Made by a program: the position numbers and the translations under genes. A stretch of DNA of 64,000 nt from Fulvivirga marina (GTDB taxonomy: Bacteria; Bacteroidota; Bacteroidia; Cytophagales; Cyclobacteriaceae), in NCBI RefSeq assembly GCF_016775155.1, contig NZ_JAEUGD010000042.1:558001-622000 (forward strand), read 5' to 3'. Shown piece after piece: positions 1 to 64,000 of the stretch. How positions within the stretch are numbered: position 1 is the stretch's first letter; each line of letters opens with the position of its first letter. Below the pieces are notes generated by a model. That model saw nothing but the letters and a program-made list of their open reading frames with translations. It made no database searches and had not been told where the DNA came from.

Positions 1-709
1 CCAAAAGTGATGCCATATTTTTATCTACCTCCTGATAAAAAGATAAAAGCAGCACTATGTTCTCTAAAATTATTTTTTGCTCGCCAATTTTTTCTTGCAA
101 CTCTTTGTTAGAAGGATCTTTTGCGGAGACCTGACAAGTAATGTGCATTGCCTCTAGCCAACCTCCAGTGAGTAATAGTACACTTAAATTGGCTCGGTTT
201 TGCTCTTGTAGATAGTGGTTAATACTGTTGAAGTTTTGTGTTGTGATCAGTAATAGTGAATCAAGGTTTTTGCTGTTGGTAGCCAAACGGCCTATGGTTT
301 CGATATCGAAGAACTGACCTATGCTCAAACCATCAGCAAGTTCCTTGATGGCTGTCATATAATCCAGACCATCCTGATTTTGCTCATAGATGTTAGTATA
401 GCCAAGGTCTGTACCATATATACCTAAGTTTAATGCTTTGCGGTAATTACTGTTGTACTTTGATATATTATCAGGGGAGTTTAGCAGGTTTTTGTCATAT
501 TTCGTGCCTGATTCCCGTAGCAATACCGATATCTCTAATGGAGATGGGATTTGCTGAATGATGCTGCTGATTACTTCTTCTGAGATGGCAGGGCCTTCAA
601 TTTTCGCTGAATCCAAGCTCTCCAGAAACGCTTTTTCATCTGGTTTTTTACTTGAATCACAAGCAGATATTATTAAAATCAGCAATAAACTGAATGATAA
701 AATCCTCAT
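1..709 (-). CDS. Lipoprotein of unknown function, C-terminus beyond the window
   Basis: An open minus-strand frame of 236 codons runs from an ATG at 709 to the left edge, so the C-terminus is missing. The N-terminus has a hydrophobic core followed by LIISAC, a lipobox with the acylated Cys at residue 17, so the mature protein should be membrane-anchored in the envelope. The rest is helical and polar with no catalytic motif I recognise. It lies 79 bases downstream of the ABC transporter fusion on the same strand and may be the last gene of that signalling block. The lipoprotein call is good; the function is unknown. Confidence 0.75.
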   Translation of the reverse strand, partial: MRILSFSLLLILIISACDSSKKPDEKAFLESLDSAKIEGPAISEEVISSIIQQIPSPLEISVLLRESGTKYDKNLLNSPDNISKYNSNYRKALNLGIYGTDLGYTNIYEQNQDGLDYMTAIKELADGLSIGQFFDIETIGRLATNSKNLDSLLLITTQNFNSINHYLQEQNRANLSVLLLTGGWLEAMHITCQVSAKDPSNKELQEKIGEQKIILENIVLLLSFYQEVDKNMASLL

Positions 710-788
710 AGGTAAAACATTAAAAAGTGATAAACAAAATTATAAATTCCTTTATCTATTACAAACCATAACCTGTTTTTCGGATAAG

Positions 789-3700
789 TTATACTTCTCC
801 CTTACGCCCAAATTTAATTTTGCCAAAAGCTGAGATACCTTTTTTGAGCAATTCAAAGTAGAGTGTAAAATAGAGAATTAATGTCATTATCCAAATTACT
901 ATAATATTAAAATAATATGTATCCACATAACTTCCTAATAAGTACTTCTTTGGCGCAAAAAAATGCGTTCTGTAATCCAGTAAGTGTTCAGGTTTATCAG
1001 GGTCATTGTATATAGGGTTGATTTGCTGTATCAATTTCCCCTGATATTCTATGATCCTGTCCTTTTCATTGATGTTCATTACAAGATCAGCCAGACTTTC
1101 ATTGTGGTACTTGTTTTTGTACTCATTGAGGTTGTAGTCGTACTCTTTGTTATTCTCAAAGGAGTATACCATATTGTCTCGTATGGCAACAGTTTTGTTA
1201 TAAACATCTTGGTAATGTGCTTTAAACTTACCAAAGTACTGCTCCAGTTGAGTAGCTTTTTCTTTGTTGAAATTGCCAATGGTCAGGTCATTAATAACAT
1301 CAATATTTTCGAGCCCTTCTCTATAAGGTTCGTCGGATAGCTCCTGACTTATGATAGATAAATCTTTGCCAACAATAGCTTTTATTGAATCATTGTCACT
1401 TTCGAAGTGGTCAGCAGCGTAACTCAGCCGTTTTTTTAAGTCTTCTACGATATAGGATGACTTAAAGTCAGCATCTGCTTCTATCTTTTCCAATCCATAA
1501 TACGGCTTTTCATATGAGTTATGCTTAAATTGTTCAACGGCTAAAGCCTCATATGCCCAACGTGAAGCCATAAAGTCGGCAACAATAGGTACTTTACCTT
1601 TTGTACTAATGATGTTATTTAGTTTGTCGAAACTAAATAAAAGTCCGCTTAGGATCATCTGTGGGATTAGCAACAGCGGTATCAGTACATATACGGTGAC
1701 GGCAGAGTTGAATGCACTGGAAATGTTTAGTCCTAGAACATTAGCCATGCAGGAAACCGTAAACAGTACAAGCCAGTATGAAATTGTCATTTCCCTGATC
1801 TCAAGTATCAGATTGCCAATAAGTACGAATGTGAGGGTTTGTATTGCTGAAAGAAGGAACAGAATAAATAATTTGGACATTAAATAGCTGTTCCAGCTGA
1901 GGTTAAGAAATGACTCTCTTTTTAGTATTTTTCGATCCCGTATTATTTCTTCGGCACTTACCGTTAGTCCCATAAACAGGGCTACAATTATGCTCATAAG
2001 CATAAAAGCAGGTATATTCTCGTTGAATCTGAAAAGGTACTCATCTCCATATGGTGAGCTTTTATACCTTATGATAAATGCCAAGATAAACGCTAATAGG
2101 GGAGCTTCCAGTAAGTTAATAAGCAGATACTGCTTATTACTTATTTTACTTAGCATGTCACGGGTGGTGAATATTACCGCCTGCTTTATTTTATTTGGAA
2201 TATCTAGAGAATGTGGAGGTTCTTCATTTACATCTTCAACTTTTTCAATACTGAAGTTTTTCTTGAAGCTTTCATTCCACTGCTGAGGGTTGATTTTCCT
2301 TTTATTCGTAAGCTGACCATATTCATCAACTACCTTAGCCTCAATAATATTAAAAATCTGTTCAGGGTTAACATTTCCGCACGTTTCGCACTGTCCCCTT
2401 TGACTATCAACTTGGTTGGTTGCCTTTTTGAAATATGTAATTGCTTCAACAGGGTTTCCATAGAATACAGGATACCCTCCGGTGTCCATCATATACATTT
2501 TGTCAAACATTTTATAAATGTCTGATGATGGCTGGTGGATAACCACAAATATTAGTTTTCCTTTTAGGGAAAGCTCTTTCAGAAGGTCAATAACATTTTC
2601 AGAATCTCGTGATGAAAGGCCGGATGTAGGCTCATCAACAAAGAGTATTGCTGGCTCTCGTATCAGTTCAAGTGCAATATTCAACCTTTTTCGTTGACCA
2701 CCGCTAATAGTTTTGTCCAGAACACTACCTACTTTAAGGTCTTTGCGCTGGTCAAGTCCCAGGCTTTCAAGTACGTCAAGAACTCTTTTACTTAACTCTT
2801 CTTCAGAATATGTGGCAAAGCACAGCTTCGCATTGTAGTAGAGGTTTTCATATACTGTTAGTTCTTCTATCAGGAGGTCATCCTGCGAAACATACCCAAT
2901 TACGCCATGTATACTTTCCTCTTCTTCATGGATATCGAATCCATTGATCTTAATACTTCCTTTTGAAGGTTTTTCGATACCTGCCAGCACATTGAGGAGG
3001 GTAGTTTTTCCAGCTCCACTGGCACCCATTATGCCGATGAGTTTACCTGGTCCCTCAGCTATTCTAACGTCTCTAAGGCCAAGGGCACCATTCGGAAAGC
3101 GAAACTCTTCAATTTCAGCATTGAATGAGAGTTTTGTAGTGTTAAATTCTTCGTTAAAAAGCGAAATTAGGTCGCTGTAGTATAATGCAGCCCCTTGTGG
3201 GGTTTTAATTGTACTTCCGTGGGAGAATAGGTAGACTCTGTTTTTAAGCATGATAAAACCGTTGAGTACGATTTCATCTTTGCCTAGATATTTGGTGAAA
3301 TACATGTCAACACTCTTAACTCTTAGAAAGATGAGGTCGCCATGTATTTCAGATTGAAGGTGTTTAGCTTCACTATCACCGCCATTGTTTTCATTGCTAT
3401 TAATGAGCAACAGATCGTTGAAGTTAAGCTCTTTTATATCTTGTTGAATAACAAAGCTTTCGATTAGCTTGTATTCATCTTTAACTATATTAAATACGGT
3501 ACTAATTGTATCTATGATCTCCATTCTTTGAGGGGTGAAGTTCTGGTCAGAACCTACCAACTCAAGAATTTTGATGAGTACAACAACCTTTTGTTTTTGA
3601 GTAAGGGTTTTATTGATCTTCTTGCAAAGGCCGAGGGTTTTTACCGAATCTCTTACCGATGTAAGTTTACGCTTTTTTGTTGTTTTTTCTTCTCCGGAAT

Positions 3701-3893
3701 CATCATCTTTAGAATCTTGGTTATATCCGGAAAATTTATCATAAAGCTCCAGGTATTCTTTAACAGAATCCTGATCTAACTCCTGCTTAAAGAAACTGAT
3801 AACAAACTGTCTTTCTTTCTCAGTAACGCCACCATCTTGCTTAGTAATAATAGCAAATAACTGTGTCAGTGCTTTAAGTATTTCCTCACTCAT
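789..3893 (-). CDS. TerB-like / ABCG-type ABC transporter fusion (ATPase plus permease)
   Basis: This 1034-residue half-transporter carries ATPase and permease in one chain, as in ABCG/White-type exporters. Residues 1-155 look like a TerB/DjlA-type helical domain, and residues about 180-245 form a beta-rich linker. The ATPase has Walker A GASGAGKTT (about 290-298), Q-loop YVSQDD (334), signature ISGGQRKR (396) and Walker B LFVDEPTSGLS (417). A CETCGN cysteine pair lies near 507. The ABC2-type membrane part starts near 600 and holds the characteristic EEIIRDRKILKRE loop. About 190 residues lie between the last helices, probably outside the membrane. The substrate is unknown. It lies 51 bases after the SiaC-like gene, which suggests control by that switch (inference). 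Confidence 0.88.
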   Translation of the reverse strand: MSEEILKALTQLFAIITKQDGGVTEKERQFVISFFKQELDQDSVKEYLELYDKFSGYNQDSKDDDSGEEKTTKKRKLTSVRDSVKTLGLCKKINKTLTQKQKVVVLIKILELVGSDQNFTPQRMEIIDTISTVFNIVKDEYKLIESFVIQQDIKELNFNDLLLINSNENNGGDSEAKHLQSEIHGDLIFLRVKSVDMYFTKYLGKDEIVLNGFIMLKNRVYLFSHGSTIKTPQGAALYYSDLISLFNEEFNTTKLSFNAEIEEFRFPNGALGLRDVRIAEGPGKLIGIMGASGAGKTTLLNVLAGIEKPSKGSIKINGFDIHEEEESIHGVIGYVSQDDLLIEELTVYENLYYNAKLCFATYSEEELSKRVLDVLESLGLDQRKDLKVGSVLDKTISGGQRKRLNIALELIREPAILFVDEPTSGLSSRDSENVIDLLKELSLKGKLIFVVIHQPSSDIYKMFDKMYMMDTGGYPVFYGNPVEAITYFKKATNQVDSQRGQCETCGNVNPEQIFNIIEAKVVDEYGQLTNKRKINPQQWNESFKKNFSIEKVEDVNEEPPHSLDIPNKIKQAVIFTTRDMLSKISNKQYLLINLLEAPLLAFILAFIIRYKSSPYGDEYLFRFNENIPAFMLMSIIVALFMGLTVSAEEIIRDRKILKRESFLNLSWNSYLMSKLFILFLLSAIQTLTFVLIGNLILEIREMTISYWLVLFTVSCMANVLGLNISSAFNSAVTVYVLIPLLLIPQMILSGLLFSFDKLNNIISTKGKVPIVADFMASRWAYEALAVEQFKHNSYEKPYYGLEKIEADADFKSSYIVEDLKKRLSYAADHFESDNDSIKAIVGKDLSIISQELSDEPYREGLENIDVINDLTIGNFNKEKATQLEQYFGKFKAHYQDVYNKTVAIRDNMVYSFENNKEYDYNLNEYKNKYHNESLADLVMNINEKDRIIEYQGKLIQQINPIYNDPDKPEHLLDYRTHFFAPKKYLLGSYVDTYYFNIIVIWIMTLILYFTLYFELLKKGISAFGKIKFGRKGEV

Positions 3894-3944
3894 AGGTTAG
3901 TTCCCTATACTTAATTATTAGTTTAAAAAATTAGGAACGGGATA

Positions 3945-4307
3945 TTAATAAGTTTTGAATTCGAATGGAATTTCAACTAGTTCAGAAAATTCCTCTCCGG
4001 CTTCTTCCATATCCTCGTCATCTTCATGAAAGTACCATAGAATATTTACACCATCAATGTCTTCAAGAGCTGATAGAACATCTAATATTAGCTTTGAAGA
4101 AGCAGTGTTGAAGTATTCTAGTTTGAACATGAAGTCCGTATTTCCATTTGGGGCTTTAGAGTACTCTTCAATCCAGTCGAGAACTGGCTGATAAAATTCA
4201 GCAGAATCTTCAGGAAGAGATCTTCCGGAGATTTCAAAGATGCCATTTCCTTTATCCAGTATGATTTTCGGGGTATCTTCAGTGCCTTCTAAATTAAGTA
4301 TTTCCAT
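3945..4307 (-). CDS. siaC: SiaC-like regulatory phosphoprotein (DUF1987 family)
   Basis: The 120-residue acidic protein matches the SiaC/DUF1987 family, single-domain proteins that resemble anti-sigma-factor antagonists. The central motif EYFNTASSK places a threonine at residue 68, the number of the phosphorylated Thr in Pseudomonas aeruginosa SiaC (established for that protein, inferred here). In Pseudomonas, SiaB phosphorylates SiaC, SiaA removes the phosphate, and unphosphorylated SiaC activates the diguanylate cyclase SiaD. The kinase and phosphatase homologues lie directly upstream here, but no cyclase is present. The gene is 37 bases from siaB. The symbol is by family only. Confidence 0.85.
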   Translation of the reverse strand: MEILNLEGTEDTPKIILDKGNGIFEISGRSLPEDSAEFYQPVLDWIEEYSKAPNGNTDFMFKLEYFNTASSKLILDVLSALEDIDGVNILWYFHEDDEDMEEAGEEFSELVEIPFEFKTY

Positions 4308-4344
4308 TTTATGTTAATTTAAAAAATAGTGATTCAGTATGATT

Positions 4345-4875
4345 TTAAACTCTAGCAATTGAGGATTTTAGGCAAAAGAACGAATCTCCGTCTTCCATGT
4401 CAAGAAACTCATATTCTAGTTTTCTTCCAGATTTTCTGGCCATATCTACGAAGCCAAGGCCAGCTCCTCCTTTATCAGAGATTTCAGTGTTCTTAATTAT
4501 ATCTTTATATAAGGTCTTTAAGCCGTCTTTGTCAAGGCTATTGATCTGATCTAGTTTGCTTTTTAACCCATCTACTTTATCACGTTTGATCGGGTTACCA
4601 GACACAATGATGTATTCGTTATCCTGCTTACCTATCATGAATACAGCAGAATGATTGTGTTCAACGTCATCAGCATGCTTAACTATGTTTTGAAGGCATT
4701 CTACCATTACGTTAAAAACCTTACGCTTAATACTGGACTCCTCACCAGATGAATCCATATTTCTTTCAGCCATGGCTAATACTGATTTTGTAATTTCCTG
4801 GGTAAATTCACCTTCATAAACCAAGATGAGGTTTTGCTCCAACATGGTTTGGTGTAAGTCGAAAATATACTTCAT
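4345..4875 (-). CDS. siaB: SiaB-like protein kinase (GHKL/HATPase fold)
   Basis: The 176-residue soluble protein has an ATP-binding GHKL fold without a dimerisation or His domain. The N-box is VECLQNIVKHA (about 58-68, with Glu59 and Asn63) and the G-rich lid is DKGGAGLGFVDMA (134-146). This is the layout of SiaB, the kinase that phosphorylates SiaC on threonine. It sits between the PP2C phosphatase and the SiaC homologue, as expected for a partner switch. Anti-sigma kinases such as RsbW share the fold, but no sigma factor gene is nearby. The start ATG at 4875 has no in-frame competitor close by. Confidence 0.82.
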   Translation of the reverse strand: MKYIFDLHQTMLEQNLILVYEGEFTQEITKSVLAMAERNMDSSGEESSIKRKVFNVMVECLQNIVKHADDVEHNHSAVFMIGKQDNEYIIVSGNPIKRDKVDGLKSKLDQINSLDKDGLKTLYKDIIKNTEISDKGGAGLGFVDMARKSGRKLEYEFLDMEDGDSFFCLKSSIARV

Positions 4876-4982
4876 AAGTCGTTATATGTTTATTCTTATT
4901 GCCGATTAATTGTTTGTGTCATTTTTCAGTCAAGCCTGTGACCATAATTTCCCCCCAAAATAGTACTTTTAATCTATAAGTT

Positions 4983-7900
4983 CTAAAATTTTATACCGAT
5001 TAATAGCACATCGTCCGTTTGCTTTTCATCCGCCTTCCAATCTTCCCACTCTCTGTCAAAGTCCTTAAAGGCCTCTTTCATTGGCTTGTGATGTATTTTG
5101 GTAACTAATTCTCTTAAACGTTTAGGGCCAAACTTTCTGTTGTTAGGACCTCCAAACTGATCAGGGAATCCGTCAGAGCAGAAGTAAATAGAATCCCCTT
5201 TGGAAAGCGTCATTTGATAATTGGTGAAATTAGTCTGGTTCTTATAAATACCGCCACCAATAGCAAACTTGTTGCCTTTGATTTCCTCAAGCTCTCCTTG
5301 TTTTACGACATAAAGTGGACGGTGTGCACCTGCATATTCTACTTTTTGTGAATCGGTATTTATTTTACAAAGTGCTATATCCATACCGTCTTTGGTTTTT
5401 GAGTCGTCCTGATCTTGTCTCAAAGTGGTTGTCACTCCTTCATCCAGTTGGTCAAGAATGATTCCCGGATCGGATATTTTTCTACTGCGAACAATATCAT
5501 TTAATAGGAAGTAACCGATTAATGATAATAGAGCACCAGGTACACCATGACCGGTACAGTCAACGGCTGCCATATAAATATCATTGCCAACCTGCACATA
5601 CCATGGGAAGTCTCCACTTACCACATCTTTTGGCTTATATAGAATAAAAGAATCTGGTAAGACTTTATTGATTACAGCGGTGTTGGGCAAAATTGCATTT
5701 TGAATACGTTTGGCATAGTTAATACTGTCAGCAATTTTCTTATTCTTGTTTTGTATCTCCATCTCGATCATTTTGCGATCTGTAATGTCGTGAGATACAA
5801 CCAAAACAGACTCTAGATGATCGGCCTCATCATATTCAGGAATAGCGTTGACCTGCATCACACGATCCCCCATTTCAGAAGGGAAATCCATCTCTGTAGC
5901 AACCTTTGCGTTTGAAGCATTTACCTGTTCCACAATAGTAAGCCATGACTCCAGGATTTTTTCATTTAAGTCGGTTTCTCCTACTTTATGGTTGAGGTAA
6001 TCGATAGGTGTTTTACCAGTGTATTCTTCAATAACAGGGTTGATGTATGAGATCGTTTCGTTTTCAAGCCTGGTTATAAGGTCAGGCGAGTTTTCAGAAA
6101 GAGCCTGCATTTTACTTCTCATCCTTTGCTCTTGCTCGGCTCGTCTTCTTTCTGTAATATCGGTAGAGTTAACGATGAGACCATGAATTGCCGGGTTCGA
6201 CATGAAGTTGGTTCCCGTTGACTCCAACCAGATGTAATTACCTTCTTTAGTTAGATATTCGTACTGGATGGTTACCTGATCATCTGGGTTGGCCTTAAGC
6301 TCTTCAAACATATTTTTGAAAGCTTCAACAGCTTCAGGATGCACTTTATCAACATCGGCGGTACCCATCATTTCTTTTTGTGAGTAACCTAATATTGGTT
6401 CTACGGATGGACTTATGTACCTGATAGTTTCGTCTTCTTCGTAGATGGTGATTACCTCTGAAGCATTTTCAAGCAGTAACTGCATACGCTTTTGTGTGCG
6501 GTTTACTTCTTCGATTTGCTCTTCCAGTTTTACATTTGACTTTTGCAGCTCTTCCTGAGTTGCCTGCATTTCCTCCGCATTCTGTCTTAGGATCTCCTGC
6601 TTTTCCTGAAGCTCGGAACTCATGGCTTGAGATTCTTCAAGAAGTTTTCTGGTACGTTCGTTGACCTTAATGTTAAATACGGTTCTAGCCAGGATTAAGC
6701 TGAGCTCCTCTACAAACTTCACTTTTCCTTGATCAAACTTGCCAAAACCTGCAAATTCCAGAACACCGTATACTTTTTCATCTGTAATCAAAGGAACAAT
6801 GAGTATGCAACCAGGCCTTTGATCACCCAGAATACCGGAAGTAATGGTTACATAATCCTCAGGTATCTCTGTACGTAATACAGTATCCTTTTCTGCAGCA
6901 GCTTGACCAACAAGTCCTTCTGCAAATTTGAAGCTGACTTCAAGGTGTTTTTTGCGGTTGTAGGCATAGCTTGACATCATGGTCAGAACCATTTCGTCAA
7001 TTTCAGCTTCATCATTGATTACATAAAACGCGCCCTGTACTGCGCCAATTTTTTCTATAATATACTTGATAGTTTCGTCCCCCAACTGCTCCAGGTTATC
7101 ATGAGCTCGAAGGATTTCTCCTATTTCTGCAACACCTGTTACAATCCAGTTTCTTTGTTTATCCCTTTTTTCTGCTTCAATTAGATTATCACGCATGTTA
7201 ACTAAAGAAATACCCAAAGCATCTTCTTCACTGATAGGTTTGTAGTTTGCATCAAAGTTTCCTTCTCCAATCTGTTGGGCGAATTGTGCGGTGCCTTTTA
7301 AAGTTTGTACCAGATAATCCAGGCTAACGGCCATCATACCGATTTCATCATTTGATTTCTTTTCCACCTTTTCAGGGAGAACTCCATTGCCAACTAACTC
7401 CAGATTTTTCTTGAGATAGAGCAAAGGGTTTATAAGGTACCTTGAGAAAATCAGAGATAGCAAAGTAGCTAGTAGAACAATGATAAAGCCGATAATAAGG
7501 AAGTAGTAAAGTTGATTTTCTGATTCTGCAAATATTTCGCTGGTATTAATTTTTGCAACCAGCCCCCAATTGATGTTTGGTATATGCCTCCAGGCAGCTA
7601 CCACTTCATTTTCTTTATGATCCGTTCTTACACCATGACCAGAGCCACCTCTTGTCGCTTCCTGTACTGCTCTGCCTCTCTCGGCACCATCTTTCAAAGC
7701 TCCTACAGAAGTTAATGTGTCATTTCGTGATGTATGAAGAAAGTTAATTCTTCCGGCAAGTGTATCTATTCTTGCCAGTAATACTGAGCCTGTATGCAAA
7801 AGTCCGGTGGTATCCTGAATAATGGAGTACACCTCACTCATGTCAATTTCTATAAATAGCAGTGACTTACCGCTGGTGTGGTTAACAGGGGCGCCTGCAT

Positions 7901-8522
7901 ACATGTAGTATTTGCCATTTTCTTCATTCTTGGTGATGTTACTGAAGTAGATCTTTTGAGCAGACTGGCCTAACATGTGTCCATCTGCATCTTCCAGGTT
8001 AGAGCCCTTGCCTAATTTAGGATTGGTAGAGTAAGAAATTACGCCATTGGGCTCTGTAATATAAAGGTTTTCATAACCGTGGCTCTGTTTAACTTCATTA
8101 AGGAAGCCACTGACATCGTGATCGACTTTGGGTTCAGGTTCGAGAACTTCACCCGTATCAAAGCCTCCTGTATCGTCCATACCCATGCCAAAACCCATAG
8201 GATCTTCTTCAAATCCAATATCTGTAGCTGCCGAATCTGAATCAAAGGTAGGTTCCGGAGGAGCATTGAAAGAAGGTGAGGCTCCTTCTTTAATCGTTTT
8301 GGTCTCTTGTAGAAGTTTTAAGTTTGCTATAACATGGTCAAAATAAGCACCTATTTTGTCTGCACGGTTCTCGGCTATTACGCTTAAGCTTTTTTCATAT
8401 CGTGCTACAATGGTATCTGTTGTGAGCTTGTATGATAATAAACTAATAGCAGCAACAGCCAAAATGACTACTGTGGCTACAAGCGCCGTTATCTTTGTAC
8501 TGATCTTTAGATTTTTGAACAT
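4983..8522 (-). CDS. SiaA-like membrane sensor phosphatase (Cache-HAMP-GAF-PAS-PAS-PP2C/SpoIIE)
   Basis: This 1179-residue receptor is anchored by two helices (about 11-31 and 340-361) that flank a periplasmic Cache-type sensor. HAMP (362-415), GAF (470-620, with EGLVGQ and EIPEDYV), coiled coil (620-685), two PAS domains (690-800 and 805-920) and a C-terminal SpoIIE/PP2C phosphatase (950-1179) follow. The metal-binding motifs are VVSGDFPWY (near 970), VDCTGHG, SDGFPDQFGG and QTDDVLLIG. Pro replaces the more usual Tyr or Trp after SGDF. Residues about 84-133 are a low-complexity Gly/Asp/Pro/Met insertion in the sensor. Its likely substrate is the SiaC-like protein encoded two genes downstream (inference). 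It is much longer than Pseudomonas SiaA. Confidence 0.88.
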   Translation of the reverse strand: MFKNLKISTKITALVATVVILAVAAISLLSYKLTTDTIVARYEKSLSVIAENRADKIGAYFDHVIANLKLLQETKTIKEGASPSFNAPPEPTFDSDSAATDIGFEEDPMGFGMGMDDTGGFDTGEVLEPEPKVDHDVSGFLNEVKQSHGYENLYITEPNGVISYSTNPKLGKGSNLEDADGHMLGQSAQKIYFSNITKNEENGKYYMYAGAPVNHTSGKSLLFIEIDMSEVYSIIQDTTGLLHTGSVLLARIDTLAGRINFLHTSRNDTLTSVGALKDGAERGRAVQEATRGGSGHGVRTDHKENEVVAAWRHIPNINWGLVAKINTSEIFAESENQLYYFLIIGFIIVLLATLLSLIFSRYLINPLLYLKKNLELVGNGVLPEKVEKKSNDEIGMMAVSLDYLVQTLKGTAQFAQQIGEGNFDANYKPISEEDALGISLVNMRDNLIEAEKRDKQRNWIVTGVAEIGEILRAHDNLEQLGDETIKYIIEKIGAVQGAFYVINDEAEIDEMVLTMMSSYAYNRKKHLEVSFKFAEGLVGQAAAEKDTVLRTEIPEDYVTITSGILGDQRPGCILIVPLITDEKVYGVLEFAGFGKFDQGKVKFVEELSLILARTVFNIKVNERTRKLLEESQAMSSELQEKQEILRQNAEEMQATQEELQKSNVKLEEQIEEVNRTQKRMQLLLENASEVITIYEEDETIRYISPSVEPILGYSQKEMMGTADVDKVHPEAVEAFKNMFEELKANPDDQVTIQYEYLTKEGNYIWLESTGTNFMSNPAIHGLIVNSTDITERRRAEQEQRMRSKMQALSENSPDLITRLENETISYINPVIEEYTGKTPIDYLNHKVGETDLNEKILESWLTIVEQVNASNAKVATEMDFPSEMGDRVMQVNAIPEYDEADHLESVLVVSHDITDRKMIEMEIQNKNKKIADSINYAKRIQNAILPNTAVINKVLPDSFILYKPKDVVSGDFPWYVQVGNDIYMAAVDCTGHGVPGALLSLIGYFLLNDIVRSRKISDPGIILDQLDEGVTTTLRQDQDDSKTKDGMDIALCKINTDSQKVEYAGAHRPLYVVKQGELEEIKGNKFAIGGGIYKNQTNFTNYQMTLSKGDSIYFCSDGFPDQFGGPNNRKFGPKRLRELVTKIHHKPMKEAFKDFDREWEDWKADEKQTDDVLLIGIKF

Positions 8523-8570
8523 AAATTTTCAATATGTTTTTACGCCTCAATTTTTTCTTTTAGGGATACC

Positions 8571-9428
8571 TTATTCTCCCCCTTTTTTATTCAAATCACC
8601 CTCTTTAACCTCTTTGGTATCAGCGGTCTTTTTCGTGGTTTTAGCTGTACCAAACAGTTTCTGTGTCAATTGTTTGAAGGCTGCAGCCACCATTTCCGCA
8701 TCAGCTTTTCCCAGATTGGTAAAGGAAGCAATTTCTACCACGCCATATAGTGAGTCCCCGTTTTTCACAGGAACAACCAATAAATGGGTTGGTGTAGCGC
8801 TGCCCAAGCCGGAAACTATTTTTACATAGCCTTCTGGGATATCATCAATAATAAGTGTTTTTTCTTCAAGTGCTACCTGTCCCACAAGCCCTTCTCCATA
8901 TTCGAATTTAATCGTTTCAGACTCTCCAAGAATCAGGGCATATGATGCTTGCATTTCAACTATTCGCTTATCACCTTCTTTAGAGGTGGTGTAAAAAGCA
9001 CCAATTCCAGCGTCTAAATGCTTGCACAAATGTGTTAATATCTCTTTTGCCAGCTTATCTTTATCTGATTCACTGGCAATTATATCTTTTACAGCACTGA
9101 TGTCAAGAGTATGACTGTTTATGTTCTCCTCATCTTCTTTGCTTGATTGCTCGCTTGCTGATTTCTTCTTTTCAACATAGATAACTTCTGAGCTTTTCTT
9201 GTTGAGAGAGGTTGCCAGTGCAGCCATGCCTACAATCATGGTTATACCAACAACTACATATAGTTTCACGAATACGAAGCCTGTAGCTTTGAGGTCTCCT
9301 GCACTTAATACCTGACTACCATAGACCAGATCGTCAGGTAATTGGAATAGCTCATACGCTGTGAAAATCATACATGCTGAATATATAGCAATCAGAACAA
9401 TGCTTAATTTTCTATATTCGAACTTCAT
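8571..9428 (-). CDS. Membrane-anchored GAF-domain protein
   Basis: The 285-residue protein has two N-terminal membrane helices (about 8-25 and 52-72), a charged Lys/Ser/Glu-rich linker and one GAF domain (110-265). The GAF has GEGLVGQVALEEKT and DIPEGYVKIVSG, closely like the GAF domains of the phosphatase 48 bases downstream and the sensor at 10971-13313. There is no output domain, so it may bind a ligand or redox signal and act on its partners. The C-terminus is a Lys/Thr-rich tail. It is 6 bases from cheB and clearly in the same transcript. Its function is unassigned. Confidence 0.8.
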   Translation of the reverse strand: MKFEYRKLSIVLIAIYSACMIFTAYELFQLPDDLVYGSQVLSAGDLKATGFVFVKLYVVVGITMIVGMAALATSLNKKSSEVIYVEKKKSASEQSSKEDEENINSHTLDISAVKDIIASESDKDKLAKEILTHLCKHLDAGIGAFYTTSKEGDKRIVEMQASYALILGESETIKFEYGEGLVGQVALEEKTLIIDDIPEGYVKIVSGLGSATPTHLLVVPVKNGDSLYGVVEIASFTNLGKADAEMVAAAFKQLTQKLFGTAKTTKKTADTKEVKEGDLNKKGGE

Positions 9429-9434
9429 CCTAAT

Positions 9435-10034
9435 CTATTTATATTGTTTGTTTAATTCAGTAAAAAATTCTACTATTTCATCCACCTTCAATACATAATC
9501 AATGGCGGTGGCATTAATAGCAGCATTAGGCATTGTGTCTATCATGCATTCTTTAGGATCCTGAACAATGGTAAGGCCTCCTCTATCTTTGATATATTTC
9601 ATGCCTAAGCCTCCATCACGATTAGCACCAGATAGTAAGATGCCGATCAGCTTATCTCTATAAACATATGCGGCAGTGCCCAAAGTTAGGTCTATTGCTG
9701 GTCTGGAATTATTGATCATTTCTTCAGTAGAAAGACTAAAATAATGACCAAGCTCAACACACAAATGATAATTGGCAGGTGCGAGATAGACCTTGCCTTT
9801 TTTTATACCCTCTTTATCATACGGCTCAGTTACTTCCATTATACTTTTGATCGACAATGCTTCTACAAAACCATTTCTCACATGTTTGAGTCGATGCAAA
9901 CACATGATAATAGGCAAAGGAAAGTCTGGAGGTAAATGCGAAAGTATCTTTACAATTCCCTGAAAACTCCCCGCCGATCCGCCAATTACTACGGCTTTAT
10001 ATTTGTTATTTAATGTAAAACGGCTCATTCCCAT
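9435..10034 (-). CDS. cheB: CheB-type protein-glutamate methylesterase without receiver domain
   Basis: The 199-residue protein is only the catalytic CheB domain. It has the catalytic Ser in VIGGSAGS (about 18-22), the catalytic His in MCLHRLKH, and the catalytic Asp region LLSGANRDGGLGMKYI. Canonical CheB removes methyl groups from receptor glutamates and is switched on by an N-terminal receiver, which is absent here, so control must come another way. It lies 9 bases after cheR. No methyl-accepting chemotaxis receptor gene is in the window, so the substrate may be the coiled-coil sensors of this block (inference). Confidence 0.9.
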   Translation of the reverse strand: MGMSRFTLNNKYKAVVIGGSAGSFQGIVKILSHLPPDFPLPIIMCLHRLKHVRNGFVEALSIKSIMEVTEPYDKEGIKKGKVYLAPANYHLCVELGHYFSLSTEEMINNSRPAIDLTLGTAAYVYRDKLIGILLSGANRDGGLGMKYIKDRGGLTIVQDPKECMIDTMPNAAINATAIDYVLKVDEIVEFFTELNKQYK

Positions 10035-10043
10035 TCAGCTACC

Positions 10044-10862
10044 TCAGTCCTTAATTTTCTTATATACCTTTTCCTCGTTATTGACTACAATGAATTTACT
10101 GGCAATATCACACCAGATAAGTGATTCCTTGGAGCCAATCGCCAGGTACCCATATTTGAATAAGCTTTCATGGAATTTCTTTAGAACCTCATTTTGTAAT
10201 GTCTGATTAAAATAGATCATGACATTGCGGCATAAAACAAGGTCAAATTTGTTGAAAACCTCACCCTTAACGAGGTCATGTTTTCTATAAGATACATTTT
10301 CAACCAATGTTTTGTCCATCACAGCTTTTCCATTGGACTCCTTATAATACTTGCTTAGAGAAGAAGTACCTTGAAAGCGTATATAGTTCTTCTCATTAAG
10401 CTCCATGTTTTTCAGGTTGTATACACCTGCTTTTGCATTATCGAGTATGTTGGAGTCTAGGTCCGTTGCTATTAGCGATACATTGTCCAAGATGCCCATT
10501 TCACGTAGCATAATGGCCATTGAAAAGACTTCCTCACCAGATGAGCAGCCAGCATGCCATATCCTAATCTTTTGATGGTTAAGCATAATAGCTGGAATAA
10601 TGTCATCTCTTAAAACTCTCCAGAAGGGAGGGTCACGGAACATTTCAGTTACATTAACTGTAATTTCATTTAAGAAGTCTTCCATAAATGCAGGATCATA
10701 TAACTTCTTAATCAGTTCGTCAACATTGAGATTGTGGAGCTCGAGTATTCGAAGGATCCGCCTCTTAAATGATGACATGGCATAATTGGTAAAGTCATAG
10801 TTGTACTTGGTCTTCACCAACTCTGTTATTCTTTTTAAATCTGCAATGTCGATTTCCTTCAT
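10044..10862 (-). CDS. cheR: CheR-type protein-glutamate O-methyltransferase
   Basis: The 272-residue protein is a full CheR. The N-terminal helical domain includes FKRRILRILELHN, followed by EITVNVTEMFRDP (about 87-99). The SAM-binding motif is IWHAGCSSGEEVFSMAI (about 118-134), and the late motif is LVLCRNVMIYF. It should transfer methyl groups from S-adenosylmethionine to glutamates on receptor coiled coils. It is followed closely by cheB and preceded by the HAMP-GAF-PAS sensor gene, 108 bases away. No cheA, cheW or MCP gene is present, so this pair probably serves the local non-canonical signalling block. Confidence 0.93.
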   Translation of the reverse strand: MKEIDIADLKRITELVKTKYNYDFTNYAMSSFKRRILRILELHNLNVDELIKKLYDPAFMEDFLNEITVNVTEMFRDPPFWRVLRDDIIPAIMLNHQKIRIWHAGCSSGEEVFSMAIMLREMGILDNVSLIATDLDSNILDNAKAGVYNLKNMELNEKNYIRFQGTSSLSKYYKESNGKAVMDKTLVENVSYRKHDLVKGEVFNKFDLVLCRNVMIYFNQTLQNEVLKKFHESLFKYGYLAIGSKESLIWCDIASKFIVVNNEEKVYKKIKD

Positions 10863-10970
10863 TATCTATATGCCAGCTATTCTATGAAAATGTAAATTGT
10901 GTAATTTAATAATTTTATCTTATAAAACTTAAAAACTATCAGGTCTAAAACTTTTCTGCGAAAAAAATAT

Positions 10971-13313
10971 TTATATCCATATGATAAAGTTTTGGTTAAG
11001 CGCTGCATCGTGATAAACCTCAGCCTTAACATTTATTTTATCAGGTTTAGCTTTAAAAGTAATTTCCTTTTTGGAAATAGTTTCTTCAGTCAACAAATCT
11101 TCATCAACCAATTGGTTAATGCTCTGGCCTGTAATATCTGAGTCTGCAATATCGAGGACCTGCTGAGCAGAACGATTTATATGGGTGACAGTGCCTTCAT
11201 TGTTGAAGATAACAATTTTAACCACATTATCCAGCAAGTTTAGAGTAGCTTCTGATGACTTTAGCTTTTGGTTGAGTTGTTCTTGGGTAATTTCTAATTC
11301 TTCGAGATTTTGTCTTAGTTCCTCTTCTACCTCTTTCATTTGTTCCCACTCAGCACTGTCTGTTTTTTCCGATTCCTGGGATTCAACGGATAAAATAAGC
11401 TCTATTACTTTATAGTATTCGCCATGATTGTTTTTCACAGGAGTATAGGTAGTATTTACCAAAACTTCTTCACCATTTTTCTTTCGCTTGGTGTAGTTTC
11501 CTGAGTGACTTATTCCATTATGCAGGTCTCTCCAAAGATCGGAAGTATCGCCAGAACTGATGGTGTGAAAAGAGATACCCTGAATGTTATCAAGCAGTTC
11601 ATAGCCGAGTAGCTTAACATAATTATTATTTGCAGTTAAGAGTACCCCATCCATATTGTACTCAGCAGAAGAGAGGCTGTTGTTGATAGCTGTGAGCTGT
11701 GCTGTCATTTCTACTTCTTTCCTCGACATTTCTTCTTGTGTTGCTGAGAGCTCTTCCATGTTTTGGCGCATTTCCTCTTCCTGCGCCTGCATTTGCTCAG
11801 TTAGTGCCTGAGATTCTTCTAACAGAGTTTTGGTTTGCTGGTTGTTTTTCGTCCCGGCTATTGTAGAAGCAATGCTTTCTGCCAGCTTCTCAACAAACTC
11901 TATCTGGTAGTCTTTATATTCATTAAATGAGGCAAGCTCGATTACTCCATATATATCCTCATTGACCATTAATGGAACCAGAAGGATGGCTTTTGGGTTG
12001 GCACCACCCAAGCCTGAAGTTATGGCTATGTAGTCATGAGGTATTTCAAGTAGATAGGTAGTTTGCCTCTCCAGGTAAGTTTGCCCTACCAGACCTTCCC
12101 CAGCTCTATATGAGCGTTTATCATATTTTTTTGTATTAAAGGCATACAAGGATATGAGTTCCAGTATTTTGTTTTCTTCATCCTGATCATTTACAATAAA
12201 AATCCCTCCCTGGTTTGATTTGGTATAGGTTACCAGATTAGAGATAATAATATCACTCAATGCGTGTACATCATCATTGGAGGAACGTAAAATATCTACG
12301 AATTTAGCTAAACCCTCTGTTGACCATTTTCTTTCACGTTCTTCCTCCTCTACACGTTTCATTTGATCACGCATGGTAAGTAACGCTCCTTCAAGGCCTC
12401 TGTTTCTTAGGTCTTCACCTTCAGTACCTTTAAACTCGACGTCCAACTTGCCATTTTCAATAGCGTTTACAAAAGCAGTTGCATTCTGAAGGTTTTCGCT
12501 AATCTTATTAATTGATTTGGCCACTTTCCCTATTTCATTGTTGAGGGTATAGGAAGATCTTTTTGAAAGATCCCCATTGCTAACGTGAGATGCTATTAAA
12601 TGAAGATCTTTCATCGGGACATTGATTTTTTTTCGGGTCCAGATCAATATACTAATAATAGCACCAATAAATACAAGCAGGAAAATAAGCGAAGTATAGG
12701 TAAGTGTGTTGCTTTGTGAGTCAAATGCTCTTGTTTTGGCAGATAAAACTCTTCTCGATGCTTTGGATAGCTCGGAGGAGTAGCTTTGTAAATAGTTGTT
12801 TGCTCTTTCCAGATTTGGGTTTCGAATATTCAAAACTTTCTGGGTTGTCTCTGTAGTAATTGTATTTAGAGAGTCGTATAAAGGTACTTCTTTAGACTCT
12901 TGTACTACTGTATCAATTGTCAACGGCTCGAACAACAGCTTGTCTATGTGCTTTTTTGATTTTAACCACTGCTTGGTGAGGTTGGCGTACATTCCACCAT
13001 TTACCTTAAGCGTGTCATTCTCTTCCTGGTGCTCTGAATCCAGTGCCAGTAAAATCTCCTCGAAACGTTTTGCTGTTGTTTCAAGATTACCCCGTGCTCT
13101 GGTGTTCCCGTCAGCGAAGAGCTGAGCATTTGTCGCAATTTGCGGAGGGAGACTATGAAGTTCCTTGGCTGCTTCGATTTCTTTAGCAGCATTTGTGATT
13201 CTATTCTGAAGATAGGAAATCACAAAAAAGTTAATAATGGCCAGAATCACTAAGCCTAAAAATATCGCTATGGACTGACTTCGAAGTGATAAGTTTTGTA
13301 AGTTCAAATTCAT
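10971..13313 (-). CDS. HAMP-GAF-PAS membrane sensor without kinase or methyl-accepting domain
   Basis: The 780-residue sensor has TM1 (about 14-36), a helical periplasmic domain (37-203), TM2 (205-227), HAMP (228-280), GAF (340-490, with GEGLVGQ and EIPHDYIAITSG), coiled coil (495-545), PAS (545-645), a second coiled coil (655-690) and a final PAS (690-780). It ends there, with no histidine kinase, cyclase or phosphatase domain. The coiled coils repeat E/Q-rich heptads such as EEMRQNMEELSATQEE, reminiscent of receptor methylation helices. It is the first gene of the minus-strand block and is followed by cheR, which suggests it is a methylated signal input (inference). Confidence 0.82.
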   Translation of the reverse strand: MNLNLQNLSLRSQSIAIFLGLVILAIINFFVISYLQNRITNAAKEIEAAKELHSLPPQIATNAQLFADGNTRARGNLETTAKRFEEILLALDSEHQEENDTLKVNGGMYANLTKQWLKSKKHIDKLLFEPLTIDTVVQESKEVPLYDSLNTITTETTQKVLNIRNPNLERANNYLQSYSSELSKASRRVLSAKTRAFDSQSNTLTYTSLIFLLVFIGAIISILIWTRKKINVPMKDLHLIASHVSNGDLSKRSSYTLNNEIGKVAKSINKISENLQNATAFVNAIENGKLDVEFKGTEGEDLRNRGLEGALLTMRDQMKRVEEEERERKWSTEGLAKFVDILRSSNDDVHALSDIIISNLVTYTKSNQGGIFIVNDQDEENKILELISLYAFNTKKYDKRSYRAGEGLVGQTYLERQTTYLLEIPHDYIAITSGLGGANPKAILLVPLMVNEDIYGVIELASFNEYKDYQIEFVEKLAESIASTIAGTKNNQQTKTLLEESQALTEQMQAQEEEMRQNMEELSATQEEMSRKEVEMTAQLTAINNSLSSAEYNMDGVLLTANNNYVKLLGYELLDNIQGISFHTISSGDTSDLWRDLHNGISHSGNYTKRKKNGEEVLVNTTYTPVKNNHGEYYKVIELILSVESQESEKTDSAEWEQMKEVEEELRQNLEELEITQEQLNQKLKSSEATLNLLDNVVKIVIFNNEGTVTHINRSAQQVLDIADSDITGQSINQLVDEDLLTEETISKKEITFKAKPDKINVKAEVYHDAALNQNFIIWI

Positions 13314-13369
13314 TCAGAAATATGTTTTGAAGAGAACCGACTAATTTACAATTTCTTTATTAAAATCAA

Positions 13370-13855
13370 TTATAATGCATCCTTATTAAAGCAAAAAGGT
13401 AAAAGCACTTCTGTTGAAAGTGTTTTAACCCATTTGTTCTCTGCTATTTGCATAATAACTTCTATGGGGGTGTTTTGCTTGATCTCATATTCAAGCATTA
13501 CTTGTCTGCAACTGCCACAAGGGGTTACTGGTACAAAAAAGGAACTGTCTTTTTTTTGCGCAGTAACAGCAATTTTTTTGACTTTTAATGTACCATATTC
13601 AGCCCCCGCATGAAACAATGCTACTCTTTCTGCACATAAACCTGCAGGGTAAGACGAATTTTCCTGATTAGAACCTGAAACTATTTTGTCATTCTCGAGT
13701 AGTAGTGCTGCTCCAACCTGAAACCCTGAGTAAGGAGAATATGCCGTTTTACAGGCATTTCGAGCACTTTCGATAAGCTTTAGGTCTTCTTCTTCCAGTT
13801 CCGACTCATCGTTATATATGGCGTAATTTAATTCTGTATATTGGTTTGTTAGCAT
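13370..13855 (-). CDS. cdd: Cytidine deaminase
   Basis: The 161-residue enzyme hydrolyses cytidine and deoxycytidine to uridine and deoxyuridine in pyrimidine salvage. It has the zinc-site motifs of the small tetrameric class: CAERVALFHAG (about 73, Cys ligand plus catalytic Glu) and PCGSCRQVMLEY (two more Cys). The substrate-binding segment AYSPYSGFQVGAALL lies near residue 40. The length is a little above the usual 130-140 because of an N-terminal extension. The start at 13855 gives the extension LTNQYTELNYAIYND and no better start is obvious. It is probably transcribed alone, since the next minus gene begins 57 bases away with an unrelated role. Confidence 0.93.
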   Translation of the reverse strand: MLTNQYTELNYAIYNDESELEEEDLKLIESARNACKTAYSPYSGFQVGAALLLENDKIVSGSNQENSSYPAGLCAERVALFHAGAEYGTLKVKKIAVTAQKKDSSFFVPVTPCGSCRQVMLEYEIKQNTPIEVIMQIAENKWVKTLSTEVLLPFCFNKDAL

Positions 13856-14066
13856 AATATCTTATCTAGCTATGCAATATAATACCTACCATCTAGTAGA
13901 AAAATTTTTATGCATAAGAATTGATAATAACCTTATGATTTCATTTACTTTGAACACCTAAATTGAAGTAGGGTGGGGGAATTTGTTTGACTTTTAAGTC
14001 TCTTTTAAGTATTTGGTAAAGAGGCAAGGTTGAGGCTTTCACCTGTCAAATATTAAAATTAAACTA

Positions 14067-15401
14067 ATGAAAAATGTTTTGGTGCTTGGCGCTGGTCGGT
14101 CGGCTTCGTCACTTATAGATTATTTATTGCTACATGCGAAAAGTAACGACTGGCATGTTCGTGTAGGAGACTACAGCCTGGGGCTCGCTCAGGAGAAATG
14201 TACAGAAAGTAAAAATAGCAGTGCTTTTCAGTTTGATATTCTTAATGAAGCACAGCGTGTTGAGGAGATTGGCAAGGCAGATATAGTTATCTCCATGCTC
14301 CCTGCTAAGTTTCATCCGGTGGTTGCGAAAATATGTACTGATAAAGGTATTAACATGGTCACGGCCTCCTATGTGTCTGATGAGATGAAGGCTCTGGATA
14401 AGGCGGCCGAGGAGAAGGACATAATAATACTTAATGAGTGTGGGTTAGACCCGGGCATTGACCATATGTCTGCCATGAAGGTGATAGATCATATAAGGAA
14501 TGCAGGGCATGAGCTTACCGCATTCGAATCTTTTACGGGAGGTTTGTTGGCGCCCAGTACGGATGATGATAATCCGTGGGAGTATAAATTTACCTGGAAC
14601 CCAAGAAATGTAGTGTTGGCAGGTCAAGGGATAGTGAAATTTATACAAGAAGGGAATTATAAGTATATTCCATACCATAGGCTGTTTAAACGAACGGAGC
14701 AGGTACACATACCAGGTTATGGATATTTTGAGGGGTATGCAAACCGTGATTCATTAAAATACCTGGATGTTTATGGTTTAGATGGTGTGAAAACCATTTA
14801 CAGAGGCACTTTTAGGAAACCAGGGTTTTGCCGTACCTGGGATGTTTTCGTTCAACTGGGAGCTACTGATGATACCTATGAAATGGAAGGGGTAGGAGAA
14901 ATGACTCACAGGCAATTTATTAACTCCTTCTTATCCTATAATCCTTATGATACCGTAGAGTTGAAGCTGGCTCATTATATGAGCTTTGAACTTGATGGTC
15001 CCGAAATGCACAGGTTAAAATGGTCGGGGGTATTTGATGATGTTAAGGTAGGACTTGATAAGGGAACACCAGCTCAAATACTGGAACACATTTTGAAGAA
15101 AAAATGGACCCTTAAACCAGAAGATAAGGATATGATTGTGATGTGGCACAAGTTTGAATATCTGGAAGATGGTAAACAACGCGAAATACATAGTACATTA
15201 GTTGCTGTTGGAGATGATATGAAGAACACAGCTATGTCAAAAACTGTAGGTCTACCTGTTGGAATAGCTGCTAAACTAATCCTTGAAGGGAAAATAAAGT
15301 CGAAAGGAGTAAAAATTCCGATTGAGAAGGAAGTTTATACTCCAATTTTAAAAGAGTTATCAGAGCAGGGATTTGAACTCTCGGAAAAACAGGTCAAGTA
15401 A
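14067..15401 (+). CDS. Saccharopine dehydrogenase-like oxidoreductase
   Basis: The 444-residue protein has an N-terminal Rossmann fold with VLGAGRSASSLIDYLL (about 5-20) and the following nucleotide-binding features of saccharopine reductases. The segment ECGLDPGIDHMSAMKVIDHI and the later YRGTFRKPGFCRTWD match the glutamate-forming saccharopine dehydrogenase (Lys9/LysX-type) family. The family joins or splits saccharopine, glutamate and aminoadipate semialdehyde in lysine metabolism. No lysine-ketoglutarate reductase gene is adjacent, so the exact substrate is not settled. The gene stands alone, faces the minus-strand block, and ends at a strong bidirectional hairpin. Confidence 0.85.
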   Translation: MKNVLVLGAGRSASSLIDYLLLHAKSNDWHVRVGDYSLGLAQEKCTESKNSSAFQFDILNEAQRVEEIGKADIVISMLPAKFHPVVAKICTDKGINMVTASYVSDEMKALDKAAEEKDIIILNECGLDPGIDHMSAMKVIDHIRNAGHELTAFESFTGGLLAPSTDDDNPWEYKFTWNPRNVVLAGQGIVKFIQEGNYKYIPYHRLFKRTEQVHIPGYGYFEGYANRDSLKYLDVYGLDGVKTIYRGTFRKPGFCRTWDVFVQLGATDDTYEMEGVGEMTHRQFINSFLSYNPYDTVELKLAHYMSFELDGPEMHRLKWSGVFDDVKVGLDKGTPAQILEHILKKKWTLKPEDKDMIVMWHKFEYLEDGKQREIHSTLVAVGDDMKNTAMSKTVGLPVGIAAKLILEGKIKSKGVKIPIEKEVYTPILKELSEQGFELSEKQVK

Positions 15402-15429
15402 TTGTAATTGATAAGAATAAATGTCATAT

Positions 15430-15459
15430 AAAGGCTTCAACCGTATTGTTGAAGCCTTT
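15430..15459. terminator. Bidirectional hairpin terminator between convergent genes
   Basis: A perfect 12-bp inverted repeat (AAAGGCTTCAAC / GTTGAAGCCTTT) with a 6-base loop sits where the saccharopine dehydrogenase-like gene (plus) and the HEAT-repeat gene (minus) converge. It has A and T runs on each side. It overlaps the stop codon of the minus-strand gene. Confidence 0.85.
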
Positions 15460-15955
15460 TTAGTACCTTGTTCCCTCGGCTAATAAACCCTGCTGATCCA
15501 TATGGCATTTGATCTTCAATGACTATCTGTAGCTCATTTTTAAGGTCGGGTTCTTTCTGGCAGATATTGGCAAGCACCGTCATGGCAAATACTTTTATAG
15601 CCACAGGTTCATCTCCAGAGGTCAGTATTTCAAAACCAATGTCTACCATATCTCCATGAAGACTGGGGGGAAGCTCTATGTTTTGCAAAACCCTTAATGA
15701 GTTTCTTTTTACCGCATCGTGTATATCATTTCTCAGGTTTAATACCAGTTGCCTTAAATATGGACGTATCAACTGAGGAGAGTTATCAACGCAAATACTC
15801 ATAACCTGCGCGGCACGTTGGGTGATACGGTATTCATCACCTAAAAAGAGTTTCATAAGTACGTCAAAACGAGTTGCATCATTGGCAATATACTGAGCAA
15901 TTCTAATGGCATTTGGCTTAGAATGTTCTTTTAATAATTCTTCTCTTATATTCAC
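15437..15955 (-). CDS. HEAT-repeat-like helical protein
   Basis: The 172-residue soluble protein consists of amphipathic helix pairs typical of HEAT/armadillo repeats, for example YRITQRAAQVMSICVDNSP, HDAVKRNSLRVLQNIELPP and PVAIKVFAMTVLANICQKEP. Such folds bind proteins and have no activity of their own. There is no signal peptide or catalytic motif. It is 45 bases downstream of the exported TPR protein gene on the same strand, so the two may be co-transcribed. Its partner is unknown. Confidence 0.72.
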   Translation of the reverse strand: MNIREELLKEHSKPNAIRIAQYIANDATRFDVLMKLFLGDEYRITQRAAQVMSICVDNSPQLIRPYLRQLVLNLRNDIHDAVKRNSLRVLQNIELPPSLHGDMVDIGFEILTSGDEPVAIKVFAMTVLANICQKEPDLKNELQIVIEDQMPYGSAGFISRGNKVLKRLQQYG

Positions 15956-16000
15956 TTATTCTAAGGTGTTAATAATAAAGAATCAGCAATATTTATTTTG

Positions 16001-17296
16001 TTATTCTTTTCTCCTTCTTATCGTGGTAGACCGGTTGATCCAGCAGGTTACTTGTATTGACTGTCCCTCTTCGCGGTTTTCGGTAAAAATATCACTGATT
16101 GTTGGAAATTGAGCCAGAGCACTGTTCATGGCTTCTTGGTCTCCTGCCTTTTGATACATGTCGTAGGCAAGCCAATATACGGCGCGGTCGCTTACCCAGC
16201 TTTCTTCCTTTTTGCAGTCATTGAAACTGTTGTAATACAGGTCGCCGATAAATTTATATGCTTTTTTAAAGTTTGCATCTGTCTCTATAGCTTTTTCGGC
16301 GTACCTTCTGGCTTCAGCCTTGTTATTCATTTTGTTTTGTTGCACGGCTATGTCAAAATGTACTTGAGCCTTTTTTGAAGGTGTATCGGTAGCCTCCATA
16401 GCACGATTAAAATACTGCATGGACTCATCTATTTTTCCTTTCTCTGCAGCTTTGATAGCCAGAAACCTTAAGAGTGCATAATCCGGGTTGTCTATCATGA
16501 GTATTTTTGCGGCTTCTTCAAAATAGGGCTCATTAGTGCATCCTTGAGACAGTGACAAAGAGATAACCCTAGGTGCCATGTTTGGATCTTTCTGCATTCG
16601 AGGAACCAGATCGTTCTTGATTACACTACAGTCAATATTGATGATTTCCAGTAAGATTTTTGTGGCCACAGCCCTGATCTTTTCATAGGCCTCGCTTTCT
16701 TCTTCTTGTTCTTTATAATCAATGGCATCGATTACCCGATAATAGCGGTTGAGAACTTCATCCTTATTGAGGGGTTTGATTTTGTGATACTTGCGGGTTA
16801 CATCCATATAGGTCGCTAGATTGTTCGTGCCTACATTTTTGTTATTCAACTCATAAGTGCGCTCAAAAACATTGAATAGGTACACGGTCTTGTCTTCCCT
16901 GTTTCGATAGTACTTGTATGCAGCAGAAGCTTTTCTGTCAATAAGATCTTTCTCATTATTAAAGTACTTTATGCGAAGGTCATATAATAATAAGACGGAA
17001 TCCTGATATCCCTGGGCTTTGGGGTTGCTGTCGTCATCAGCTAATTCCTGATATAGCTTAATGCCATTAATGTATATGCTTTCATGGATATCTGGTGTGT
17101 TGGTTAACAACCATGCGAGATGCTTTCGCGCTTCTTTAATCTTTTTAAACTTATAGCTATCCGAGAACATAGCATGTTCATTTTGTGCTTTTTTACTTAG
17201 GGCGTCATCTTCTGGTAAGTTCAGTTGAGCGGCAGCTATTTTGTTGATGCCTGCTATGAGTAGACAAGTCAACAAGGTTTGTGTGAAAAGTTTCAT
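16001..17296 (-). CDS. Exported TPR-repeat protein
   Basis: The 431-residue protein begins with a signal peptide (MKLFTQTLLTCLLIAGINKIAAAQ, cleavage near 23). It is otherwise made of helical repeats, with recognisable TPR units near 290-345 (DESMQYFNRAMEATDTPSKK, then DIAVQQNKMNNKAEARRYAE). It is probably a periplasmic or outer-membrane scaffold. The C-terminal QSIQVTCWINRSTTIRRRKE is a short basic tail. No enzyme motif was found. It is divergent from clpB, with 139 bases between the two starts. Confidence 0.8.
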   Translation of the reverse strand: MKLFTQTLLTCLLIAGINKIAAAQLNLPEDDALSKKAQNEHAMFSDSYKFKKIKEARKHLAWLLTNTPDIHESIYINGIKLYQELADDDSNPKAQGYQDSVLLLYDLRIKYFNNEKDLIDRKASAAYKYYRNREDKTVYLFNVFERTYELNNKNVGTNNLATYMDVTRKYHKIKPLNKDEVLNRYYRVIDAIDYKEQEEESEAYEKIRAVATKILLEIINIDCSVIKNDLVPRMQKDPNMAPRVISLSLSQGCTNEPYFEEAAKILMIDNPDYALLRFLAIKAAEKGKIDESMQYFNRAMEATDTPSKKAQVHFDIAVQQNKMNNKAEARRYAEKAIETDANFKKAYKFIGDLYYNSFNDCKKEESWVSDRAVYWLAYDMYQKAGDQEAMNSALAQFPTISDIFTENREEGQSIQVTCWINRSTTIRRRKE

Positions 17297-17435
17297 GATA
17301 TAGGTGGTTTACAGGACACTATGACATCAAAATAGCATTTTTTTACCAAAAAACTGACATAATTTCTGCTTTTTCTCTATTTCATAGTATGGCTGATTAT
17401 TTGATGAGGATAACTTAAAGTGAAAACTACTAGAT

Positions 17436-20042
17436 ATGAATTTTGATAAATATACAATTAAATCACAGGAAGTGCTTCAGAAGGCGGCTGAGATAGCGAC
17501 TGGCAATCAACAGCAGGCTATAGAGCCCGGTCACCTGATGAAGGCCATTTTGGCCTCGGATGAGAATGTAATTTCTTTTCTGGTCAAAAAATTAAATGTT
17601 AATCGGCAACATTTGGATACGAAGCTTGATGAGATCATTAATGGGTACCCAAAAGTGAGTGGACAGCAACCTTATCTGTCTAATGATTCAGCAGCAGCCT
17701 TGCAAAAGGCAGAGAAGGAATTAAAAGAGTTTCAGGATGAATATATTGCTGTGGAGCATATTATTCTGGGACTAATTGAGGGTAGAGAGAAAACAGCATC
17801 TTTACTGAAGGATGTTGGGTTTGAACGCAAAGGTTTAATAACGGGAATTAAAGAACTACGAGGAGGAAGTAAAGTGACAGATCAAAACGCAGAATCTAAA
17901 TACCGCTCGTTGGAGCGATATTCCATTAATCTTAATGAGCAGGCCAAAAAGGGTAAGATTGACCCGGTAATTGGTCGTGATGATGAAATTCGAAGGGTGT
18001 TGCAGATTCTTTCGAGGCGAACTAAAAATAACCCAATACTACTTGGTGAACCCGGTGTGGGTAAAACGGCCATTGTAGAAGGCATGGCTCAGCGAATTGT
18101 AGATGGTGATGTACCTGAAAACCTGAAAGATAAGATACTTATTTCCCTTGATATGGGGTTGCTGGTAGCTGGAGCTAAGTATAAAGGTGAGTTTGAAGAG
18201 AGGCTCAAGGCAGTGATTAAAGAGGTTACTGATTCGGATGGCCAGATCATACTTTTTATAGATGAGATCCACACGCTCATTGGTGCCGGAGGAGGTGAAG
18301 GGGCTATGGATGCTGCCAACCTGTTGAAGCCTGCATTGGCCAGAGGAGAACTACATGCTATTGGAGCTACTACACTTAAAGAGTATCAAAAGTATGTGGA
18401 GAAGGATAAAGCTCTGGAAAGAAGGTTTCAGGCAGTAACTGTAGATGAGCCAACAGCTCAGGATGCCATTTCCATCTTAAGGGGGATTAAAGATAAGTAT
18501 GAGATCCACCATGGGGTTAGGATCAAAGATGATGCTGTAATAGCAGCGGTTGAGCTTTCACAACGGTATATTTCAGACAGATTTTTGCCAGATAAAGCTA
18601 TTGACCTTATGGATGAGGCCGCTTCAAAGCTTAGGCTTGAGATGGACTCGTTGCCCGAGGAACTTGATGAGCTTAATCGACGAGTAATGCAGCTTGAAAT
18701 CGAGCGTGAGGCTATCAGAAGGGAAAAGGATAAAGATAAAGAGCGACAGCTGACCAAAGAGATAGCTGATCTGACTGAAAAGCGCAACGACCTAAAGGCT
18801 AAATGGGAAAATGAGAAGACAGTAATTGAGGGGATTAGGCATCAAAAAGAGGAGATAGACAGGCTGAAGTTTGAGGCTGAGCAGGCTGAAAAAAGCGGTG
18901 ACTTTGGTAGGGTGGCTGAGATTCGTTATGGTAAAATAGGAGAGGCTGAAAAACAACTTGAAGAGTATCAGAAGAAAATATCGGAAATTCAGGAAGAGAG
19001 TTTGATGAAGGAAGAAGTCGATTCTGAGGATATTACTGAGGTAGTGGCGAGGTGGACCGGAATTCCGGTGTCAAAAATGTTGCAAAGTGAACGAGAAAAA
19101 CTGTTATCTTTGGAGCAGGAATTAGGAAAGCGTATAGCAGGACAGGAGGAAGCCATACGGGCTCTATCTGATGCGGTGCGCAGGAGTAGGGCAGGACTGC
19201 AGGATCCTAAAAGGCCGATAGGTTCATTCATATTTCTTGGTACGACAGGCGTTGGTAAGACGGAACTATCAAAGGCTTTAGCTGAATATCTTTTTAATGA
19301 TGAAAATGCAATGGTAAGGATAGATATGTCCGAATATCAGGAGAGGCATTCTGTGAGTAGACTGGTAGGAGCGCCTCCGGGATATGTAGGGTATGACGAA
19401 GGTGGTCAGCTTACAGAAGCTGTGAGAAGAAAACCGTACTCTGTAATTCTACTTGATGAGATTGAAAAGGCTCATCCTGATGTGTTTAATATCCTTTTAC
19501 AGGTTTTGGATGATGGAAGGCTAACTGATAATAAGGGTCGTGTAGCAAATTTTAAAAATACGATCATAATTATGACTACAAATATTGGTTCTTCCATAAT
19601 TCAGGATAATTTTGCAGCCTTAAATGAAGGCAACCTAGAAGAGGTTCTCGATAAAACGAAAGATGAGGTCTTTGAATTACTGAAGAAGTCGGTAAGGCCC
19701 GAGTTTTTGAATCGGGTGGATGAAACGATTATGTTTAGACCGCTTTCGAGACAGGATGTTCGTAAGATCGTCGACATCCAATTTAAGCAAATTCAGCAAA
19801 GGCTTGTGGAGTCTGGAGTTAAACTTGAAATATCTTCTGATGCATTGGATCATCTCGCTAAGAAAGGTTTTGACCCTCAATTTGGAGCAAGACCATTGAA
19901 GCGTGTGTTACAACGAGAGATACTCAATGAATTATCAAAAGAAATATTAGCCGGTAAGATCAATAAAGACGCTATCGTCGGCGTTAATCTTGGAGAAAAC
20001 GGCCAGGTTGAATTTATAAATCTTGACGAAGTTGAAGTTTAG
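17436..20042 (+). CDS. clpB: ClpB disaggregase chaperone
   Basis: The 868-residue protein is a full-length ClpB/Hsp104, the AAA+ machine that rescues aggregated proteins with DnaK. It has the Clp N-domain (1-150), the first AAA+ module with GEPGVGKTA (about 204) and [20 protein letters not shown], the long coiled-coil middle domain (about 400-530), and a second module with GTTGVGKTE (about 601) and [15 protein letters not shown]. The pore motif [10 protein letters not shown] is present. There is no ClpP-binding IGF loop, as expected for ClpB. I see no sigma-32 or CIRCE site in the 139-base upstream gap. Confidence 0.97.
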
Positions 20043-20078
20043 GTATGTGAAGTTGGTATTTGGGTTTAGGTTGAAGGT

Positions 20079-20108
20079 CCCGGGGGTGGTTCCCTGGGGC
20101 TATTTTTT
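20079..20108 (+). terminator. Rho-independent terminator of clpB
   Basis: A GC-rich stem (CCCGGGG pairing with CCCTGGGG, one bulged base) is followed by TATTTTTT, 37 bases after the clpB stop. Confidence 0.6.
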
Positions 20109-20196
20109 GTATTCGTTTCTATTTGTTAGCCCATAGCTACGCAAAAGTAGATTACGAAGTTCGATATGCTACTTGATGGTTCGGGGATGTAGTAGT

Positions 20197-20724
20197 TTAA
20201 GCATCGGTTTCCCAATCAGTTAGTTTACCTTTATAGATTCCTTCTATGCTTTCTCCGTTATTCAGTTTTAAGTAAAATTCTATAACATATTTACCTTCCC
20301 ACTGAGACACTTTTACAGTGCCACCGGTGGCATATAATGATTCGCCCTTTTTATGGTTGATGTCATAATTGATGAGTACTTCAGCACCTGTAAAAGTGAA
20401 GGGATTCCTCTCTTTGCCTTCTGATTCTTTAAAATCATAAGTCCCGGAACTAATGACCTGCGAACTATTGCTATGTAAATCCAGGTAGACGTAATTTAAG
20501 GCGGTTGTGTGTATAAATTCTGGTTTTGAGGTAGACCCTAAATGAAGGTCATAATCATATGATCGCGTATCAGGGTGCATTCCAAAATTTTCTAAATAAG
20601 CATGAGGAATTTGGTAGGTTTCCCCTCTGTAATCGAAAGTATTAGACTCCCTGGTTTTGTTGTGAAAGGCCAATATTCCAGTAAATAAAGAAACGAAAAA
20701 AAGTATTTTAACTGAAGTTTTCAT
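20197..20724 (-). CDS. Small exported protein of unknown function
   Basis: I chose the ATG at 20724 because it gives a clean signal peptide (MKTSVKILFFVSLFTGILA). An in-frame ATG seven codons upstream adds polar residues before it. The mature protein of about 155 residues is beta-rich and aromatic, with YDYDLHLGSTSKPEF, VYLDLHSNSS and VLINYDINHKKGESLYATGG, which suggests a small beta-sandwich. It is probably periplasmic or surface-exposed. No family was recognised. It stands alone, convergent with clpB. Confidence 0.7.
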   Translation of the reverse strand: MKTSVKILFFVSLFTGILAFHNKTRESNTFDYRGETYQIPHAYLENFGMHPDTRSYDYDLHLGSTSKPEFIHTTALNYVYLDLHSNSSQVISSGTYDFKESEGKERNPFTFTGAEVLINYDINHKKGESLYATGGTVKVSQWEGKYVIEFYLKLNNGESIEGIYKGKLTDWETDA

Positions 20725-20745
20725 AACCAGGCTGTTTTTATACAA

Positions 20746-21056
20746 ATATGGTTATGTGAAATCAGAAGATTTTAAGGGTAAATACCTATTTTACACTAAG
20801 TAAAACTCTTATATTTTAAATTTTCGAAATATAATTTTCCTTTATATTGAAAATGCTTTTTAATGTTTTGTTTGCCAGCATGATAAGGTAGTTGCCTGTG
20901 GATATCTTAATAGTTTCTGAAGGCTTGCTTTTTAGGTTGGCATTATCCAAGGTTACTACAAAATTCAGGTTTTTATGATGTTTTTAAGTTTAGTGCATAG
21001 ACTAGTTTTCAGTGTCATTGTTGAGGTAACAAATACAATGGAACTTTCGCGGATAT
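20746..21056. other. Intergenic stretch with one possible decayed reading frame
   Basis: This gap of about 310 bases lies between the exported protein gene and the channel pseudogene. On the minus strand, 20983-20816 stays open for about 56 codons and reads like protein (for example NLNFVVTLDNANLKSK, then TGNYLIMLANKTLK), but it has no ATG at its start. It may be the end of a broken gene or chance. No promoter or hairpin was clear. Confidence 0.3.
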
Positions 21057-21380
21057 TTACTTTATGAAGTAGGTCGGAATTATTGTAGCCGGAAACACGG
21101 TAAAAAGTACGTCATAGAAGCCGAGGCTGAAAATGAGGAATATTGAGCCGAAAAGTATGCCTTGGTCCGTTAGGGAATGTAAGTCTCCATAACCAACAGT
21201 TTTTAAAGTAGCTATAGAGAAACAAAGGGCATCGTCAAAGTTTTTGACATTGGCTTGTGGGTGTGAGGTCTCTATTTCAGTTTAGAATACTAAGCAATAG
21301 CACATAGATTATGATGAAGCTAAATACTATTGCTAGTAGTTTTATGCAGTTGGGTTTTTTAACATATATTGCTTTTTCAT
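21057..21380 (-). pseudogene. Frameshifted two-helix potassium channel
   Basis: The minus strand encodes a two-TM ion channel split over three frames. An ATG at 21380 begins KKQYMLKN, then the frame is lost in a run of six A. The next frame carries TM1 (KLLAIVFSFIIIYVLLLSIL) and ends at TGA. A third frame carries the pore ATLKTVGYGDLHS, with the canonical K+ selectivity filter TVGYGD, then TM2 (about ILFGSIFLIFSLGFY), and stops at 21057-21059. The intact protein would be an Ion_trans_2-type channel of about 100 residues. Two frameshifts make it a pseudogene unless they are sequencing errors in the A-run and near AACTGAAAT. Confidence 0.75.
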
Positions 21381-21398
21381 ATGTTACTCATTTGGATT

Positions 21399-21746
21399 TT
21401 AGATGCGCATACCTAAGCGGACCTCGTCGGCAATCTTTTGGTTGTATTCAAAGGTCATTTTTTGATAATTAATAACGTCAATGATAGTACCAATGTAGCA
21501 TAAACCCGCCGTGAAGAAGAATAGGATTCCCATACCTACCTGATTAAGAACAAAGCGCTGAATACCTGCTATACCCAATAGCCCGAGAAGAGCAAAAATA
21601 AGTATCTCTTGTGGGTTCTTTCTTCGGGCACGGTATATCCCAATGAAGTTCCTTGCTTGCTCGTCGTCCAACTTCTCTACTACTGCCTGAATATAAATGA
21701 GCTCTTCTCCCTGAAGCTCAGGCATTAAGTTAATTGCGTTCGCCAT
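21399..21746 (-). CDS. TM2-domain membrane protein
   Basis: The 115-residue protein has a soluble helical N-terminus (1-45) and two membrane helices (about 48-65 and 70-92) joined by a short turn containing GIAGIQRFVLNQVGMGI, the pattern of the TM2 domain (Pfam TM2). TM2 proteins are widespread and their role is unclear. The C-terminal helix is charged. It ends 18 bases before the channel pseudogene start and follows the DUF2752 gene by 2 bases, so the three formed one transcript with rlmD. Confidence 0.82.
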   Translation of the reverse strand: MANAINLMPELQGEELIYIQAVVEKLDDEQARNFIGIYRARRKNPQEILIFALLGLLGIAGIQRFVLNQVGMGILFFFTAGLCYIGTIIDVINYQKMTFEYNQKIADEVRLGMRI

Positions 21747-21748
21747 GG

Positions 21749-22057
21749 TCAGTTGTTATTATTTTTTGTTTTGATTGAATAAAATGATAGTGAAATTATC
21801 CTGTAAGATAGTATTATTATTGCGAATAATCCTAAGGGGTGGCTGTCAAAAGAAGCGGTGAATTGTCCGTGAAAAGCATGAGAAATAGATCTTCCCAACC
21901 CACAACCTGGACAGAAATCAAAGCCAAGGTTATTTAAAGGGCAGAGAGAAAAGTGAGCAGGTGAATCTGTAGGGAGGCATGCCAAAGCTATAAGGGCCAT
22001 CAACCAAATGAGGGCTTCAAAAGAGAATAGAACCCTTATAGCTTTGATTTTTTTCAC
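21749..22057 (-). CDS. DUF2752-family membrane protein
   Basis: The 102-residue protein has three hydrophobic segments and the DUF2752 signature CPLNNLGFDFCPGCGLGRS (about 39-57), whose cysteines are conserved in the family. The function is unknown; many Bacteroidota carry it beside TM2-domain proteins, as here. It sits 4 bases after rlmD and 2 bases before the TM2 gene, so it is translated from the same message. Confidence 0.85.
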   Translation of the reverse strand: MKKIKAIRVLFSFEALIWLMALIALACLPTDSPAHFSLCPLNNLGFDFCPGCGLGRSISHAFHGQFTASFDSHPLGLFAIIILSYRIISLSFYSIKTKNNNN

Positions 22058-22061
22058 ATTA

Positions 22062-23483
22062 TTATTTTTTCAATTCCAGCAGTACAATGTTTTCAACGTG
22101 GTGAGTATGAGGGAACATGTCTACTGGCTGCACTGCTGCAACCTTATATTTTCTATCTAATATAGCAATATCCCTGGCTTGTGTGGCAGGGTTGCAACTT
22201 ACATATACTATGCGTTCTGGTGCTGCGTTCAATATCACTTTGCAAACATCCTCGTGCATTCCCGCTCTGGGAGGGTCTGTGATGATTACATCAGGCCTGC
22301 CATGGGTTTGAATAAATTCATTATTAAGGAGGTCTTTCATGTCGCCTGCATAAAAATCAGTGTTATTGATGTTGTTGATTTCAGCATTGATTTTGGCGTC
22401 ATCTATTGCAGCCTCAACATACTCTATGCCGATAACATTCTTTGCGTTATGTGCTACATAGTTGGCAATGGTTCCGGTGCCAGTATAGAGGTCGTAAACT
22501 AACTCTTTACCGGTTAAGCCAGCTAACTCCCAAGCTTTTTTATAAAGTAAGTTGGCCTGAGAAGCATTAGTTTGAAAAAACGATTTTGGTCCTATTCTGA
22601 ACTTTACAACCTGATCGGGAGCATCCGGAAGAGGCATCTCTTCCACAATAAAGGGCCTTCCGTGCCAGTTGACTACTTCCAGGTCGTTAAAAGTTTCATT
22701 GCCTTTGGAGTTGATCACATAATTAAGGGAGGTGATCTCGGGAAATTTATTTTTAAGGTGGTCAAGTATTAATTCCAGAGCTTCCTTGTCTTCTCTGGCT
22801 ACTTGGAGAATGACCATTACTTCGCCAATCGAAGTGTCCCTGATGATCAGGTTTCTAAGAAAGCCTTGTTGCGTAATTAGATCAAAGAAAGAGATGTTGT
22901 GCTTTAGAGCCAGTTCTCTTACTGCAAGTCTGATTGCGTTCGAGGGATCCGGCTGAAGGTAGCAATGCTCTATATCAAGAATTTTATCAAATCTTTTTGG
23001 AATGTGAAAACCAAGCGCATTCCTGTCGAGGTTTTCATCGCTCTCAATTTCCTCTCGGGTAAGCCACCTTTTATTGGAGAATGTAAATTCTAATTTATTC
23101 CTGTAATACTCTGTGTTCTCTGAAGGAAGTATCCGGCTTACATTGGAGAAGGGCACTTTGGCTATTCTCTCCAGACTATCGATCACTTGCTGGTGTTTGT
23201 AGTCAAGCTGTGTGTCATAGTTGATATGTTGCCACTTACATCCACCGCATGTGCCAAAATGATTGCAAAAGGGTTCGCGCCGTTTATCGGAATATTGGGA
23301 AATATGAACAGGGATAGCTTCCAGGAAAGACTTCTTTTTCCTGATTATTTTAATGTCAGCTATATCTCCCGGAGCCACGCCAGACACAAATACCACTTTT
23401 CCGTCATAGTGAGTTATGCACTTGCCTTCTGCCGCAATACCTTCAATTTCTATGTCTTTTAAAACTTTATTTTTTATCTTCAT
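22062..23483 (-). CDS. rlmD: 23S rRNA (uracil-C5)-methyltransferase, RlmD/RumA family
   Basis: The 473-residue enzyme methylates a uracil in 23S rRNA. It has an N-terminal TRAM domain (1-60), a 4Fe-4S cluster site with CNHFGTCGGCKW (about 71-82) plus a later Cys in DIEHCYLQ, the SAM motif DLYTGTGTIANYV (about 328), the conserved ITDPPRAGMH, and the catalytic Cys in VYVSCNPATQARD. The exact target (RlmD U1939 or a close relative) cannot be told from sequence alone. Its start overlaps the upstream region of the divergent T9SS protein gene. Confidence 0.93.
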   Translation of the reverse strand: MKIKNKVLKDIEIEGIAAEGKCITHYDGKVVFVSGVAPGDIADIKIIRKKKSFLEAIPVHISQYSDKRREPFCNHFGTCGGCKWQHINYDTQLDYKHQQVIDSLERIAKVPFSNVSRILPSENTEYYRNKLEFTFSNKRWLTREEIESDENLDRNALGFHIPKRFDKILDIEHCYLQPDPSNAIRLAVRELALKHNISFFDLITQQGFLRNLIIRDTSIGEVMVILQVAREDKEALELILDHLKNKFPEITSLNYVINSKGNETFNDLEVVNWHGRPFIVEEMPLPDAPDQVVKFRIGPKSFFQTNASQANLLYKKAWELAGLTGKELVYDLYTGTGTIANYVAHNAKNVIGIEYVEAAIDDAKINAEINNINNTDFYAGDMKDLLNNEFIQTHGRPDVIITDPPRAGMHEDVCKVILNAAPERIVYVSCNPATQARDIAILDRKYKVAAVQPVDMFPHTHHVENIVLLELKK

Positions 23484-23544
23484 GTTTTATTGCCCCAATC
23501 AATCAGGTCTTTTTACTATCGTTCTAAATTTACGTGTGCTCACT

Positions 23545-26214
23545 ATGAGAAAAATTTTACTTGTTTCAATTCTCATATTAATCTGCAAAGTTAGCTCATT
23601 TGCTTCTCATATTGTAGGGGGAGAGTTTGAATTAGTCTACCTCAGTGGGAATAATTATAGATTGAATCTGATTATTTATTTTGATGAGATTAACGGAGCG
23701 CCTGGAGCTAAATATTCTCCTCTTCCGCTGGCCTGGATATACAGAAAAAGTGACAATGCTGTAATGATGCAAGACATTCAGCTGTCATTGTTCTCTGAAG
23801 AGCCTGTAGCGTATACAGTCCCCTCTTGTGCAAATGATGCCATTGTGAAGACTACCAAATTGGTTTTTAGCAAAGTTATTACCCTGACCCCTGAAAGTTA
23901 TAATCACCCGGATGGTTACTATATTGTATGGCAGCGCTGTTGCCGTAACTACAATATTGTAAACGTGGTGAGCGAAAATCCTGATGCAGGAGGAGTAGGT
24001 TCAGGGCTTACTTTTTATTTAGAGATACCACCTCTGGTCAAAGATGGAAAGCGCTTTATCAACAACACTCCTCAGTTATTTCCTCCTTTAAGTGATTATG
24101 CATGTGTTAATCGTGGTTACTATGCTGATTTTAAGGGGGTTGATGCTGATGGAGATTCGTTGGTATATTCTCTGGTTACTCCTTTGAATACACCATCTGC
24201 AGTGCCTCATCCGCAACCGCCATCTACAGCTCCGTATCCCCAGGTGATATGGGAGGCTACCTATAGTTTAAACAACATTGTTCATGGGAACCCTAATCTG
24301 ACGATAACAGATGATGGGTTGTTGAGGGTTACACCTACTGAGGAGGGGATCTTTGTGTTTGCAGTGAAGTGCGAAGAATATAGAGATGGAGAGAAAATAG
24401 GAGAGGTAAGACGGGATTTTCAAATGGTGGTGGTGGACTGCCCTCCCGGAGGGAGTGAGCCTGATGTGAATATTGAGTTGGAAGATGGGTCTACCTACAA
24501 TGAAGGAGATGTACTACACTTTCTTGCCGATGATGATAAATGTGTGAAGTTCACTGTTGAAGATGAGAAGGGTGGTAGGGTAAACCTTAAGCTTGATCCC
24601 ATAGGATATGACGAGGAGAATTTTGAGATCCAAATTTTAAGTACATCCCCAAGTGGAGATCGGTTGACTGCGCAGGTTTGTTTTACTGATTGCCCTCCTG
24701 ATAAAGACCTCCCTTTTGAGGTGAGTTTTATTGGTTTGGATGATACTTGTCCACAGCCATTACAAGATACGGTAAAGTTAACAGTCAAAATTACCCCGCC
24801 TGATAATGACCTGCCTGTACTTAAGCATAAAGAAGATGATGGTAGTTATTCGGTAGCTAGTCAGCGTTTGGTGACCGTGAATGAAAAGGCTGGAGGGGTA
24901 AAGATTGTGCAGTTGCTCGGACAGGATGCCAATAGTGATTTGATGGATTTTATGTTGGAGCCTGTTGGTTTTGAGTTGGCAGATTATGGCATGAGCGTTA
25001 TTGATAAAGCTAATTCTGCAGGTGTTCGGGAAGTCTGGCTGCAATGGAATTATGATTGCCAGCAGGTGAGTTTTGATGGCAAAACCTCATTTGAAATAAA
25101 GGTATATCTTGAGGATGAAGATGATTGCCAATATGAGGAGCCAGTGCTGGTTACACTGTTTCTGAATGTGAATTTGCCAGACAATAGCTTGCCTAATGTG
25201 TATAGTGAGAAACTGGGAAGTAGTAATCAATATGTGAAAGTTACGGCACAGCTGGACGAAACGGTAACCTTTGATGTACGGGGGACTGATGAGGACGGAG
25301 ATCTGGCGTTTATAGAGGCTGTTCCTGCAAATTTTAGTTTCTCTGATTACAATATCACATATAATAGAGTGCAGGGACAAGGTAAACCTTCTGCCACTCA
25401 ATTAAACTCTACTTTTTCATGGACCTTGGCATGCAAGAAGTTTAAACTGGTGGAGCAGGACTCTTTCAGGGTATATTTCATGATGGAAGATTTTGATAAA
25501 TGTGAGATCACAAACAGAGATACGCTGACTGTTGATTTTCTTTTATCGCCACCTCCTAACTCAGATCCATTATTGACGGTGCAAAGCGCTAACAAGTTCC
25601 CTATTGTCAATGATACCATACATATTATTATTGATGAGAATATTAGCCTTAGGCTGACAGGGCGCGATTTTGAAGGGGATTCTATTACCTTGTACCTTGT
25701 TGATGATCAGCCTGAGCGATTGGGTTATGATTTTGAATCGAAAACAGGAATGGGTACTGTAGCAGCGGACTTTGTCTGGTCGCCGGAATGTCATGTATTA
25801 GAAGGGCAGCCTGAGGTGTTTGTGCCACTTACTTTTGCGGTTCAGGATAATCACTGTACTCAGCCCAGGTCTAAACAGTATTCTTTAGTGGTACATATTG
25901 AAGATATTGATGATAAGAGTGAACAGTTTATTCCGCCCAATATCTTTACGCCAAATGGAGACGATCTCAATACTTATTTTGGTATGTATAGGGTCAATAA
26001 TCAAACAGGAGTAGAGGAAAATATACTTCCCATAGATAACTGCGCCGGGCAATTTGAGAAAGTTGTAGTATATAATCGTTGGGGCAGAGAGGTTTACTCC
26101 AGTACGGACCGTTATTTTAAATGGTATGGGGATGATGTGTCCTCAGGTGTATATTTCTATTATATAGAGTATACCAATCGTGGGTATCGAGGTTCTTTTA
26201 CCGTTCGATTTTAA
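23545..26214 (+). CDS. Large T9SS-type surface protein with gliding-motility C-terminal domain
   Basis: I placed the start at the ATG at 23545, 43 codons inside a longer frame, because it opens a clean signal peptide (RKILLVSILILICKVSSF, cleaved after ASA-like SFAS). The 889-residue protein starts ASHIVGGEFELVYLSG, typical of gliding-motility-associated proteins. It then has four or five repeated beta-sandwich units (about 330-790) that recur as VDADGDSLVYSL, TDEDGDLAFIEA and RDFEGDSITLYL. The last 85 residues are the type B CHU_C/TIGR04131 sorting domain: PPNIFTPNGDDLN, VVVYNRWGREVY, then DVSSGVYFYYIEY. It is presumably exported by the type IX system. The role is unknown, perhaps adhesion. 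Confidence 0.88.
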   Translation: MRKILLVSILILICKVSSFASHIVGGEFELVYLSGNNYRLNLIIYFDEINGAPGAKYSPLPLAWIYRKSDNAVMMQDIQLSLFSEEPVAYTVPSCANDAIVKTTKLVFSKVITLTPESYNHPDGYYIVWQRCCRNYNIVNVVSENPDAGGVGSGLTFYLEIPPLVKDGKRFINNTPQLFPPLSDYACVNRGYYADFKGVDADGDSLVYSLVTPLNTPSAVPHPQPPSTAPYPQVIWEATYSLNNIVHGNPNLTITDDGLLRVTPTEEGIFVFAVKCEEYRDGEKIGEVRRDFQMVVVDCPPGGSEPDVNIELEDGSTYNEGDVLHFLADDDKCVKFTVEDEKGGRVNLKLDPIGYDEENFEIQILSTSPSGDRLTAQVCFTDCPPDKDLPFEVSFIGLDDTCPQPLQDTVKLTVKITPPDNDLPVLKHKEDDGSYSVASQRLVTVNEKAGGVKIVQLLGQDANSDLMDFMLEPVGFELADYGMSVIDKANSAGVREVWLQWNYDCQQVSFDGKTSFEIKVYLEDEDDCQYEEPVLVTLFLNVNLPDNSLPNVYSEKLGSSNQYVKVTAQLDETVTFDVRGTDEDGDLAFIEAVPANFSFSDYNITYNRVQGQGKPSATQLNSTFSWTLACKKFKLVEQDSFRVYFMMEDFDKCEITNRDTLTVDFLLSPPPNSDPLLTVQSANKFPIVNDTIHIIIDENISLRLTGRDFEGDSITLYLVDDQPERLGYDFESKTGMGTVAADFVWSPECHVLEGQPEVFVPLTFAVQDNHCTQPRSKQYSLVVHIEDIDDKSEQFIPPNIFTPNGDDLNTYFGMYRVNNQTGVEENILPIDNCAGQFEKVVVYNRWGREVYSSTDRYFKWYGDDVSSGVYFYYIEYTNRGYRGSFTVRF

Positions 26215-26221
26215 TCAACTT

Positions 26222-26953
26222 TTACAGTATAGAAATCTTTTTAAGTTTGTTTTCTTTTATGAAAACAGTCTGGCCATTCCATTCAGTCTGAGTCCAGATA
26301 TCCTTTTGACCTTTCACGGGTAAGCGGTGACCTTTCCCGACAATAGCAATTACCTCGGCACCTGCTGATGGACCATCCATAATGTAGGTGTTGCTTTGGG
26401 TAATAATCACTTTTTGGTAGTCTTTTCCAAAGTTTAGAGTATAGAATAGTAATGCCAGCATAATAATTGTAAAAATACCACTGACCACAGGTTTTTGGTT
26501 GTGTTTCTTTTTACGGTATATCATAATGCCCATAAATAGTAAAGCAAGAATGAATAATGTGATAACTATGGCGTTGTAGAACTTGAAAAAGGTACTTTTA
26601 AAGAAATCAAAATCACTTAAACTATAGCCCTCCAGGTTTTTGGCTTTGGCAAGTTCTTCCATTTTATCCAAGGCCTTTTTATCGGCAGTCCGGAGGTAAT
26701 ACAAATTGATGTAGTAAAGGGCGTTGGTGTAGTCGCCTAAACCCTCCTTGATGAAAGCCATTTTTAGGAGCATAGCAGGGGATGCTTGATGTTCTTTTTC
26801 CAGTAAGCGTTGGTAGATGTCGAAAGACTCTGTATACTTTTTTATCTGGAAGAGAGAGTCTGCCTGAGCGAGCATATTATCCACCTGGTTTTGTGCCTTA
26901 ACAGTAACCGAGCAGGTTACCACTAGAAGTGTACAAAATATCCGGAGCATCAT
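26222..26953 (-). CDS. BatE-like TPR/SH3 membrane protein
   Basis: The 243-residue protein has a signal peptide (1-20), TPR-like helices (22-100, with YTESFDIYQRLLEKE and YTNALYYINLYYLR), two membrane helices (about 128-146 and 155-172) and a C-terminal SH3-type domain (180-243, with QSNTYIMDGPSAGAEVIA and GQKDIWTQTEWNGQTVFI). This is the layout of BatE of the Bacteroidota aerotolerance cluster. The other bat genes and the MoxR ATPase are not in the window, so the name is by resemblance only. Its stop is 7 bases from the stop of the T9SS gene. Confidence 0.75.
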   Translation of the reverse strand: MMLRIFCTLLVVTCSVTVKAQNQVDNMLAQADSLFQIKKYTESFDIYQRLLEKEHQASPAMLLKMAFIKEGLGDYTNALYYINLYYLRTADKKALDKMEELAKAKNLEGYSLSDFDFFKSTFFKFYNAIVITLFILALLFMGIMIYRKKKHNQKPVVSGIFTIIMLALLFYTLNFGKDYQKVIITQSNTYIMDGPSAGAEVIAIVGKGHRLPVKGQKDIWTQTEWNGQTVFIKENKLKKISIL

Positions 26954-26980
26954 AGGCTGTTCTTAAAGTTTTTAGAGCAC

Positions 26981-27012
26981 CAAAGATAAATCATGAAAAT
27001 TTATTAACGAAA
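26981..27012 (-). promoter_or_regulatory. Possible promoter of the BatE-like gene
   Basis: On the minus strand, TATCTTTG (26988-26981) is an exact TAnnTTTG -7 element 28 bases before the ATG. About 20 bases further upstream is TTTCG, a partial TTTG -33 element. Confidence 0.4.
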
Positions 27013-27087
27013 AAAGTGCTCTAAAATTACAGGAAAGGCAGGTTTTTAATTAAAGTTCATTTTTTTTGATTTTTTTTTCAGTGAGGC

Positions 27088-27118
27088 TTTGCATTTTAAA
27101 TCCGGAACATTACCTTTG
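27088..27118 (+). promoter_or_regulatory. Bacteroidota-type promoter of tRNA-Lys
   Basis: TTTG (27088-27091) and TACCTTTG (27111-27118) with a 19-base spacer match the primary sigma factor consensus of Bacteroidota (TTTG, N19-21, TAnnTTTG). The tRNA begins 60 bases later. Confidence 0.8.
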
Positions 27119-27177
27119 CATCTCCATTACGAAAAAGGGCAACGAAAAAAGCTCTAATTCACAAGGGAGGACGTTAA

Positions 27178-27250
27178 GATTCCGTAGCTCAGTTGGTAGA
27201 GCATCTCCCTTTTAAGGAGAGGGTCCTGGGTTCGAGCCCCAGCGGGATCA
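27178..27250 (+). tRNA. tRNA-Lys (anticodon TTT)
   Basis: The 73-base cloverleaf has acceptor GATTCCG pairing with CGGGATC (one G-T pair), D-arm GCTC/GAGC, anticodon stem TCTCC/GGAGA with loop CTTTTAA (anticodon TTT), T-arm CTGGG/CCCAG with loop TTCGAGC, and discriminator A. The CCA is not encoded. A terminator follows directly. Confidence 0.97.
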
Positions 27251-27259
27251 CTTCAAAAA

Positions 27260-27284
27260 CCCGATCGAAAGATCGGGTTTTTTT
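27260..27284 (+). terminator. Terminator of tRNA-Lys
   Basis: CCCGATC / GATCGGG with a GAAA tetraloop is followed by seven T, starting 10 bases after the tRNA. It is a textbook Rho-independent terminator. Confidence 0.92.
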
Positions 27285-27358
27285 ATTTCTACTCAATCCA
27301 TTTTTTTGTAGGTTTAAATAGGTCAAGGATCAAGCGGAAAACCTGTGGAGCAATTGTA

Positions 27359-27502
27359 CTAAGCATAGATTCTGGAAAGCCTGTAAAGGAAGAAACTAAT
27401 GTTTTTAACTCCTCTGAATTGACTCCTGAAGGCTTTAATTTTAGCATTGAAAGACTCAGTTGCGGCATTGGTGCTTCTACGTTCAAAGTAGTTGAGAGTA
27501 GT
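27359..27502 (-). pseudogene. ISAon1-type transposase C-terminal remnant
   Basis: The minus strand encodes 48 codons that match the C-terminal end of ISAon1/ISL3-type DDE transposases: YFERRSTNAATESFNAKI, then FRGVKNISFFLYRLSR. An in-frame TAG lies just upstream (27503-27505) and a stop lies at 27359. The rest of the transposase and the inverted repeats are gone. A longer open frame over the same bases in another frame (27289-27486) is not the coding one. It is the relic of an insertion sequence just past the tRNA-Lys terminator. Confidence 0.8.
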
Positions 27503-27693
27503 CTACCTCTCTGGGTTTACAAAGGGTTTTTATGTTTTTTAAGAGATTGATTAATGCAACTTTGCGGGTCTTCAATCAGTATTTGATCAAATGTTATTCC
27601 TGACCGTTTAAGTGCTAAAAGAAAGATAATTTGGCTTCACTTACATCACTTGACGTAAAGTCTTTTGAAAAACTCAGGCGCTCGTATAAGCCA

Positions 27694-28461
27694 ATGCAGC
27701 CTACAGTGAGGAATATGGAGCATATTGGTTATAAGGAAGTACTTCCTTTAGCCATATTGCAGCCTTTCATCTATTGCTATTGGGAGTTGGTGTCTTTGAC
27801 GGAGCTGGATAAACCATTCTCTTATCAAATAGTGACTGATGGTTGTATTGACATTTTCTTTGATGCTGCAAACCCTGCGGAAAGTTATGTAATGGGGTAT
27901 TGTGATTCGCATACCTCATTTACTTTCACGGAAGGGTTTCATTATATGGGCATACGGTTTTTCCCAAGTGTATTGCCGCAACTTTTTAGGCTCAATGCGG
28001 CTGAATTGTCAAATCGCTCTGAATACCTCGATGCAATTTGTCCTATCACGGCTCAAATTTTCGCAGATCTGGAAGTGCCTGTTTCTTTGGATTCTGTCCG
28101 TGAGAAATTGGATAATCATTTTATTTACCTTTTTTCTAAAGCAAAATTTAAGGTTGATTCCAGGTTTTATAGTGCGCTTGATCTAATCTTTACCTATCAG
28201 GGCAGAGAACGTATAGAAACAGGCTTTGATGTCGGGGTGAGTCCGAGGCAGCTTCGCAGGCTTTTTGGGAATTATATAGGAGGCTCAGCAAAAACTTTCA
28301 GCAAAGTTGTTCGGTTTCAGCAAATGTTGCGAAGTATAGCCTCTGGGGCAAGTCTGCTCGAGAGCAAAGCTTTTTTGGATTATTACTATGATCAGGCCCA
28401 TTTTATAAAGGAGTTTAAGCGTCTGTATGGCTCCACGCCTGGAAAGGCGCCAGGCTGGTGA
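27694..28461 (+). CDS. AraC-family transcriptional regulator
   Basis: From the ATG at 27694 the protein has 255 residues; a TTG at 27631 would add 21. The N-terminal part resembles the DUF6597 sensor domain (YCYWELVSLTEL, then VTDGCIDIFFD). The C-terminal part carries two helix-turn-helix motifs of the AraC/XylS type, with GVSPRQLRRLFGNYIG and YYDQAHFIKEFKRLYGSTP. The second ends just before the C-terminus, as usual. It probably controls the VOC gene 82 bases downstream and its own expression (inference from position). Confidence 0.88.
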   Translation: MQPTVRNMEHIGYKEVLPLAILQPFIYCYWELVSLTELDKPFSYQIVTDGCIDIFFDAANPAESYVMGYCDSHTSFTFTEGFHYMGIRFFPSVLPQLFRLNAAELSNRSEYLDAICPITAQIFADLEVPVSLDSVREKLDNHFIYLFSKAKFKVDSRFYSALDLIFTYQGRERIETGFDVGVSPRQLRRLFGNYIGGSAKTFSKVVRFQQMLRSIASGASLLESKAFLDYYYDQAHFIKEFKRLYGSTPGKAPGW

Positions 28462-28543
28462 AGTATATGTCCGATTTTTACAATATATCTTTTATTCCCT
28501 GCCATATGTTTGCCCTATAAGTCAAGATAAACCCATCAGCTTT

Positions 28544-29017
28544 ATGAGGAGGATAAAATTTATAACATCAGCCGTATTACTGAGCCTTAGTGCTACCGTT
28601 TTTGCACAATCTGATACCGATAATAAAAGCATTATGAATATGAAAATGAATGCTGGAGTAATTACGAGAAAACTAAAAGAGACCAGAAAGTTCTACACCG
28701 AAGTCCTGGGGTTTGGAGTCACATTTGAAAACGAATTTTACCTGTTGATGCATACGCCAAATAAGCAGGCAGAACTTAGTTTTTTGTTGCCAAATCACCC
28801 CACTCAGCAGCCAATTTTCCAACCGGCCTTTGAAGGTAAGGGAATGTATCTTACTATAGAGGTGGATGATGTGGATGCAATTTACAGGGAGATAAAGCAA
28901 AAGAATGTTGAGATAATAATTGATATCCGTGATGAGGCTTGGGGGGACAGGCATTTCACAATTCAGGATCCCAATGGAATAGGTGTCGATATTGTTACAT
29001 ACTCAGGTCAGGGGTAG
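28544..29017 (+). CDS. VOC-superfamily protein with signal peptide
   Basis: I chose the ATG at 28544 because it gives a signal peptide (RRIKFITSAVLLSLSATVFA, cleaved before QSD) and 157 residues; the longer frame upstream overlaps the AraC gene. The rest is one vicinal oxygen chelate domain: AGVITRKLKETRKFYTEVLG, GKGMYLTIEVDDVDAIY and GDRHFTIQDPNGIGVDIV. VOC proteins are metal-binding isomerases, dioxygenases or resistance proteins. A secreted form is uncommon, and an internal start (near 28634) would give a cytoplasmic protein. Substrate unknown. Confidence 0.78.
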   Translation: MRRIKFITSAVLLSLSATVFAQSDTDNKSIMNMKMNAGVITRKLKETRKFYTEVLGFGVTFENEFYLLMHTPNKQAELSFLLPNHPTQQPIFQPAFEGKGMYLTIEVDDVDAIYREIKQKNVEIIIDIRDEAWGDRHFTIQDPNGIGVDIVTYSGQG

Positions 29018-29122
29018 TATATAGGGTGTGAAGAGGACGCTGATTTAATACTTAGCCTTTTGTGGATAGGTTTATGGAGGGTTTTAATCAGGATATGAAA
29101 GGGAAGTTGTAATTGATATTTT

Positions 29123-31621
29123 CTAAAAATTAACCTTGAATGTGCTTCCCTTGCCTACCTGACTGGCGACGCTAATGCTCCCGCCCATAGACTCTACGTG
29201 GCTTTTGGTAATGTAGAGACCAACGCCTTTGGCTTCTGGGTTATCATGGAAAGTTTTGTTTAGTTTAAAAAGTTTATTTCCATGTTTGTCGAGGTCAATG
29301 CCTAGTCCATTGTCAGTGATTGTTAATGTAATGCCTTTTTCAGTGACGTCTGTTTTTACATGGATCTGTGGAGGTATGTTATGTGCCCTGTACTTAATGG
29401 AGTTGGTAAGCAGGTTGAGGAATATGCTTTCAAGATAATTTCTATTATAATTAATTACAGGAGCTGCAGAGAAGTCGCAGGTAATAACGGCCTTACTTTC
29501 CGTGATCTGGGCAGTGATGATATCTAAAGTTTTATTTAAAACTTCTTGGAAATCAATTATTTCTGTCTCCTTGCTGTTTGCTTCTTCGTTTTTTAGTGTT
29601 TCTATTAATGTGTTGAGGGTAGAGGAGAGATGTTGGATAACAATTTTGAATTTTTCAAAGATTAGCTCTTTTTCCTGTTTGCTTTCGGCTAGGTTGTAGA
29701 GATGTAATAGAGAAGAAAGGTTACTAACTGGAGACCTGAGGTTATGTGAGGTTATGTGTGCAAAATTGGCGAGTTGAGCATTTTGCTCTGTTAGCCTTTC
29801 TGTTAGTACCTCCAGGCTTGTTTTGGCTTCAAATAGTTTTTTTTGGTTTTCCACGCGTTCGGTGATGTCAGTTGCTATGCCTAAAAAACCTGTAATAGTA
29901 TTTGTTTCATTTTTTATAGCGGTTACCGCCAACTGAACTTTTATTTTAGATCCATCTTTTTTGATGAAGGTCCATTCGCGCGATTCGGACTGTCCCTGTT
30001 TGGCATACTCAGTAAGAGCATCATAACCTTTTATTTTTTTATTCAACAGGTTGGAAAGTTCTTTTTCTCTCTGACTAATTTCATTTTTGTCATGGAAAAT
30101 AACAGGAGTTTTTTTCATAACCACTTCTTCGGCCCGGTAGCCAAGCAGGTTTTCGGCACCTTTGTTAAAATGTTTGATTTTTCCGTTAAGGTCAGTGCTT
30201 ATAATGGATACTTCAGTGGTGGCATCCATGATTGTTTTCAAATTTGCCAGAAGTGTCTTGATTTGATTTTCTGTTACTTTTCTTGAAGTGATGTCATAAC
30301 TTATGCCCAATAGCCCATTGATTTTTCCTGTTTTGTCGCGGAGGGGGACTTTTGAAAACATAAACCAGGTTTCTGTGTTGTCACTTTTCACATGGCGGCA
30401 CTCCATATTTTTAAGCGACTTACCTGTGGAGTAGACATATTGATCTTCTTTGACCGATTGTATGGCGGAATCTATGGCAAAGAGTTCGAAATCATCCTTG
30501 CCCAGGATGTCCTCTTCTTTAAGTCCCAGATAATCACATTCACTTTTATTGACAAGCGTCTTTCTCGATTGCAGGTCTTTGGTGTATACGTTAAGAGGTA
30601 TGTTATCAATGATGGCTCTTAGAAGCTTTCTTTCCTCCTGAATTATCTGTTCATTTTTTTTGGCTTCATTAATATCCTGAAATACACCATAAAGTCTTTG
30701 GCATCTTCCATTTATGAATTCAGGCTGACCAATAACCCGCGCCCAGAGGGTGTTGCCTTTGTCTGTAACCAATTCCAACTCGAGATCATATGCTTTGCCC
30801 AGGTTTATAGCTTCAGCCACGGCTGTTTCTATGTCCGCCCTGTTTTTGCCTTTTTTGAAAAACTTGAAAATATAAGCGTAGTCTGCTTTGAAGTTTTCAG
30901 GTACTTCCAGTATTTGTTGGGTAACACTGTTCCATAAAATATAACCCGTATCAAGATCAATCTCCCAGGTACCAATACGGGCAACCTTGCTGGCTTTGTC
31001 CAGGGTATTCTCTACTCTCTTTCTGCCAAATTCTTTTTCCTTAATATCTGTAATGTCCGAAGTGTACATGATAAGACCACCTATAGTATTTCCCGAAATG
31101 TACCAAGGGCGTACATCCCAAGTGATCCATTGCACAGTACCATCTGCCCTTTTAAAGCTGGCTTCGTCGCATGTGTTAATGGCACCTTTAAGGCATTCCT
31201 GATGTATTTTTTTCCATTCATCGCCTATTTCAGGAAAAATGTCATAATGAGAAACTCCTGTAAGGTCACTTTGCTTTATGTCATAATCTTTCATCCACTG
31301 ATGGGAGGCTACCATGTATTTCATGTTTTTGTCAAACATAGCTATAGCATGCGGAGCTTCCTCTATGATCTTTTTATATCTCTTTTCCACATCAGCGATT
31401 TCATTGTTTTTTTTGGGTCGAGGCTTCCTCTTCTCCGAAGAGGAGGGGTTAATCGCAGTCCAAAGTGCAATGAACAATGCAATGGCCAATACATAGATGG
31501 AGGAGGTGAGGGTAGGAGTGCCTGCCCTGCCATAGCTTTGGTTGTAAAATAGCACAATGAGTATTGCAATGGATATCAATACTATCAGCGCAATGATTGG
31601 GATATTCTTTTTTTGACCCAT
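29123..31621 (-). CDS. PAS-rich sensor histidine kinase
   Basis: The 832-residue kinase has two N-terminal membrane helices (about 8-24 and 44-60), then four or five PAS/PAC domains (85-200, 215-330, 335-450, 460-590) and a C-terminal kinase core. The dimerisation motif is NFAHITSHNLRSPVSNLSSL (about 611), with the phospho-His in TSHNLRSP. The ATP-binding core has NLLTNSIKYRA, ITDNGLGIDLDKHG and AKGVGLYITKSHVESMGG. There is no receiver, so its partner is elsewhere; no response regulator gene is adjacent. It lies divergent from the helicase gene. Confidence 0.92.
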   Translation of the reverse strand: MGQKKNIPIIALIVLISIAILIVLFYNQSYGRAGTPTLTSSIYVLAIALFIALWTAINPSSSEKRKPRPKKNNEIADVEKRYKKIIEEAPHAIAMFDKNMKYMVASHQWMKDYDIKQSDLTGVSHYDIFPEIGDEWKKIHQECLKGAINTCDEASFKRADGTVQWITWDVRPWYISGNTIGGLIMYTSDITDIKEKEFGRKRVENTLDKASKVARIGTWEIDLDTGYILWNSVTQQILEVPENFKADYAYIFKFFKKGKNRADIETAVAEAINLGKAYDLELELVTDKGNTLWARVIGQPEFINGRCQRLYGVFQDINEAKKNEQIIQEERKLLRAIIDNIPLNVYTKDLQSRKTLVNKSECDYLGLKEEDILGKDDFELFAIDSAIQSVKEDQYVYSTGKSLKNMECRHVKSDNTETWFMFSKVPLRDKTGKINGLLGISYDITSRKVTENQIKTLLANLKTIMDATTEVSIISTDLNGKIKHFNKGAENLLGYRAEEVVMKKTPVIFHDKNEISQREKELSNLLNKKIKGYDALTEYAKQGQSESREWTFIKKDGSKIKVQLAVTAIKNETNTITGFLGIATDITERVENQKKLFEAKTSLEVLTERLTEQNAQLANFAHITSHNLRSPVSNLSSLLHLYNLAESKQEKELIFEKFKIVIQHLSSTLNTLIETLKNEEANSKETEIIDFQEVLNKTLDIITAQITESKAVITCDFSAAPVINYNRNYLESIFLNLLTNSIKYRAHNIPPQIHVKTDVTEKGITLTITDNGLGIDLDKHGNKLFKLNKTFHDNPEAKGVGLYITKSHVESMGGSISVASQVGKGSTFKVNF

Positions 31622-31834
31622 TGCAATTTTTTTAAAAGCCTGAGTTGGTTATTGCATTTGGCTCATTAGTTAAAATTTTAAGGATCAGGTGTTAATAGTA
31701 TGGTTTTAGTAACTATCAATATACAAATCTTAATTCGATAAGTAAATTCAAAACATCATTATTTATTCCTGTTTCCAGACTTTTTGAAGACCATCAATTT
31801 GGTTATTTGTCTCCGACTTATTTAATATTATGGA

Positions 31835-34042
31835 ATGAGTCAGAAATTAAGTGCAGTAGCTGAGTTAGCAGTTAAGTATGTAAATACTACCGACAGACAT
31901 ATTTTTCTTACAGGAAAGGCAGGAAGTGGAAAAACCACGCTGCTAAGATACCTGGTAGAGAAGACCTATAAAAATGCTGTTGTGGCAGCTCCTACGGGTA
32001 TAGCAGCTATCAATGCGGGTGGGGTTACGCTGCACTCTTTACTTCAATTACCCTTCGGAACTTTTGTGCCTGAAGAACTGGTACGGGCAGGGCAGGAACT
32101 AAGTGAGAAGTTAAATACCCCGAAGTCGGTAATTGGGCAGTTGCAGATGGGAAGCACCAAGCGGAAGCTTCTTCGTGAAATTGAATTGTTGATCATCGAT
32201 GAAGTAAGTATGCTTAGAGCAGATTTGCTTGACTGTATCGACTTGATTTTGAAGCATGTAAGGCGAAAGCGATCGGTGCCTTTTGGAGGGGTGCAGTTGC
32301 TTTTTATTGGGGATCTCAATCAACTTCCTCCTGTAGTTAAAAACTCTGAATGGCCATTGCTTTCAAGGCATTACAAGAGTGCTTATTTTTTTGATTCCCA
32401 GGTGTTGAAGCAAACACCTCCGGTTTATATTGAACTGGATAAGATTTATCGTCAGTCGGACCCTGAATTCCTGGGTATCCTCAATAGGTTAAGGGATAAT
32501 AAATTGCAGCAAGGCGATGTCAAAACTTTAAATGCGCATTTCAAAAAAGATGTGAGTACTTATGCGGAGGATGGGTATATACATATCACCACGCACAATC
32601 GTAAGGCAGACTTGATCAATGACCGTGAGTTGGAAAAGCTGGAAAGCAGCCGGCGTGAATACAAGGCAAAAATTACCGGCGACTTTCCTGAGAATATGTA
32701 CCCACTGTCAGATGCTGTTGTGCTAAAGGAGGGAGCTCAGGTTATGTTTATCAAGAATGATCCCAGTGGTGAGGCTCAATATTATAATGGTAAGATAGGT
32801 AAGGTAATTTCACTGACTTATGAGAGCATTGCGGTAGAGTTGGACGGAGATAGCGAAGTTGTAGAGGTGAAAACATACTTATGGGAGAATAAAAGATATA
32901 AACTCAACGCAGATACAGGGCAGGTGGAAGAGAAGGTGATTGGTACTTATGAGCAGTATCCGGTTAAGCTGGCATGGGCAATAACTGTGCATAAGAGCCA
33001 GGGACTTACATTTGAAAAGGCAATTCTGGATTTATCTGAGTCTTTTGCTCCCGGGCAAATGTATGTTGCGCTTTCACGGCTCACATCTATGGAAGGACTG
33101 GTGCTTTCTGCTCTTGTTCCGGAAAGTGGTATCAATACTGATAATGCACTTATGGGGTTTGTGGGCAGTAAAAAGGCTGTTGATGACCTTCAGGAAGAGT
33201 TGAAGCAGGACAGAAAACAGTTTTTGCTAAACTATGCCCAAGTAGCTTTTGATTTTACGGATATTTTGATTGAGCTAAATAACCACCTTAAAGGTTTTGA
33301 TAAAGACGAAAATAGGTCTGCAAAACAAAAATATAAGGATTGGACCGTGGAACTCCTTAACGATGCTAAACCGCTTCAAGAGGTGGCGGTTAAATTTATC
33401 AGACAGCTCGCAAAAATTGTAATTGAAGAGGGGGAAGACTATTTAAAAATAATATACGAGCGAGTGCAAAAGGCAAGTGGTTACTTCCTGCCTTTGCTAC
33501 AGTCGTTATCTCAAAAGATAAAAGAGCACAAGAAACAGGTGAATATTCAAAAGCAGGTAAAAGGATATTCTAAAGAGCTTAAAGATATTGAGAGTTTGTT
33601 TGACAGGAAAGTAATGCAAATTCAGAAAGTAGAGTTGCTGATATCACATGCGGTAGAAAATAAGGTATTAACAAAGGAAGATCTGACTTCTTCGGACTTC
33701 TTCAAGCGTACTGCTCGAAAAAAGGATAAAAAGGAATCCAAGGTACCTACAAAAGAAATAACCTATGGGCTATATAGGGGGGGGAAAAGTGTGGAAGAGA
33801 TAGCGGAGTTGCGTGGCTTGACCCAGGGTACTATTGAAGGTCATTTATGTACTTATGTCATCAGTGGAGATCTGGAAGCTACGGATCTGATGGATGGAGA
33901 GAAAATGAAGAATATATTGACAGTAATGAAAACATTGGGTACCACTTCTTCGGGAGAAATCAAAAGTAAGCTGGGGGATGAATATGAATATGGGGAAATT
34001 CGTATTGCTCTGGCGTATCATCAATTTACTAACAAGGGTTAA
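31835..34042 (+). CDS. PIF1-like DNA helicase with C-terminal HTH domain
   Basis: The 735-residue protein belongs to the PIF1/RecD-like superfamily 1B helicases that unwind 5'-tailed DNA. It has Walker A GKAGSGKTTLLRYL (about 26), ATPTGIAAINAGG, Walker B LLIIDEVSML (about 117), QLLFIGDLNQLPPV and the helicase motif AITVHKSQGLTFEKA (about 383). The second half (about 450-640) is a charged helical region. A helix-turn-helix follows at about 650-690 (LYRGGKSVEEIAELRGLTQG), like the domain at the end of some RecQ proteins. The start at 31835 gives the usual N-terminus. Confidence 0.88.
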   Translation: MSQKLSAVAELAVKYVNTTDRHIFLTGKAGSGKTTLLRYLVEKTYKNAVVAAPTGIAAINAGGVTLHSLLQLPFGTFVPEELVRAGQELSEKLNTPKSVIGQLQMGSTKRKLLREIELLIIDEVSMLRADLLDCIDLILKHVRRKRSVPFGGVQLLFIGDLNQLPPVVKNSEWPLLSRHYKSAYFFDSQVLKQTPPVYIELDKIYRQSDPEFLGILNRLRDNKLQQGDVKTLNAHFKKDVSTYAEDGYIHITTHNRKADLINDRELEKLESSRREYKAKITGDFPENMYPLSDAVVLKEGAQVMFIKNDPSGEAQYYNGKIGKVISLTYESIAVELDGDSEVVEVKTYLWENKRYKLNADTGQVEEKVIGTYEQYPVKLAWAITVHKSQGLTFEKAILDLSESFAPGQMYVALSRLTSMEGLVLSALVPESGINTDNALMGFVGSKKAVDDLQEELKQDRKQFLLNYAQVAFDFTDILIELNNHLKGFDKDENRSAKQKYKDWTVELLNDAKPLQEVAVKFIRQLAKIVIEEGEDYLKIIYERVQKASGYFLPLLQSLSQKIKEHKKQVNIQKQVKGYSKELKDIESLFDRKVMQIQKVELLISHAVENKVLTKEDLTSSDFFKRTARKKDKKESKVPTKEITYGLYRGGKSVEEIAELRGLTQGTIEGHLCTYVISGDLEATDLMDGEKMKNILTVMKTLGTTSSGEIKSKLGDEYEYGEIRIALAYHQFTNKG

Positions 34043-34174
34043 GTATAGCTTGACGAACTTTACGGTGATTTAGCTTAACCTCAAGACTAACAGTAGATAA
34101 ATGTTGCGCTGCTTTATCCAAATGGTTATTTTCGCAGTCGAAAATATTTTCCCAGCATTAATATTCATCCAGTA

Positions 34175-35092
34175 ATGTCTAATACTCCTATTTTACTTGA
34201 CGGTAAGGCCTTATCCAAGGAAATTGAAGAAAGCCTGAAAAAACGTGTGACCAATATTATCAGACAGACTGGCGTTGTGCCTGTATTGGCTACCGTGCTT
34301 GTAGGTAACGATCCGTCATCGGAAGTATATGTGAAGATGAAAGGGAATGCCTGCGAAAGGGTAGGGATGAAGTCTCTAAGGATTCACCTGCCAGAAGAAA
34401 CTACAACAGGGCAATTGCTGGCAGAAATTGATAAGCTTAATGATGATGATTCCGTTTGTGGTATACTGTTGCAGCATCCTGTGCCTGGCCATATCAATGA
34501 GCGGGAGTGTTTTGATCGTATAGCTGTACATAAAGATGTAGATGGTGTTACTTGCACGGGGTTTGGGCGTATTGCCATGGGAGAACCTGCCTTTGGAAGT
34601 GCTACACCAGAAGGAATCATGAAGCTTATCAGGCACTATGACCTGCCTGTAGCCGGAAAGCATGCTGTGGTGGTGGGTAGAAGCCCAATATTAGGCAAGC
34701 CGGTGGCTATGATGTTGCTCAATGAAAATGCAACTGTTACTATCTGCCACTCTAAGACCCAGAAGCTCCCCGAGCTTGTTAAGGGTGCTGATATAGTAGT
34801 AGGGGCTGTAGGGAAGCCCGAATTTATAAAGGCAGACTGGATTAGAGATAATGCTATTGTGATTGATGCCGGATATCACGCTGGAGGGATTGGAGATGTC
34901 GAGATCAGCAAAGTTAAAGACAGGGCCATGGCCTATACCCCAGTGCCCGGAGGGGTTGGTCCAATGACTATTGCTACTTTGATCATGCAGACTGTTGAGT
35001 CTGCGGAGATACTACTTAACAGTAAAGCTCTATATCCGTTGGAGGTGGACAATGAAACTAAGGAAGTAGAAGAAGTGTCGGCGTTACTTTAG
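34175..35092 (+). CDS. folD: Methylenetetrahydrofolate dehydrogenase/cyclohydrolase
   Basis: The 305-residue bifunctional enzyme interconverts 5,10-methylene-, methenyl- and 10-formyl-tetrahydrofolate with NADP. It has [17 protein letters not shown] (about 49-65, including the catalytic Lys), [11 protein letters not shown], the Rossmann motif [17 protein letters not shown] (about 168), [10 protein letters not shown], and [17 protein letters not shown] near the C-terminus. The length is usual apart from a 15-residue acidic tail. It is read alone and a decayed histidine kinase on the other strand lies just behind it. Confidence 0.97.
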
Positions 35093-35135
35093 CAAAAGGT
35101 TTTAATTCCATCCTAGGCTGGATAATAATGGATCT

Positions 35136-35697
35136 GAAATAGTCCCTATTGCTATTTACACCAATATTAATAAGCCCTTAAGGTTTATTGTTATATTTTA
35201 TGGCATTGCCAATGCGTTTAATCAAAACTTGTTGCAACAATATCATCTTGGTATAGAAAACAGGCATTTCAGGCTAAATGCTGATTTTTATGTTTGAAGG
35301 AGGCTGATGCAGGTCGGTAATGTCACTTTGCAAGTTTTTTAGTATCAACATTTTCAAGTATTACATCTTTTTGTCCAATTTTTGAATGCTCAGAAGGCCA
35401 TTGATCAGTGCTTCTAGTATAAAAACGCGCCCATAGTGTTCGCAGGTTAGCCTTCACATCTTCAGGGATGCCATCTCCTAAACCTTCTTCTATCCATTTA
35501 GGTGGCTTGAAAATAGCGCGTAATGAAGCTTTGAGGCTATGAGAAACAACATAGGAGAATTAATTAAGTTCTCGGTTCTGCTTTTTGAGCAGTTCTGAGT
35601 GAGCAACAAGTTTATTTTGTTTTTTATGAAAATAGTCGGATTTGCTCTGTATTAAAGCTTGGTGGTGCCTCAATGGACCGGAATGAAAGTTGGTCAT
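35136..35697 (-). pseudogene. Decayed sensor histidine kinase
   Basis: The minus strand carries pieces of one kinase. From an ATG at 35697 the frame reads HHQALIQSKSDYFHKKQNKL, then SELLKKQNRELN and a TAA (35560-35562). It resumes as FSYVVSHSLKASLRAI, the HisKA phospho-His box (usually SHDLKAPLR), then WIEEGLGDGIPEDVKANL and EHSKIGQKDVILENVD, to a TGA at 35323. A different frame further on has LLQQVLIKRIGNAIKYNNKP, the ATP-binding N-box, with a TAA at 35178 and GLINIGVNSNRDYF after it. Two in-frame stops, at least one frameshift and missing G-boxes make it non-functional. Confidence 0.72.
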
Positions 35698-35714
35698 TCC
35701 TTCCGGTCACTGAG
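35669..35714. repeat. Imperfect inverted repeat over the decayed kinase start
   Basis: CTCA-TGGACCGG-AATGA (35669-35686) pairs with TCATTCC-TTCCGGTCA-CTGAG (35694-35714) around a 7-base loop, with a few mismatches. It surrounds the ATG and Shine-Dalgarno-like GGAAGGA of the decayed kinase. It could be a remnant of an insertion or of an RNA structure. Confidence 0.45.
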
Positions 35715-36184
35715 GTCTTTCATGGTGCTTATTTACCACAAAATCCAAATATTGAATTCGGATTAAATTTTTATTGAATTTTAAATGCTGCTCATAATAA
35801 ACTAAAGCGAGTATTTAATGTGCAATTTTTATTTTTGACGATATGAAGATATTTAAAAAAACAAGGAATGTCAATTTTGCTGGTTTATCTGCGTTAAAAT
35901 GGGCTTATAATGCATCAGGTGCATGTTAGGCCATTGCTATATTTTTGTACTACCAACTATAATTCGAGATATTGAGTTATATCCTTACATTTTATGAAGA
36001 AAAGAAAAACGCCCTCTATGGGTGTTATTTGGCTAATTATGGCGCAATGTTCCTTGATAAAAGTATTAATTAAGGTGAAAAATTACACGAGGAGAAAAAA
36101 AGACATATGTGCGCCTCATAAAAAAGACAGGAAAAGAGCATGATAACTCAAGCTCTGCCAGAGAAACTACACTAATCTATTTAC
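35715..36184. other. 470-base AT-rich gap without a clear gene
   Basis: This gap lies between the decayed kinase and the LuxR regulator. Two very short plus-strand frames exist (28 codons from 35843; 49 codons from 35994) but neither has a convincing ribosome site or family match. No hairpin or repeat was seen. Confidence 0.4.
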
Positions 36185-36724
36185 TTACTTGCTCGATATA
36201 ATGCCGTTTTCAATGGCATAAATAATTAGCTGCGTGGGCGATTTCAGATTGAGCTTTTGCAGAATATTCTTGCGGTGTGAGTTGATAGTGTGGATGCTTA
36301 GGTTAAGTTTTTCTGCTATACAACTACTGCTATTACCATCTATGATCAGGTGCATAACCTCTACTTCACGAGGACTCAGAGGCTCAAGCGCCGGGGAAGG
36401 CTGTTCGAGTATGACGTTGAGAATAGAAGAGCAAAAAAAACGTTGACCTTTGGCCAGGTTTTGTATGGCACTAACAACCTCATCACGTTCACACTCATAA
36501 GAGATGCATCCTTTGATGCCTGATTTTATAATATGGTCAATATCTTGTTTAGAGTAATCTCTTGCCAAAATTAGAATTGAGCTTTTAGGTAGACCTTTGC
36601 CTATGAGTTTATTAGAGTCGTTTAGATAGGTGGCCAGATCTAATATGGTTACATCGGGTGTGGAGTTGTCACTGTCCTGGTCCAAAAGGCGAAATCCTGG
36701 TTGCTCTTCAACCAGGGAAACCAA
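36185..36724 (-). CDS. LuxR/NarL-type response regulator with degenerate receiver
   Basis: The annotated frame begins at a TTG (36724) and gives 179 residues. The N-terminal part resembles a receiver domain (VTILDLATYLND near 25-36, SSILILARD, then IKSGIKGCISYECERDEVVSAI). The C-terminal LuxR helix-turn-helix is PLSPREVEVMHLIIDGNSSS then SIHTINSHRKNILQKL. The frame stays open upstream to 36784 and encodes ITVSISLSDTPYLGKAGLV, the usual first strand and helix of a receiver, but with no ATG, GTG or TTG, only CTG or ATA. The true start is uncertain and the gene may be impaired. The acidic cluster for phosphorylation is weak. Confidence 0.75.
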   Translation of the reverse strand: MVSLVEEQPGFRLLDQDSDNSTPDVTILDLATYLNDSNKLIGKGLPKSSILILARDYSKQDIDHIIKSGIKGCISYECERDEVVSAIQNLAKGQRFFCSSILNVILEQPSPALEPLSPREVEVMHLIIDGNSSSCIAEKLNLSIHTINSHRKNILQKLNLKSPTQLIIYAIENGIISSK

Positions 36725-37034
36725 GCCGGCTTTACCCAGATAGGGCGTGTCTGACAGCGATATGGATACAGTTATTTGCAGTGTTTAGAATTTGTCTAAA
36801 TAATTACGCAAATATATAAGACATTCTCTTATTTGGAATAATTCTAAACAGTAATTGAAAATAAATATAACTCCCAGGCTTTGCAGGTCTGCGAGTTACA
36901 GACTTTGATAGCACCCTGATACAATTTTTGTATTATTGATTTGTTCTATTTGTGCCTAATGTGAAAATCGAATGTGGAGTAATTTAGTTTTCTCATTTGG
37001 GAGAGAATCCAGGATTAATTCTGCAATTATGGGG
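36725..37034. other. 310-base gap upstream of the LuxR gene
   Basis: Apart from the 20-codon N-terminal extension of the LuxR frame (36725-36784), this AT-rich stretch shows no gene, hairpin terminator or consensus promoter that I can defend. Confidence 0.4.
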
Positions 37035-37493
37035 TTATTGGACTTTATTGTCAGCATCAGGGCTTTTGGTTCCTGTATCTAATACATATTTCCATTTCCC
37101 GCTTTTATCCTTTTTCCAGATCGTAACATAATGTCCGTGCTCAGTAGTTTGCATGTGGGTTAAAGTGTATTTGCCAAAAGTATAACCCAAATCTCCTGAA
37201 CTTGCGACCTCTACTTTTTCTGGGTGCCAAGAGAGCTTAAGGTCAGTTGGCGTATTTTTATGTAAGGAAGCAATGTTTGCAATTCCTTTTAGTGGGAGCT
37301 GCCCATTTTGCATAATGATGGCATTGCTATCAGCATAGGCTATGAAAGCGGCACCTACACCTATCTGGTGTGCCATATCAGCAAATTCCAGGTCAGTTTT
37401 GGTGAGTACTTGCTTATCAGCTTCTGTCAATTTTGTACACCCGGCGATAATGGCGACCAGGGATGTGAGTAAAAATTTATTATAGGCTCTCAT
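37035..37493 (-). CDS. DUF4440/SnoaL-like lipoprotein
   Basis: The 152-residue protein has a signal peptide with lipobox AIIAGC (Cys near 19), so it is a lipoprotein. The mature part looks like the NTF2-like/DUF4440 fold: LEFADMAHQIGVGAAFIAYAD at the start, then WHPEKVEVASSGDLGYTFG and YVTIWKKDKSGKWKYVLDTG at the end. Proteins of this fold bind small ligands or act as stray enzymes. It overlaps the KTSC gene upstream by 14 bases, so the two are translated from one message. Confidence 0.78.
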   Translation of the reverse strand: MRAYNKFLLTSLVAIIAGCTKLTEADKQVLTKTDLEFADMAHQIGVGAAFIAYADSNAIIMQNGQLPLKGIANIASLHKNTPTDLKLSWHPEKVEVASSGDLGYTFGKYTLTHMQTTEHGHYVTIWKKDKSGKWKYVLDTGTKSPDADNKVQ

Positions 37494-37866
37494 ATTTCTT
37501 GTCGATATGAGTACTATAGTAACCTATGGGGTCATTAGTGTTCGAAAACTCGTCCCAAACCTCTTGTGGGATGTTTTGGTATATTTTTCGACGGTCATCC
37601 TTTAGGTCTACTATTAAATACCCTGTCTGTCCATCGCATGAGTAAAAGAATGCCGCTTTTGGGCTGTAATAACGTGAAATTTTGATGGACTGCGTAAGCC
37701 TGAAAGTGGATTTTTCAATGACGTCTATAGCTTGCGAGGGAGAGTCAAATTTTTCAGGAAGCTCGTGGCAGTTGGTATTGGAAGGCTCCATTTCAAAGTT
37801 ATGCTCTACCTGCGCCTGTAAACTTATGGTGGTGGCTAAGAGGATAGTTGTAATAAAGTATTTCAT
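37480..37866 (-). CDS. Exported KTSC-domain protein
   Basis: I used the ATG at 37866, which gives a signal peptide (MKYFITTILLATTISLQA) directly; an ATG seven codons upstream is less likely. The mature protein of about 110 residues ends with a KTSC-type domain: LTQSIKISRYYSPKAAFFY, TGYLIVDLKDDRRKIYQNI and QEVWDEFSNTNDPIGYY. KTSC domains are small beta-rich modules of unknown role. It shares a message with the DUF4440-like lipoprotein gene that overlaps its end. Confidence 0.75.
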   Translation of the reverse strand: MKYFITTILLATTISLQAQVEHNFEMEPSNTNCHELPEKFDSPSQAIDVIEKSTFRLTQSIKISRYYSPKAAFFYSCDGQTGYLIVDLKDDRRKIYQNIPQEVWDEFSNTNDPIGYYSTHIDKKYESL

Positions 37867-37992
37867 GCCTGCTAAAATAATTTCCAAGTTTATTCGGCCC
37901 GTCCGTTAACCGTGTGTTTATAACCAATAAATAGTACGAAAGGTTTGTTATGTAAAGCAGCTTTGATTGAAATTGTGAGCTCAGGGTAGTTT

Positions 37993-38535
37993 TTATTGTG
38001 CCTTCATTTGGGCATAAACCTTTTTCATGGCCAGGTAGTCTTCATGGCTGAAAGTAATTAATATTACTTTTTGAATGGTCTGGTTGTCATTCAAAAAGGC
38101 GTTAACCGTTGATAGGGCTATTTTACATGCTCTTTCGAAGGGAAATCCATAAACTCCGGTACTGATAGAGGGGAAGGCGATGGAGGTTAAGTTATTTTCA
38201 ACGGCGACTTCAAGGCTGCGGTGATAACAGCTTGCTAGAAGGTCATCCTCATGATGGCTACCATCTTTCCATATGGGGCCTACAGTTGAAATTACAAATT
38301 GAGCAGGTAAATTAAACCCTGGACTTATTTTGGCGTCACCGGTGTTGCAACCACCCAATTTTCGGTTAAACTCAAGCAGCTGAGGGCCAGCTGCCCTATG
38401 TATGGCGCCGTCAACACCTCCACCACCAAGTAGTGAGTTGTTGGCTGCATTAACTATAGCATCTACCTTGAGTAGGGTAATATCGCCCTGCTCAAGGTGT
38501 ATTTTTGAATCTATATTAAAACCACGATCCTCCAT
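37993..38535 (-). CDS. Macro-domain protein, O-acetyl-ADP-ribose deacetylase-like
   Basis: The 180-residue protein is one macro domain that binds ADP-ribose. It has GDITLLKVDAIVNAANNSLL (about 19-38), GGGGVDGAIHRAAGPQL, the hydrolase motif NTGDAKISPGF and ISTGVYGFPFERA. The residues needed for deacetylation in YmdB-type enzymes (Asn and Asp near the start, Gly-rich loop) are present, so it probably removes acetyl from O-acetyl-ADP-ribose or ADP-ribose from proteins. It overlaps the membrane protein gene upstream by 20 bases, with no obvious link. Confidence 0.9.
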   Translation of the reverse strand: MEDRGFNIDSKIHLEQGDITLLKVDAIVNAANNSLLGGGGVDGAIHRAAGPQLLEFNRKLGGCNTGDAKISPGFNLPAQFVISTVGPIWKDGSHHEDDLLASCYHRSLEVAVENNLTSIAFPSISTGVYGFPFERACKIALSTVNAFLNDNQTIQKVILITFSHEDYLAMKKVYAQMKAQ

Positions 38536-38953
38536 AATTCAAGAATGGCCAGGGAATACTAGCTAATATGAGTATAAGACCTATTAAATAGAAAACAAGA
38601 ATAGATTTAAATTTCTTGCCATCCGTTTGAGCACGTTTGGATTTGCTGTAACCTATAGTGATTAGTATTATGGCAATCAGCATTATCGAAATGTGCTCTA
38701 CCAGGAAAAACCTTAACACGTCACTTTTCATGGATGTGGCAGCAAATACAACCTTAGGGCTGCTAAAGTATAGCACTAGGCCAAGAACAAATTGCAAATG
38801 AGTGAAAATAAGAGCGAAAAGGCCGTACTTCTTATCTTTATCTGTGAAAGCTTTGGAGCCGTTGGTTTTTCCAACCGCATTAACTATTGCGAGAATTAAA
38901 GCAATAAGCACCAACCATCTGAGGCCTGAGTGTGCATGTCGTAATATTTCCAT
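38516..38953 (-). CDS. Four-helix membrane protein of the cytochrome b-like type
   Basis: The 145-residue protein has four predicted membrane helices (about 12-29, 44-64, 82-101 and 120-138). His residues lie in or near them (HAHSGLRW at 6, HLQFVLGL, EHISIMLI), which resembles small b-type cytochrome or SirB-like proteins often annotated as cytochrome B in Bacteroidota. Haem binding is not shown. It is the first gene of a pair with the macro-domain gene and lies just beyond the terminator behind the protease gene. Confidence 0.65.
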   Translation of the reverse strand: MEILRHAHSGLRWLVLIALILAIVNAVGKTNGSKAFTDKDKKYGLFALIFTHLQFVLGLVLYFSSPKVVFAATSMKSDVLRFFLVEHISIMLIAIILITIGYSKSKRAQTDGKKFKSILVFYLIGLILILASIPWPFLNYGGSWF

Positions 38954-38971
38954 ATAAATGTTTAAATGAAT

Positions 38972-38999
38972 AAAACCAGCCTAAAGTTAGGCTGGTTTT
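38972..38999 (-). terminator. Hairpin terminator of the subtilisin-like protease gene
   Basis: AAAACCAGCCTAA and TTAGGCTGGTTTT form a 13-bp stem with a 2-base spacer (in practice a 4-base loop), flanked by A/T runs on each side. It lies 26 bases beyond the protease stop. Confidence 0.82.
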
Positions 39000-39024
39000 A
39001 TTTTCAAGACAATTTTTACATCTA

Positions 39025-40671
39025 TTAGTTTTGCTTATCCATAACCATGGACTCGGCCATTTTTAATGCTTCGTAGGCATTAATCAACCCACCTGAAATT
39101 GACAGATCTTTGAAGTCAACTAACTCTTCCTTGCCTGGCTTGGTTACTTTTAGGTTGTCAAATTTTCTGGAAGATTTAGTAATGATGTCCTTTATCTGGA
39201 AAGCCGTGAGCTGGGGGTAATATGACATCAATAGTGCAGCAACTCCGGCAGTATTTGGAGCAGCCATACTAGTGCCGTCAAATGATTTGTAGTTGTTATC
39301 CGGTGTTGTAGAGTAGATGTCTACCCCAGGTGCGAATATGTCCACGGTTTCCTTGCCATAGTTAGAAAACTCTCCTACAAAATCGGATCCAGTGCCCCAT
39401 GCGGAGGCTCCAACTTCCAGCCAGTTCGAGGCTTTTGCCTTGGAGTTATCGTATGTTTTTGTAGGGAAGTTAAGTCCTTTATCAATATCTTTGGAGCTGT
39501 TACCTGCTGCGTGTACTAGCAACACACCCTTGCTCTCGGCATACTTAACTGCTTTATCTACAGCCTCTTTTTGAGGTGAATAAGACTTTCCAAAACTCAT
39601 ATTGATAATTTGAGCACCATTATCAACTGCGTATATTATGGCGTTGGCCACATCTTTATCTCTTTCATCTCCGTCAGGTACGGCACGTACAACCATAATT
39701 TTCACGTTGTCGGCAATTCCTTTTATTCCTAACTCATTATTTCTATTGGCAGCTATGATTCCGGCAACATGGGTTCCGTGACTTGGGTCGTGTCCTTTTA
39801 CATCATTATTCCCATACCCCTTTTCATATAGGTCTTCGTAGTTGTCCCCTACAATGTCTCTTGGGTTAAATTCTGTATTGAAAGCAAAATTTACCTGATT
39901 GCTAAAATGCTCTACTGCTCCGTCAAGGTCTTCGGTGATCTTGTCGAAATCAGCATCTTCACCCACATTTTGGTAGATCATTCCAATGATATTCCTTGCA
40001 GTGAGAACTATGGAGTCCTGGGAGTTAATACCTCTCAGGTCATCAAGCGAAATTTGCTCAACCCCGAGATAGGCTTTTAACAAAACATGGAACCTGACAA
40101 TGTTGTCTCGGAGGTTTGAGTAGAAGTTGTATTGCTGGTGGGCTTCATCGTATGTTTTCTCAAAATCTTCTTTTACTTTAACCCAGTAATCATATTCTTC
40201 TCTATCTTTTTTTCTAACCTTCTTGGGTTCTATATCCCCATATTTCTCTTTAAGCTTTACGTATATTCTTGTGAGTTCGTGGGTATCTTGCTTTACATTT
40301 CTGCCATCTTTTCCTCCAATGAAATTCCAACCATACTTGTCGTCGATATATCCGTTTTTATCATCATCAATGCCATTATCTGCAATTTCCTTTTCGTTGA
40401 CCCAGATTTTGCCCTGAAGGTCTTCGTGATCTATGTCTACACCTGAATCGATAACTGCTACAGTTACTGTTTTTGATTTTTTGCCTTTTAATATAGTATT
40501 GTATGCCTTTTCTGCACTTACTCCTTGCACATTATCTGTGGCAGGATCTAAAATGAACCATTCTTTTGGAGGGAGCTGGCTATTTTCTTGTACCGTTCCC
40601 TGCGCCTGAACGCCTGTAATTGAACCGGCAAGCATTATAATTAGCAGGAACCCTCTAACTCTTCTTTTCAT
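39025..40671 (-). CDS. S8 subtilisin-like serine protease
   Basis: The 548-residue protein has a signal peptide (1-23, ending SITGVQA), and the catalytic triad of the S8 family: Asp in VAVIDSGVDIDHEDL (about 72-76), His in HGTHVAGIIAANRN (about 300-305), Ser in DGTSMAAPNTAGVAALL (near 468). About 200 residues between Asp and His form a large helical insertion (about 120-290) that is not part of the core. There is no T9SS or TIGR04183 sorting domain at the end. It is probably secreted or periplasmic. The insertion may shape substrate access. Confidence 0.93.
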   Translation of the reverse strand: MKRRVRGFLLIIMLAGSITGVQAQGTVQENSQLPPKEWFILDPATDNVQGVSAEKAYNTILKGKKSKTVTVAVIDSGVDIDHEDLQGKIWVNEKEIADNGIDDDKNGYIDDKYGWNFIGGKDGRNVKQDTHELTRIYVKLKEKYGDIEPKKVRKKDREEYDYWVKVKEDFEKTYDEAHQQYNFYSNLRDNIVRFHVLLKAYLGVEQISLDDLRGINSQDSIVLTARNIIGMIYQNVGEDADFDKITEDLDGAVEHFSNQVNFAFNTEFNPRDIVGDNYEDLYEKGYGNNDVKGHDPSHGTHVAGIIAANRNNELGIKGIADNVKIMVVRAVPDGDERDKDVANAIIYAVDNGAQIINMSFGKSYSPQKEAVDKAVKYAESKGVLLVHAAGNSSKDIDKGLNFPTKTYDNSKAKASNWLEVGASAWGTGSDFVGEFSNYGKETVDIFAPGVDIYSTTPDNNYKSFDGTSMAAPNTAGVAALLMSYYPQLTAFQIKDIITKSSRKFDNLKVTKPGKEELVDFKDLSISGGLINAYEALKMAESMVMDKQN

Positions 40672-41103
40672 AAGTTACCTTTATTGATTAATTGATATAA
40701 ATAGTGCCAAGATACTTGAAATGTATCACTTTACCGTGTTAATTCCGGCAACTTGGCAATATTTGGAATTATTTTAAAAGCTATTTCAGATGTTTAACAT
40801 TACATCTGTGCTTGCAAACCAAACTTTCGCTGGATTTGTTTCACAAAATGAGCGAATTTTACAAAACACTAAATTTAAAAAGAATGGAAATCCTTTTTTG
40901 TCTAGTGTCTATGGCTTTATTTTTTACAATGTTTTTTTATTTTACCATGAGGTGCCATAAAAGGTTTTCGAAGGAATAACACCTCTTTAGTTTAACATCA
41001 AGACCATTTTTGTTGTTCTGGATGCAGATGTGGGTAAATAATGACCGTTTGAATTTACAATTCTGCCCTACATCCGTTAATTTAGAAAAAACCTTTTGCA
41101 AAA
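40672..41103. other. 432-base gap between the protease and egtB
   Basis: This AT-rich gap separates divergent genes and holds only a possible 31-residue frame (40884-40979). I looked for TAnnTTTG promoters and found only a weak candidate before egtB (TAATTTAG at 41078-41085). Confidence 0.4.
40884..40979 (+). CDS. Possible 31-residue membrane peptide
   Basis: The frame from ATG to TAA encodes one hydrophobic helix (ILFCLVSMALFFTMFFYF) followed by a basic tail (RCHKRFSKE), as in small membrane proteins. Nothing shows that it is translated, and there is no strong ribosome site, so it may be chance in AT-rich DNA. Confidence 0.3.
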   Translation: MEILFCLVSMALFFTMFFYFTMRCHKRFSKE

Positions 41104-42360
41104 ATGGTACATGAAGATTTGCGCCTCAAAGAAAGATTTGGCTTTGTGAGGCAATGTACGGAAGCTATTTGTTCACCCTTAGCTCCTGAAGATCACGTAG
41201 TTCAGCCTGTGGTTGATGTCAGTCCACCTAAGTGGCATCTCGGACATACTACCTGGTTTTTCGAAACATTTATACTCATTCCTGAAATGAAGGGGTACCG
41301 AGCTTTCGATAAAAACTATAATTTTCTTTTTAATAGTTATTATGAGACAGTTGGAGCGCGAGTGGTTCGAACTGATCGTGGAAACATAACCAGACCCACG
41401 GTAAAAGAAGTATTGGACTACCGCAAGTATGTAAACGAGCATATGAACCATTTCCTTGACAGTCAGGAAGAGCTGAGTAAGTCGCTGTCAGATCTGATGG
41501 AACTGGGGATTCAACACGAACAGCAGCATCAGGAGTTGCTATGTTATGACATCAAATACATTCTGGGTAACAACCCTATTTTTCCAGTTTATTTAAATAA
41601 AACACTCCAGGAGTTTAATGAACCTGCCAGACCAGAATTTCAGCATGTAGACGGAGGGGTATATGAAATTGGTTATAATGGTGATGGCTTCTGTTTTGAT
41701 AATGAATTAGGCATCCACAAGGTTTACCTGCATGATTATGCGATAATGGATAGGTTAGTGACCAACGGAGAATATCTGGAGTTCATCCTCGCTAAGGGTT
41801 ATGAGGATTTCAGGCATTGGCTTTCAGATGGTTGGGAATGGGTGAAAAACAATAGCATAAAAGCACCAGCCTACTGGTACAGCCTTGATGGGCACTGGTA
41901 TGAGTATTCACTCAATGGTGGGTTGAAACCATTGGACCTAAATGCACCAGTAACCCATGTAAGTTTATATGAAGCTGATGCCTATGCTAAATGGAAAGGT
42001 CTCCGGCTACCGACTGAATTTGAGTGGGAAGTGGCATGCAGCCGACACTTGGGCGTGAATGATAATAGTAACTTTATGGAGTCTGAGAATTTTCAACCTA
42101 TGCCTCAGAAGGGTAATAATAACCAAATGTATGGAGATGTATGGGAGTGGACCAATAGTGCATATCTTCCTTATCCTTTCTATAAGGCTCCGGAGGGAGC
42201 CGTTGGAGAATACAATGGTAAATTTATGATCAATCAAATGGTTTTGAGGGGTGGCTCATGTGCTACTCCTAAAGATCATATACGTGCAACATACAGAAAC
42301 TTTTTTCACCCTCATCTTCGATGGATGTTTTCGGGGATAAGACTCGCAAAAAACCAATAA
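41104..42360 (+). CDS. egtB: Ergothioneine biosynthesis protein EgtB (sulfoxide synthase)
   Basis: The 418-residue iron enzyme joins hercynine to cysteine or gamma-glutamylcysteine with oxygen. The N-terminal DinB-like domain has the iron ligands KWHLGHTTWF (His48) and HEQQHQE (His138 and His142). The C-terminal FGE-sulfatase domain has GLRLPTEFEWEVACSRH (about 299), GDVWEWTNSAYLPYPFY, LRGGSCATP and ATYRNFFHPHLRW. The lack of an egtA gene means the thiol donor cannot be told. It is 13 bases upstream of egtD and starts the operon. Confidence 0.92.
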   Translation: MVHEDLRLKERFGFVRQCTEAICSPLAPEDHVVQPVVDVSPPKWHLGHTTWFFETFILIPEMKGYRAFDKNYNFLFNSYYETVGARVVRTDRGNITRPTVKEVLDYRKYVNEHMNHFLDSQEELSKSLSDLMELGIQHEQQHQELLCYDIKYILGNNPIFPVYLNKTLQEFNEPARPEFQHVDGGVYEIGYNGDGFCFDNELGIHKVYLHDYAIMDRLVTNGEYLEFILAKGYEDFRHWLSDGWEWVKNNSIKAPAYWYSLDGHWYEYSLNGGLKPLDLNAPVTHVSLYEADAYAKWKGLRLPTEFEWEVACSRHLGVNDNSNFMESENFQPMPQKGNNNQMYGDVWEWTNSAYLPYPFYKAPEGAVGEYNGKFMINQMVLRGGSCATPKDHIRATYRNFFHPHLRWMFSGIRLAKNQ

Positions 42361-42373
42361 AAACAACTTTTCA

Positions 42374-43324
42374 ATGAATGACCAACTTGTGATTACCCAG
42401 TTTGCTCAAGACGTGCTTAGTGGGCTTAGCGCAACACCGAAAACTTTATCTTCCAAATATTTTTATGATGAAAAGGGGGACAGAATTTTCCAGAAGATCA
42501 TGAATCTGGAAGAATATTACCTGACCAAATGTGAATATGAGATCCTCGAAACTCATCAGCATCAGATACGAGACCTTTTTATGGAAGGAACGTCGAAATT
42601 TAACTTGGTGGAATTCGGAGCTGGCGACGGTTTTAAAACCAAAGTGTTATTGGAGTGTTTTTTAAATGCTGATGTAGACTTTCGATATCGTCCTATAGAT
42701 ATATCAGGGAATGTATTACAAATATTAGAGGAGTCTCTGGAAGAGGAGTTTCCTTCTTTAAAAGTAGAAGGTATTCAAAATGAATACATGAAGGCACTAC
42801 GCGAACTGGAAAATGGAGGAACGCGAAATGTAGTGCTTTTTCTTGGCTCTAATATTGGTAATTTTAAACATTCTCAGGCCGTAACATTCTTAAAAGGGCT
42901 TTACGAAGGACTGAATGAGGGGGATTTGTTATTTATAGGGTTTGACTTGAAAAAGGACCCTGAGGTTATATTAGATGCCTATAATGACAAAAGTGGAGTT
43001 ACCAGAGATTTTAACCTTAATTTGCTCAATCGGATCAACAGAGAGTTAAAAGGAAACTTTGATTTATCAGCGTTCAGGCATTTCCCTACTTATGATCCTC
43101 TTACGGGTACTACGACAAGCTACTTGGTGAGTACTAAAGCACAAACTGTTGAGATTATGGATACCGCTGTAGAGTTTGATCCATGGGAAGCTATCCACAT
43201 GGAAATATCTCAGAAATACAGTATGAAGGATATCGAGAGTCTGGCTACACAGGTGGGTTTTAGTATTGTGCGTAATTTTTATGATGCAAAGCGTTATTTT
43301 GTCAATTCTGTCTGGAGAAAATAG
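42374..43324 (+). CDS. egtD: L-histidine N-alpha-methyltransferase EgtD
   Basis: The 316-residue SAM-dependent enzyme trimethylates histidine to hercynine. It has SSKYFYDEKGDRIFQKI (about 22-38), EEYYLTKCEYEIL, the SAM-binding LVEFGAGDGFKTKVLL (about 78-93) and NVVLFLGSNIGNF, all typical of the DUF2260/EgtD family. It follows egtB by 13 bases on the same strand, so the two enzymes that suffice to build the sulfoxide intermediate are made together. A lyase (EgtE) is not adjacent. Confidence 0.93.
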   Translation: MNDQLVITQFAQDVLSGLSATPKTLSSKYFYDEKGDRIFQKIMNLEEYYLTKCEYEILETHQHQIRDLFMEGTSKFNLVEFGAGDGFKTKVLLECFLNADVDFRYRPIDISGNVLQILEESLEEEFPSLKVEGIQNEYMKALRELENGGTRNVVLFLGSNIGNFKHSQAVTFLKGLYEGLNEGDLLFIGFDLKKDPEVILDAYNDKSGVTRDFNLNLLNRINRELKGNFDLSAFRHFPTYDPLTGTTTSYLVSTKAQTVEIMDTAVEFDPWEAIHMEISQKYSMKDIESLATQVGFSIVRNFYDAKRYFVNSVWRK

Positions 43325-43455
43325 TCGTTACCCTTTGGGAGGGTTTGTCTGGCGGCTCTTCAATGCAATCGTTAAGCATGATATAGTAGAAAAAAACATA
43401 CTGATAGGGCTGGAATAAATAATGAAATTTTCTTTAAAATTGACCAGTAATAACT

Positions 43456-43487
43456 GTTGGTTATAAAATAAAACCTTATTACTTTTG
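43456..43487 (+). promoter_or_regulatory. Bacteroidota-type promoter of the tRNA-Leu pair
   Basis: TACTTTTG (43480-43487) is an exact TAnnTTTG -7 element. TGTTG (43455-43459) forms a -33 element 20 bases upstream. The first tRNA-Leu begins 29 bases later. Confidence 0.7.
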
Positions 43488-43515
43488 TGGCCCTTTTGGG
43501 CCAATGATCATGTAA

Positions 43516-43600
43516 GCGCACGTGGCGGAATTGGTAGACGCGCCAGGTTGAGGGCCTGGTGGCCATTGCGGCCGTGGAGGTTCGATTCCTCTCGTGCGCA
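43516..43600 (+). tRNA. tRNA-Leu (anticodon GAG)
   Basis: The 85-base class II tRNA has acceptor GCGCACG/CGTGCGC, anticodon stem CCAGG/CCTGG with loop TTGAGGG, a long variable arm, T-loop TTCGATT and discriminator A. CCA is not encoded. It is 53 bases upstream of a second tRNA-Leu on the same strand. Confidence 0.96.
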
Positions 43601-43653
43601 CAAGTAACACAGATTGCTATCGTAAGCGAAGTTCTTTTAGAAAATTTTTTAAT

Positions 43654-43737
43654 GCCGAAGTGGTGAAACTGGTAGACACGCATGTTTCAGGGACATGTGA
43701 CCTTACGGTCGTGGGGGTTCGAATCCCTTCTTCGGCA
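43654..43737 (+). tRNA. tRNA-Leu (anticodon CAG)
   Basis: The 84-base class II tRNA has acceptor GCCGAAG/CTTCGGC, anticodon stem CATGT/ACATG with loop TTCAGGG, a long variable arm, T-loop TTCGAAT and discriminator A. CCA is not encoded. Together with the GAG gene upstream it forms a tandem leucine tRNA unit. Confidence 0.96.
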
Positions 43738-43922
43738 CTTTCTTTAAGACCCTAATACACATCTGATTATTTAAAGTTTCAACTGCCATCCCCTAAGTAG
43801 TGCTACTTTTATTTATTTATGATTAATACATATCAAAACCCATCAGATATTAATTTCTGTAACTAAAACTTCGTTATTATCCTTTCTAATGCGTTAATTT
43901 ATACGACTTACTAAATATTAAC

Positions 43923-44933
43923 ATGAGCGTAACTATTAAAGATATTGCACTGGCTTTAGGCATTTCTCCATCTACTGTATCGCGAGCTTTAAACGGTCAC
44001 CCGGACATTAGTGAGGAAACCCGTAAGTCAGTAAAAGACGTGGCGAAAAAGATGAACTACCATGTCAATCAAATGGCGAGTAGTCTTCGAACAAAGAAAT
44101 CTTTCTCCATTGGAGTAGTTGTACCTAAAATAGCCAGTCATTTCTTTTCGTCAGCTCTGGGAGGTATTCAGGAAGTGGCGGTCTCCAATAACTATCAGGT
44201 GCTTATCTGTCAGACTAACGAATCACCCGCTCTGGAGAAAAAATATATTTCCTCGCTTTTATCGGCCAAAGTTGATGGGCTGCTCATCTCTCTGGCTAAG
44301 GGCAGTAAAAACATTAAGCATATTCAGCGTGTGATCGAACATAATGTTCCATTAGTGTTATTTGACCGTACCAGCGATAGCTTTGAGGTGCATAAGATAG
44401 AAGCTGAGGATTTTAAAGGTGCCCACCGGGCTGTTACGCATTTAATAGATGGGGGATGTAAAAGGATAGTACATCTATCGGGGCCGGATACTCTGACAGC
44501 AAGCCTTAACCGAATGCGTGGCTATAAAGAGGCGCTTAAGGATGGAGGCCTGGAGATTGATGATGAACTTATCGTTCCATGCGACTTTGATCCGGAAACA
44601 GGAAGAGAGGCGATAAAAAGGCTGCTGGATAAATACCCTGATATTGATGGGATATTTACAGTGAATGATGAGTTAGGTGTGGAATCTATACTAACTTTGA
44701 AAAGTATGGGAATTAAAGTGCCGGAGCAAATCTCAGTGGTTGGTTTTGGTGATTTCCCTATTTGCAGAATAGTAGAGCCACAGCTTAGCTCTGTTAGCCA
44801 CCACCCGGATAGGATCGGTTATGAGGCTGCTAAGTGCCTTCTAGATCAAATTAAAAGTAAACATAAGGAAAGCAGTATAAAGAGGGTTATACCCTCAGAG
44901 TTGGTGGTAAGAGCTTCGTCTATAAAGAAGTAA
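43923..44933 (+). CDS. LacI-family transcriptional regulator
   Basis: The 336-residue repressor has the N-terminal LacI helix-turn-helix (VTIKDIALALGISPSTVSRA, residues 3-22) and hinge (HVNQMASSLRTKKSFSIGVV), then a periplasmic-binding-protein-like ligand domain (about 60-336) with FDRTSDSFEVHKIEAEDF, GCKRIVHLSGP and DGIFTVNDELGVES. The ligand is probably a sugar, but no sugar transport or catabolic genes are near, so the target is not on this window. It stands alone downstream of the tRNA-Leu pair. Confidence 0.94.
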   Translation: MSVTIKDIALALGISPSTVSRALNGHPDISEETRKSVKDVAKKMNYHVNQMASSLRTKKSFSIGVVVPKIASHFFSSALGGIQEVAVSNNYQVLICQTNESPALEKKYISSLLSAKVDGLLISLAKGSKNIKHIQRVIEHNVPLVLFDRTSDSFEVHKIEAEDFKGAHRAVTHLIDGGCKRIVHLSGPDTLTASLNRMRGYKEALKDGGLEIDDELIVPCDFDPETGREAIKRLLDKYPDIDGIFTVNDELGVESILTLKSMGIKVPEQISVVGFGDFPICRIVEPQLSSVSHHPDRIGYEAAKCLLDQIKSKHKESSIKRVIPSELVVRASSIKK

Positions 44934-44968
44934 TGACGTATACCAATGAAGGCAGAAGTAACCTGCGG

Positions 44969-45001
44969 CTTTACTAAACCACTTTAGGCAGTTTGGTAAA
45001 G
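44969..45001 (+). terminator. Hairpin behind the LacI-type gene
   Basis: CTTTACTAAAC and GTTTGGTAAAG (one T-G pair) form an 11-bp stem with an 11-base loop, 36 bases after the stop. There is no strong T run, so it may only stabilise the message end. Confidence 0.35.
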
Positions 45002-45137
45002 CTTGCTGTTTAGCAGTATGTGCAGGATATTTTAATGGTTTTTATATGTTTGATCTTTATGCGATGCAAACAAGATTCATGAATTGTGTTCGTTTTGAAT
45101 GCATCAATGTGTGCAAGCATAATATATTGTAAACAAA

Positions 45138-45614
45138 TTGAAAGTAATCACCGAAAGAATCTCACATTTCAGGAAGAAAAATAATTTGTCTCAAACTGAG
45201 CTTGGAGAACAGATGCAGGAGATCACGGGGCAATTGTTTACGCGCAGTGTAGTTTCTAATTATGAAAACGGCAGAAGGAAAATACCGGTAGATCTCATTC
45301 CTGTTCTGGCGAAAATATTCGGCATCACCACTGATGAATTATTTTATTCGCGTGAGGATATGGAGAAGTCCCACGAATACAGCTCCAGTATTTCCGAACT
45401 TCAGGAACTTGCCCATAGCGATGTTAAAGCGGCTTTTGAAAAGTCGTTGATAATGCTCAGGGAGAACAGCAATCAATTGAAAGAACTTCAGGAGCAATTG
45501 AAGAACTCTGAAGAGGAGGTACACAAGTATCAAAAGAAAGTTGAAGTGATGATAAATGCCTCTGACAAGCTTGCGGATACAATTATTGAGCTAAAAAGAG
45601 CCGCCCGGGAATAA
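45138..45614 (+). CDS. XRE-family DNA-binding protein with coiled-coil C-terminus
   Basis: The 158-residue protein starts at a TTG. Residues 5-70 are a Cro/CI helix-turn-helix (RISHFRKKNNLSQTELGEQM, then VVSNYENGRRKIPVDLI). The C-terminal half (about 85-158) is a charged coiled coil (ELQELAHSDVKAAFEKSL, then EQLKNSEEEVHKYQKKVE), probably for dimerisation. No ligand domain is visible. It lies 205 bases from LacI and is convergent with the TPR lipoprotein gene. No neighbour looks like its toxin or target. Confidence 0.88.
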   Translation: MKVITERISHFRKKNNLSQTELGEQMQEITGQLFTRSVVSNYENGRRKIPVDLIPVLAKIFGITTDELFYSREDMEKSHEYSSSISELQELAHSDVKAAFEKSLIMLRENSNQLKELQEQLKNSEEEVHKYQKKVEVMINASDKLADTIIELKRAARE

Positions 45615-45654
45615 ATTAGTGGATAATAAAACTACTATATGTCAAGACAGCCAC

Positions 45655-47064
45655 TTAAGATTGGCTGTCCCTGAGCATTTGTCTGATAGAATGCACCTGT
45701 TGGTTTAAGGTAAGCACCTCTTCTTCAAGCCTTGCGTGCAGCTTTTCTAGTTTGTTACTCTTTCTTTCTTGTTGATTTTTATAATTGCGATACATGATTA
45801 GCCTTTTCCTATATTTATATAGCACAAACATCAACAAAAGCAGGCCAAGGGCAGCGCTGATAGCATAAACGATGTTCATTAGATCTGCTTCCTGCTCTTT
45901 TTGCAGCAACTCATGCTTATACCTTTCTTCATTGTTCAAATGTGTAATCTCAGCTTCTGCCATATCAACACTTTGCTGCGCATACATCGACGAAATGAGT
46001 TTGTTTTGTTTTTCTAATGCTTCATTTCTCTTTTCCCTGATTAAAATGTATTCCTGCACGGGGACAACCACACCCGTCGCACGGGCAGAGGCATTGTTAC
46101 TGAGGTCGCGGAGTGCGTTCAGGGCCATATGTAACTCTTCCGAAAGCAACTCTCCCTCAGCATCTGAAAGCCTGACCACCTGGTTATAATATTGCAATGC
46201 AGCTTTGTAGTCACCTTTGAGGGTGGCCAGTTCTCCCAAATAATTCAGGTTTGGTCGTTTATCGGCACCACCCAAAGCGATCTTTAATTGGAGTGCATCA
46301 TTTAGCCATTTTTCGGCATGCTCGAGTTTGCTGGCTTTCATATAGCTCTCACCTATATTGCCATATAGAAAGGCTTTTTCTAGTTTCTGATCATCATTTA
46401 AATAGGTCAGGGCTTTTTCATAGTTTTTTATGGCTTCATCAAACCTTTGCTGTCTGAAATATAGCTCACCGTACGAAGCATACGCATTATATGTCCAAAA
46501 TGATGACCCTAAAACAATACTGGCCTCAAGGCTTTTTGAAATATAGCGTTGTGCCTTGTCAAACTCTTCCAACCCTAAGTACACCAAGCTAATGTTATCA
46601 AATATGACAGGAAGTTTTTCAACTTGATTCAACTGGATATACAACTCTTTTGCATGCTCAAGATAATGTATAGCCTCAGCAGGTTTTTTAGCCAACCGAT
46701 AAACGTTGCCTAAATTCGATGCTGCCTTAGCTTGCCTTAATTTATCTCCTAATTGTTCATAAAGTACCATTGCTTGCTTGTTGGATTTAATAGCTTCTCC
46801 ATATTGATTATTCATTCTGTTGAGGTAAGCATGGTTGGCATAATATCTGGCTAGATATTCTTTGTTATCTAATTCAATAGCCAAGGTTTTCATTTCCTCG
46901 AGCAATTTAAAAGCTATATCAGGTTCCTCAACGTGTTTGAGATAGGTTTGATGGGTATTCTTTAAAACGTCAATTTTTGCTGGGTCGTGGGTATTGATCT
47001 CATCCTGAGTGCAGGCTACTACAAAGAGCACGCTCAAGACCGCCAGAGTTGTAAGTCTCGGCAT
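45655..47064 (-). CDS. TPR lipoprotein with C-terminal membrane helix and coiled coil
   Basis: The 469-residue protein has a signal peptide with lipobox FVVACTQDE (Cys about 18), then seven or eight TPR units (about 55-320; for example YGEAIKSNKQAMVLYEQLGD, AEAIHYLEHAKELYIQL, DEAIKNYEKALTYLNDDQ), a membrane helix (about 397-415, MNIVYAISAALGLLLLMFVL) and a C-terminal coiled coil (425-469). This resembles the sensor half of TPR-type two-component regulators that have lost their kinase or LuxR domain. A 49-residue lipoprotein gene lies 151 bases upstream on the same strand. Confidence 0.8.
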   Translation of the reverse strand: MPRLTTLAVLSVLFVVACTQDEINTHDPAKIDVLKNTHQTYLKHVEEPDIAFKLLEEMKTLAIELDNKEYLARYYANHAYLNRMNNQYGEAIKSNKQAMVLYEQLGDKLRQAKAASNLGNVYRLAKKPAEAIHYLEHAKELYIQLNQVEKLPVIFDNISLVYLGLEEFDKAQRYISKSLEASIVLGSSFWTYNAYASYGELYFRQQRFDEAIKNYEKALTYLNDDQKLEKAFLYGNIGESYMKASKLEHAEKWLNDALQLKIALGGADKRPNLNYLGELATLKGDYKAALQYYNQVVRLSDAEGELLSEELHMALNALRDLSNNASARATGVVVPVQEYILIREKRNEALEKQNKLISSMYAQQSVDMAEAEITHLNNEERYKHELLQKEQEADLMNIVYAISAALGLLLLMFVLYKYRKRLIMYRNYKNQQERKSNKLEKLHARLEEEVLTLNQQVHSIRQMLRDSQS

Positions 47065-47215
47065 AATACTAGGTTAAATTATAGGTTGAAAAGAATTGTA
47101 ATAACACCGAGCAAAGATGTCGGTATTATTACAATTATCAAGGGGCATAAATTTGGAAAACCTTACGTGCATTAGAAATGAATAAGTTTCATTATCCTCT
47201 CTTGGTGATTACTTA

Positions 47216-47365
47216 TCAAAATTCACCTGGACCTTCATCATGTCCTTCATTTACACCTTCGGTGTTAAGCACATTATCAGGTACTATTTCTTCTTCCTGG
47301 CAAGAGGTAAAGGTTAGCCCAAACAAGCCGAGCATGGCAATCAATGCAATTTTTCTGATTTTCAT
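47216..47365 (-). CDS. 49-residue lipoprotein
   Basis: This short frame encodes a signal peptide with lipobox LTFTSC (Cys at residue 22), followed by 27 acidic residues (QEEEIVPDNVLNTEGVNEGH, then DEGPGEF). Its start (ATG 47365) and stop (47216) fit one gene upstream of the TPR lipoprotein on the same strand. A possible -7 element (TAAGTTTG on the minus strand at 47437-47430) lies 65 bases upstream. The lipobox is convincing, but the function is unknown. Confidence 0.6.
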   Translation of the reverse strand: MKIRKIALIAMLGLFGLTFTSCQEEEIVPDNVLNTEGVNEGHDEGPGEF

Positions 47366-47375
47366 TTGTTTCTGA

Positions 47376-47828
47376 ATTTAAAGGGTTTAGTTGTATTTCG
47401 GGTCATCAGGTAATTTTATGAGACCATTACAAACTTAGTGGTTTCTCAAATTACCGTCTAATGGTACTTGCAGGGCAATGTTACGCTGGTAATGAATCAG
47501 TTAGACTTATATTGTCTAATGTCAGACAACTAATGAGTTATCCATCGCAAGTAAAAGAAATTTTATAGAAACTGAACCAGCCTAATTGTGCTACAATAGA
47601 GGGATGAGGAAAATTGCTTTCCTAAAGTGTCATTTTGTAATCATATCTTACACGGAATTTTTAATGATTATCTATCGATGCAAACATTTTGCATGCTAAA
47701 AAACGTATAATCTCTTTCTGAAAGCGATTTATATTCAAAGGCTAATTAATACGGATGTATATACTCAATACATTAAGAGTTTCTTTATACATAAGAGTAA
47801 TTAAATAGGCTGTTCATGTATTTTTCTT
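47376..47828. other. 450-base AT-rich intergenic region without a gene
   Basis: Between the small lipoprotein and the antitoxin-like remnant no reading frame with a ribosome site is convincing. Its left part holds the candidate -7 element TAAGTTTG (minus strand, 47437-47430); the right end abuts the palindrome at 47829. Confidence 0.45.
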
Positions 47829-47845
47829 GTTCACGTTCCGTGAAC
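47829..47845. promoter_or_regulatory. Palindromic operator upstream of the AbiEi-like gene
   Basis: GTTCACG-TTC-CGTGAAC is a perfect 7+3+7 palindrome that ends 18 bases before the ATG. A half-site, TGTGAAC, is found at 47857-47863. This is a likely autoregulatory site for the antitoxin-like product. Confidence 0.55.
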
Positions 47846-47863
47846 ATCTTGTATTTGTGAACA

Positions 47864-48097
47864 ATGGGACAAGCGATGGAAAAAGAAGTAATACAGGTTG
47901 CTTTAGAAAATCTACATAAAACTGTCGGAATTGAAGCTTTTTGGCAAAATAATGGCCCATTAGACGGGGTGTTAAATTTTACACTTAACGGGCAGGTATT
48001 CACCTTTGTGGTTGAAATTAAGCGTGAACCGAGAACTTATCAACTGCAACAGATTGAAGAGCATTATCTCCAACCGGCGCGGAAGTTGCTTCCGTGA
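47864..48097 (+). pseudogene. AbiEi-like antitoxin gene truncated at a REP element
   Basis: The 77-codon frame starts MGQAMEKEVIQVALENLHKT and continues DGVLNFTLNGQVFTFVVEI and KREPRTYQLQQIEE, matching the N-terminus of Bacteroidota AbiEi-type (type IV) antitoxins, which are usually about 300 residues long. The reading frame ends inside a REP-like palindrome (48076-48097), and its last residues, ARKLLP, are encoded by that repeat. The DNA beyond shows no continuing similarity in any frame that I can see, nor a nucleotidyltransferase toxin. It is probably a non-functional stub. The family call is from memory of the N-terminal pattern. Confidence 0.6.
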
Positions 48098-48267
48098 CAT
48101 ATAGCCGATAAGCAAGACGAACTGATGACAAAAAGGATCAAGCATTTAGTAATGTAAGGACAAAGGAAAAGTTACTTTCAGGATGGAGTTGGTAATATGA
48201 AAAGCACGGAAATAACTTCCGCGCCAGAGTAAGTCAATAATTTATATCGGAAGTAGATTTCCGTGCC
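48076..48267. repeat. Cluster of three REP-like palindromes
   Basis: Three related palindromes of 21-22 bases lie at 48076-48097 (half sites GGCGCGGAAGT and CTTCCGTGA), 48204-48225 (GCACGGAAAT and CTTCCGCGCC) and 48247-48267 (TCGGAAGT and TTTCCGTGCC). The first is inverted relative to the second; the second and third are direct repeats that both end in CCAG(AG)TAAGT. This layout is like bacterial REP/BIME clusters moved by RAYT transposases. Confidence 0.72.
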
Positions 48268-48340
48268 AGTAAGTGCACTTTACCAATCTCCCAAAGACCG
48301 GGAAAGTGCCTAAAAACCTTTGATTTCAGCAAATCAAACA

Positions 48341-49336
48341 TCAATATGTCTTAACCTCGCCCATCTCCACAACTTCGAAATCAGAAACCTTCACATTTCG
48401 TAATCCCTTTAAGTCATCATTGTCCCATTCCTCATGGGGTGCTCCGGAAATAAACATAGATGATCCTACATCTGCCAGAATGAGTCCGTACTTTTTCATA
48501 GCTTGAAGTATTGCCTGGTTGGTTTCAGAATATCCGGATATGTCATAATCTGCTTTGAGCCTGAGTTTTGCTCCGAAGGGTAGCAGCTCATTGCCTGTAA
48601 GGTCTGAAACTTTATGTCGGGCAGGGTGGACATAGCCACCGTAAATTTTTGATTTTGGTAGTGTAAAACGGATGGCATGATCTATCTCACCATTTTCTTC
48701 AATTTCCGGGTGCCTGACCAGTAGAGGGAAGATGGGCAAACCTGCGGCATCGGCTGATGTCCAGGTTGCAGGCCGGTACTCTATCTGGTTGAGGTAGAAT
48801 ACAGCGCCTGAAGAAGCTTCCCAGCCATTACTACTTCGGCTGGCATTGTAAAGTTCATATAGCATGCCGTTGTCTACATCCACACTGATTACATGGCTGT
48901 CACCTTCTCCATTACCTTCAATCGGGGCATCTGGCGGAATGGGGAAGGGGCCTTCATCACTTTCATCACCATAGTTACCATCATAGTCGTTGGCCCTGTA
49001 GGTAATGGGTGTTGCTGTTTGCTTCTCGCTGACCACCGTGTAAGGTATACCAATGGGCTTGCCTTCATAAGTGCCGCTACCGAAATCCGGGAAAAGCCCT
49101 ACGCTTAATCCAATATTATTGAGGATAACAGATGAATTAGCATCAACATTTTTAGTAGAGACGTCCTCATTTAACGGGTGTGAGGCTGGGAAAGTAGCAA
49201 TATGCTCTGCATCAGAGAGTGACTTGGAGTTGTTGTCTCCAGGCTGGTCTCCATCGTCATCCGAGCAGGAGAAAAGAAAAGGTGATAAAATTAATAAAAG
49301 CGAACTACAGATCATCTTTATGCTCATTGCATTCAT
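48341..49336 (-). CDS. Lipoprotein of unknown function with acidic, beta-rich domain
   Basis: The 331-residue protein begins with a hydrophobic signal and lipobox (about SPFLFSCSDDDGD), so it is a lipoprotein with an acidic N-terminus. The body (40-331) looks like one mixed alpha/beta domain with GLFPDFGSGTYEGKPIGIPY, DGDSHVISVDVDNGMLYELY and the final DADVGSSMFISGAPHEEWD-like segment (VGSSMFISGAPHEEWDNDD). The recurrent aromatic and Asp residues could suit a sugar-binding or lectin-like fold. I do not recognise the family. Three in-frame ATGs lie within the first eight codons (1, 4 and 8); any would keep the signal peptide. Confidence 0.78.
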   Translation of the reverse strand: MNAMSIKMICSSLLLILSPFLFSCSDDDGDQPGDNNSKSLSDAEHIATFPASHPLNEDVSTKNVDANSSVILNNIGLSVGLFPDFGSGTYEGKPIGIPYTVVSEKQTATPITYRANDYDGNYGDESDEGPFPIPPDAPIEGNGEGDSHVISVDVDNGMLYELYNASRSSNGWEASSGAVFYLNQIEYRPATWTSADAAGLPIFPLLVRHPEIEENGEIDHAIRFTLPKSKIYGGYVHPARHKVSDLTGNELLPFGAKLRLKADYDISGYSETNQAILQAMKKYGLILADVGSSMFISGAPHEEWDNDDLKGLRNVKVSDFEVVEMGEVKTY

Positions 49337-49525
49337 ATGGGGTATTTTAAAGATTTTCTGTTAATTCCTGAAATTAGGTCATTTCTCTAAAAAATCTTAA
49401 TAGATGTGATGTAATTAATGAAAAAGGACTTCTAAAGTTAAATGATAACCCTGATTGCATAAGTTTGACAGGAAATTACCACACCATCCGCTGCTGCCTA
49501 TGTGATTTCTGAGTGGTTTAAAGCA

Positions 49526-49557
49526 ATAACAGAACTCATTTTAATGAGTTCTGTTAT
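49526..49557 (-). terminator. Hairpin terminator at the end of the PBP1A operon
   Basis: ATAACAGAACTCAT and ATGAGTTCTGTTAT form a perfect 14-bp stem with a TTTA loop, 21 bases beyond the stop of the small frame at 49579. Confidence 0.8.
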
Positions 49558-49578
49558 GATTCAATTAATTACCAATCT

Positions 49579-49782
49579 TTAATTATAGATTGACAAATCT
49601 GAAATTGACGCATAGGGTTTAATACCACCGTCAAAAGATGCCAGGACTGTTAACTTATTTTCAAGGGCAACAAGTACATATTGCTCCAAATTTGAAGGAA
49701 CAACAACGGTATAGTTGTCTCGTTGCTGGGATGAAAGTTTGCAAGTATTGACGCAGTTCATGAGATTCTGAATGTTTTTCAT
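49579..49782 (-). CDS. Small protein of unknown function after PBP1A
   Basis: The ATG at 49782 gives 67 residues; an in-frame ATG six codons upstream (49800) is also possible. The sequence is MKNIQNLMNCVNTCKL, then YTVVVPSNLEQYVLVALENK and SISDLSIYN, with two Cys and no signal peptide or known motif. It lies 48 bases from the PBP1A stop and ends at a strong terminator, which supports real transcription. No family recognised. Confidence 0.5.
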   Translation of the reverse strand: MKNIQNLMNCVNTCKLSSQQRDNYTVVVPSNLEQYVLVALENKLTVLASFDGGIKPYASISDLSIYN

Positions 49783-49829
49783 TAAAACTGCCCGAAACAA
49801 TCCAATTATACACTGAAAATTTCAGGGGA

Positions 49830-52196
49830 CTACTTATCTTTTTTCTTTTTGAAAATGCCTCCTATCTTGTCGAAAATATTTTTCTTTTTAGGAGCGTCTT
49901 TCCCGTTACCTTTGTCGTCAAAAGTAGTTTTCTTTTCGCCGCCTTTTTTATTTCCGAAGAGCCATTCCATAAATACTTTATCCTCTTTCTCTGTGCCGCA
50001 ATCTATACTTCGGGCGATATAATCTGGTATTTCGGGAAATGAGGCATAGCCCTGTTTTCGGAATTTTGGATCAGATTGCATTTTGTGAAAGTATTTGGCC
50101 ACAATAGGCATGGCTGTACTGGCACCTGACCCGAGGCTTGTGGTACGGAAACGGATGGCAGGGTTGTCAGCACCAACCCAGGCTCCAACAACCATCTCAG
50201 GGTTGTAGCCAATAAACCAACCGTCTGTATTGGATTGGGTGGTTCCTGTTTTTCCGGCCAATTCATGAGTCATGTGATATTTCCAGCGATAACTGCCAGC
50301 CGTGCCTGCATTTACCACTTCTTGTAACATAGCATTCATGATCATGGCCGTTTCCTTCATCATAATACGTTCTCTGGAAAGGTCAGTCTTAAATCTATCC
50401 AGTACCTTGCCTGAGTTGTCCGCTATGGCAGTAAGGTATCTGGGTTTAACTGCAAATCCTCCATTTGCAAAAGCACAATAGGCAGTAACCATTTCCATTA
50501 AAGAGATATTTGCCGTACCCAGAGCAATAGAGGGTACTTCAGGAAGCTCTGATTCTATTCCTGCTTTTTGGGCAAGGGAAATGGTCTCAGCAATGCCAAC
50601 TTCTTCCAGAACTCTTACTGTAACGGTATTTACTGATTTGGCAAGAGCACCTTTAAAAGTATACTTCATGTCATACTCTTCTTCATCCGCATTTCCAGGA
50701 GACCAGTCAGCAAGATTGGTATACGTTAGTTTTTCACCTGAGATATATCTGCACGGGTTCATTCCTTTTTCAAGGGCCGCAGCATACACTAAAGGTTTGA
50801 ATGTGGAGCCAACCTGACGTTTTGTATTCTTGTTTACGTGGTCATATTTAAAAAATTCATAATTAATGCCACCTACCCAAGCCTTGATGTTACCACTTGC
50901 AGGTTCCATGGCCAGCACTCCCGTTTGTAAAAATGTGAGGTAGTGCTTAACCGAATCAACTGGCGACATTTTCACCTCTTGCTCACCTTGCCATTGGTAA
51001 ATTTTCATAGGTACGGGTTCCTGTAGTGCCTTCATGATCTCTTTTTCAGAGTGCCCTTTATCCTTCAGGTTTTTGTAACGGGAGGTGTTTTTTAAGGCTT
51101 GTAAGACTATTTCCTTATTGCTGCTCCAAGATGCTGTATTGCTCCAGTGTTTGTTGAATACAGCTTGCAAATCGCTCATATGCTTTTTCATGGCTTCTTC
51201 GGCGTACTTCTGCAACCTGGAATCAATAGTAGTATATATTTTAAGGCCGTCTGTATAGATGTTGTACCCACTTCCGTCAGGTTTGGAGTGGTTGTCGCAC
51301 CACTTTTCCAGCTCCTTGCGAAGGTACTCTCTAAAATAAGTAGCAATACCAGTATTGTGAGTGATCTTGGTGTAGTTCAGTTTAAGAGGCAGGTTGCTTA
51401 GAGAGTCGTATGCAGCTTCTGTTATGTAGCCGTACTTGGCCATTTGGCCCAATACCACATTGCGGCGGGTAAAGGAATTTTCCGGGTAAAGCCGAGGGTT
51501 ATAGCTGTAATTGGCCTTTAACATTCCTATTAATACGGCGGCTTCCTGTAGGTTAAGGTTTTTGGTCTTTTTATTGAAAAAGCGCCGGGCGGCCATTTCA
51601 ATGCCGTATACATTATCTCCAAAAGGTACTGTATTGAGATAAAGCGTCAATATTTCCTCTTTGGAATAGATTGACTCCAGCCGGTTGGCAATAATAGCTT
51701 CTTTTACTTTGCTTACGGGTATGGATAGCCAGCCATGATCTTTCCTTGGGAAGAGGTTTTTGGCCAGTTGTTGACTAATAGTACTGCCACCTCCGGAAGA
51801 CCTGTCTAACATAAGAAATGTTTTGAAAAAGACTCTGGTCAAACTTCTATAGTCAATACCCTCGTGCTCAAAAAAACGGGCATCTTCCGTGGCTACCAGG
51901 GCATCAATCACATGTTTTGAAAGTTCGTCGTATCTTGCATGTGTCCTTTCCTGAATATAAAACTTTCCTATTAAGACACTATCAGCACTATAAATCTCGG
52001 TAGCGGTATTATTTTCTATTTTTTGTAGTGTAGCACGCTCTGGCAGTTTGCCAAACACACCAAGTTTTACCGAGAAATAAAAAAACAGGAATGAAGCTGC
52101 TATTGTACCAATGGCAAGCAGTCCTATTTTGATTAATCGTTTTGGGGTCTTGTTTTGTTTTTTGTTGCTTCTCTTTTGCCTCTTCGTCTTTTTCAT
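49830..52196 (-). CDS. Class A penicillin-binding protein (PBP1A-type)
   Basis: The 788-residue protein is anchored by one N-terminal helix (about 21-41) and builds peptidoglycan. The GT51 glycosyltransferase domain (about 70-250) has VATEDARFFEHEGIDYRSL with catalytic Glu104, and STISQQLAKNLFPRKDHGW. The transpeptidase domain (about 400-710) has the SxxK motif GSTFKPLVYA, SVNT and KTGTTQSNTDGWFIGYN. The C-terminal tail is Lys-rich (KKKNIFDKIGGIFKKKKDK). The start ATG is 4 bases from the LRR gene stop, so both are translated together. This is an unusual partner for PBP1A. Confidence 0.96.
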   Translation of the reverse strand: MKKTKRQKRSNKKQNKTPKRLIKIGLLAIGTIAASFLFFYFSVKLGVFGKLPERATLQKIENNTATEIYSADSVLIGKFYIQERTHARYDELSKHVIDALVATEDARFFEHEGIDYRSLTRVFFKTFLMLDRSSGGGSTISQQLAKNLFPRKDHGWLSIPVSKVKEAIIANRLESIYSKEEILTLYLNTVPFGDNVYGIEMAARRFFNKKTKNLNLQEAAVLIGMLKANYSYNPRLYPENSFTRRNVVLGQMAKYGYITEAAYDSLSNLPLKLNYTKITHNTGIATYFREYLRKELEKWCDNHSKPDGSGYNIYTDGLKIYTTIDSRLQKYAEEAMKKHMSDLQAVFNKHWSNTASWSSNKEIVLQALKNTSRYKNLKDKGHSEKEIMKALQEPVPMKIYQWQGEQEVKMSPVDSVKHYLTFLQTGVLAMEPASGNIKAWVGGINYEFFKYDHVNKNTKRQVGSTFKPLVYAAALEKGMNPCRYISGEKLTYTNLADWSPGNADEEEYDMKYTFKGALAKSVNTVTVRVLEEVGIAETISLAQKAGIESELPEVPSIALGTANISLMEMVTAYCAFANGGFAVKPRYLTAIADNSGKVLDRFKTDLSRERIMMKETAMIMNAMLQEVVNAGTAGSYRWKYHMTHELAGKTGTTQSNTDGWFIGYNPEMVVGAWVGADNPAIRFRTTSLGSGASTAMPIVAKYFHKMQSDPKFRKQGYASFPEIPDYIARSIDCGTEKEDKVFMEWLFGNKKGGEKKTTFDDKGNGKDAPKKKNIFDKIGGIFKKKKDK

Positions 52197-52200
52197 CTCC

Positions 52201-54648
52201 TCAATAGTATATCACATTGCAATCGGGGTTAGATTGCTTAAACTCTTCCACTCTTTTTGATGATATTCTGGTGTTGTAGCATTTCAATACTCGCAGAGCC
52301 AGGTGCACGACCTCGTCCAACCGTTTAACATTGGTATTGGAGCAATCCAATACGTGGAGGTTTACCAGGTTATCCAACGAATTCAACCTTTTTATCTGGG
52401 TGCCTGAGCAATTTACTTCTTGCAGGCGTTCCAACCCGGAGATAGCATTCAAATCTGTTACCGGGGTGTTGGATATGTCCAGAGTGGTCAGCTTTGCAAA
52501 ATTAGCCAAAGCCGAGATATTATTAACAGGACTCTTGCTAATCTGAAGCTTCTCGAGCGATTTAAACTCTGTGAGTGGTGTAAGATCAGAAACTACTGTT
52601 CCTGAAAGCATAAGCTCTTTAATATTTAAGAAATTTTTTAGAGGGGTGAGATCGCTAACGGGAACCTCAGCAAACTGGATTGCCTGAAGTTCAATCAGTT
52701 TGTGTAATTGCTGTTTAGTAGGGGAGCTGTTTAGAGTAGTCTGCGTTGAGAAAATGTTTCGCCAGGCTGGGTCAAGATCCTCCCACCAGGCTTTTAGGTA
52801 TTCTGTTTTAAATATTACCAGACACTCCGGATTGTGGCTAATAAATTGCTGAACATGGGTTTCATTAACTAACGTATTGTCTACTTCAATTTCTCTGAGC
52901 CTGTTGAGATTGCTTAGATCGTCAAGGTTAGACAGGGTAGTTTTATTGGCTTTGAATGTATGTAACCTGTTAAGTGAGGCAATCGCAGCAAAATTGTTTG
53001 CTTCAGTATCTGATATGTCGAGGTAACTCACGTTACGCAAATCTTTTAAAGGGGACAGGTCAAACACTGCTGTGTTTTTGAGAATAATAACCTCCAACTT
53101 TCGGAGCTTGGTAAGTGGCTCAATACTTTGAATATAGAGATTGTCAGCAATATTGATGGAGTCTAGTGAAGTGATCTTTGCCAGATCCTCTTTGGTTGGT
53201 TTTTTACCTTTAATATTAATTGATGTCTCTAAAATAGTTTTCCATGATACCGGTAGGCTTGTCCACCAGTTTTTCAGGTCTTCCGATTCAAATACTACTA
53301 ATACACCAGGGTTTTGAGCCATAAATTCACTGGCAGCCTCTTGGGTGATCACGGTTCTGTCACAGTAAATGCGTTCCAGAGCGGTTAAATCGCTTAAAGG
53401 AGACAGGTCTGACACTACCGTATAGTTAACAGAGATTATTTTTAATGATTTTAAGCTGCTAAGCGGGCTTAGTGAAGGTATAGGAGTACTATCTGCTTTA
53501 ATAATTTTAAGCTTTTCAAGCCCTGAGACAGGGGAGAGAGTGGTTATGTTAGTTGAGCTTATATTGAGTTCTTCCAGGCTGATTACAGGCTTGAGTATAT
53601 CAATGCTAAGCAGAGGTGTATTTGCAAGCTGAAGGTTTTTTAAATCTGTCAGCTCAGCGATAGGGCTGAGGTCTGAAACTCTGGTTCCGTTAAGGTTCAA
53701 TAATTGCAATTTGCCTAACCTTTTTAGAATGGTGATATCCTTAACAGGTGTGTTTTTTAACTCCAGATACCGGAGTTCTCCTGCGTACTTCAAAGACTCA
53801 AGGTTATCTACTGGTGTGTTTGATATGTTCAGCTCCTCCAGTTTGGTTAGGTTTCTTATCGGTTTTAGGTCATAGATGTTAGTGCCGGAAAGGTCCAGGT
53901 GTGTAAGACTTGATAGCTGGGATAGTGGGGCTATATTAGTAATATACTGGTTGCCTGAAATGTCCAGTTCACTTATTTGAGAAATATTCTTGATATCGCT
54001 GAAGGTAGCGCTGTCAATCAACTCGACTTTTCTTTTAAAAATGGCCTTCCATTCATAAGAGAGGTCACTCCACCAGCGGGTTAGTGCTTCTTTCTGGCTA
54101 AACTCATTAGTATATATGCTGGCAATTTTAAGATCTTGAGACTCTGGATTCAGGTTGATCTCTATAAATCGCTTCTTGGTGTTATTGATGGAGTCACCTT
54201 CTATTTCAATTCCTTTTAAGTTTCTGGTTAAGGATACTTTGAAGAATAATTCTCCCTGGTCATTGACATAGTGGCTGATATCTTCGATGTTAAAATCAAA
54301 TTTTACTCCTTTGAAGAAGAAGTCAACATCTTTAAGATAAGCCTGTACATTTTTATAGGTGATTACATCACGAGCTTCATCCAGGTCGTCTTCTATCTGA
54401 ACTTGTTCGTTTCTGAATATTTTTGTGTAGCTCTGGTTTACGATTACATCTTTATCACGGGCAGAAGTGGACCTGTTACCCAATGTATTGAGCACATACT
54501 CCAGAAATGAGACAATATCCTTAACTTTTGCTTCATGCTCAGCAAGCTCCTCCTGAGGAACATGGTTGTTTTGTGCCGCTACGTTTATAGAAAAGCCAAT
54601 ACATGCCAGAAGAAGACAGGCAATAGAAAAGGTTTTATTGATCTTCAT
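52201..54648 (-). CDS. Exported leucine-rich-repeat protein with three LRR blocks
   Basis: The 815-residue protein has a signal peptide (1-25, ending INVAAQ) and an N-terminal domain (30-215) that resembles the protein at 55655-56239. It then has three LRR blocks of 22-residue repeats (LTHLDLSGTNIYDLKPIRNL type, internalin-like, with an Asn/Thr-P-V-x-D-L turn). Each block opens with a Trp-rich stretch: LTRWWSDLSYEWKAIFKR (about 216), LKNWWTSLPVSWKTILET (about 463) and LKAWWEDLDPAWRNIFST (about 640). The C-terminus ends CNVIYY. It is probably surface-exposed or periplasmic. It lies 4 bases from the PBP1A gene. Confidence 0.88.
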   Translation of the reverse strand: MKINKTFSIACLLLACIGFSINVAAQNNHVPQEELAEHEAKVKDIVSFLEYVLNTLGNRSTSARDKDVIVNQSYTKIFRNEQVQIEDDLDEARDVITYKNVQAYLKDVDFFFKGVKFDFNIEDISHYVNDQGELFFKVSLTRNLKGIEIEGDSINNTKKRFIEINLNPESQDLKIASIYTNEFSQKEALTRWWSDLSYEWKAIFKRKVELIDSATFSDIKNISQISELDISGNQYITNIAPLSQLSSLTHLDLSGTNIYDLKPIRNLTKLEELNISNTPVDNLESLKYAGELRYLELKNTPVKDITILKRLGKLQLLNLNGTRVSDLSPIAELTDLKNLQLANTPLLSIDILKPVISLEELNISSTNITTLSPVSGLEKLKIIKADSTPIPSLSPLSSLKSLKIISVNYTVVSDLSPLSDLTALERIYCDRTVITQEAASEFMAQNPGVLVVFESEDLKNWWTSLPVSWKTILETSINIKGKKPTKEDLAKITSLDSINIADNLYIQSIEPLTKLRKLEVIILKNTAVFDLSPLKDLRNVSYLDISDTEANNFAAIASLNRLHTFKANKTTLSNLDDLSNLNRLREIEVDNTLVNETHVQQFISHNPECLVIFKTEYLKAWWEDLDPAWRNIFSTQTTLNSSPTKQQLHKLIELQAIQFAEVPVSDLTPLKNFLNIKELMLSGTVVSDLTPLTEFKSLEKLQISKSPVNNISALANFAKLTTLDISNTPVTDLNAISGLERLQEVNCSGTQIKRLNSLDNLVNLHVLDCSNTNVKRLDEVVHLALRVLKCYNTRISSKRVEEFKQSNPDCNVIYY

Positions 54649-55480
54649 AATAGATATACTTTCTCAAAAGGTCTTTATCCTTATCGGCAACTTTGATAAG
54701 GTCGGATATGAGCCAGCCTGTGTTGTAACCAGCCCGGTTGAATTCTGATAATTCGAAGTACCAGCCAGGAACCTGGAAGAAATGAAACTTTACGCTTTGT
54801 ATGGTTTTGAATTTCAGGTTGCCACTTTTTATTTCATATAGAAACAAAGTAAGGTAGTCTGGACGGTAATCTTTAATAGCAAATTGAGTAGCCGTGGATC
54901 CATCGTTAAGTGCCTTTCGTAAGTTCATAAAGTCGAGTTCATGGCTTAAAGGGTGTAGAAACTTACCTAGTGAAGTATCTTTTTTCATATAGTCGCGAAA
55001 AGCATCTGAGTAGACTTTGTAAATTACCCATTTATAGCCCAACTTTTCCTGTTCCAATTTCATAAACAGTATGAAGGTTTTATCACGGCCTTTGTAATTG
55101 AACGTTGTTGTTACCTGCGAAAACCAATTTTTGCCATGAAAATCGAGCGTAACAGGGGTGCTTTTGTTGGTAACATAGTCAGAGAACTGACTTTTGAGGT
55201 CATCTTTTAGGTTGCGATTTGATGCATCAAATAATATGCTGATATACTTTTTTCGAAGCTTTGGGTCTTGGTATTCTTTATCATGTGCATAATATCTCTC
55301 TCCCTTTTCATCTTCCTCCCCATTAAAGCGTCTAAAAAACTGATTGACTTGTTTGGTCTCAGCATATAGGCGGCTTTCATCATCCATATCACTGACTATT
55401 TGAGCCTGTAAATAAATGGAAGGGAATGCAACAATCAGGAGTATTACTAAAAAAGAACGGTTAAAAAAATTCATGTGCAT
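54635..55480 (-). CDS. Exported protein of unknown function, first gene of the LRR-PBP1A operon
   Basis: The 281-residue protein has a signal peptide (MHMNFFNRSFLVILLIVAF, cleaved near QAQ). The rest is soluble and mixed alpha/beta with FFRRFNGEEDEKGERYYAH, LDFHGKNWFSQVTTTFNYKG and FFQVPGWYFELSEFNRAGY. It overlaps the LRR gene by 14 bases, so the two are translated in turn. The family is not recognised. Its role probably relates to the LRR protein and PBP1A (inference from the operon). Confidence 0.72.
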   Translation of the reverse strand: MHMNFFNRSFLVILLIVAFPSIYLQAQIVSDMDDESRLYAETKQVNQFFRRFNGEEDEKGERYYAHDKEYQDPKLRKKYISILFDASNRNLKDDLKSQFSDYVTNKSTPVTLDFHGKNWFSQVTTTFNYKGRDKTFILFMKLEQEKLGYKWVIYKVYSDAFRDYMKKDTSLGKFLHPLSHELDFMNLRKALNDGSTATQFAIKDYRPDYLTLFLYEIKSGNLKFKTIQSVKFHFFQVPGWYFELSEFNRAGYNTGWLISDLIKVADKDKDLLRKYIYYEDQ

Positions 55481-55504
55481 ATTTTAGTATTGAGATATTA
55501 AAAT

Positions 55505-55597
55505 TAAGTATTGAGATAAAGATCAGGGAATTGCAATACTACCCTTTCTTGTCTTTATCTCAATACTTATAGTTAAAGACACTTTAGGTCTTTAACT
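55505..55597. terminator. Two stacked hairpins between exported-protein genes
   Basis: An 18-bp perfect inverted repeat (TAAGTATTGAGATAAAGA at 55505-55522; complement at 55552-55569) is followed by a 10-bp repeat (AGTTAAAGAC, 55571-55580; complement at 55588-55597) with T runs. A third, weaker pair (TGCATAAA / TTTATGCA) lies at 55602-55629. Together they probably end the transcript from 55655-56239 before the next gene. Confidence 0.7.
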
Positions 55598-55654
55598 TTT
55601 ACTGCATAAACTTATTATGGTTTTATGCATTTACCTTTAAAGTGTATGGTTAAT

Positions 55655-56239
55655 TTATGCAGTAGTTTCTGTCACCCTTATGTCGCCCAATAATACATCC
55701 CAAAATTCAATTGTTCTGCCTTGAATCTGGGTTTTCTTTTTCTCGACATAAATCGTGATATCTTTTTTAGTAGTGTCCTTATAGCTCATACCATCATCGG
55801 AGGTGCCTTCAAAGCGTTGGTATATGGTAACTACACCTACATACCTGCCATCAGGTTGGCGTTCCAGGTCGCTGATGTAGTGTATGTTGTACCATTTTAT
55901 ATTTACCCTGTCATAATTGAGTGCCATAAGCCGCTCAAAGTATTGACGCACTTTGTAGTAGTTAATTTCTTTGCTGTTAAGAGAGGATACGCCCATTTCG
56001 CTGTCTTCAGCGAATAATTCTTCTGCGCGGTCCATTACCCGATTAGCTTCGGAAAAAGGAGTTTTTTTGTTGCCTATTATGCTGATATACTTGCTCAGGT
56101 CCCTCACTTTTTCAAGAGCCAAAGAGTCGATGGCCTGCTTTCTTTCAGGACTGATATTATCTTGGGCGGATACACTACCGATTAAAAACAGGCAAAAGAA
56201 AGCTGCTATAATGAATTTGAATTTATACATAGTTGACAT
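55655..56239 (-). CDS. Exported protein sharing the N-terminal domain of the LRR protein
   Basis: The 194-residue protein has a signal peptide (ending LIGSVSAQ at about 25). The rest resembles residues 30-185 of the LRR protein downstream: both run KVRDLSKYI / KVKDIVSFLEY, then an acidic region with a YYKVRQYFERL / YKNVQAYLKDV helix, a strand VNIKWYNIHYISDLERQPDG against VKFDFNIEDISHYVNDQG, and GRYVGVVTIYQRF / GELFFKVSLTRNL. This alignment is by eye. It lacks LRRs. It is co-directional with the lipoprotein gene 22 bases upstream. Confidence 0.72.
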   Translation of the reverse strand: MSTMYKFKFIIAAFFCLFLIGSVSAQDNISPERKQAIDSLALEKVRDLSKYISIIGNKKTPFSEANRVMDRAEELFAEDSEMGVSSLNSKEINYYKVRQYFERLMALNYDRVNIKWYNIHYISDLERQPDGRYVGVVTIYQRFEGTSDDGMSYKDTTKKDITIYVEKKKTQIQGRTIEFWDVLLGDIRVTETTA

Positions 56240-56261
56240 TGATTTTTCGTTTTATCCCGTA

Positions 56262-56810
56262 TTATTTTCTTTTGATAAGTTCTAATTCAGTGATCTTGCC
56301 AGAAGAATCGTACTGAAGGTCGCCTATACTATTAATGTTTTTCTTCTGGTCTTTGAGGTAGTTCAGGTATTCTTTGATCGTGGTGGGTCTGTCATAGTCC
56401 TTCTGGCCATTTACTTCACTTATTACGATTAGTACTGGTGTTTGAGGTGAGGCAAACATGGTTAACGCTTCATTAATGCTTTGGTTTGCAGATGTAGCGC
56501 TACTTGCGTTAGCAACAGCATTAAAATACGTTGAGAGCTTGTTTGCCGGGGCTTCTGCTTCTTCTCTGGCTTTTTCCCGAGCAAGCCTTAGCCTTTCCTC
56601 TTCGGCTCTGCGTCTTTCTTCTTCAGCACGCTGTTTTTCTCTTTCCAATGCTTCCTGTTCCATCTTCGCTTTTTCAGCAGCCGTATCAGTTACATCGCCT
56701 GCCTTCTTTTTGCTTTTACAGCCAATTCCCCCAATCATCATCGCTGCTATGAAGGCAAATAAAATCACTCGTGATGAGCGATATAGTGTGTTTGAAAATA
56801 TTAGTGCCAT
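56262..56810 (-). CDS. Lipoprotein with Glu/Arg-rich helix
   Basis: The 182-residue protein has a lipobox MIGGIGCKSKKK (Cys about 31), a long charged helix (about 45-88, with EKQRAEEERRRAEEERLRLA) and a small C-terminal domain (90-182) ending GDLQYDSSGKITELELIKRK. The helix may span the periplasm. The C-terminal domain could have a NTF2-like fold (DYDRPTTIKEYLNYLKDQK), but that is weak. It is 22 bases upstream of the 55655 gene and is likely the first gene of that pair. Unknown function. Confidence 0.7.
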   Translation of the reverse strand: MALIFSNTLYRSSRVILFAFIAAMMIGGIGCKSKKKAGDVTDTAAEKAKMEQEALEREKQRAEEERRRAEEERLRLAREKAREEAEAPANKLSTYFNAVANASSATSANQSINEALTMFASPQTPVLIVISEVNGQKDYDRPTTIKEYLNYLKDQKKNINSIGDLQYDSSGKITELELIKRK

Positions 56811-56970
56811 TGTGTTTCTATAGTTTTTTTAATTATATCTTTTATTCAGTAAATAATATGCCAACAATCCAGCATAAGTTTATACGTTGCAAGCGCCGTT
56901 TTATTGAGTCAAATGTGTATTATAAAAACGAATATCGTAGAAAATTATCTACAATAAAACTTATAAAATA

Positions 56971-57072
56971 AGGCTGTCCTCAAAAGTTATAAATTCCGTT
57001 TATAAAATCATCTTAGCCAGTGAATAAGGCTAGATTTTATATGTTCCGGTTCATAACTTTTAATGACAGCCT
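56971..57072. mobile_element. MITE-like element of about 100 bp
   Basis: The 102-bp element begins AGGCTGTC and ends GACAGCCT, with 20-base terminal inverted repeats that match at all but two positions (AAAAGTTAT in both). An inner inverted repeat (ATAAAATC...GGCTAGATTTTAT) lets the whole element fold into a long hairpin. GGCTGTC termini are common among insertion sequences of Bacteroidota. It contains no coding frame. The target-site duplication is not clear. It may also act as a terminator for the gene at 57095. Confidence 0.62.
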
Positions 57073-57094
57073 ATGTATATAGTCAGGCTAAATA

Positions 57095-57997
57095 CTAGTT
57101 AACCACTACTACAAGGTATTTAGATGAATTCCAGAATTTGTCAGGGTCAAGAATTACCAGTTTTTCAACCTCTTCCTCATCATTTACAGATAGCTCATAA
57201 GAGCCTAGAGGGTGGTTAGTAACCAATTCCACTTTTTTTGCAAAAACGGGTATACTGTTCACTTTTGTTTTGTCAATTTTGCTAAATGCCTTGTCGTTAA
57301 AGTCACTTTTAAGCTTTTCTGTACGACCAATCCCTAAAAGACCTCCTTCTTTGGTTACTACTTTTTCATTTTCAAGGTCTTTAAAGGTACCAATGGCAAC
57401 ATAGGCCTCGTTGAGTACTTCTGTCTGGTTTTCTATTTTCTCTGTTTGAGACGCTATAACTTCAGATTGCTTACTTTTAATAGTCGAAAGTGTATCTACT
57501 GTATAGGTTAAGTCTTCAACATTCTTAGCAAGCTGCTCTTTTTCAATGTTGAGGTTTTCAAGATCTTCTTTTAAAGCTACCAGCTCTTCATCCTTCTCTT
57601 TTATTCTTCTGTTGAGGTTAGCTACCAATCTTTTGAACTCCTTACTGTTAGTATTTAATTTACTTTGAAGTTGCTCTATCTTTTGTCTGTTCTCGGCCAT
57701 CAGAGTATTGATTGCCTGAATGTCGTTAACAACAGCTTCTTTTGAATCCCCTTCTTCATATTCTATGTTGTCAGAGGTGCTTAGGTTGATACTTTCTTCT
57801 CTTTCTTTAATTTCCTTCAGGTTGGTTTCTATATCATTGAAGGTTTTCATATATGCTTCAAGCTCAGAGTTTAACTCTTGCTTTTGATTTGAGAGCTCTC
57901 GGTTTTCAGCCGTAAGCTCGTCTACTTTTTCCTGATTACAAGCCACAAAAGCGGGGGCTAATAATAATGCTGCTATATAGGTCTTCATCTTTTTCAT
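57095..57997 (-). CDS. Coiled-coil lipoprotein
   Basis: The 300-residue protein has a lipobox PAFVACNQEK (Cys about 20). Residues 25-215 are nearly continuous heptad coiled coil (VDELTAENRELSNQKQELNS, then KIEQLQSKLNTNSKEFKRLV). A compact C-terminal domain (216-300) ends PDKFWNSSKYLVVVVN. It may span the periplasm as a scaffold. It sits 62 bases from the receiver gene upstream, suggesting that they share a message. No family name recalled. Confidence 0.75.
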   Translation of the reverse strand: MKKMKTYIAALLLAPAFVACNQEKVDELTAENRELSNQKQELNSELEAYMKTFNDIETNLKEIKEREESINLSTSDNIEYEEGDSKEAVVNDIQAINTLMAENRQKIEQLQSKLNTNSKEFKRLVANLNRRIKEKDEELVALKEDLENLNIEKEQLAKNVEDLTYTVDTLSTIKSKQSEVIASQTEKIENQTEVLNEAYVAIGTFKDLENEKVVTKEGGLLGIGRTEKLKSDFNDKAFSKIDKTKVNSIPVFAKKVELVTNHPLGSYELSVNDEEEVEKLVILDPDKFWNSSKYLVVVVN

Positions 57998-58059
57998 TGT
58001 GTTTTATATTTAGTTGTTAGTTTTTAAAATGATACCTTTTGAGGTGGTATCAGCCTTTG

Positions 58060-58497
58060 TTATATATAGTGGTCTAAAATTTTATCTTTTATTGCACGCT
58101 TAAGCGTAGACGATAGTCGTATTAATGTATCGTTGTCTTTTTCGATATACTCATATATGCCTATTCGAAATAGCTCAATGGCTACATCCTGATCCTTCTG
58201 GCCTGATACAATAATTACCTGACAGTCACGGCAGAACCCATTGATAATATTTAACAGTTCCTCCCCGCTGTAATGTAGGTGCATGGATGTGTTCTCCAGA
58301 TTGTAATCAAGAATGATGATATCAATGCTCTTTTCCAGACCATTAATACACTCTTCTGCTGAGGAATAGTGCTTTATATCAAAAGTGATATTGGACCCTG
58401 CTTTAACCAGGTGATTTTGAATATACGCTTTAAGTGTTTCAGCGTAGTACTGATCATCTTCTACTATAGCTACCTTTATGTTACTTATTAAATTCAT
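58060..58497 (-). CDS. Stand-alone response-regulator receiver
   Basis: The 145-residue protein is a single receiver domain: VAIVEDDQYY with the acidic pair near residue 14, IDIIILDYNLE with the phospho-Asp (about 62), IIVSGQ with the Ser, and YEYIEKDN with the Lys (about 119). There is no DNA-binding or output domain, so it may pass phosphate or act through protein contacts. An insertion after the phospho-Asp (NTSMHLHYSG) is unusual. Its partner may be the hybrid kinase near the right edge (inference). Confidence 0.9.
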   Translation of the reverse strand: MNLISNIKVAIVEDDQYYAETLKAYIQNHLVKAGSNITFDIKHYSSAEECINGLEKSIDIIILDYNLENTSMHLHYSGEELLNIINGFCRDCQVIIVSGQKDQDVAIELFRIGIYEYIEKDNDTLIRLSSTLKRAIKDKILDHYI

Positions 58498-58740
58498 TTG
58501 TCATGATTTGGCGTTTCCTGTTTTCACTGATACGCATATGCCAAATCTTATTCCAAATAATTTTGTATTAGTAAATCATTGATAATCAAATATTTATGAT
58601 TATATCTATTTAAAATGAATTTTCATTTTGACAACTTTTGCAAAATTGAAAAGGAAGTTTGTGTAGTAATTTTATCGGTGGCTTTATGATGTGATGTTGG
58701 AGTAGTAGCTTTGGCTATTCAAAGTTGAGTTCCATCGAGA

Positions 58741-59157
58741 ATGAATAAATTCCAGAAGGTTGATTTTAAGAGTATTGATGATTTCCTGGACTACCTTCCA
58801 GAGGAAGAACTGAATATTGTTCAAAGGCTAAGGTCTTTGATCATAGATACGGTTCCGGAAATAAAGGAAAGGCTGGCTTATAATGTGCCTTTCTATTATC
58901 GACATTACAGGCTTTTATACATTTGGCCTTCTGCAATTCCCTGGGGAGGCCTTAAATCTGGTGTTTCTTTAGGTTTTTGCTATGGAGCGCTGATTGTTGA
59001 TGGAGGGTATCTCAATAAAACGGATAAAAAGCAGACCGCAACCAAAAACTTTAAAAACGTAAAAGAAATTGATGTTTTTTTGCTGCGCGATCTGATCTAT
59101 CAGTCGACTGAAATTGACAATGCATTATTTAAGAAAAAGCGTAATAAAACTAAATGA
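58741..59157 (+). CDS. DUF1801-family protein
   Basis: The 138-residue protein matches DUF1801/YdhG: FLDYLPEEELNIVQRLRSLI (about 13-32), then VPEIKERLAYNVPFYYRHY and SGVSLGFCYGALIVDGGYL. The fold binds iron-sulphur or small ligands in related proteins, but the role is not established. It is the only plus-strand gene in this part, flanked by minus-strand genes, so it is read alone. Confidence 0.85.
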   Translation: MNKFQKVDFKSIDDFLDYLPEEELNIVQRLRSLIIDTVPEIKERLAYNVPFYYRHYRLLYIWPSAIPWGGLKSGVSLGFCYGALIVDGGYLNKTDKKQTATKNFKNVKEIDVFLLRDLIYQSTEIDNALFKKKRNKTK

Positions 59158-59183
59158 TCAGTAGGTTTCATGCATCATAGTAA

Positions 59184-59657
59184 TCAGACCCCTACATCCA
59201 GGGGGTCAGGCTTCTGATTGTAGTGACTTAAAACCTCTTTAGCCTCCTCTTTTGATAGAACTTTGAGTTTGGCATTTTCAAGTGTTTCTTCATCTGACAT
59301 CATTGATCTTAATAGAATTAGCTTATAGGCCTCCTTTTTTGTGTTCAGGTCTAAATCATCAGGTTGACTGTTTATATAGTTTTTATATGCTTCAGCCATA
59401 TGCATCCAGACGCCTATTTCGCTATCAACATTTGCTTCCCCTCTGAAATTTTTGAGTGTCTCTTCCAAGGTGAAATCGTATACTTCAGCAAATGCTGTGT
59501 GAAACTCCGTTATTTTTTCTATTTGACTGTCAGTTAAAGTGTTGCCGGAAGCGGTTTGGGATTCCGTAACTTCTGTTGAAGCGGATTCCTCTTTGGAACT
59601 ACAAGAAATTAGTACAGTCAGTGATAACAAAGAGCCTAAAAAGAATGCATTTTTCAT
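59184..59657 (-). CDS. Small lipoprotein of unknown function
   Basis: The 157-residue protein has a signal peptide and lipobox LTVLISCSSKEE (Cys about 19), then a Ser/Thr/Glu-rich stretch and a helical body (45-150, with SQIEKITEFHTAFAEVYDF and LKVLSKEEAKEVLSHYN). It follows the sigma-54 regulator gene by 75 bases on the same strand and may be part of its regulon (inference). I do not recognise the family. Confidence 0.7.
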   Translation of the reverse strand: MKNAFFLGSLLSLTVLISCSSKEESASTEVTESQTASGNTLTDSQIEKITEFHTAFAEVYDFTLEETLKNFRGEANVDSEIGVWMHMAEAYKNYINSQPDDLDLNTKKEAYKLILLRSMMSDEETLENAKLKVLSKEEAKEVLSHYNQKPDPLDVGV

Positions 59658-59732
59658 TATAAATAATTGCTTAAATAGGTATGAAGTTGCAAGGTAATGA
59701 ATACCTTATGAATTTTGTCATTTTGACAAACC

Positions 59733-61088
59733 TTATTCATCGCTATCTACTTTTTCATTTCTTAATACTCTGTAAATAGTGGAATAGCCAATATCAAGTT
59801 CTTTAGCTGCATCCTTGATGTTGTTTTCGTGCTTTTTGAGATATAGCTTAATGATTCTTGTTGTATGCTCTTTCAGCGTCATGCCCGAAATTGGAGGGGC
59901 ATAAAGTTCTTCATTGTTGCTAAAGTTGATATCATCTTCGGTAATCTCATTGTTGTTTGACATTACTGTAGCTAATTCCACAATTGACTTCAATTCACGA
60001 ACATTTCCGGGGAAGCTGTAGTTGAGTAGTTTTTTTTGAGCTTTGTTGGTTAGTACGGCAACTTCTTGCTTGTTCTCTTTGCAGAAAGCCTGAATAAAAT
60101 GCTTAGCGAGGATTATAATATCTTTGTCACGCATGCGTAGAGGAGGCATTTCTATGGTAAGCCCGAATAAGCGGTAGTAGAGGTCCTCGCGGAATCTGCC
60201 TTCCTTAACTTCTTGTAGAAGATTTTTGTGCGTAGCCACGATAATGCGGCAATCAGTTTTTACAACTTTGTTACTACCAATACGAGTAACTTCCTTTTCC
60301 TGCAGAGCTCTCAGTAACTTGGCCTGAATAGTCAGGTCCATTTCACCGATCTCATCCAGAAATAAGGTTCCTTTATCAGCTTCTTCAAACTTGCCTATGC
60401 GGCGGAAATTGGCTCCTGTAAATGCACCCTTTTCATGCCCGAAAAGCTCACTTTCGATCAGGTCTTTAGGAATAGCGACTACATTTACAGCTACAAATGG
60501 GAAGTTTCGCCTGGGAGAGTTATAGTGAATGGCTTTTGCTGCCAGTTCTTTCCCTGTACCGGTTTCTCCGGTTATGGTGACACTGATGTTATTGCCAATG
60601 GCCTTTTCAATGAGGGTAAATACTTTTTTGATACTATTGCTGCTTCCGATAATACTGTTGGTAAAACTGTATTTTTTCTGAACCTCCTTTTGCAATGTGG
60701 CCACTTTGGCCTGTAGGTGAGACTGCTTTTTGATATTACTAACTGTATTCAGTAGCTTATCTCTGATGTCACGAGATTTTACGATGTAATCATACGCACC
60801 GAGGTTTAACAGATTTACAGCAGTCTCTATTTTCTCCTGTTCTGAGATAATGATGACCTCTATTGCAGGATTGTAATTTTTTATTCTTTTGAGTACCTCT
60901 TCACCTTCCATATCTGGCAGTCGGTAATCGAGAGTAACTACATCAGGGTTTTTACCCAGTTCTTCGAGAAAAGATTTGGCGGTATCAAATTTCCGGATTT
61001 CATAATCAGGGTTAAGGGAAAGATTATGAGCGAGCAATTCGCGATACCACTCGTCATCTTCAACTACATAAATAGAAAATTTTGCCAT
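59733..61088 (-). CDS. NtrC-family sigma-54-dependent response regulator
   Basis: The 451-residue protein has an N-terminal receiver (IYVVEDDEWYR, VVTLDYRLPDMEG with the phospho-Asp near 54), an AAA+ sigma-54 interaction domain (about 140-370) with Walker A GETGTGKELAA, ESELFGHEKGAFTGANF (the GAFTGA loop), TLFLDEIGEMDLTIQAKL and REDLYYRL, and a Fis-type helix-turn-helix (IKDAAKELDIGYSTIYRVL). It should activate sigma-54 promoters when phosphorylated. It lies 117 bases from the stand-alone receiver gene, and with the hybrid kinase forms one regulatory group. Confidence 0.96.
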   Translation of the reverse strand: MAKFSIYVVEDDEWYRELLAHNLSLNPDYEIRKFDTAKSFLEELGKNPDVVTLDYRLPDMEGEEVLKRIKNYNPAIEVIIISEQEKIETAVNLLNLGAYDYIVKSRDIRDKLLNTVSNIKKQSHLQAKVATLQKEVQKKYSFTNSIIGSSNSIKKVFTLIEKAIGNNISVTITGETGTGKELAAKAIHYNSPRRNFPFVAVNVVAIPKDLIESELFGHEKGAFTGANFRRIGKFEEADKGTLFLDEIGEMDLTIQAKLLRALQEKEVTRIGSNKVVKTDCRIIVATHKNLLQEVKEGRFREDLYYRLFGLTIEMPPLRMRDKDIIILAKHFIQAFCKENKQEVAVLTNKAQKKLLNYSFPGNVRELKSIVELATVMSNNNEITEDDINFSNNEELYAPPISGMTLKEHTTRIIKLYLKKHENNIKDAAKELDIGYSTIYRVLRNEKVDSDE

Positions 61089-61204
61089 ATCTGTTTGGGC
61101 AACAAACGCTAAAAATAAAGCTTTTGTTGGTGGTTAAAAACTTTTATTGCATCGATAGGCTCTTATTTTTTTGATGGATGGGCGAATAACGCCTTGTTAG
61201 TTGA

Positions 61205-61666
61205 TCAGATCAGGTCTATATCACTATGACGCATCATTTCTTTCAGGTTATCATAAAGGTTATCATCCTTTTTTAGGAAATCTGAAGCACCAAAATGCTT
61301 GAACTCTTCCTTAAAGTTTTCCCACTCATGCATCTGAGAGATCACGATGACTTTGATGTCTGCATTGTATTTTTTGATCTTTTCCAGAACATCATAACCC
61401 GTGAGGGTGATGTCATTGTTTTCATCCAAATAGAAATCGAGAATGACGTAATCAGGGTCTTTTTTTATTGCTTTGAGGCAGTCGGAGCCATTAAGAAAGC
61501 CCTGAGTCTCCATCAGTTGATTAATTTCAGTGCCTATTTTATTAATATACGATTGAAGTATATTGTTGAAGTATTCATCATCATCTACAATGAATACCTT
61601 CAAAGGTGCATTTCTTTTGCTGATGTCCAACTTACTGACTTCTTCTTGTTGTTTAATAATATCCAT
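61205..61666 (-). CDS. Stand-alone response-regulator receiver
   Basis: The 153-residue protein is a single receiver: VFIVDDDEYF (acidic pair near 28), DYVILDFYLDENND with the phospho-Asp (about 76), KVIVISQ, and DFLKKDD with the Lys (about 133). It has no output domain. It ends 117 bases before the NtrC gene and begins 3 bases from the stop of the hybrid kinase gene, so it is certainly in that message and probably receives phosphate from it (inference). Confidence 0.92.
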   Translation of the reverse strand: MDIIKQQEEVSKLDISKRNAPLKVFIVDDDEYFNNILQSYINKIGTEINQLMETQGFLNGSDCLKAIKKDPDYVILDFYLDENNDITLTGYDVLEKIKKYNADIKVIVISQMHEWENFKEEFKHFGASDFLKKDDNLYDNLKEMMRHSDIDLI

Positions 61667-61668
61667 GG

Positions 61669-64000
61669 TTATGCTGCTGATTCGGAAATATCCTTCTGAA
61701 TATTGGAAACTTCAGCTTCTATTACCGGTCTGATCTTGCGATAATTTTTGCTGATGTTTTTCACCAACTTGTCAATTTTATAAAAGTCTTGTTCATGCTC
61801 GCTCTCAGCTTCTATCTCCTTAAGAGACGTCATTAAAGTATTGAAGCCAAGATGGCGACAGGGCGGGATCATTTTATGAGACTTGCGCTGGAGTTTATTC
61901 CAGTCTTTATTTTTAAGGGCACCTTTGAGATCATTTAAATCAATATCAAAATTTTTGACAAAGATATTGAGCATGTTGACCACGAAAGCTGGGTTTCCAT
62001 TCGATAACTCATGAAGATCGTCAAGGTTCATAGAGTCTGATGGTTCGGTAGCGTCTTCTGTTGAACGAGACTCTTCTTCAGTGGAAATGCCCAGGGTTTC
62101 TGCTATTTTAAGAAACAAGTTTTTTTGTGTGAATGGCTTTAGAAGGTACCCATTCATGCCATGTTTGATACAACTTTCCGCTTCTTCTTTAGACGCAGCG
62201 GCAGTAAGTGCAATTATAGGGGTATGCCTTTCATGTTGTTTTTCGTATTTCCTGATTTGCTTTGTTACCTCCAGCCCACTTATCTCCGGCATCTGTACGT
62301 CCATGAAAATCATGTCATAATGGTTCTCTTTAACGTTAGCAATAGCCTGTTCCCCTGAGCTGATTAGTGTACTGTCTATTTTCCATTTGTCAAATATGAC
62401 CTTTATTAATTCCAGGTTATATTCCTGATCATCTACCACTAATATCTTTTTGCCCTCCAAAGGAATATGATAAATAGATGATTTTTTCTTGGCTTCTTTC
62501 AGGTCTTCCTTTTTGCCCGTTTTATATATGAGCTCTACTGTGAAAGATGTCCCTGTATTTTCTTCACTTTCTACGGAAATGGTACCGTTATGGAGGCTGG
62601 TGATTTTCTTAACAATGGATAAACCTAAGCCAGTGCCTCCATATTTTCTGGTGGTGCCAGAATCAGCCTGTGCAAAATTTTTAAAAATGGAATTAAGCTT
62701 GCTTTTGGGAATCCCTATCCCTGTATCAGATACAATCAGCTTTAATTTGACCTTCTCATGTTCTAGTGCCTGCTGGCTGATATTGACTGTAACTTGTCCT
62801 GCAGGAGTAAATTTTATGGCATTGCTTATCAGGTTAATTAGTATTTGCCTGAATCTTACCGGGTCTCCAACCAAAATTTCAGAAACGTCATCCTCTATAT
62901 TGTAATGGAATTGGAGGTTTTTCTTTTTTATTTGGTTCTGGAATGTATCTACGACATCGATGAGCTGTTGCTCAACAGAAAAACCGATCTCTTCAAGGGA
63001 AAGGTTTCCTGACTCCAGTTTGGCATAATCCAGTATGTCATTGATAATAGTTAACAGGTGATCCCCTGAATGATGAATGTTTTTAAGGTACTTTTGCTGA
63101 TTAGGGTTGAGCGCTGTGTATTCTAGTTGCTCGGTATAGCCAATAATTGAGTTGAGTGGAGTGCGAATCTCATGACTCATGTTGGATAAAAATTCTTCTT
63201 TAACCCTTGCCAGCTTTTCGGCTCGTTCTTTAGCCTCTTTAAGCTTATCCTTATTCTTTTGGTTTCTGGAGATATCGCTGATGATGATAAAAAGCAGAAT
63301 GGCAAAGATGATCAGTGCGATGATCCAGGTCAGGCTCATAATATAAATAGCCTTATCTGTAGCCTTTTGTGCTGCCTCCGCCCGGTTGACGGATATAGTT
63401 TTTTCGCGATCTTCGATTCTGTTAGCCACTTCCCGGATCTCCTTCATAAGATCATTGTCGCGTTGGGTGAGTGCCAGTTCCTGTTCTTTTATTGCTTTGA
63501 TATTCTCGTTTCTTTCCTGTCCGATCTTGGAAATAATCTGGCCAATGTCGCTGGAGTTAAGATCATTGGGTGAATCCTGAAAAGTGTAAAGTCGGTATTT
63601 GCTACTTTGAGTGACGGTATCTGATGTGTTACCGGCTTTTGGAGTTTCTTCTGCTAGTAATTCTGTTGGCTGATCCGTGGTTTCTTCGGGGTGGCTTTCA
63701 TTTCCTCCACCAAAAATTCGTTGAAATATGGATACTTTTTTTTCTTGTTGTCGGGGCTCAGGGATTTTTACTTTTTTAATCCTGTCATAGTTTTCATCAG
63801 GATTGAAGCCTTCGGTTTTGGTAATTGGCTGTGGCGTAGAACTCTTTTCTCTTATTTTGGCTATGTTTTCAAGTACCCGCTCAAGAACTTCTTCTACGCC
63901 CTGATCTTTTTTGATGTCGATGAGCTGTTTAAGTATGCTATACTTTTTCTCTATAAGCACCTGCAACGAGTCCACCATTTTCAGTTGATCTTTATTTTTT
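61669..64000 (-). CDS. Hybrid sensor histidine kinase with receiver and HPt domains, N-terminus beyond the window
   Basis: From an internal ATG at 63978 the protein has 769 residues, but the frame stays open to the edge (KNKDQLK precedes it), so the true start is probably outside. In the numbering from 63978: helical sensor (1-205), membrane helix (about 212-234), HisKA with FLSNMSHEIRTPLNSIIG (His269), HATPase with NLISNAIKFTPAG, SDTGIGIPKSKL and KYGGTGLGLSIVKK, receiver (515-635, IFMDVQMPEISGLE) and C-terminal HPt (about 655-750, phospho-His in LQRKSHKMIPPCRH). It is a complete phosphorelay in one chain. Confidence 0.93.
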   Translation of the reverse strand, partial: KNKDQLKMVDSLQVLIEKKYSILKQLIDIKKDQGVEEVLERVLENIAKIREKSSTPQPITKTEGFNPDENYDRIKKVKIPEPRQQEKKVSIFQRIFGGGNESHPEETTDQPTELLAEETPKAGNTSDTVTQSSKYRLYTFQDSPNDLNSSDIGQIISKIGQERNENIKAIKEQELALTQRDNDLMKEIREVANRIEDREKTISVNRAEAAQKATDKAIYIMSLTWIIALIIFAILLFIIISDISRNQKNKDKLKEAKERAEKLARVKEEFLSNMSHEIRTPLNSIIGYTEQLEYTALNPNQQKYLKNIHHSGDHLLTIINDILDYAKLESGNLSLEEIGFSVEQQLIDVVDTFQNQIKKKNLQFHYNIEDDVSEILVGDPVRFRQILINLISNAIKFTPAGQVTVNISQQALEHEKVKLKLIVSDTGIGIPKSKLNSIFKNFAQADSGTTRKYGGTGLGLSIVKKITSLHNGTISVESEENTGTSFTVELIYKTGKKEDLKEAKKKSSIYHIPLEGKKILVVDDQEYNLELIKVIFDKWKIDSTLISSGEQAIANVKENHYDMIFMDVQMPEISGLEVTKQIRKYEKQHERHTPIIALTAAASKEEAESCIKHGMNGYLLKPFTQKNLFLKIAETLGISTEEESRSTEDATEPSDSMNLDDLHELSNGNPAFVVNMLNIFVKNFDIDLNDLKGALKNKDWNKLQRKSHKMIPPCRHLGFNTLMTSLKEIEAESEHEQDFYKIDKLVKNISKNYRKIRPVIEAEVSNIQKDISESAA

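Follow-up and report, generated by a model that had tools for sequence, protein, structure and literature searches.

According to two studies of Pseudomonas, the kinase SiaB phosphorylates and the phosphatase SiaA dephosphorylates residue T68 of SiaC (PMC7647112), and phosphorylation of T68 blocks the binding of SiaC to SiaD (PMC8457831). The latter study describes DUF1987 proteins as widespread and suggests that they modulate adjacent proteins (PMC8457831). In the literature that we found, a c-di-GMP cyclase is the only SiaC target to have been worked out. Among the titles listed by our search, which largely left subscription journals and preprints outside its coverage, none linked SiaC to a transporter.

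Here we describe a minus-strand block of ten genes in Fulvivirga marina that looks like a single operon (Table 1). The block runs past one edge of the window, the 64,000-nucleotide stretch of DNA that was analysed. On sequence grounds, we consider it fairly likely that a SiaABC-type partner switch, which in Pseudomonas governs a biofilm signal, drives a membrane transporter in this operon and not a diguanylate cyclase. The genes follow the order sensor, CheR, CheB, membrane GAF protein, SiaA-like PP2C, SiaB, SiaC, TerB-ABCG transporter, lipoprotein and small secreted protein. All gene positions, strands and domains named in an earlier note on this DNA were borne out by coordinates and Pfam. 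The block is longer than stated there, extending on the same strand to the TerB-ABC, lipoprotein and small secreted protein genes.

Table 1 Genes of the block, in operon order; positions refer to the window unless contig coordinates (C37) are given
Feature	Position	Strand	Basis
HAMP-GAF-PAS sensor, no output domain matched	10971..13313	(-)	Pfam HAMP, GAF_2, PAS_9
CheR protein-glutamate methyltransferase	10044..10862	(-)	Pfam CheR 149 bits, CheR_N 32.8 bits
Receiver-less CheB methylesterase	9435..10034	(-)	Pfam CheB_methylest only, 165 bits
Small GAF protein	8571..9428	(-)	Pfam GAF_2 and GAF
SiaA-like sensor phosphatase	4983..8522	(-)	Pfam SpoIIE (SpoIIE-type PP2C, 69.6 bits), HAMP, GAF_2, PAS
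SiaB-family protein kinase	4345..4875	(-)	PF19788/DUF6272 150.6 bits (cut-off 26.6); NCBIfam 'SiaB family protein kinase' NF038262 183.5 bits (cut-off 85)
SiaC-family phosphoprotein, predicted phosphosite T68	3945..4307	(-)	PF09345/DUF1987 135 bits (Pfam cut-off 24.5)
TerB-middle domain-ABCG half transporter, proposed SiaC target	789..3893	(-)	Pfam TerB, ABC_tran, ABC2_membrane
Helical lipoprotein, putative transporter partner	1..709; whole gene C37:557807-558709 (window -193 to 709)	(-)	300 aa ORF
Small secreted protein	C37:557357-557788, beyond window edge	(-)	ORF

Gene order was compared among named loci, which are the 80 with the best SiaC match out of 413 and hence skewed to close relatives, with all open reading frames kept and best matches only. 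Upstream sequence spans 7 kb or more in 71 of the named loci, and in 70 of these the CheR-CheB-GAF-SiaA-SiaB genes lie ahead of SiaC in the same order. The transporter follows SiaC in 75/76, and the lipoprotein and the small secreted protein are each encoded downstream in 72/73; one locus (L183) is the sole exception to every count. The earlier note had named a lack of co-conservation in relatives as one refuter; what we found is this shared order, and on synteny we rejected a chance neighbourhood of the block genes. Two distant relatives keep SiaB-SiaC-ABC-lipoprotein. No PP2C, CheR or CheB was seen in the stretch examined in one (L079), nor in the 3 kb of upstream sequence covered in the other (L081).

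At ortholog cut-offs of ≥62% identity for SiaC and ≥55% for the ABC protein, set after the gap between values had been seen, 38 of 58 genomes (own included) contain both proteins, 3 the transporter only, 0 SiaC only and 17 neither. In one transporter-only genome (G001) the transporter lies at a contig end. In the other two (G020 and G028), which are sisters (support 0.992) within the linked clade (support 0.999), the transporter and lipoprotein persist without the switch block, so the switch is dispensable there. No SiaC match was found in three genomes that contain a family transporter (G019, G020 and G048). As many supports in the SiaC tree are low, we claim no count of origins.

The switch proteins retain their functional positions in aligned named relatives (the window protein is included in each count). 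Aligned to P. aeruginosa SiaC (PDB 6kko, also 6kkp and 7e6g), SiaC has Thr at position 68, the Pseudomonas phosphosite, in 78/81 proteins and Ser in 3/81, with Y65 and N67 each in 81/81. The SiaD-contacting S69, D79 and R103 of the Pseudomonas protein are not kept. At the start of helix 3, an acidic run takes the place of the basic residues; this run is partly present in paralogous SiaC and is therefore no partner signature. SiaB retains N-box residues E59, N63 and H67 in 80/80 relatives. The phosphatase has the order dCache-like-HAMP-GAF-coiled coil-PAS-PAS-PP2C, the dCache match being sub-threshold (24.5 bits against a cut-off of 45). Its five PP2C aspartates are invariant (76/76), and its coiled coil shows the highest conservation among the nine regions compared.

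We found no GGDEF match in the F. marina genome, whereas the control search was positive in 8 of 14 genomes. Among the 58 genomes searched, own included, GGDEF was present in 2 and not found in 56. A scan of 3089 open reading frames from the loci for GG[DE][ED]F gave four matches (two DnaK-like and two others), none cyclase-like by eye. A SiaD, nearby or elsewhere, was not found by either the GGDEF searches or the motif scan. These results agree with the earlier description of a SiaABC-type switch without SiaD, and the second refuter named there, a SiaD-type cyclase beside the block in relatives, was not seen. The further claim that the switch had 'lost' SiaD is firmer than the data allow, because with 56/58 genomes lacking a GGDEF match a different output is the simpler account.

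The gene that follows SiaC encodes ABC_tran ahead of ABC2_membrane in one chain (Pfam) with an ABCG fold, which identifies the product as an ABCG transporter. In its AlphaFold model, the core resembles ABCG2 and ABCG5/8 (best E 1.3e-23; TM 0.73 by target); the other Foldseek matches listed are ABCG1, ABCG16 and ABCG25 and a pair of full-size pumps from fungi. A structure model of the lipoprotein from F. imtechensis (pLDDT 80) matched no fold in the PDB at E ≤ 0.001, and the only Pfam match of the lipoprotein was a sub-threshold LntA_helical.

Several lines of evidence tie SiaC to this transporter, as the earlier note had suggested: co-occurrence, linkage, TerB constraint and gene fusions. In a sample of the class, SiaC is present in 101/101 genomes with the transporter and in 22/97 of the others. 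Distances were computed between 129 transporter entries and the best 150 SiaC matches, using one genome size of 3.5 Mb. SiaC lies within 5 kb of at least 36 of the 129 entries, with 0.61 expected; the limit of 150 SiaC matches makes the count a lower bound. Of these, 25 are convergent and 11 have SiaC upstream on the same strand. Outside the window's own family, the count is at least 34 of 120.

As judged by sequence identity, transporters linked to SiaC have a more tightly constrained TerB domain than their unlinked paralogues, whose surrounding sequence, as far as covered, showed no SiaC. At an ATPase-domain identity of 0.70-0.75, linked pairs reach 0.62 identity over TerB, against 0.38 for pairs of unlinked paralogues. 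The extracellular domain in the same bin gives 0.32 and 0.36, and any added constraint on the middle domain is small (0.42 and 0.38). Natural loss of the block is uninformative in this respect, because TerB identity to linked proteins in G020 (0.58) and G028 (0.60), which lost the block, equals that in G053 and G054 (0.59 each), which keep an unlinked SiaC.

Two species that belong to the same genus have natural TerB-middle-SiaC fusions, 62% identical to each other, with siaC on one side and the transporter gene on the other. A fusion-free model of the transporter N-terminus finds both (E 3.5e-19 and 3e-10), and at each of the two loci there is, in addition, a divergent CheR-CheB-GAF-PP2C-SiaB block. 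One further genome (G308) has two weaker candidates, with E values of 1.9e-6 and 0.49 under the same model; the candidacy of the latter comes just from its position between siaC and a transporter gene. From these sequence comparisons, SiaC probably acts on the neighbouring TerB-ABC transporter, and the best reading is that dephospho-SiaC docks on the TerB end.

Co-conservation and fusions are compatible with either direction of signalling, and the transporter might itself be the sensor, as in flux-sensing ABC transporters. TerB would then read flux or lipoprotein state and hold or release SiaC, or alter the access of SiaB and SiaA, while the real output of SiaC lay elsewhere; the four SiaC proteins of the genome make other targets possible. 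We consider this direction unlikely, given that the phosphatase has sensor domains of its own and that, in the layouts read, no gene besides those for the lipoprotein and small protein is as regular beside the block. It is also conceivable, if improbable, that SiaC and the transporter merely share a physiology, with SiaC acting on an unlinked protein and never touching the transporter. The survival of the transporter without the block in G020 and G028 fits such an arrangement, as do the 93 of 129 class entries with no SiaC within 5 kb among the best 150 matches, but neither a fusion of the transporter's N-terminal module to SiaC nor a TerB-specific constraint would be expected from it.

CheR and CheB belong to the module. 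R212 and N213 of CheR are present in 73/73 aligned named relatives, and S20, H47 and D140 of CheB (the Ser-His-Asp positions) in 74/74, window proteins included. No CheA, CheW or MCP domain had a Pfam match in the block, and CheB is without a receiver. The GAF protein has a hydrophobic N-terminus, judged by eye to be a membrane anchor. The earlier note had joined the receiver-free sensor to the switch; it proved a variable member, directly upstream of CheR in 31/69 named loci, and we rejected it as a defining part.

In the version given in that note, CheR and CheB act on this sensor, whose methylation then signals to the phosphatase. The sensor does adjoin CheR in the window, and its coil contains EE-LSAT glutamates, as judged by eye. 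Yet CheR stands without an adjacent sensor in 38/69 loci while CheR and CheB stay in 70/71, so it is improbable that the sensor serves as the methylation substrate in all loci, and we regard this version as doubtful. An EExxAT motif in the SiaA coil is common among loci; it is broken in three (L074, L077 and L152) that all keep CheR/CheB and kept in one (L071) where neither was seen in the stretch examined. The genome also encodes four MCPs and has six other CheB matches, and the block enzymes could be ordinary chemotaxis proteins that lie here by chance and serve those receptors. We consider this very improbable: four of the six other CheB matches already lie within 3 kb of an MCP, and the receiver-less CheB of the block stays with SiaA in 70/71 named loci. 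Moreover, another order again pairs a 189-residue CheB with a Sia switch and transporter (L218 and L252); the same combination occurs in L193, at a contig end.

In the mechanism that we favour, the switch acts on the transporter. As known for the Pseudomonas proteins and suggested here by the conserved residues, SiaB would phosphorylate SiaC at T68, and the SiaA-like sensor PP2C would strip the phosphate. Dephospho-SiaC may then bind the ABCG-type half transporter at its N-terminal TerB domain, in the cytosol, and raise or lower transporter activity. Linkage suggests that the lipoprotein and small secreted protein encoded downstream are working partners of the transporter. In the weakest step, CheR and receiver-less CheB would methylate and demethylate an ever-present partner, most likely the phosphatase coiled coil or the GAF protein, and so adjust how strongly the switch responds (its gain), with no need of CheA. 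Only tentatively do we extend this to a module of the whole class Bacteroidia, in which a Ser/Thr switch would gate an ABC transporter through unphosphorylated SiaC on TerB, with CheR/CheB methylating the phosphatase for CheA-free adaptation.

A transporter would be a specific second class of SiaC target, in bacteria without a detected diguanylate cyclase and with TerB as the proposed docking domain. If true, a kinase-phosphatase pair that adapts in the manner of chemotaxis would switch the transporter, and TerB would gain a concrete role as the receptor for a regulatory protein. The natural TerB-SiaC fusions are ready-made test proteins.

The locus shares with SiaABCD of P. aeruginosa a PP2C sensor phosphatase, a SiaB-family kinase and a SiaC with identically numbered Y65, N67 and T68. 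It differs in that the genome has no GGDEF match, the partner-facing S69, D79 and R103 are changed, the next gene encodes an ABCG transporter, and CheR, CheB and the GAF protein are added. The NCBIfam equivalog scores for SiaC, SiaB and SiaA are likewise under cut-off (84.4 of 150, 84.4 of 225 and 220.9 of 700 bits). CheR and CheB resemble the methyltransferase and methylesterase of chemotaxis adaptation in their conserved active-site positions, but here CheB lacks a receiver and no CheA, CheW or MCP domain accompanies them in the block. With ABCG2 and ABCG5/8 the transporter shares its predicted core, whereas its model adds an N-terminal TerB and a beta-rich middle domain (approximately residues 1-260) as well as an extended helical stretch around 776-939, and it has a putative lipoprotein partner. 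In the Mla complex, the small STAS-like protein MlaB binds the Mla ATPase and regulates the ABC transporter from the cytosolic side, to our knowledge without a kinase-phosphatase pair. Cytosolic regulation of an ABC transporter would be common to both systems, with the regulator here being a phospho-switch.

The block is real and conserved, and probably an operon. Each gene that the earlier note had described, from the HAMP-GAF-PAS sensor through CheR, CheB, the GAF protein and the SiaA-like PP2C phosphatase to SiaB and SiaC, was found on the minus strand where it had been placed and with the Pfam domains ascribed to it. The block extends past SiaC, with three further genes. Intergenic gaps calculated from the coordinates measure 6 to 108 bases, so all these genes are likely to form a single operon. 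The kinase scores above the NCBIfam cut-off for 'SiaB family protein kinase'; SiaA, SiaB and SiaC score under the NCBIfam cut-offs for the Pseudomonas equivalogs.

The order CheR-CheB-GAF-SiaA-SiaB-SiaC-ABC-lipoprotein recurs in 40 stretches of relatives picked by SiaC match, paralogue loci included, and in a set of the best 80 of 413 loci by the same match, which is biased to close relatives. A recount on these best 80, with all ORFs retained, revealed the five genes upstream of SiaC, all in order, in 70 of the 71 loci with at least 7 kb upstream, CheR and CheB being kept in the same proportion (70/71). Downstream, the ABC transporter follows in 75/76 loci, and the lipoprotein and the small protein in 72/73 each; the sole exception to the gene order is locus L183. 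Key active-site positions are invariant in the alignment of this set. Two relatives' loci, L079 and L081, retain SiaB-SiaC-ABC-lipoprotein, with no PP2C, CheR or CheB seen in the stretch (only 3 kb upstream in L081), which points to SiaC and the transporter as the inner core.

Downstream genes of the block, and further Sia and CheB matches in the own genome and in relatives
Feature	Location	Length	Description
TerB-ABC transporter	after SiaC	1034 residues	
Lipoprotein	spans window edge	300 residues	
Small secreted protein	after lipoprotein		final gene
Second Sia module	L156:15838-19253		shortly 3' of operon; PP2C gene facing SiaC, tandem two-domain SiaB kinase; SiaC has Ser at position of window T68
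Second Sia module	L179:15876-19255		as in L156, including Ser
SiaC-domain protein (genome G308)	L253:8160-9329		C-terminal SiaC domain; N-terminus weakly resembles transporter TerB-middle region (E 1.9e-6); neighbours CheB and CheR genes; family's transporter none seen in stretch
SiaC-domain protein (genome G202)	L255:7720-8622	300 residues	N-terminal SiaC domain, then putative Mrr-type restriction endonuclease domain, by eye
PP2C-SiaB-SiaC set, own genome	L013:9405-12984 (contig C37, ~443 kb)		neighbour resembles TonB-dependent receptor gene, by eye
CheB match, own genome	C61:124783-125037		interrupted by two stop codons; perhaps decayed copy

A link between SiaC and the transporter is well supported by genome comparison. 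Among 198 genomes of the class (transporter called at E ≤ 1e-250), whose relatedness precludes giving the count a probability, SiaC is present in 101/101 with the transporter versus 22/97 without. Across 58 genomes comprising relatives and the own genome (transporter E ≤ 1e-100, any SiaC), 44 carry both, 3 the transporter only, 2 SiaC only and 9 neither. Within the class sample, SiaC lies ≤5 kb from at least 36 of 129 transporter rows, against 0.61 expected, a lower bound because it draws on the best 150 SiaC matches; from the same matches, 25 of the linked SiaC genes are convergent with the transporter and 11 precede it in the same orientation, and at least 34 of 120 rows outside the window's family show this proximity. 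As counter-evidence, SiaC and the transporter lie apart in most class rows among the matches listed, and genomes G020 and G028 retain transporter and lipoprotein without the block.

The link can be sharpened into a specific, testable claim, that SiaC would dock on the transporter's TerB domain. Two relatives' loci, L218 (G171) and L252 (G098), encode natural fusions of 374–377 residues, mutually 62% identical, in which the transporter's TerB and middle region precede SiaC; both lie between siaC and the transporter gene. A transporter-only model detects them at 3e-10 and 3.5e-19, and they are the only full-length matches among those listed (61 genomes of their family); G308 holds two further, weaker candidates. 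For pairs at ATPase-domain identity 0.70–0.75, which are non-independent and include only 16 paralogues, mean TerB identity is 0.62 (459 linked pairs) versus 0.38 (53 unlinked-paralogue pairs), while the middle (0.42 versus 0.38), membrane (0.67 versus 0.64) and extracellular (0.32 versus 0.36) domains were compared likewise.

The methylation step of the switch is hypothetical. Among the best 80 of 413 loci, the sensor lies immediately upstream of CheR in 31/69 and is absent there in over half, which makes either the GAF protein or the phosphatase a more plausible candidate substrate. The phosphatase is best conserved in its coiled coil (mean major-residue frequency 0.85), which frequently has EExxAT, similar to the enteric receptor methylation consensus. 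This motif is a lead only: it is broken in L074, L077 and L152, which have CheR/CheB, and intact in L071, where neither was seen in the stretch. In another taxonomic order, L218 and L252 likewise carry CheR and CheB, here with GAF, PP2C and again SiaB, divergent from SiaB-SiaC-fusion-ABC. A chemotaxis-type cluster in G028 (L082) terminates in PP2C-SiaB-SiaC, a second encounter of the Sia switch with chemotaxis adaptation genes; these three genes, CheR and a receiver-bearing CheB were identified by match, while inspection by eye adds a kinase gene and genes resembling MCP, CheD and CheX.

The own genome contains four SiaC matches, four MCPs, three TerB-ABC transporters and seven matches to CheB, of which one is interrupted by two stops. 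GGDEF gave no match there, and none in 56 of the 58 genomes searched, the own genome among them. Two MCP-CheR-CheB clusters on contigs C61 and C63 (L016, L020) showed no CheA by eye in the part of the stretch inspected; methylation enzymes with no CheA nearby may therefore not be unique to the block.

In the transporter's AlphaFold model (mean pLDDT 79), the TerB domain is helical and the middle region rich in beta structure, and the core is of the ABCG type, with matches to ABCG2 and ABCG5/8. The lipoprotein model is largely helical (mean pLDDT 80), and nothing in the PDB matched it at E ≤ 0.001.

Where Pseudomonas SiaC opens helix 3 with basic residues, the window SiaC has an acidic run conserved across its clade; the run is partly present in paralogues and so is alone no pointer to a partner. 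Position 69 is Ala in 78 of 81 aligned SiaC sequences, versus S69 in Pseudomonas, whereas Y65, N67 and T68 of the P. aeruginosa structures are all matched. According to PMC8457831, T68 there goes in between the SiaD stalk helices, with Y65, N67 and S69 contacting nearby, and binding is abolished by T68 phosphorylation or by the N67A/T68A/S69A mutant; PMC7647112 describes the T68 state as set by SiaB and SiaA.
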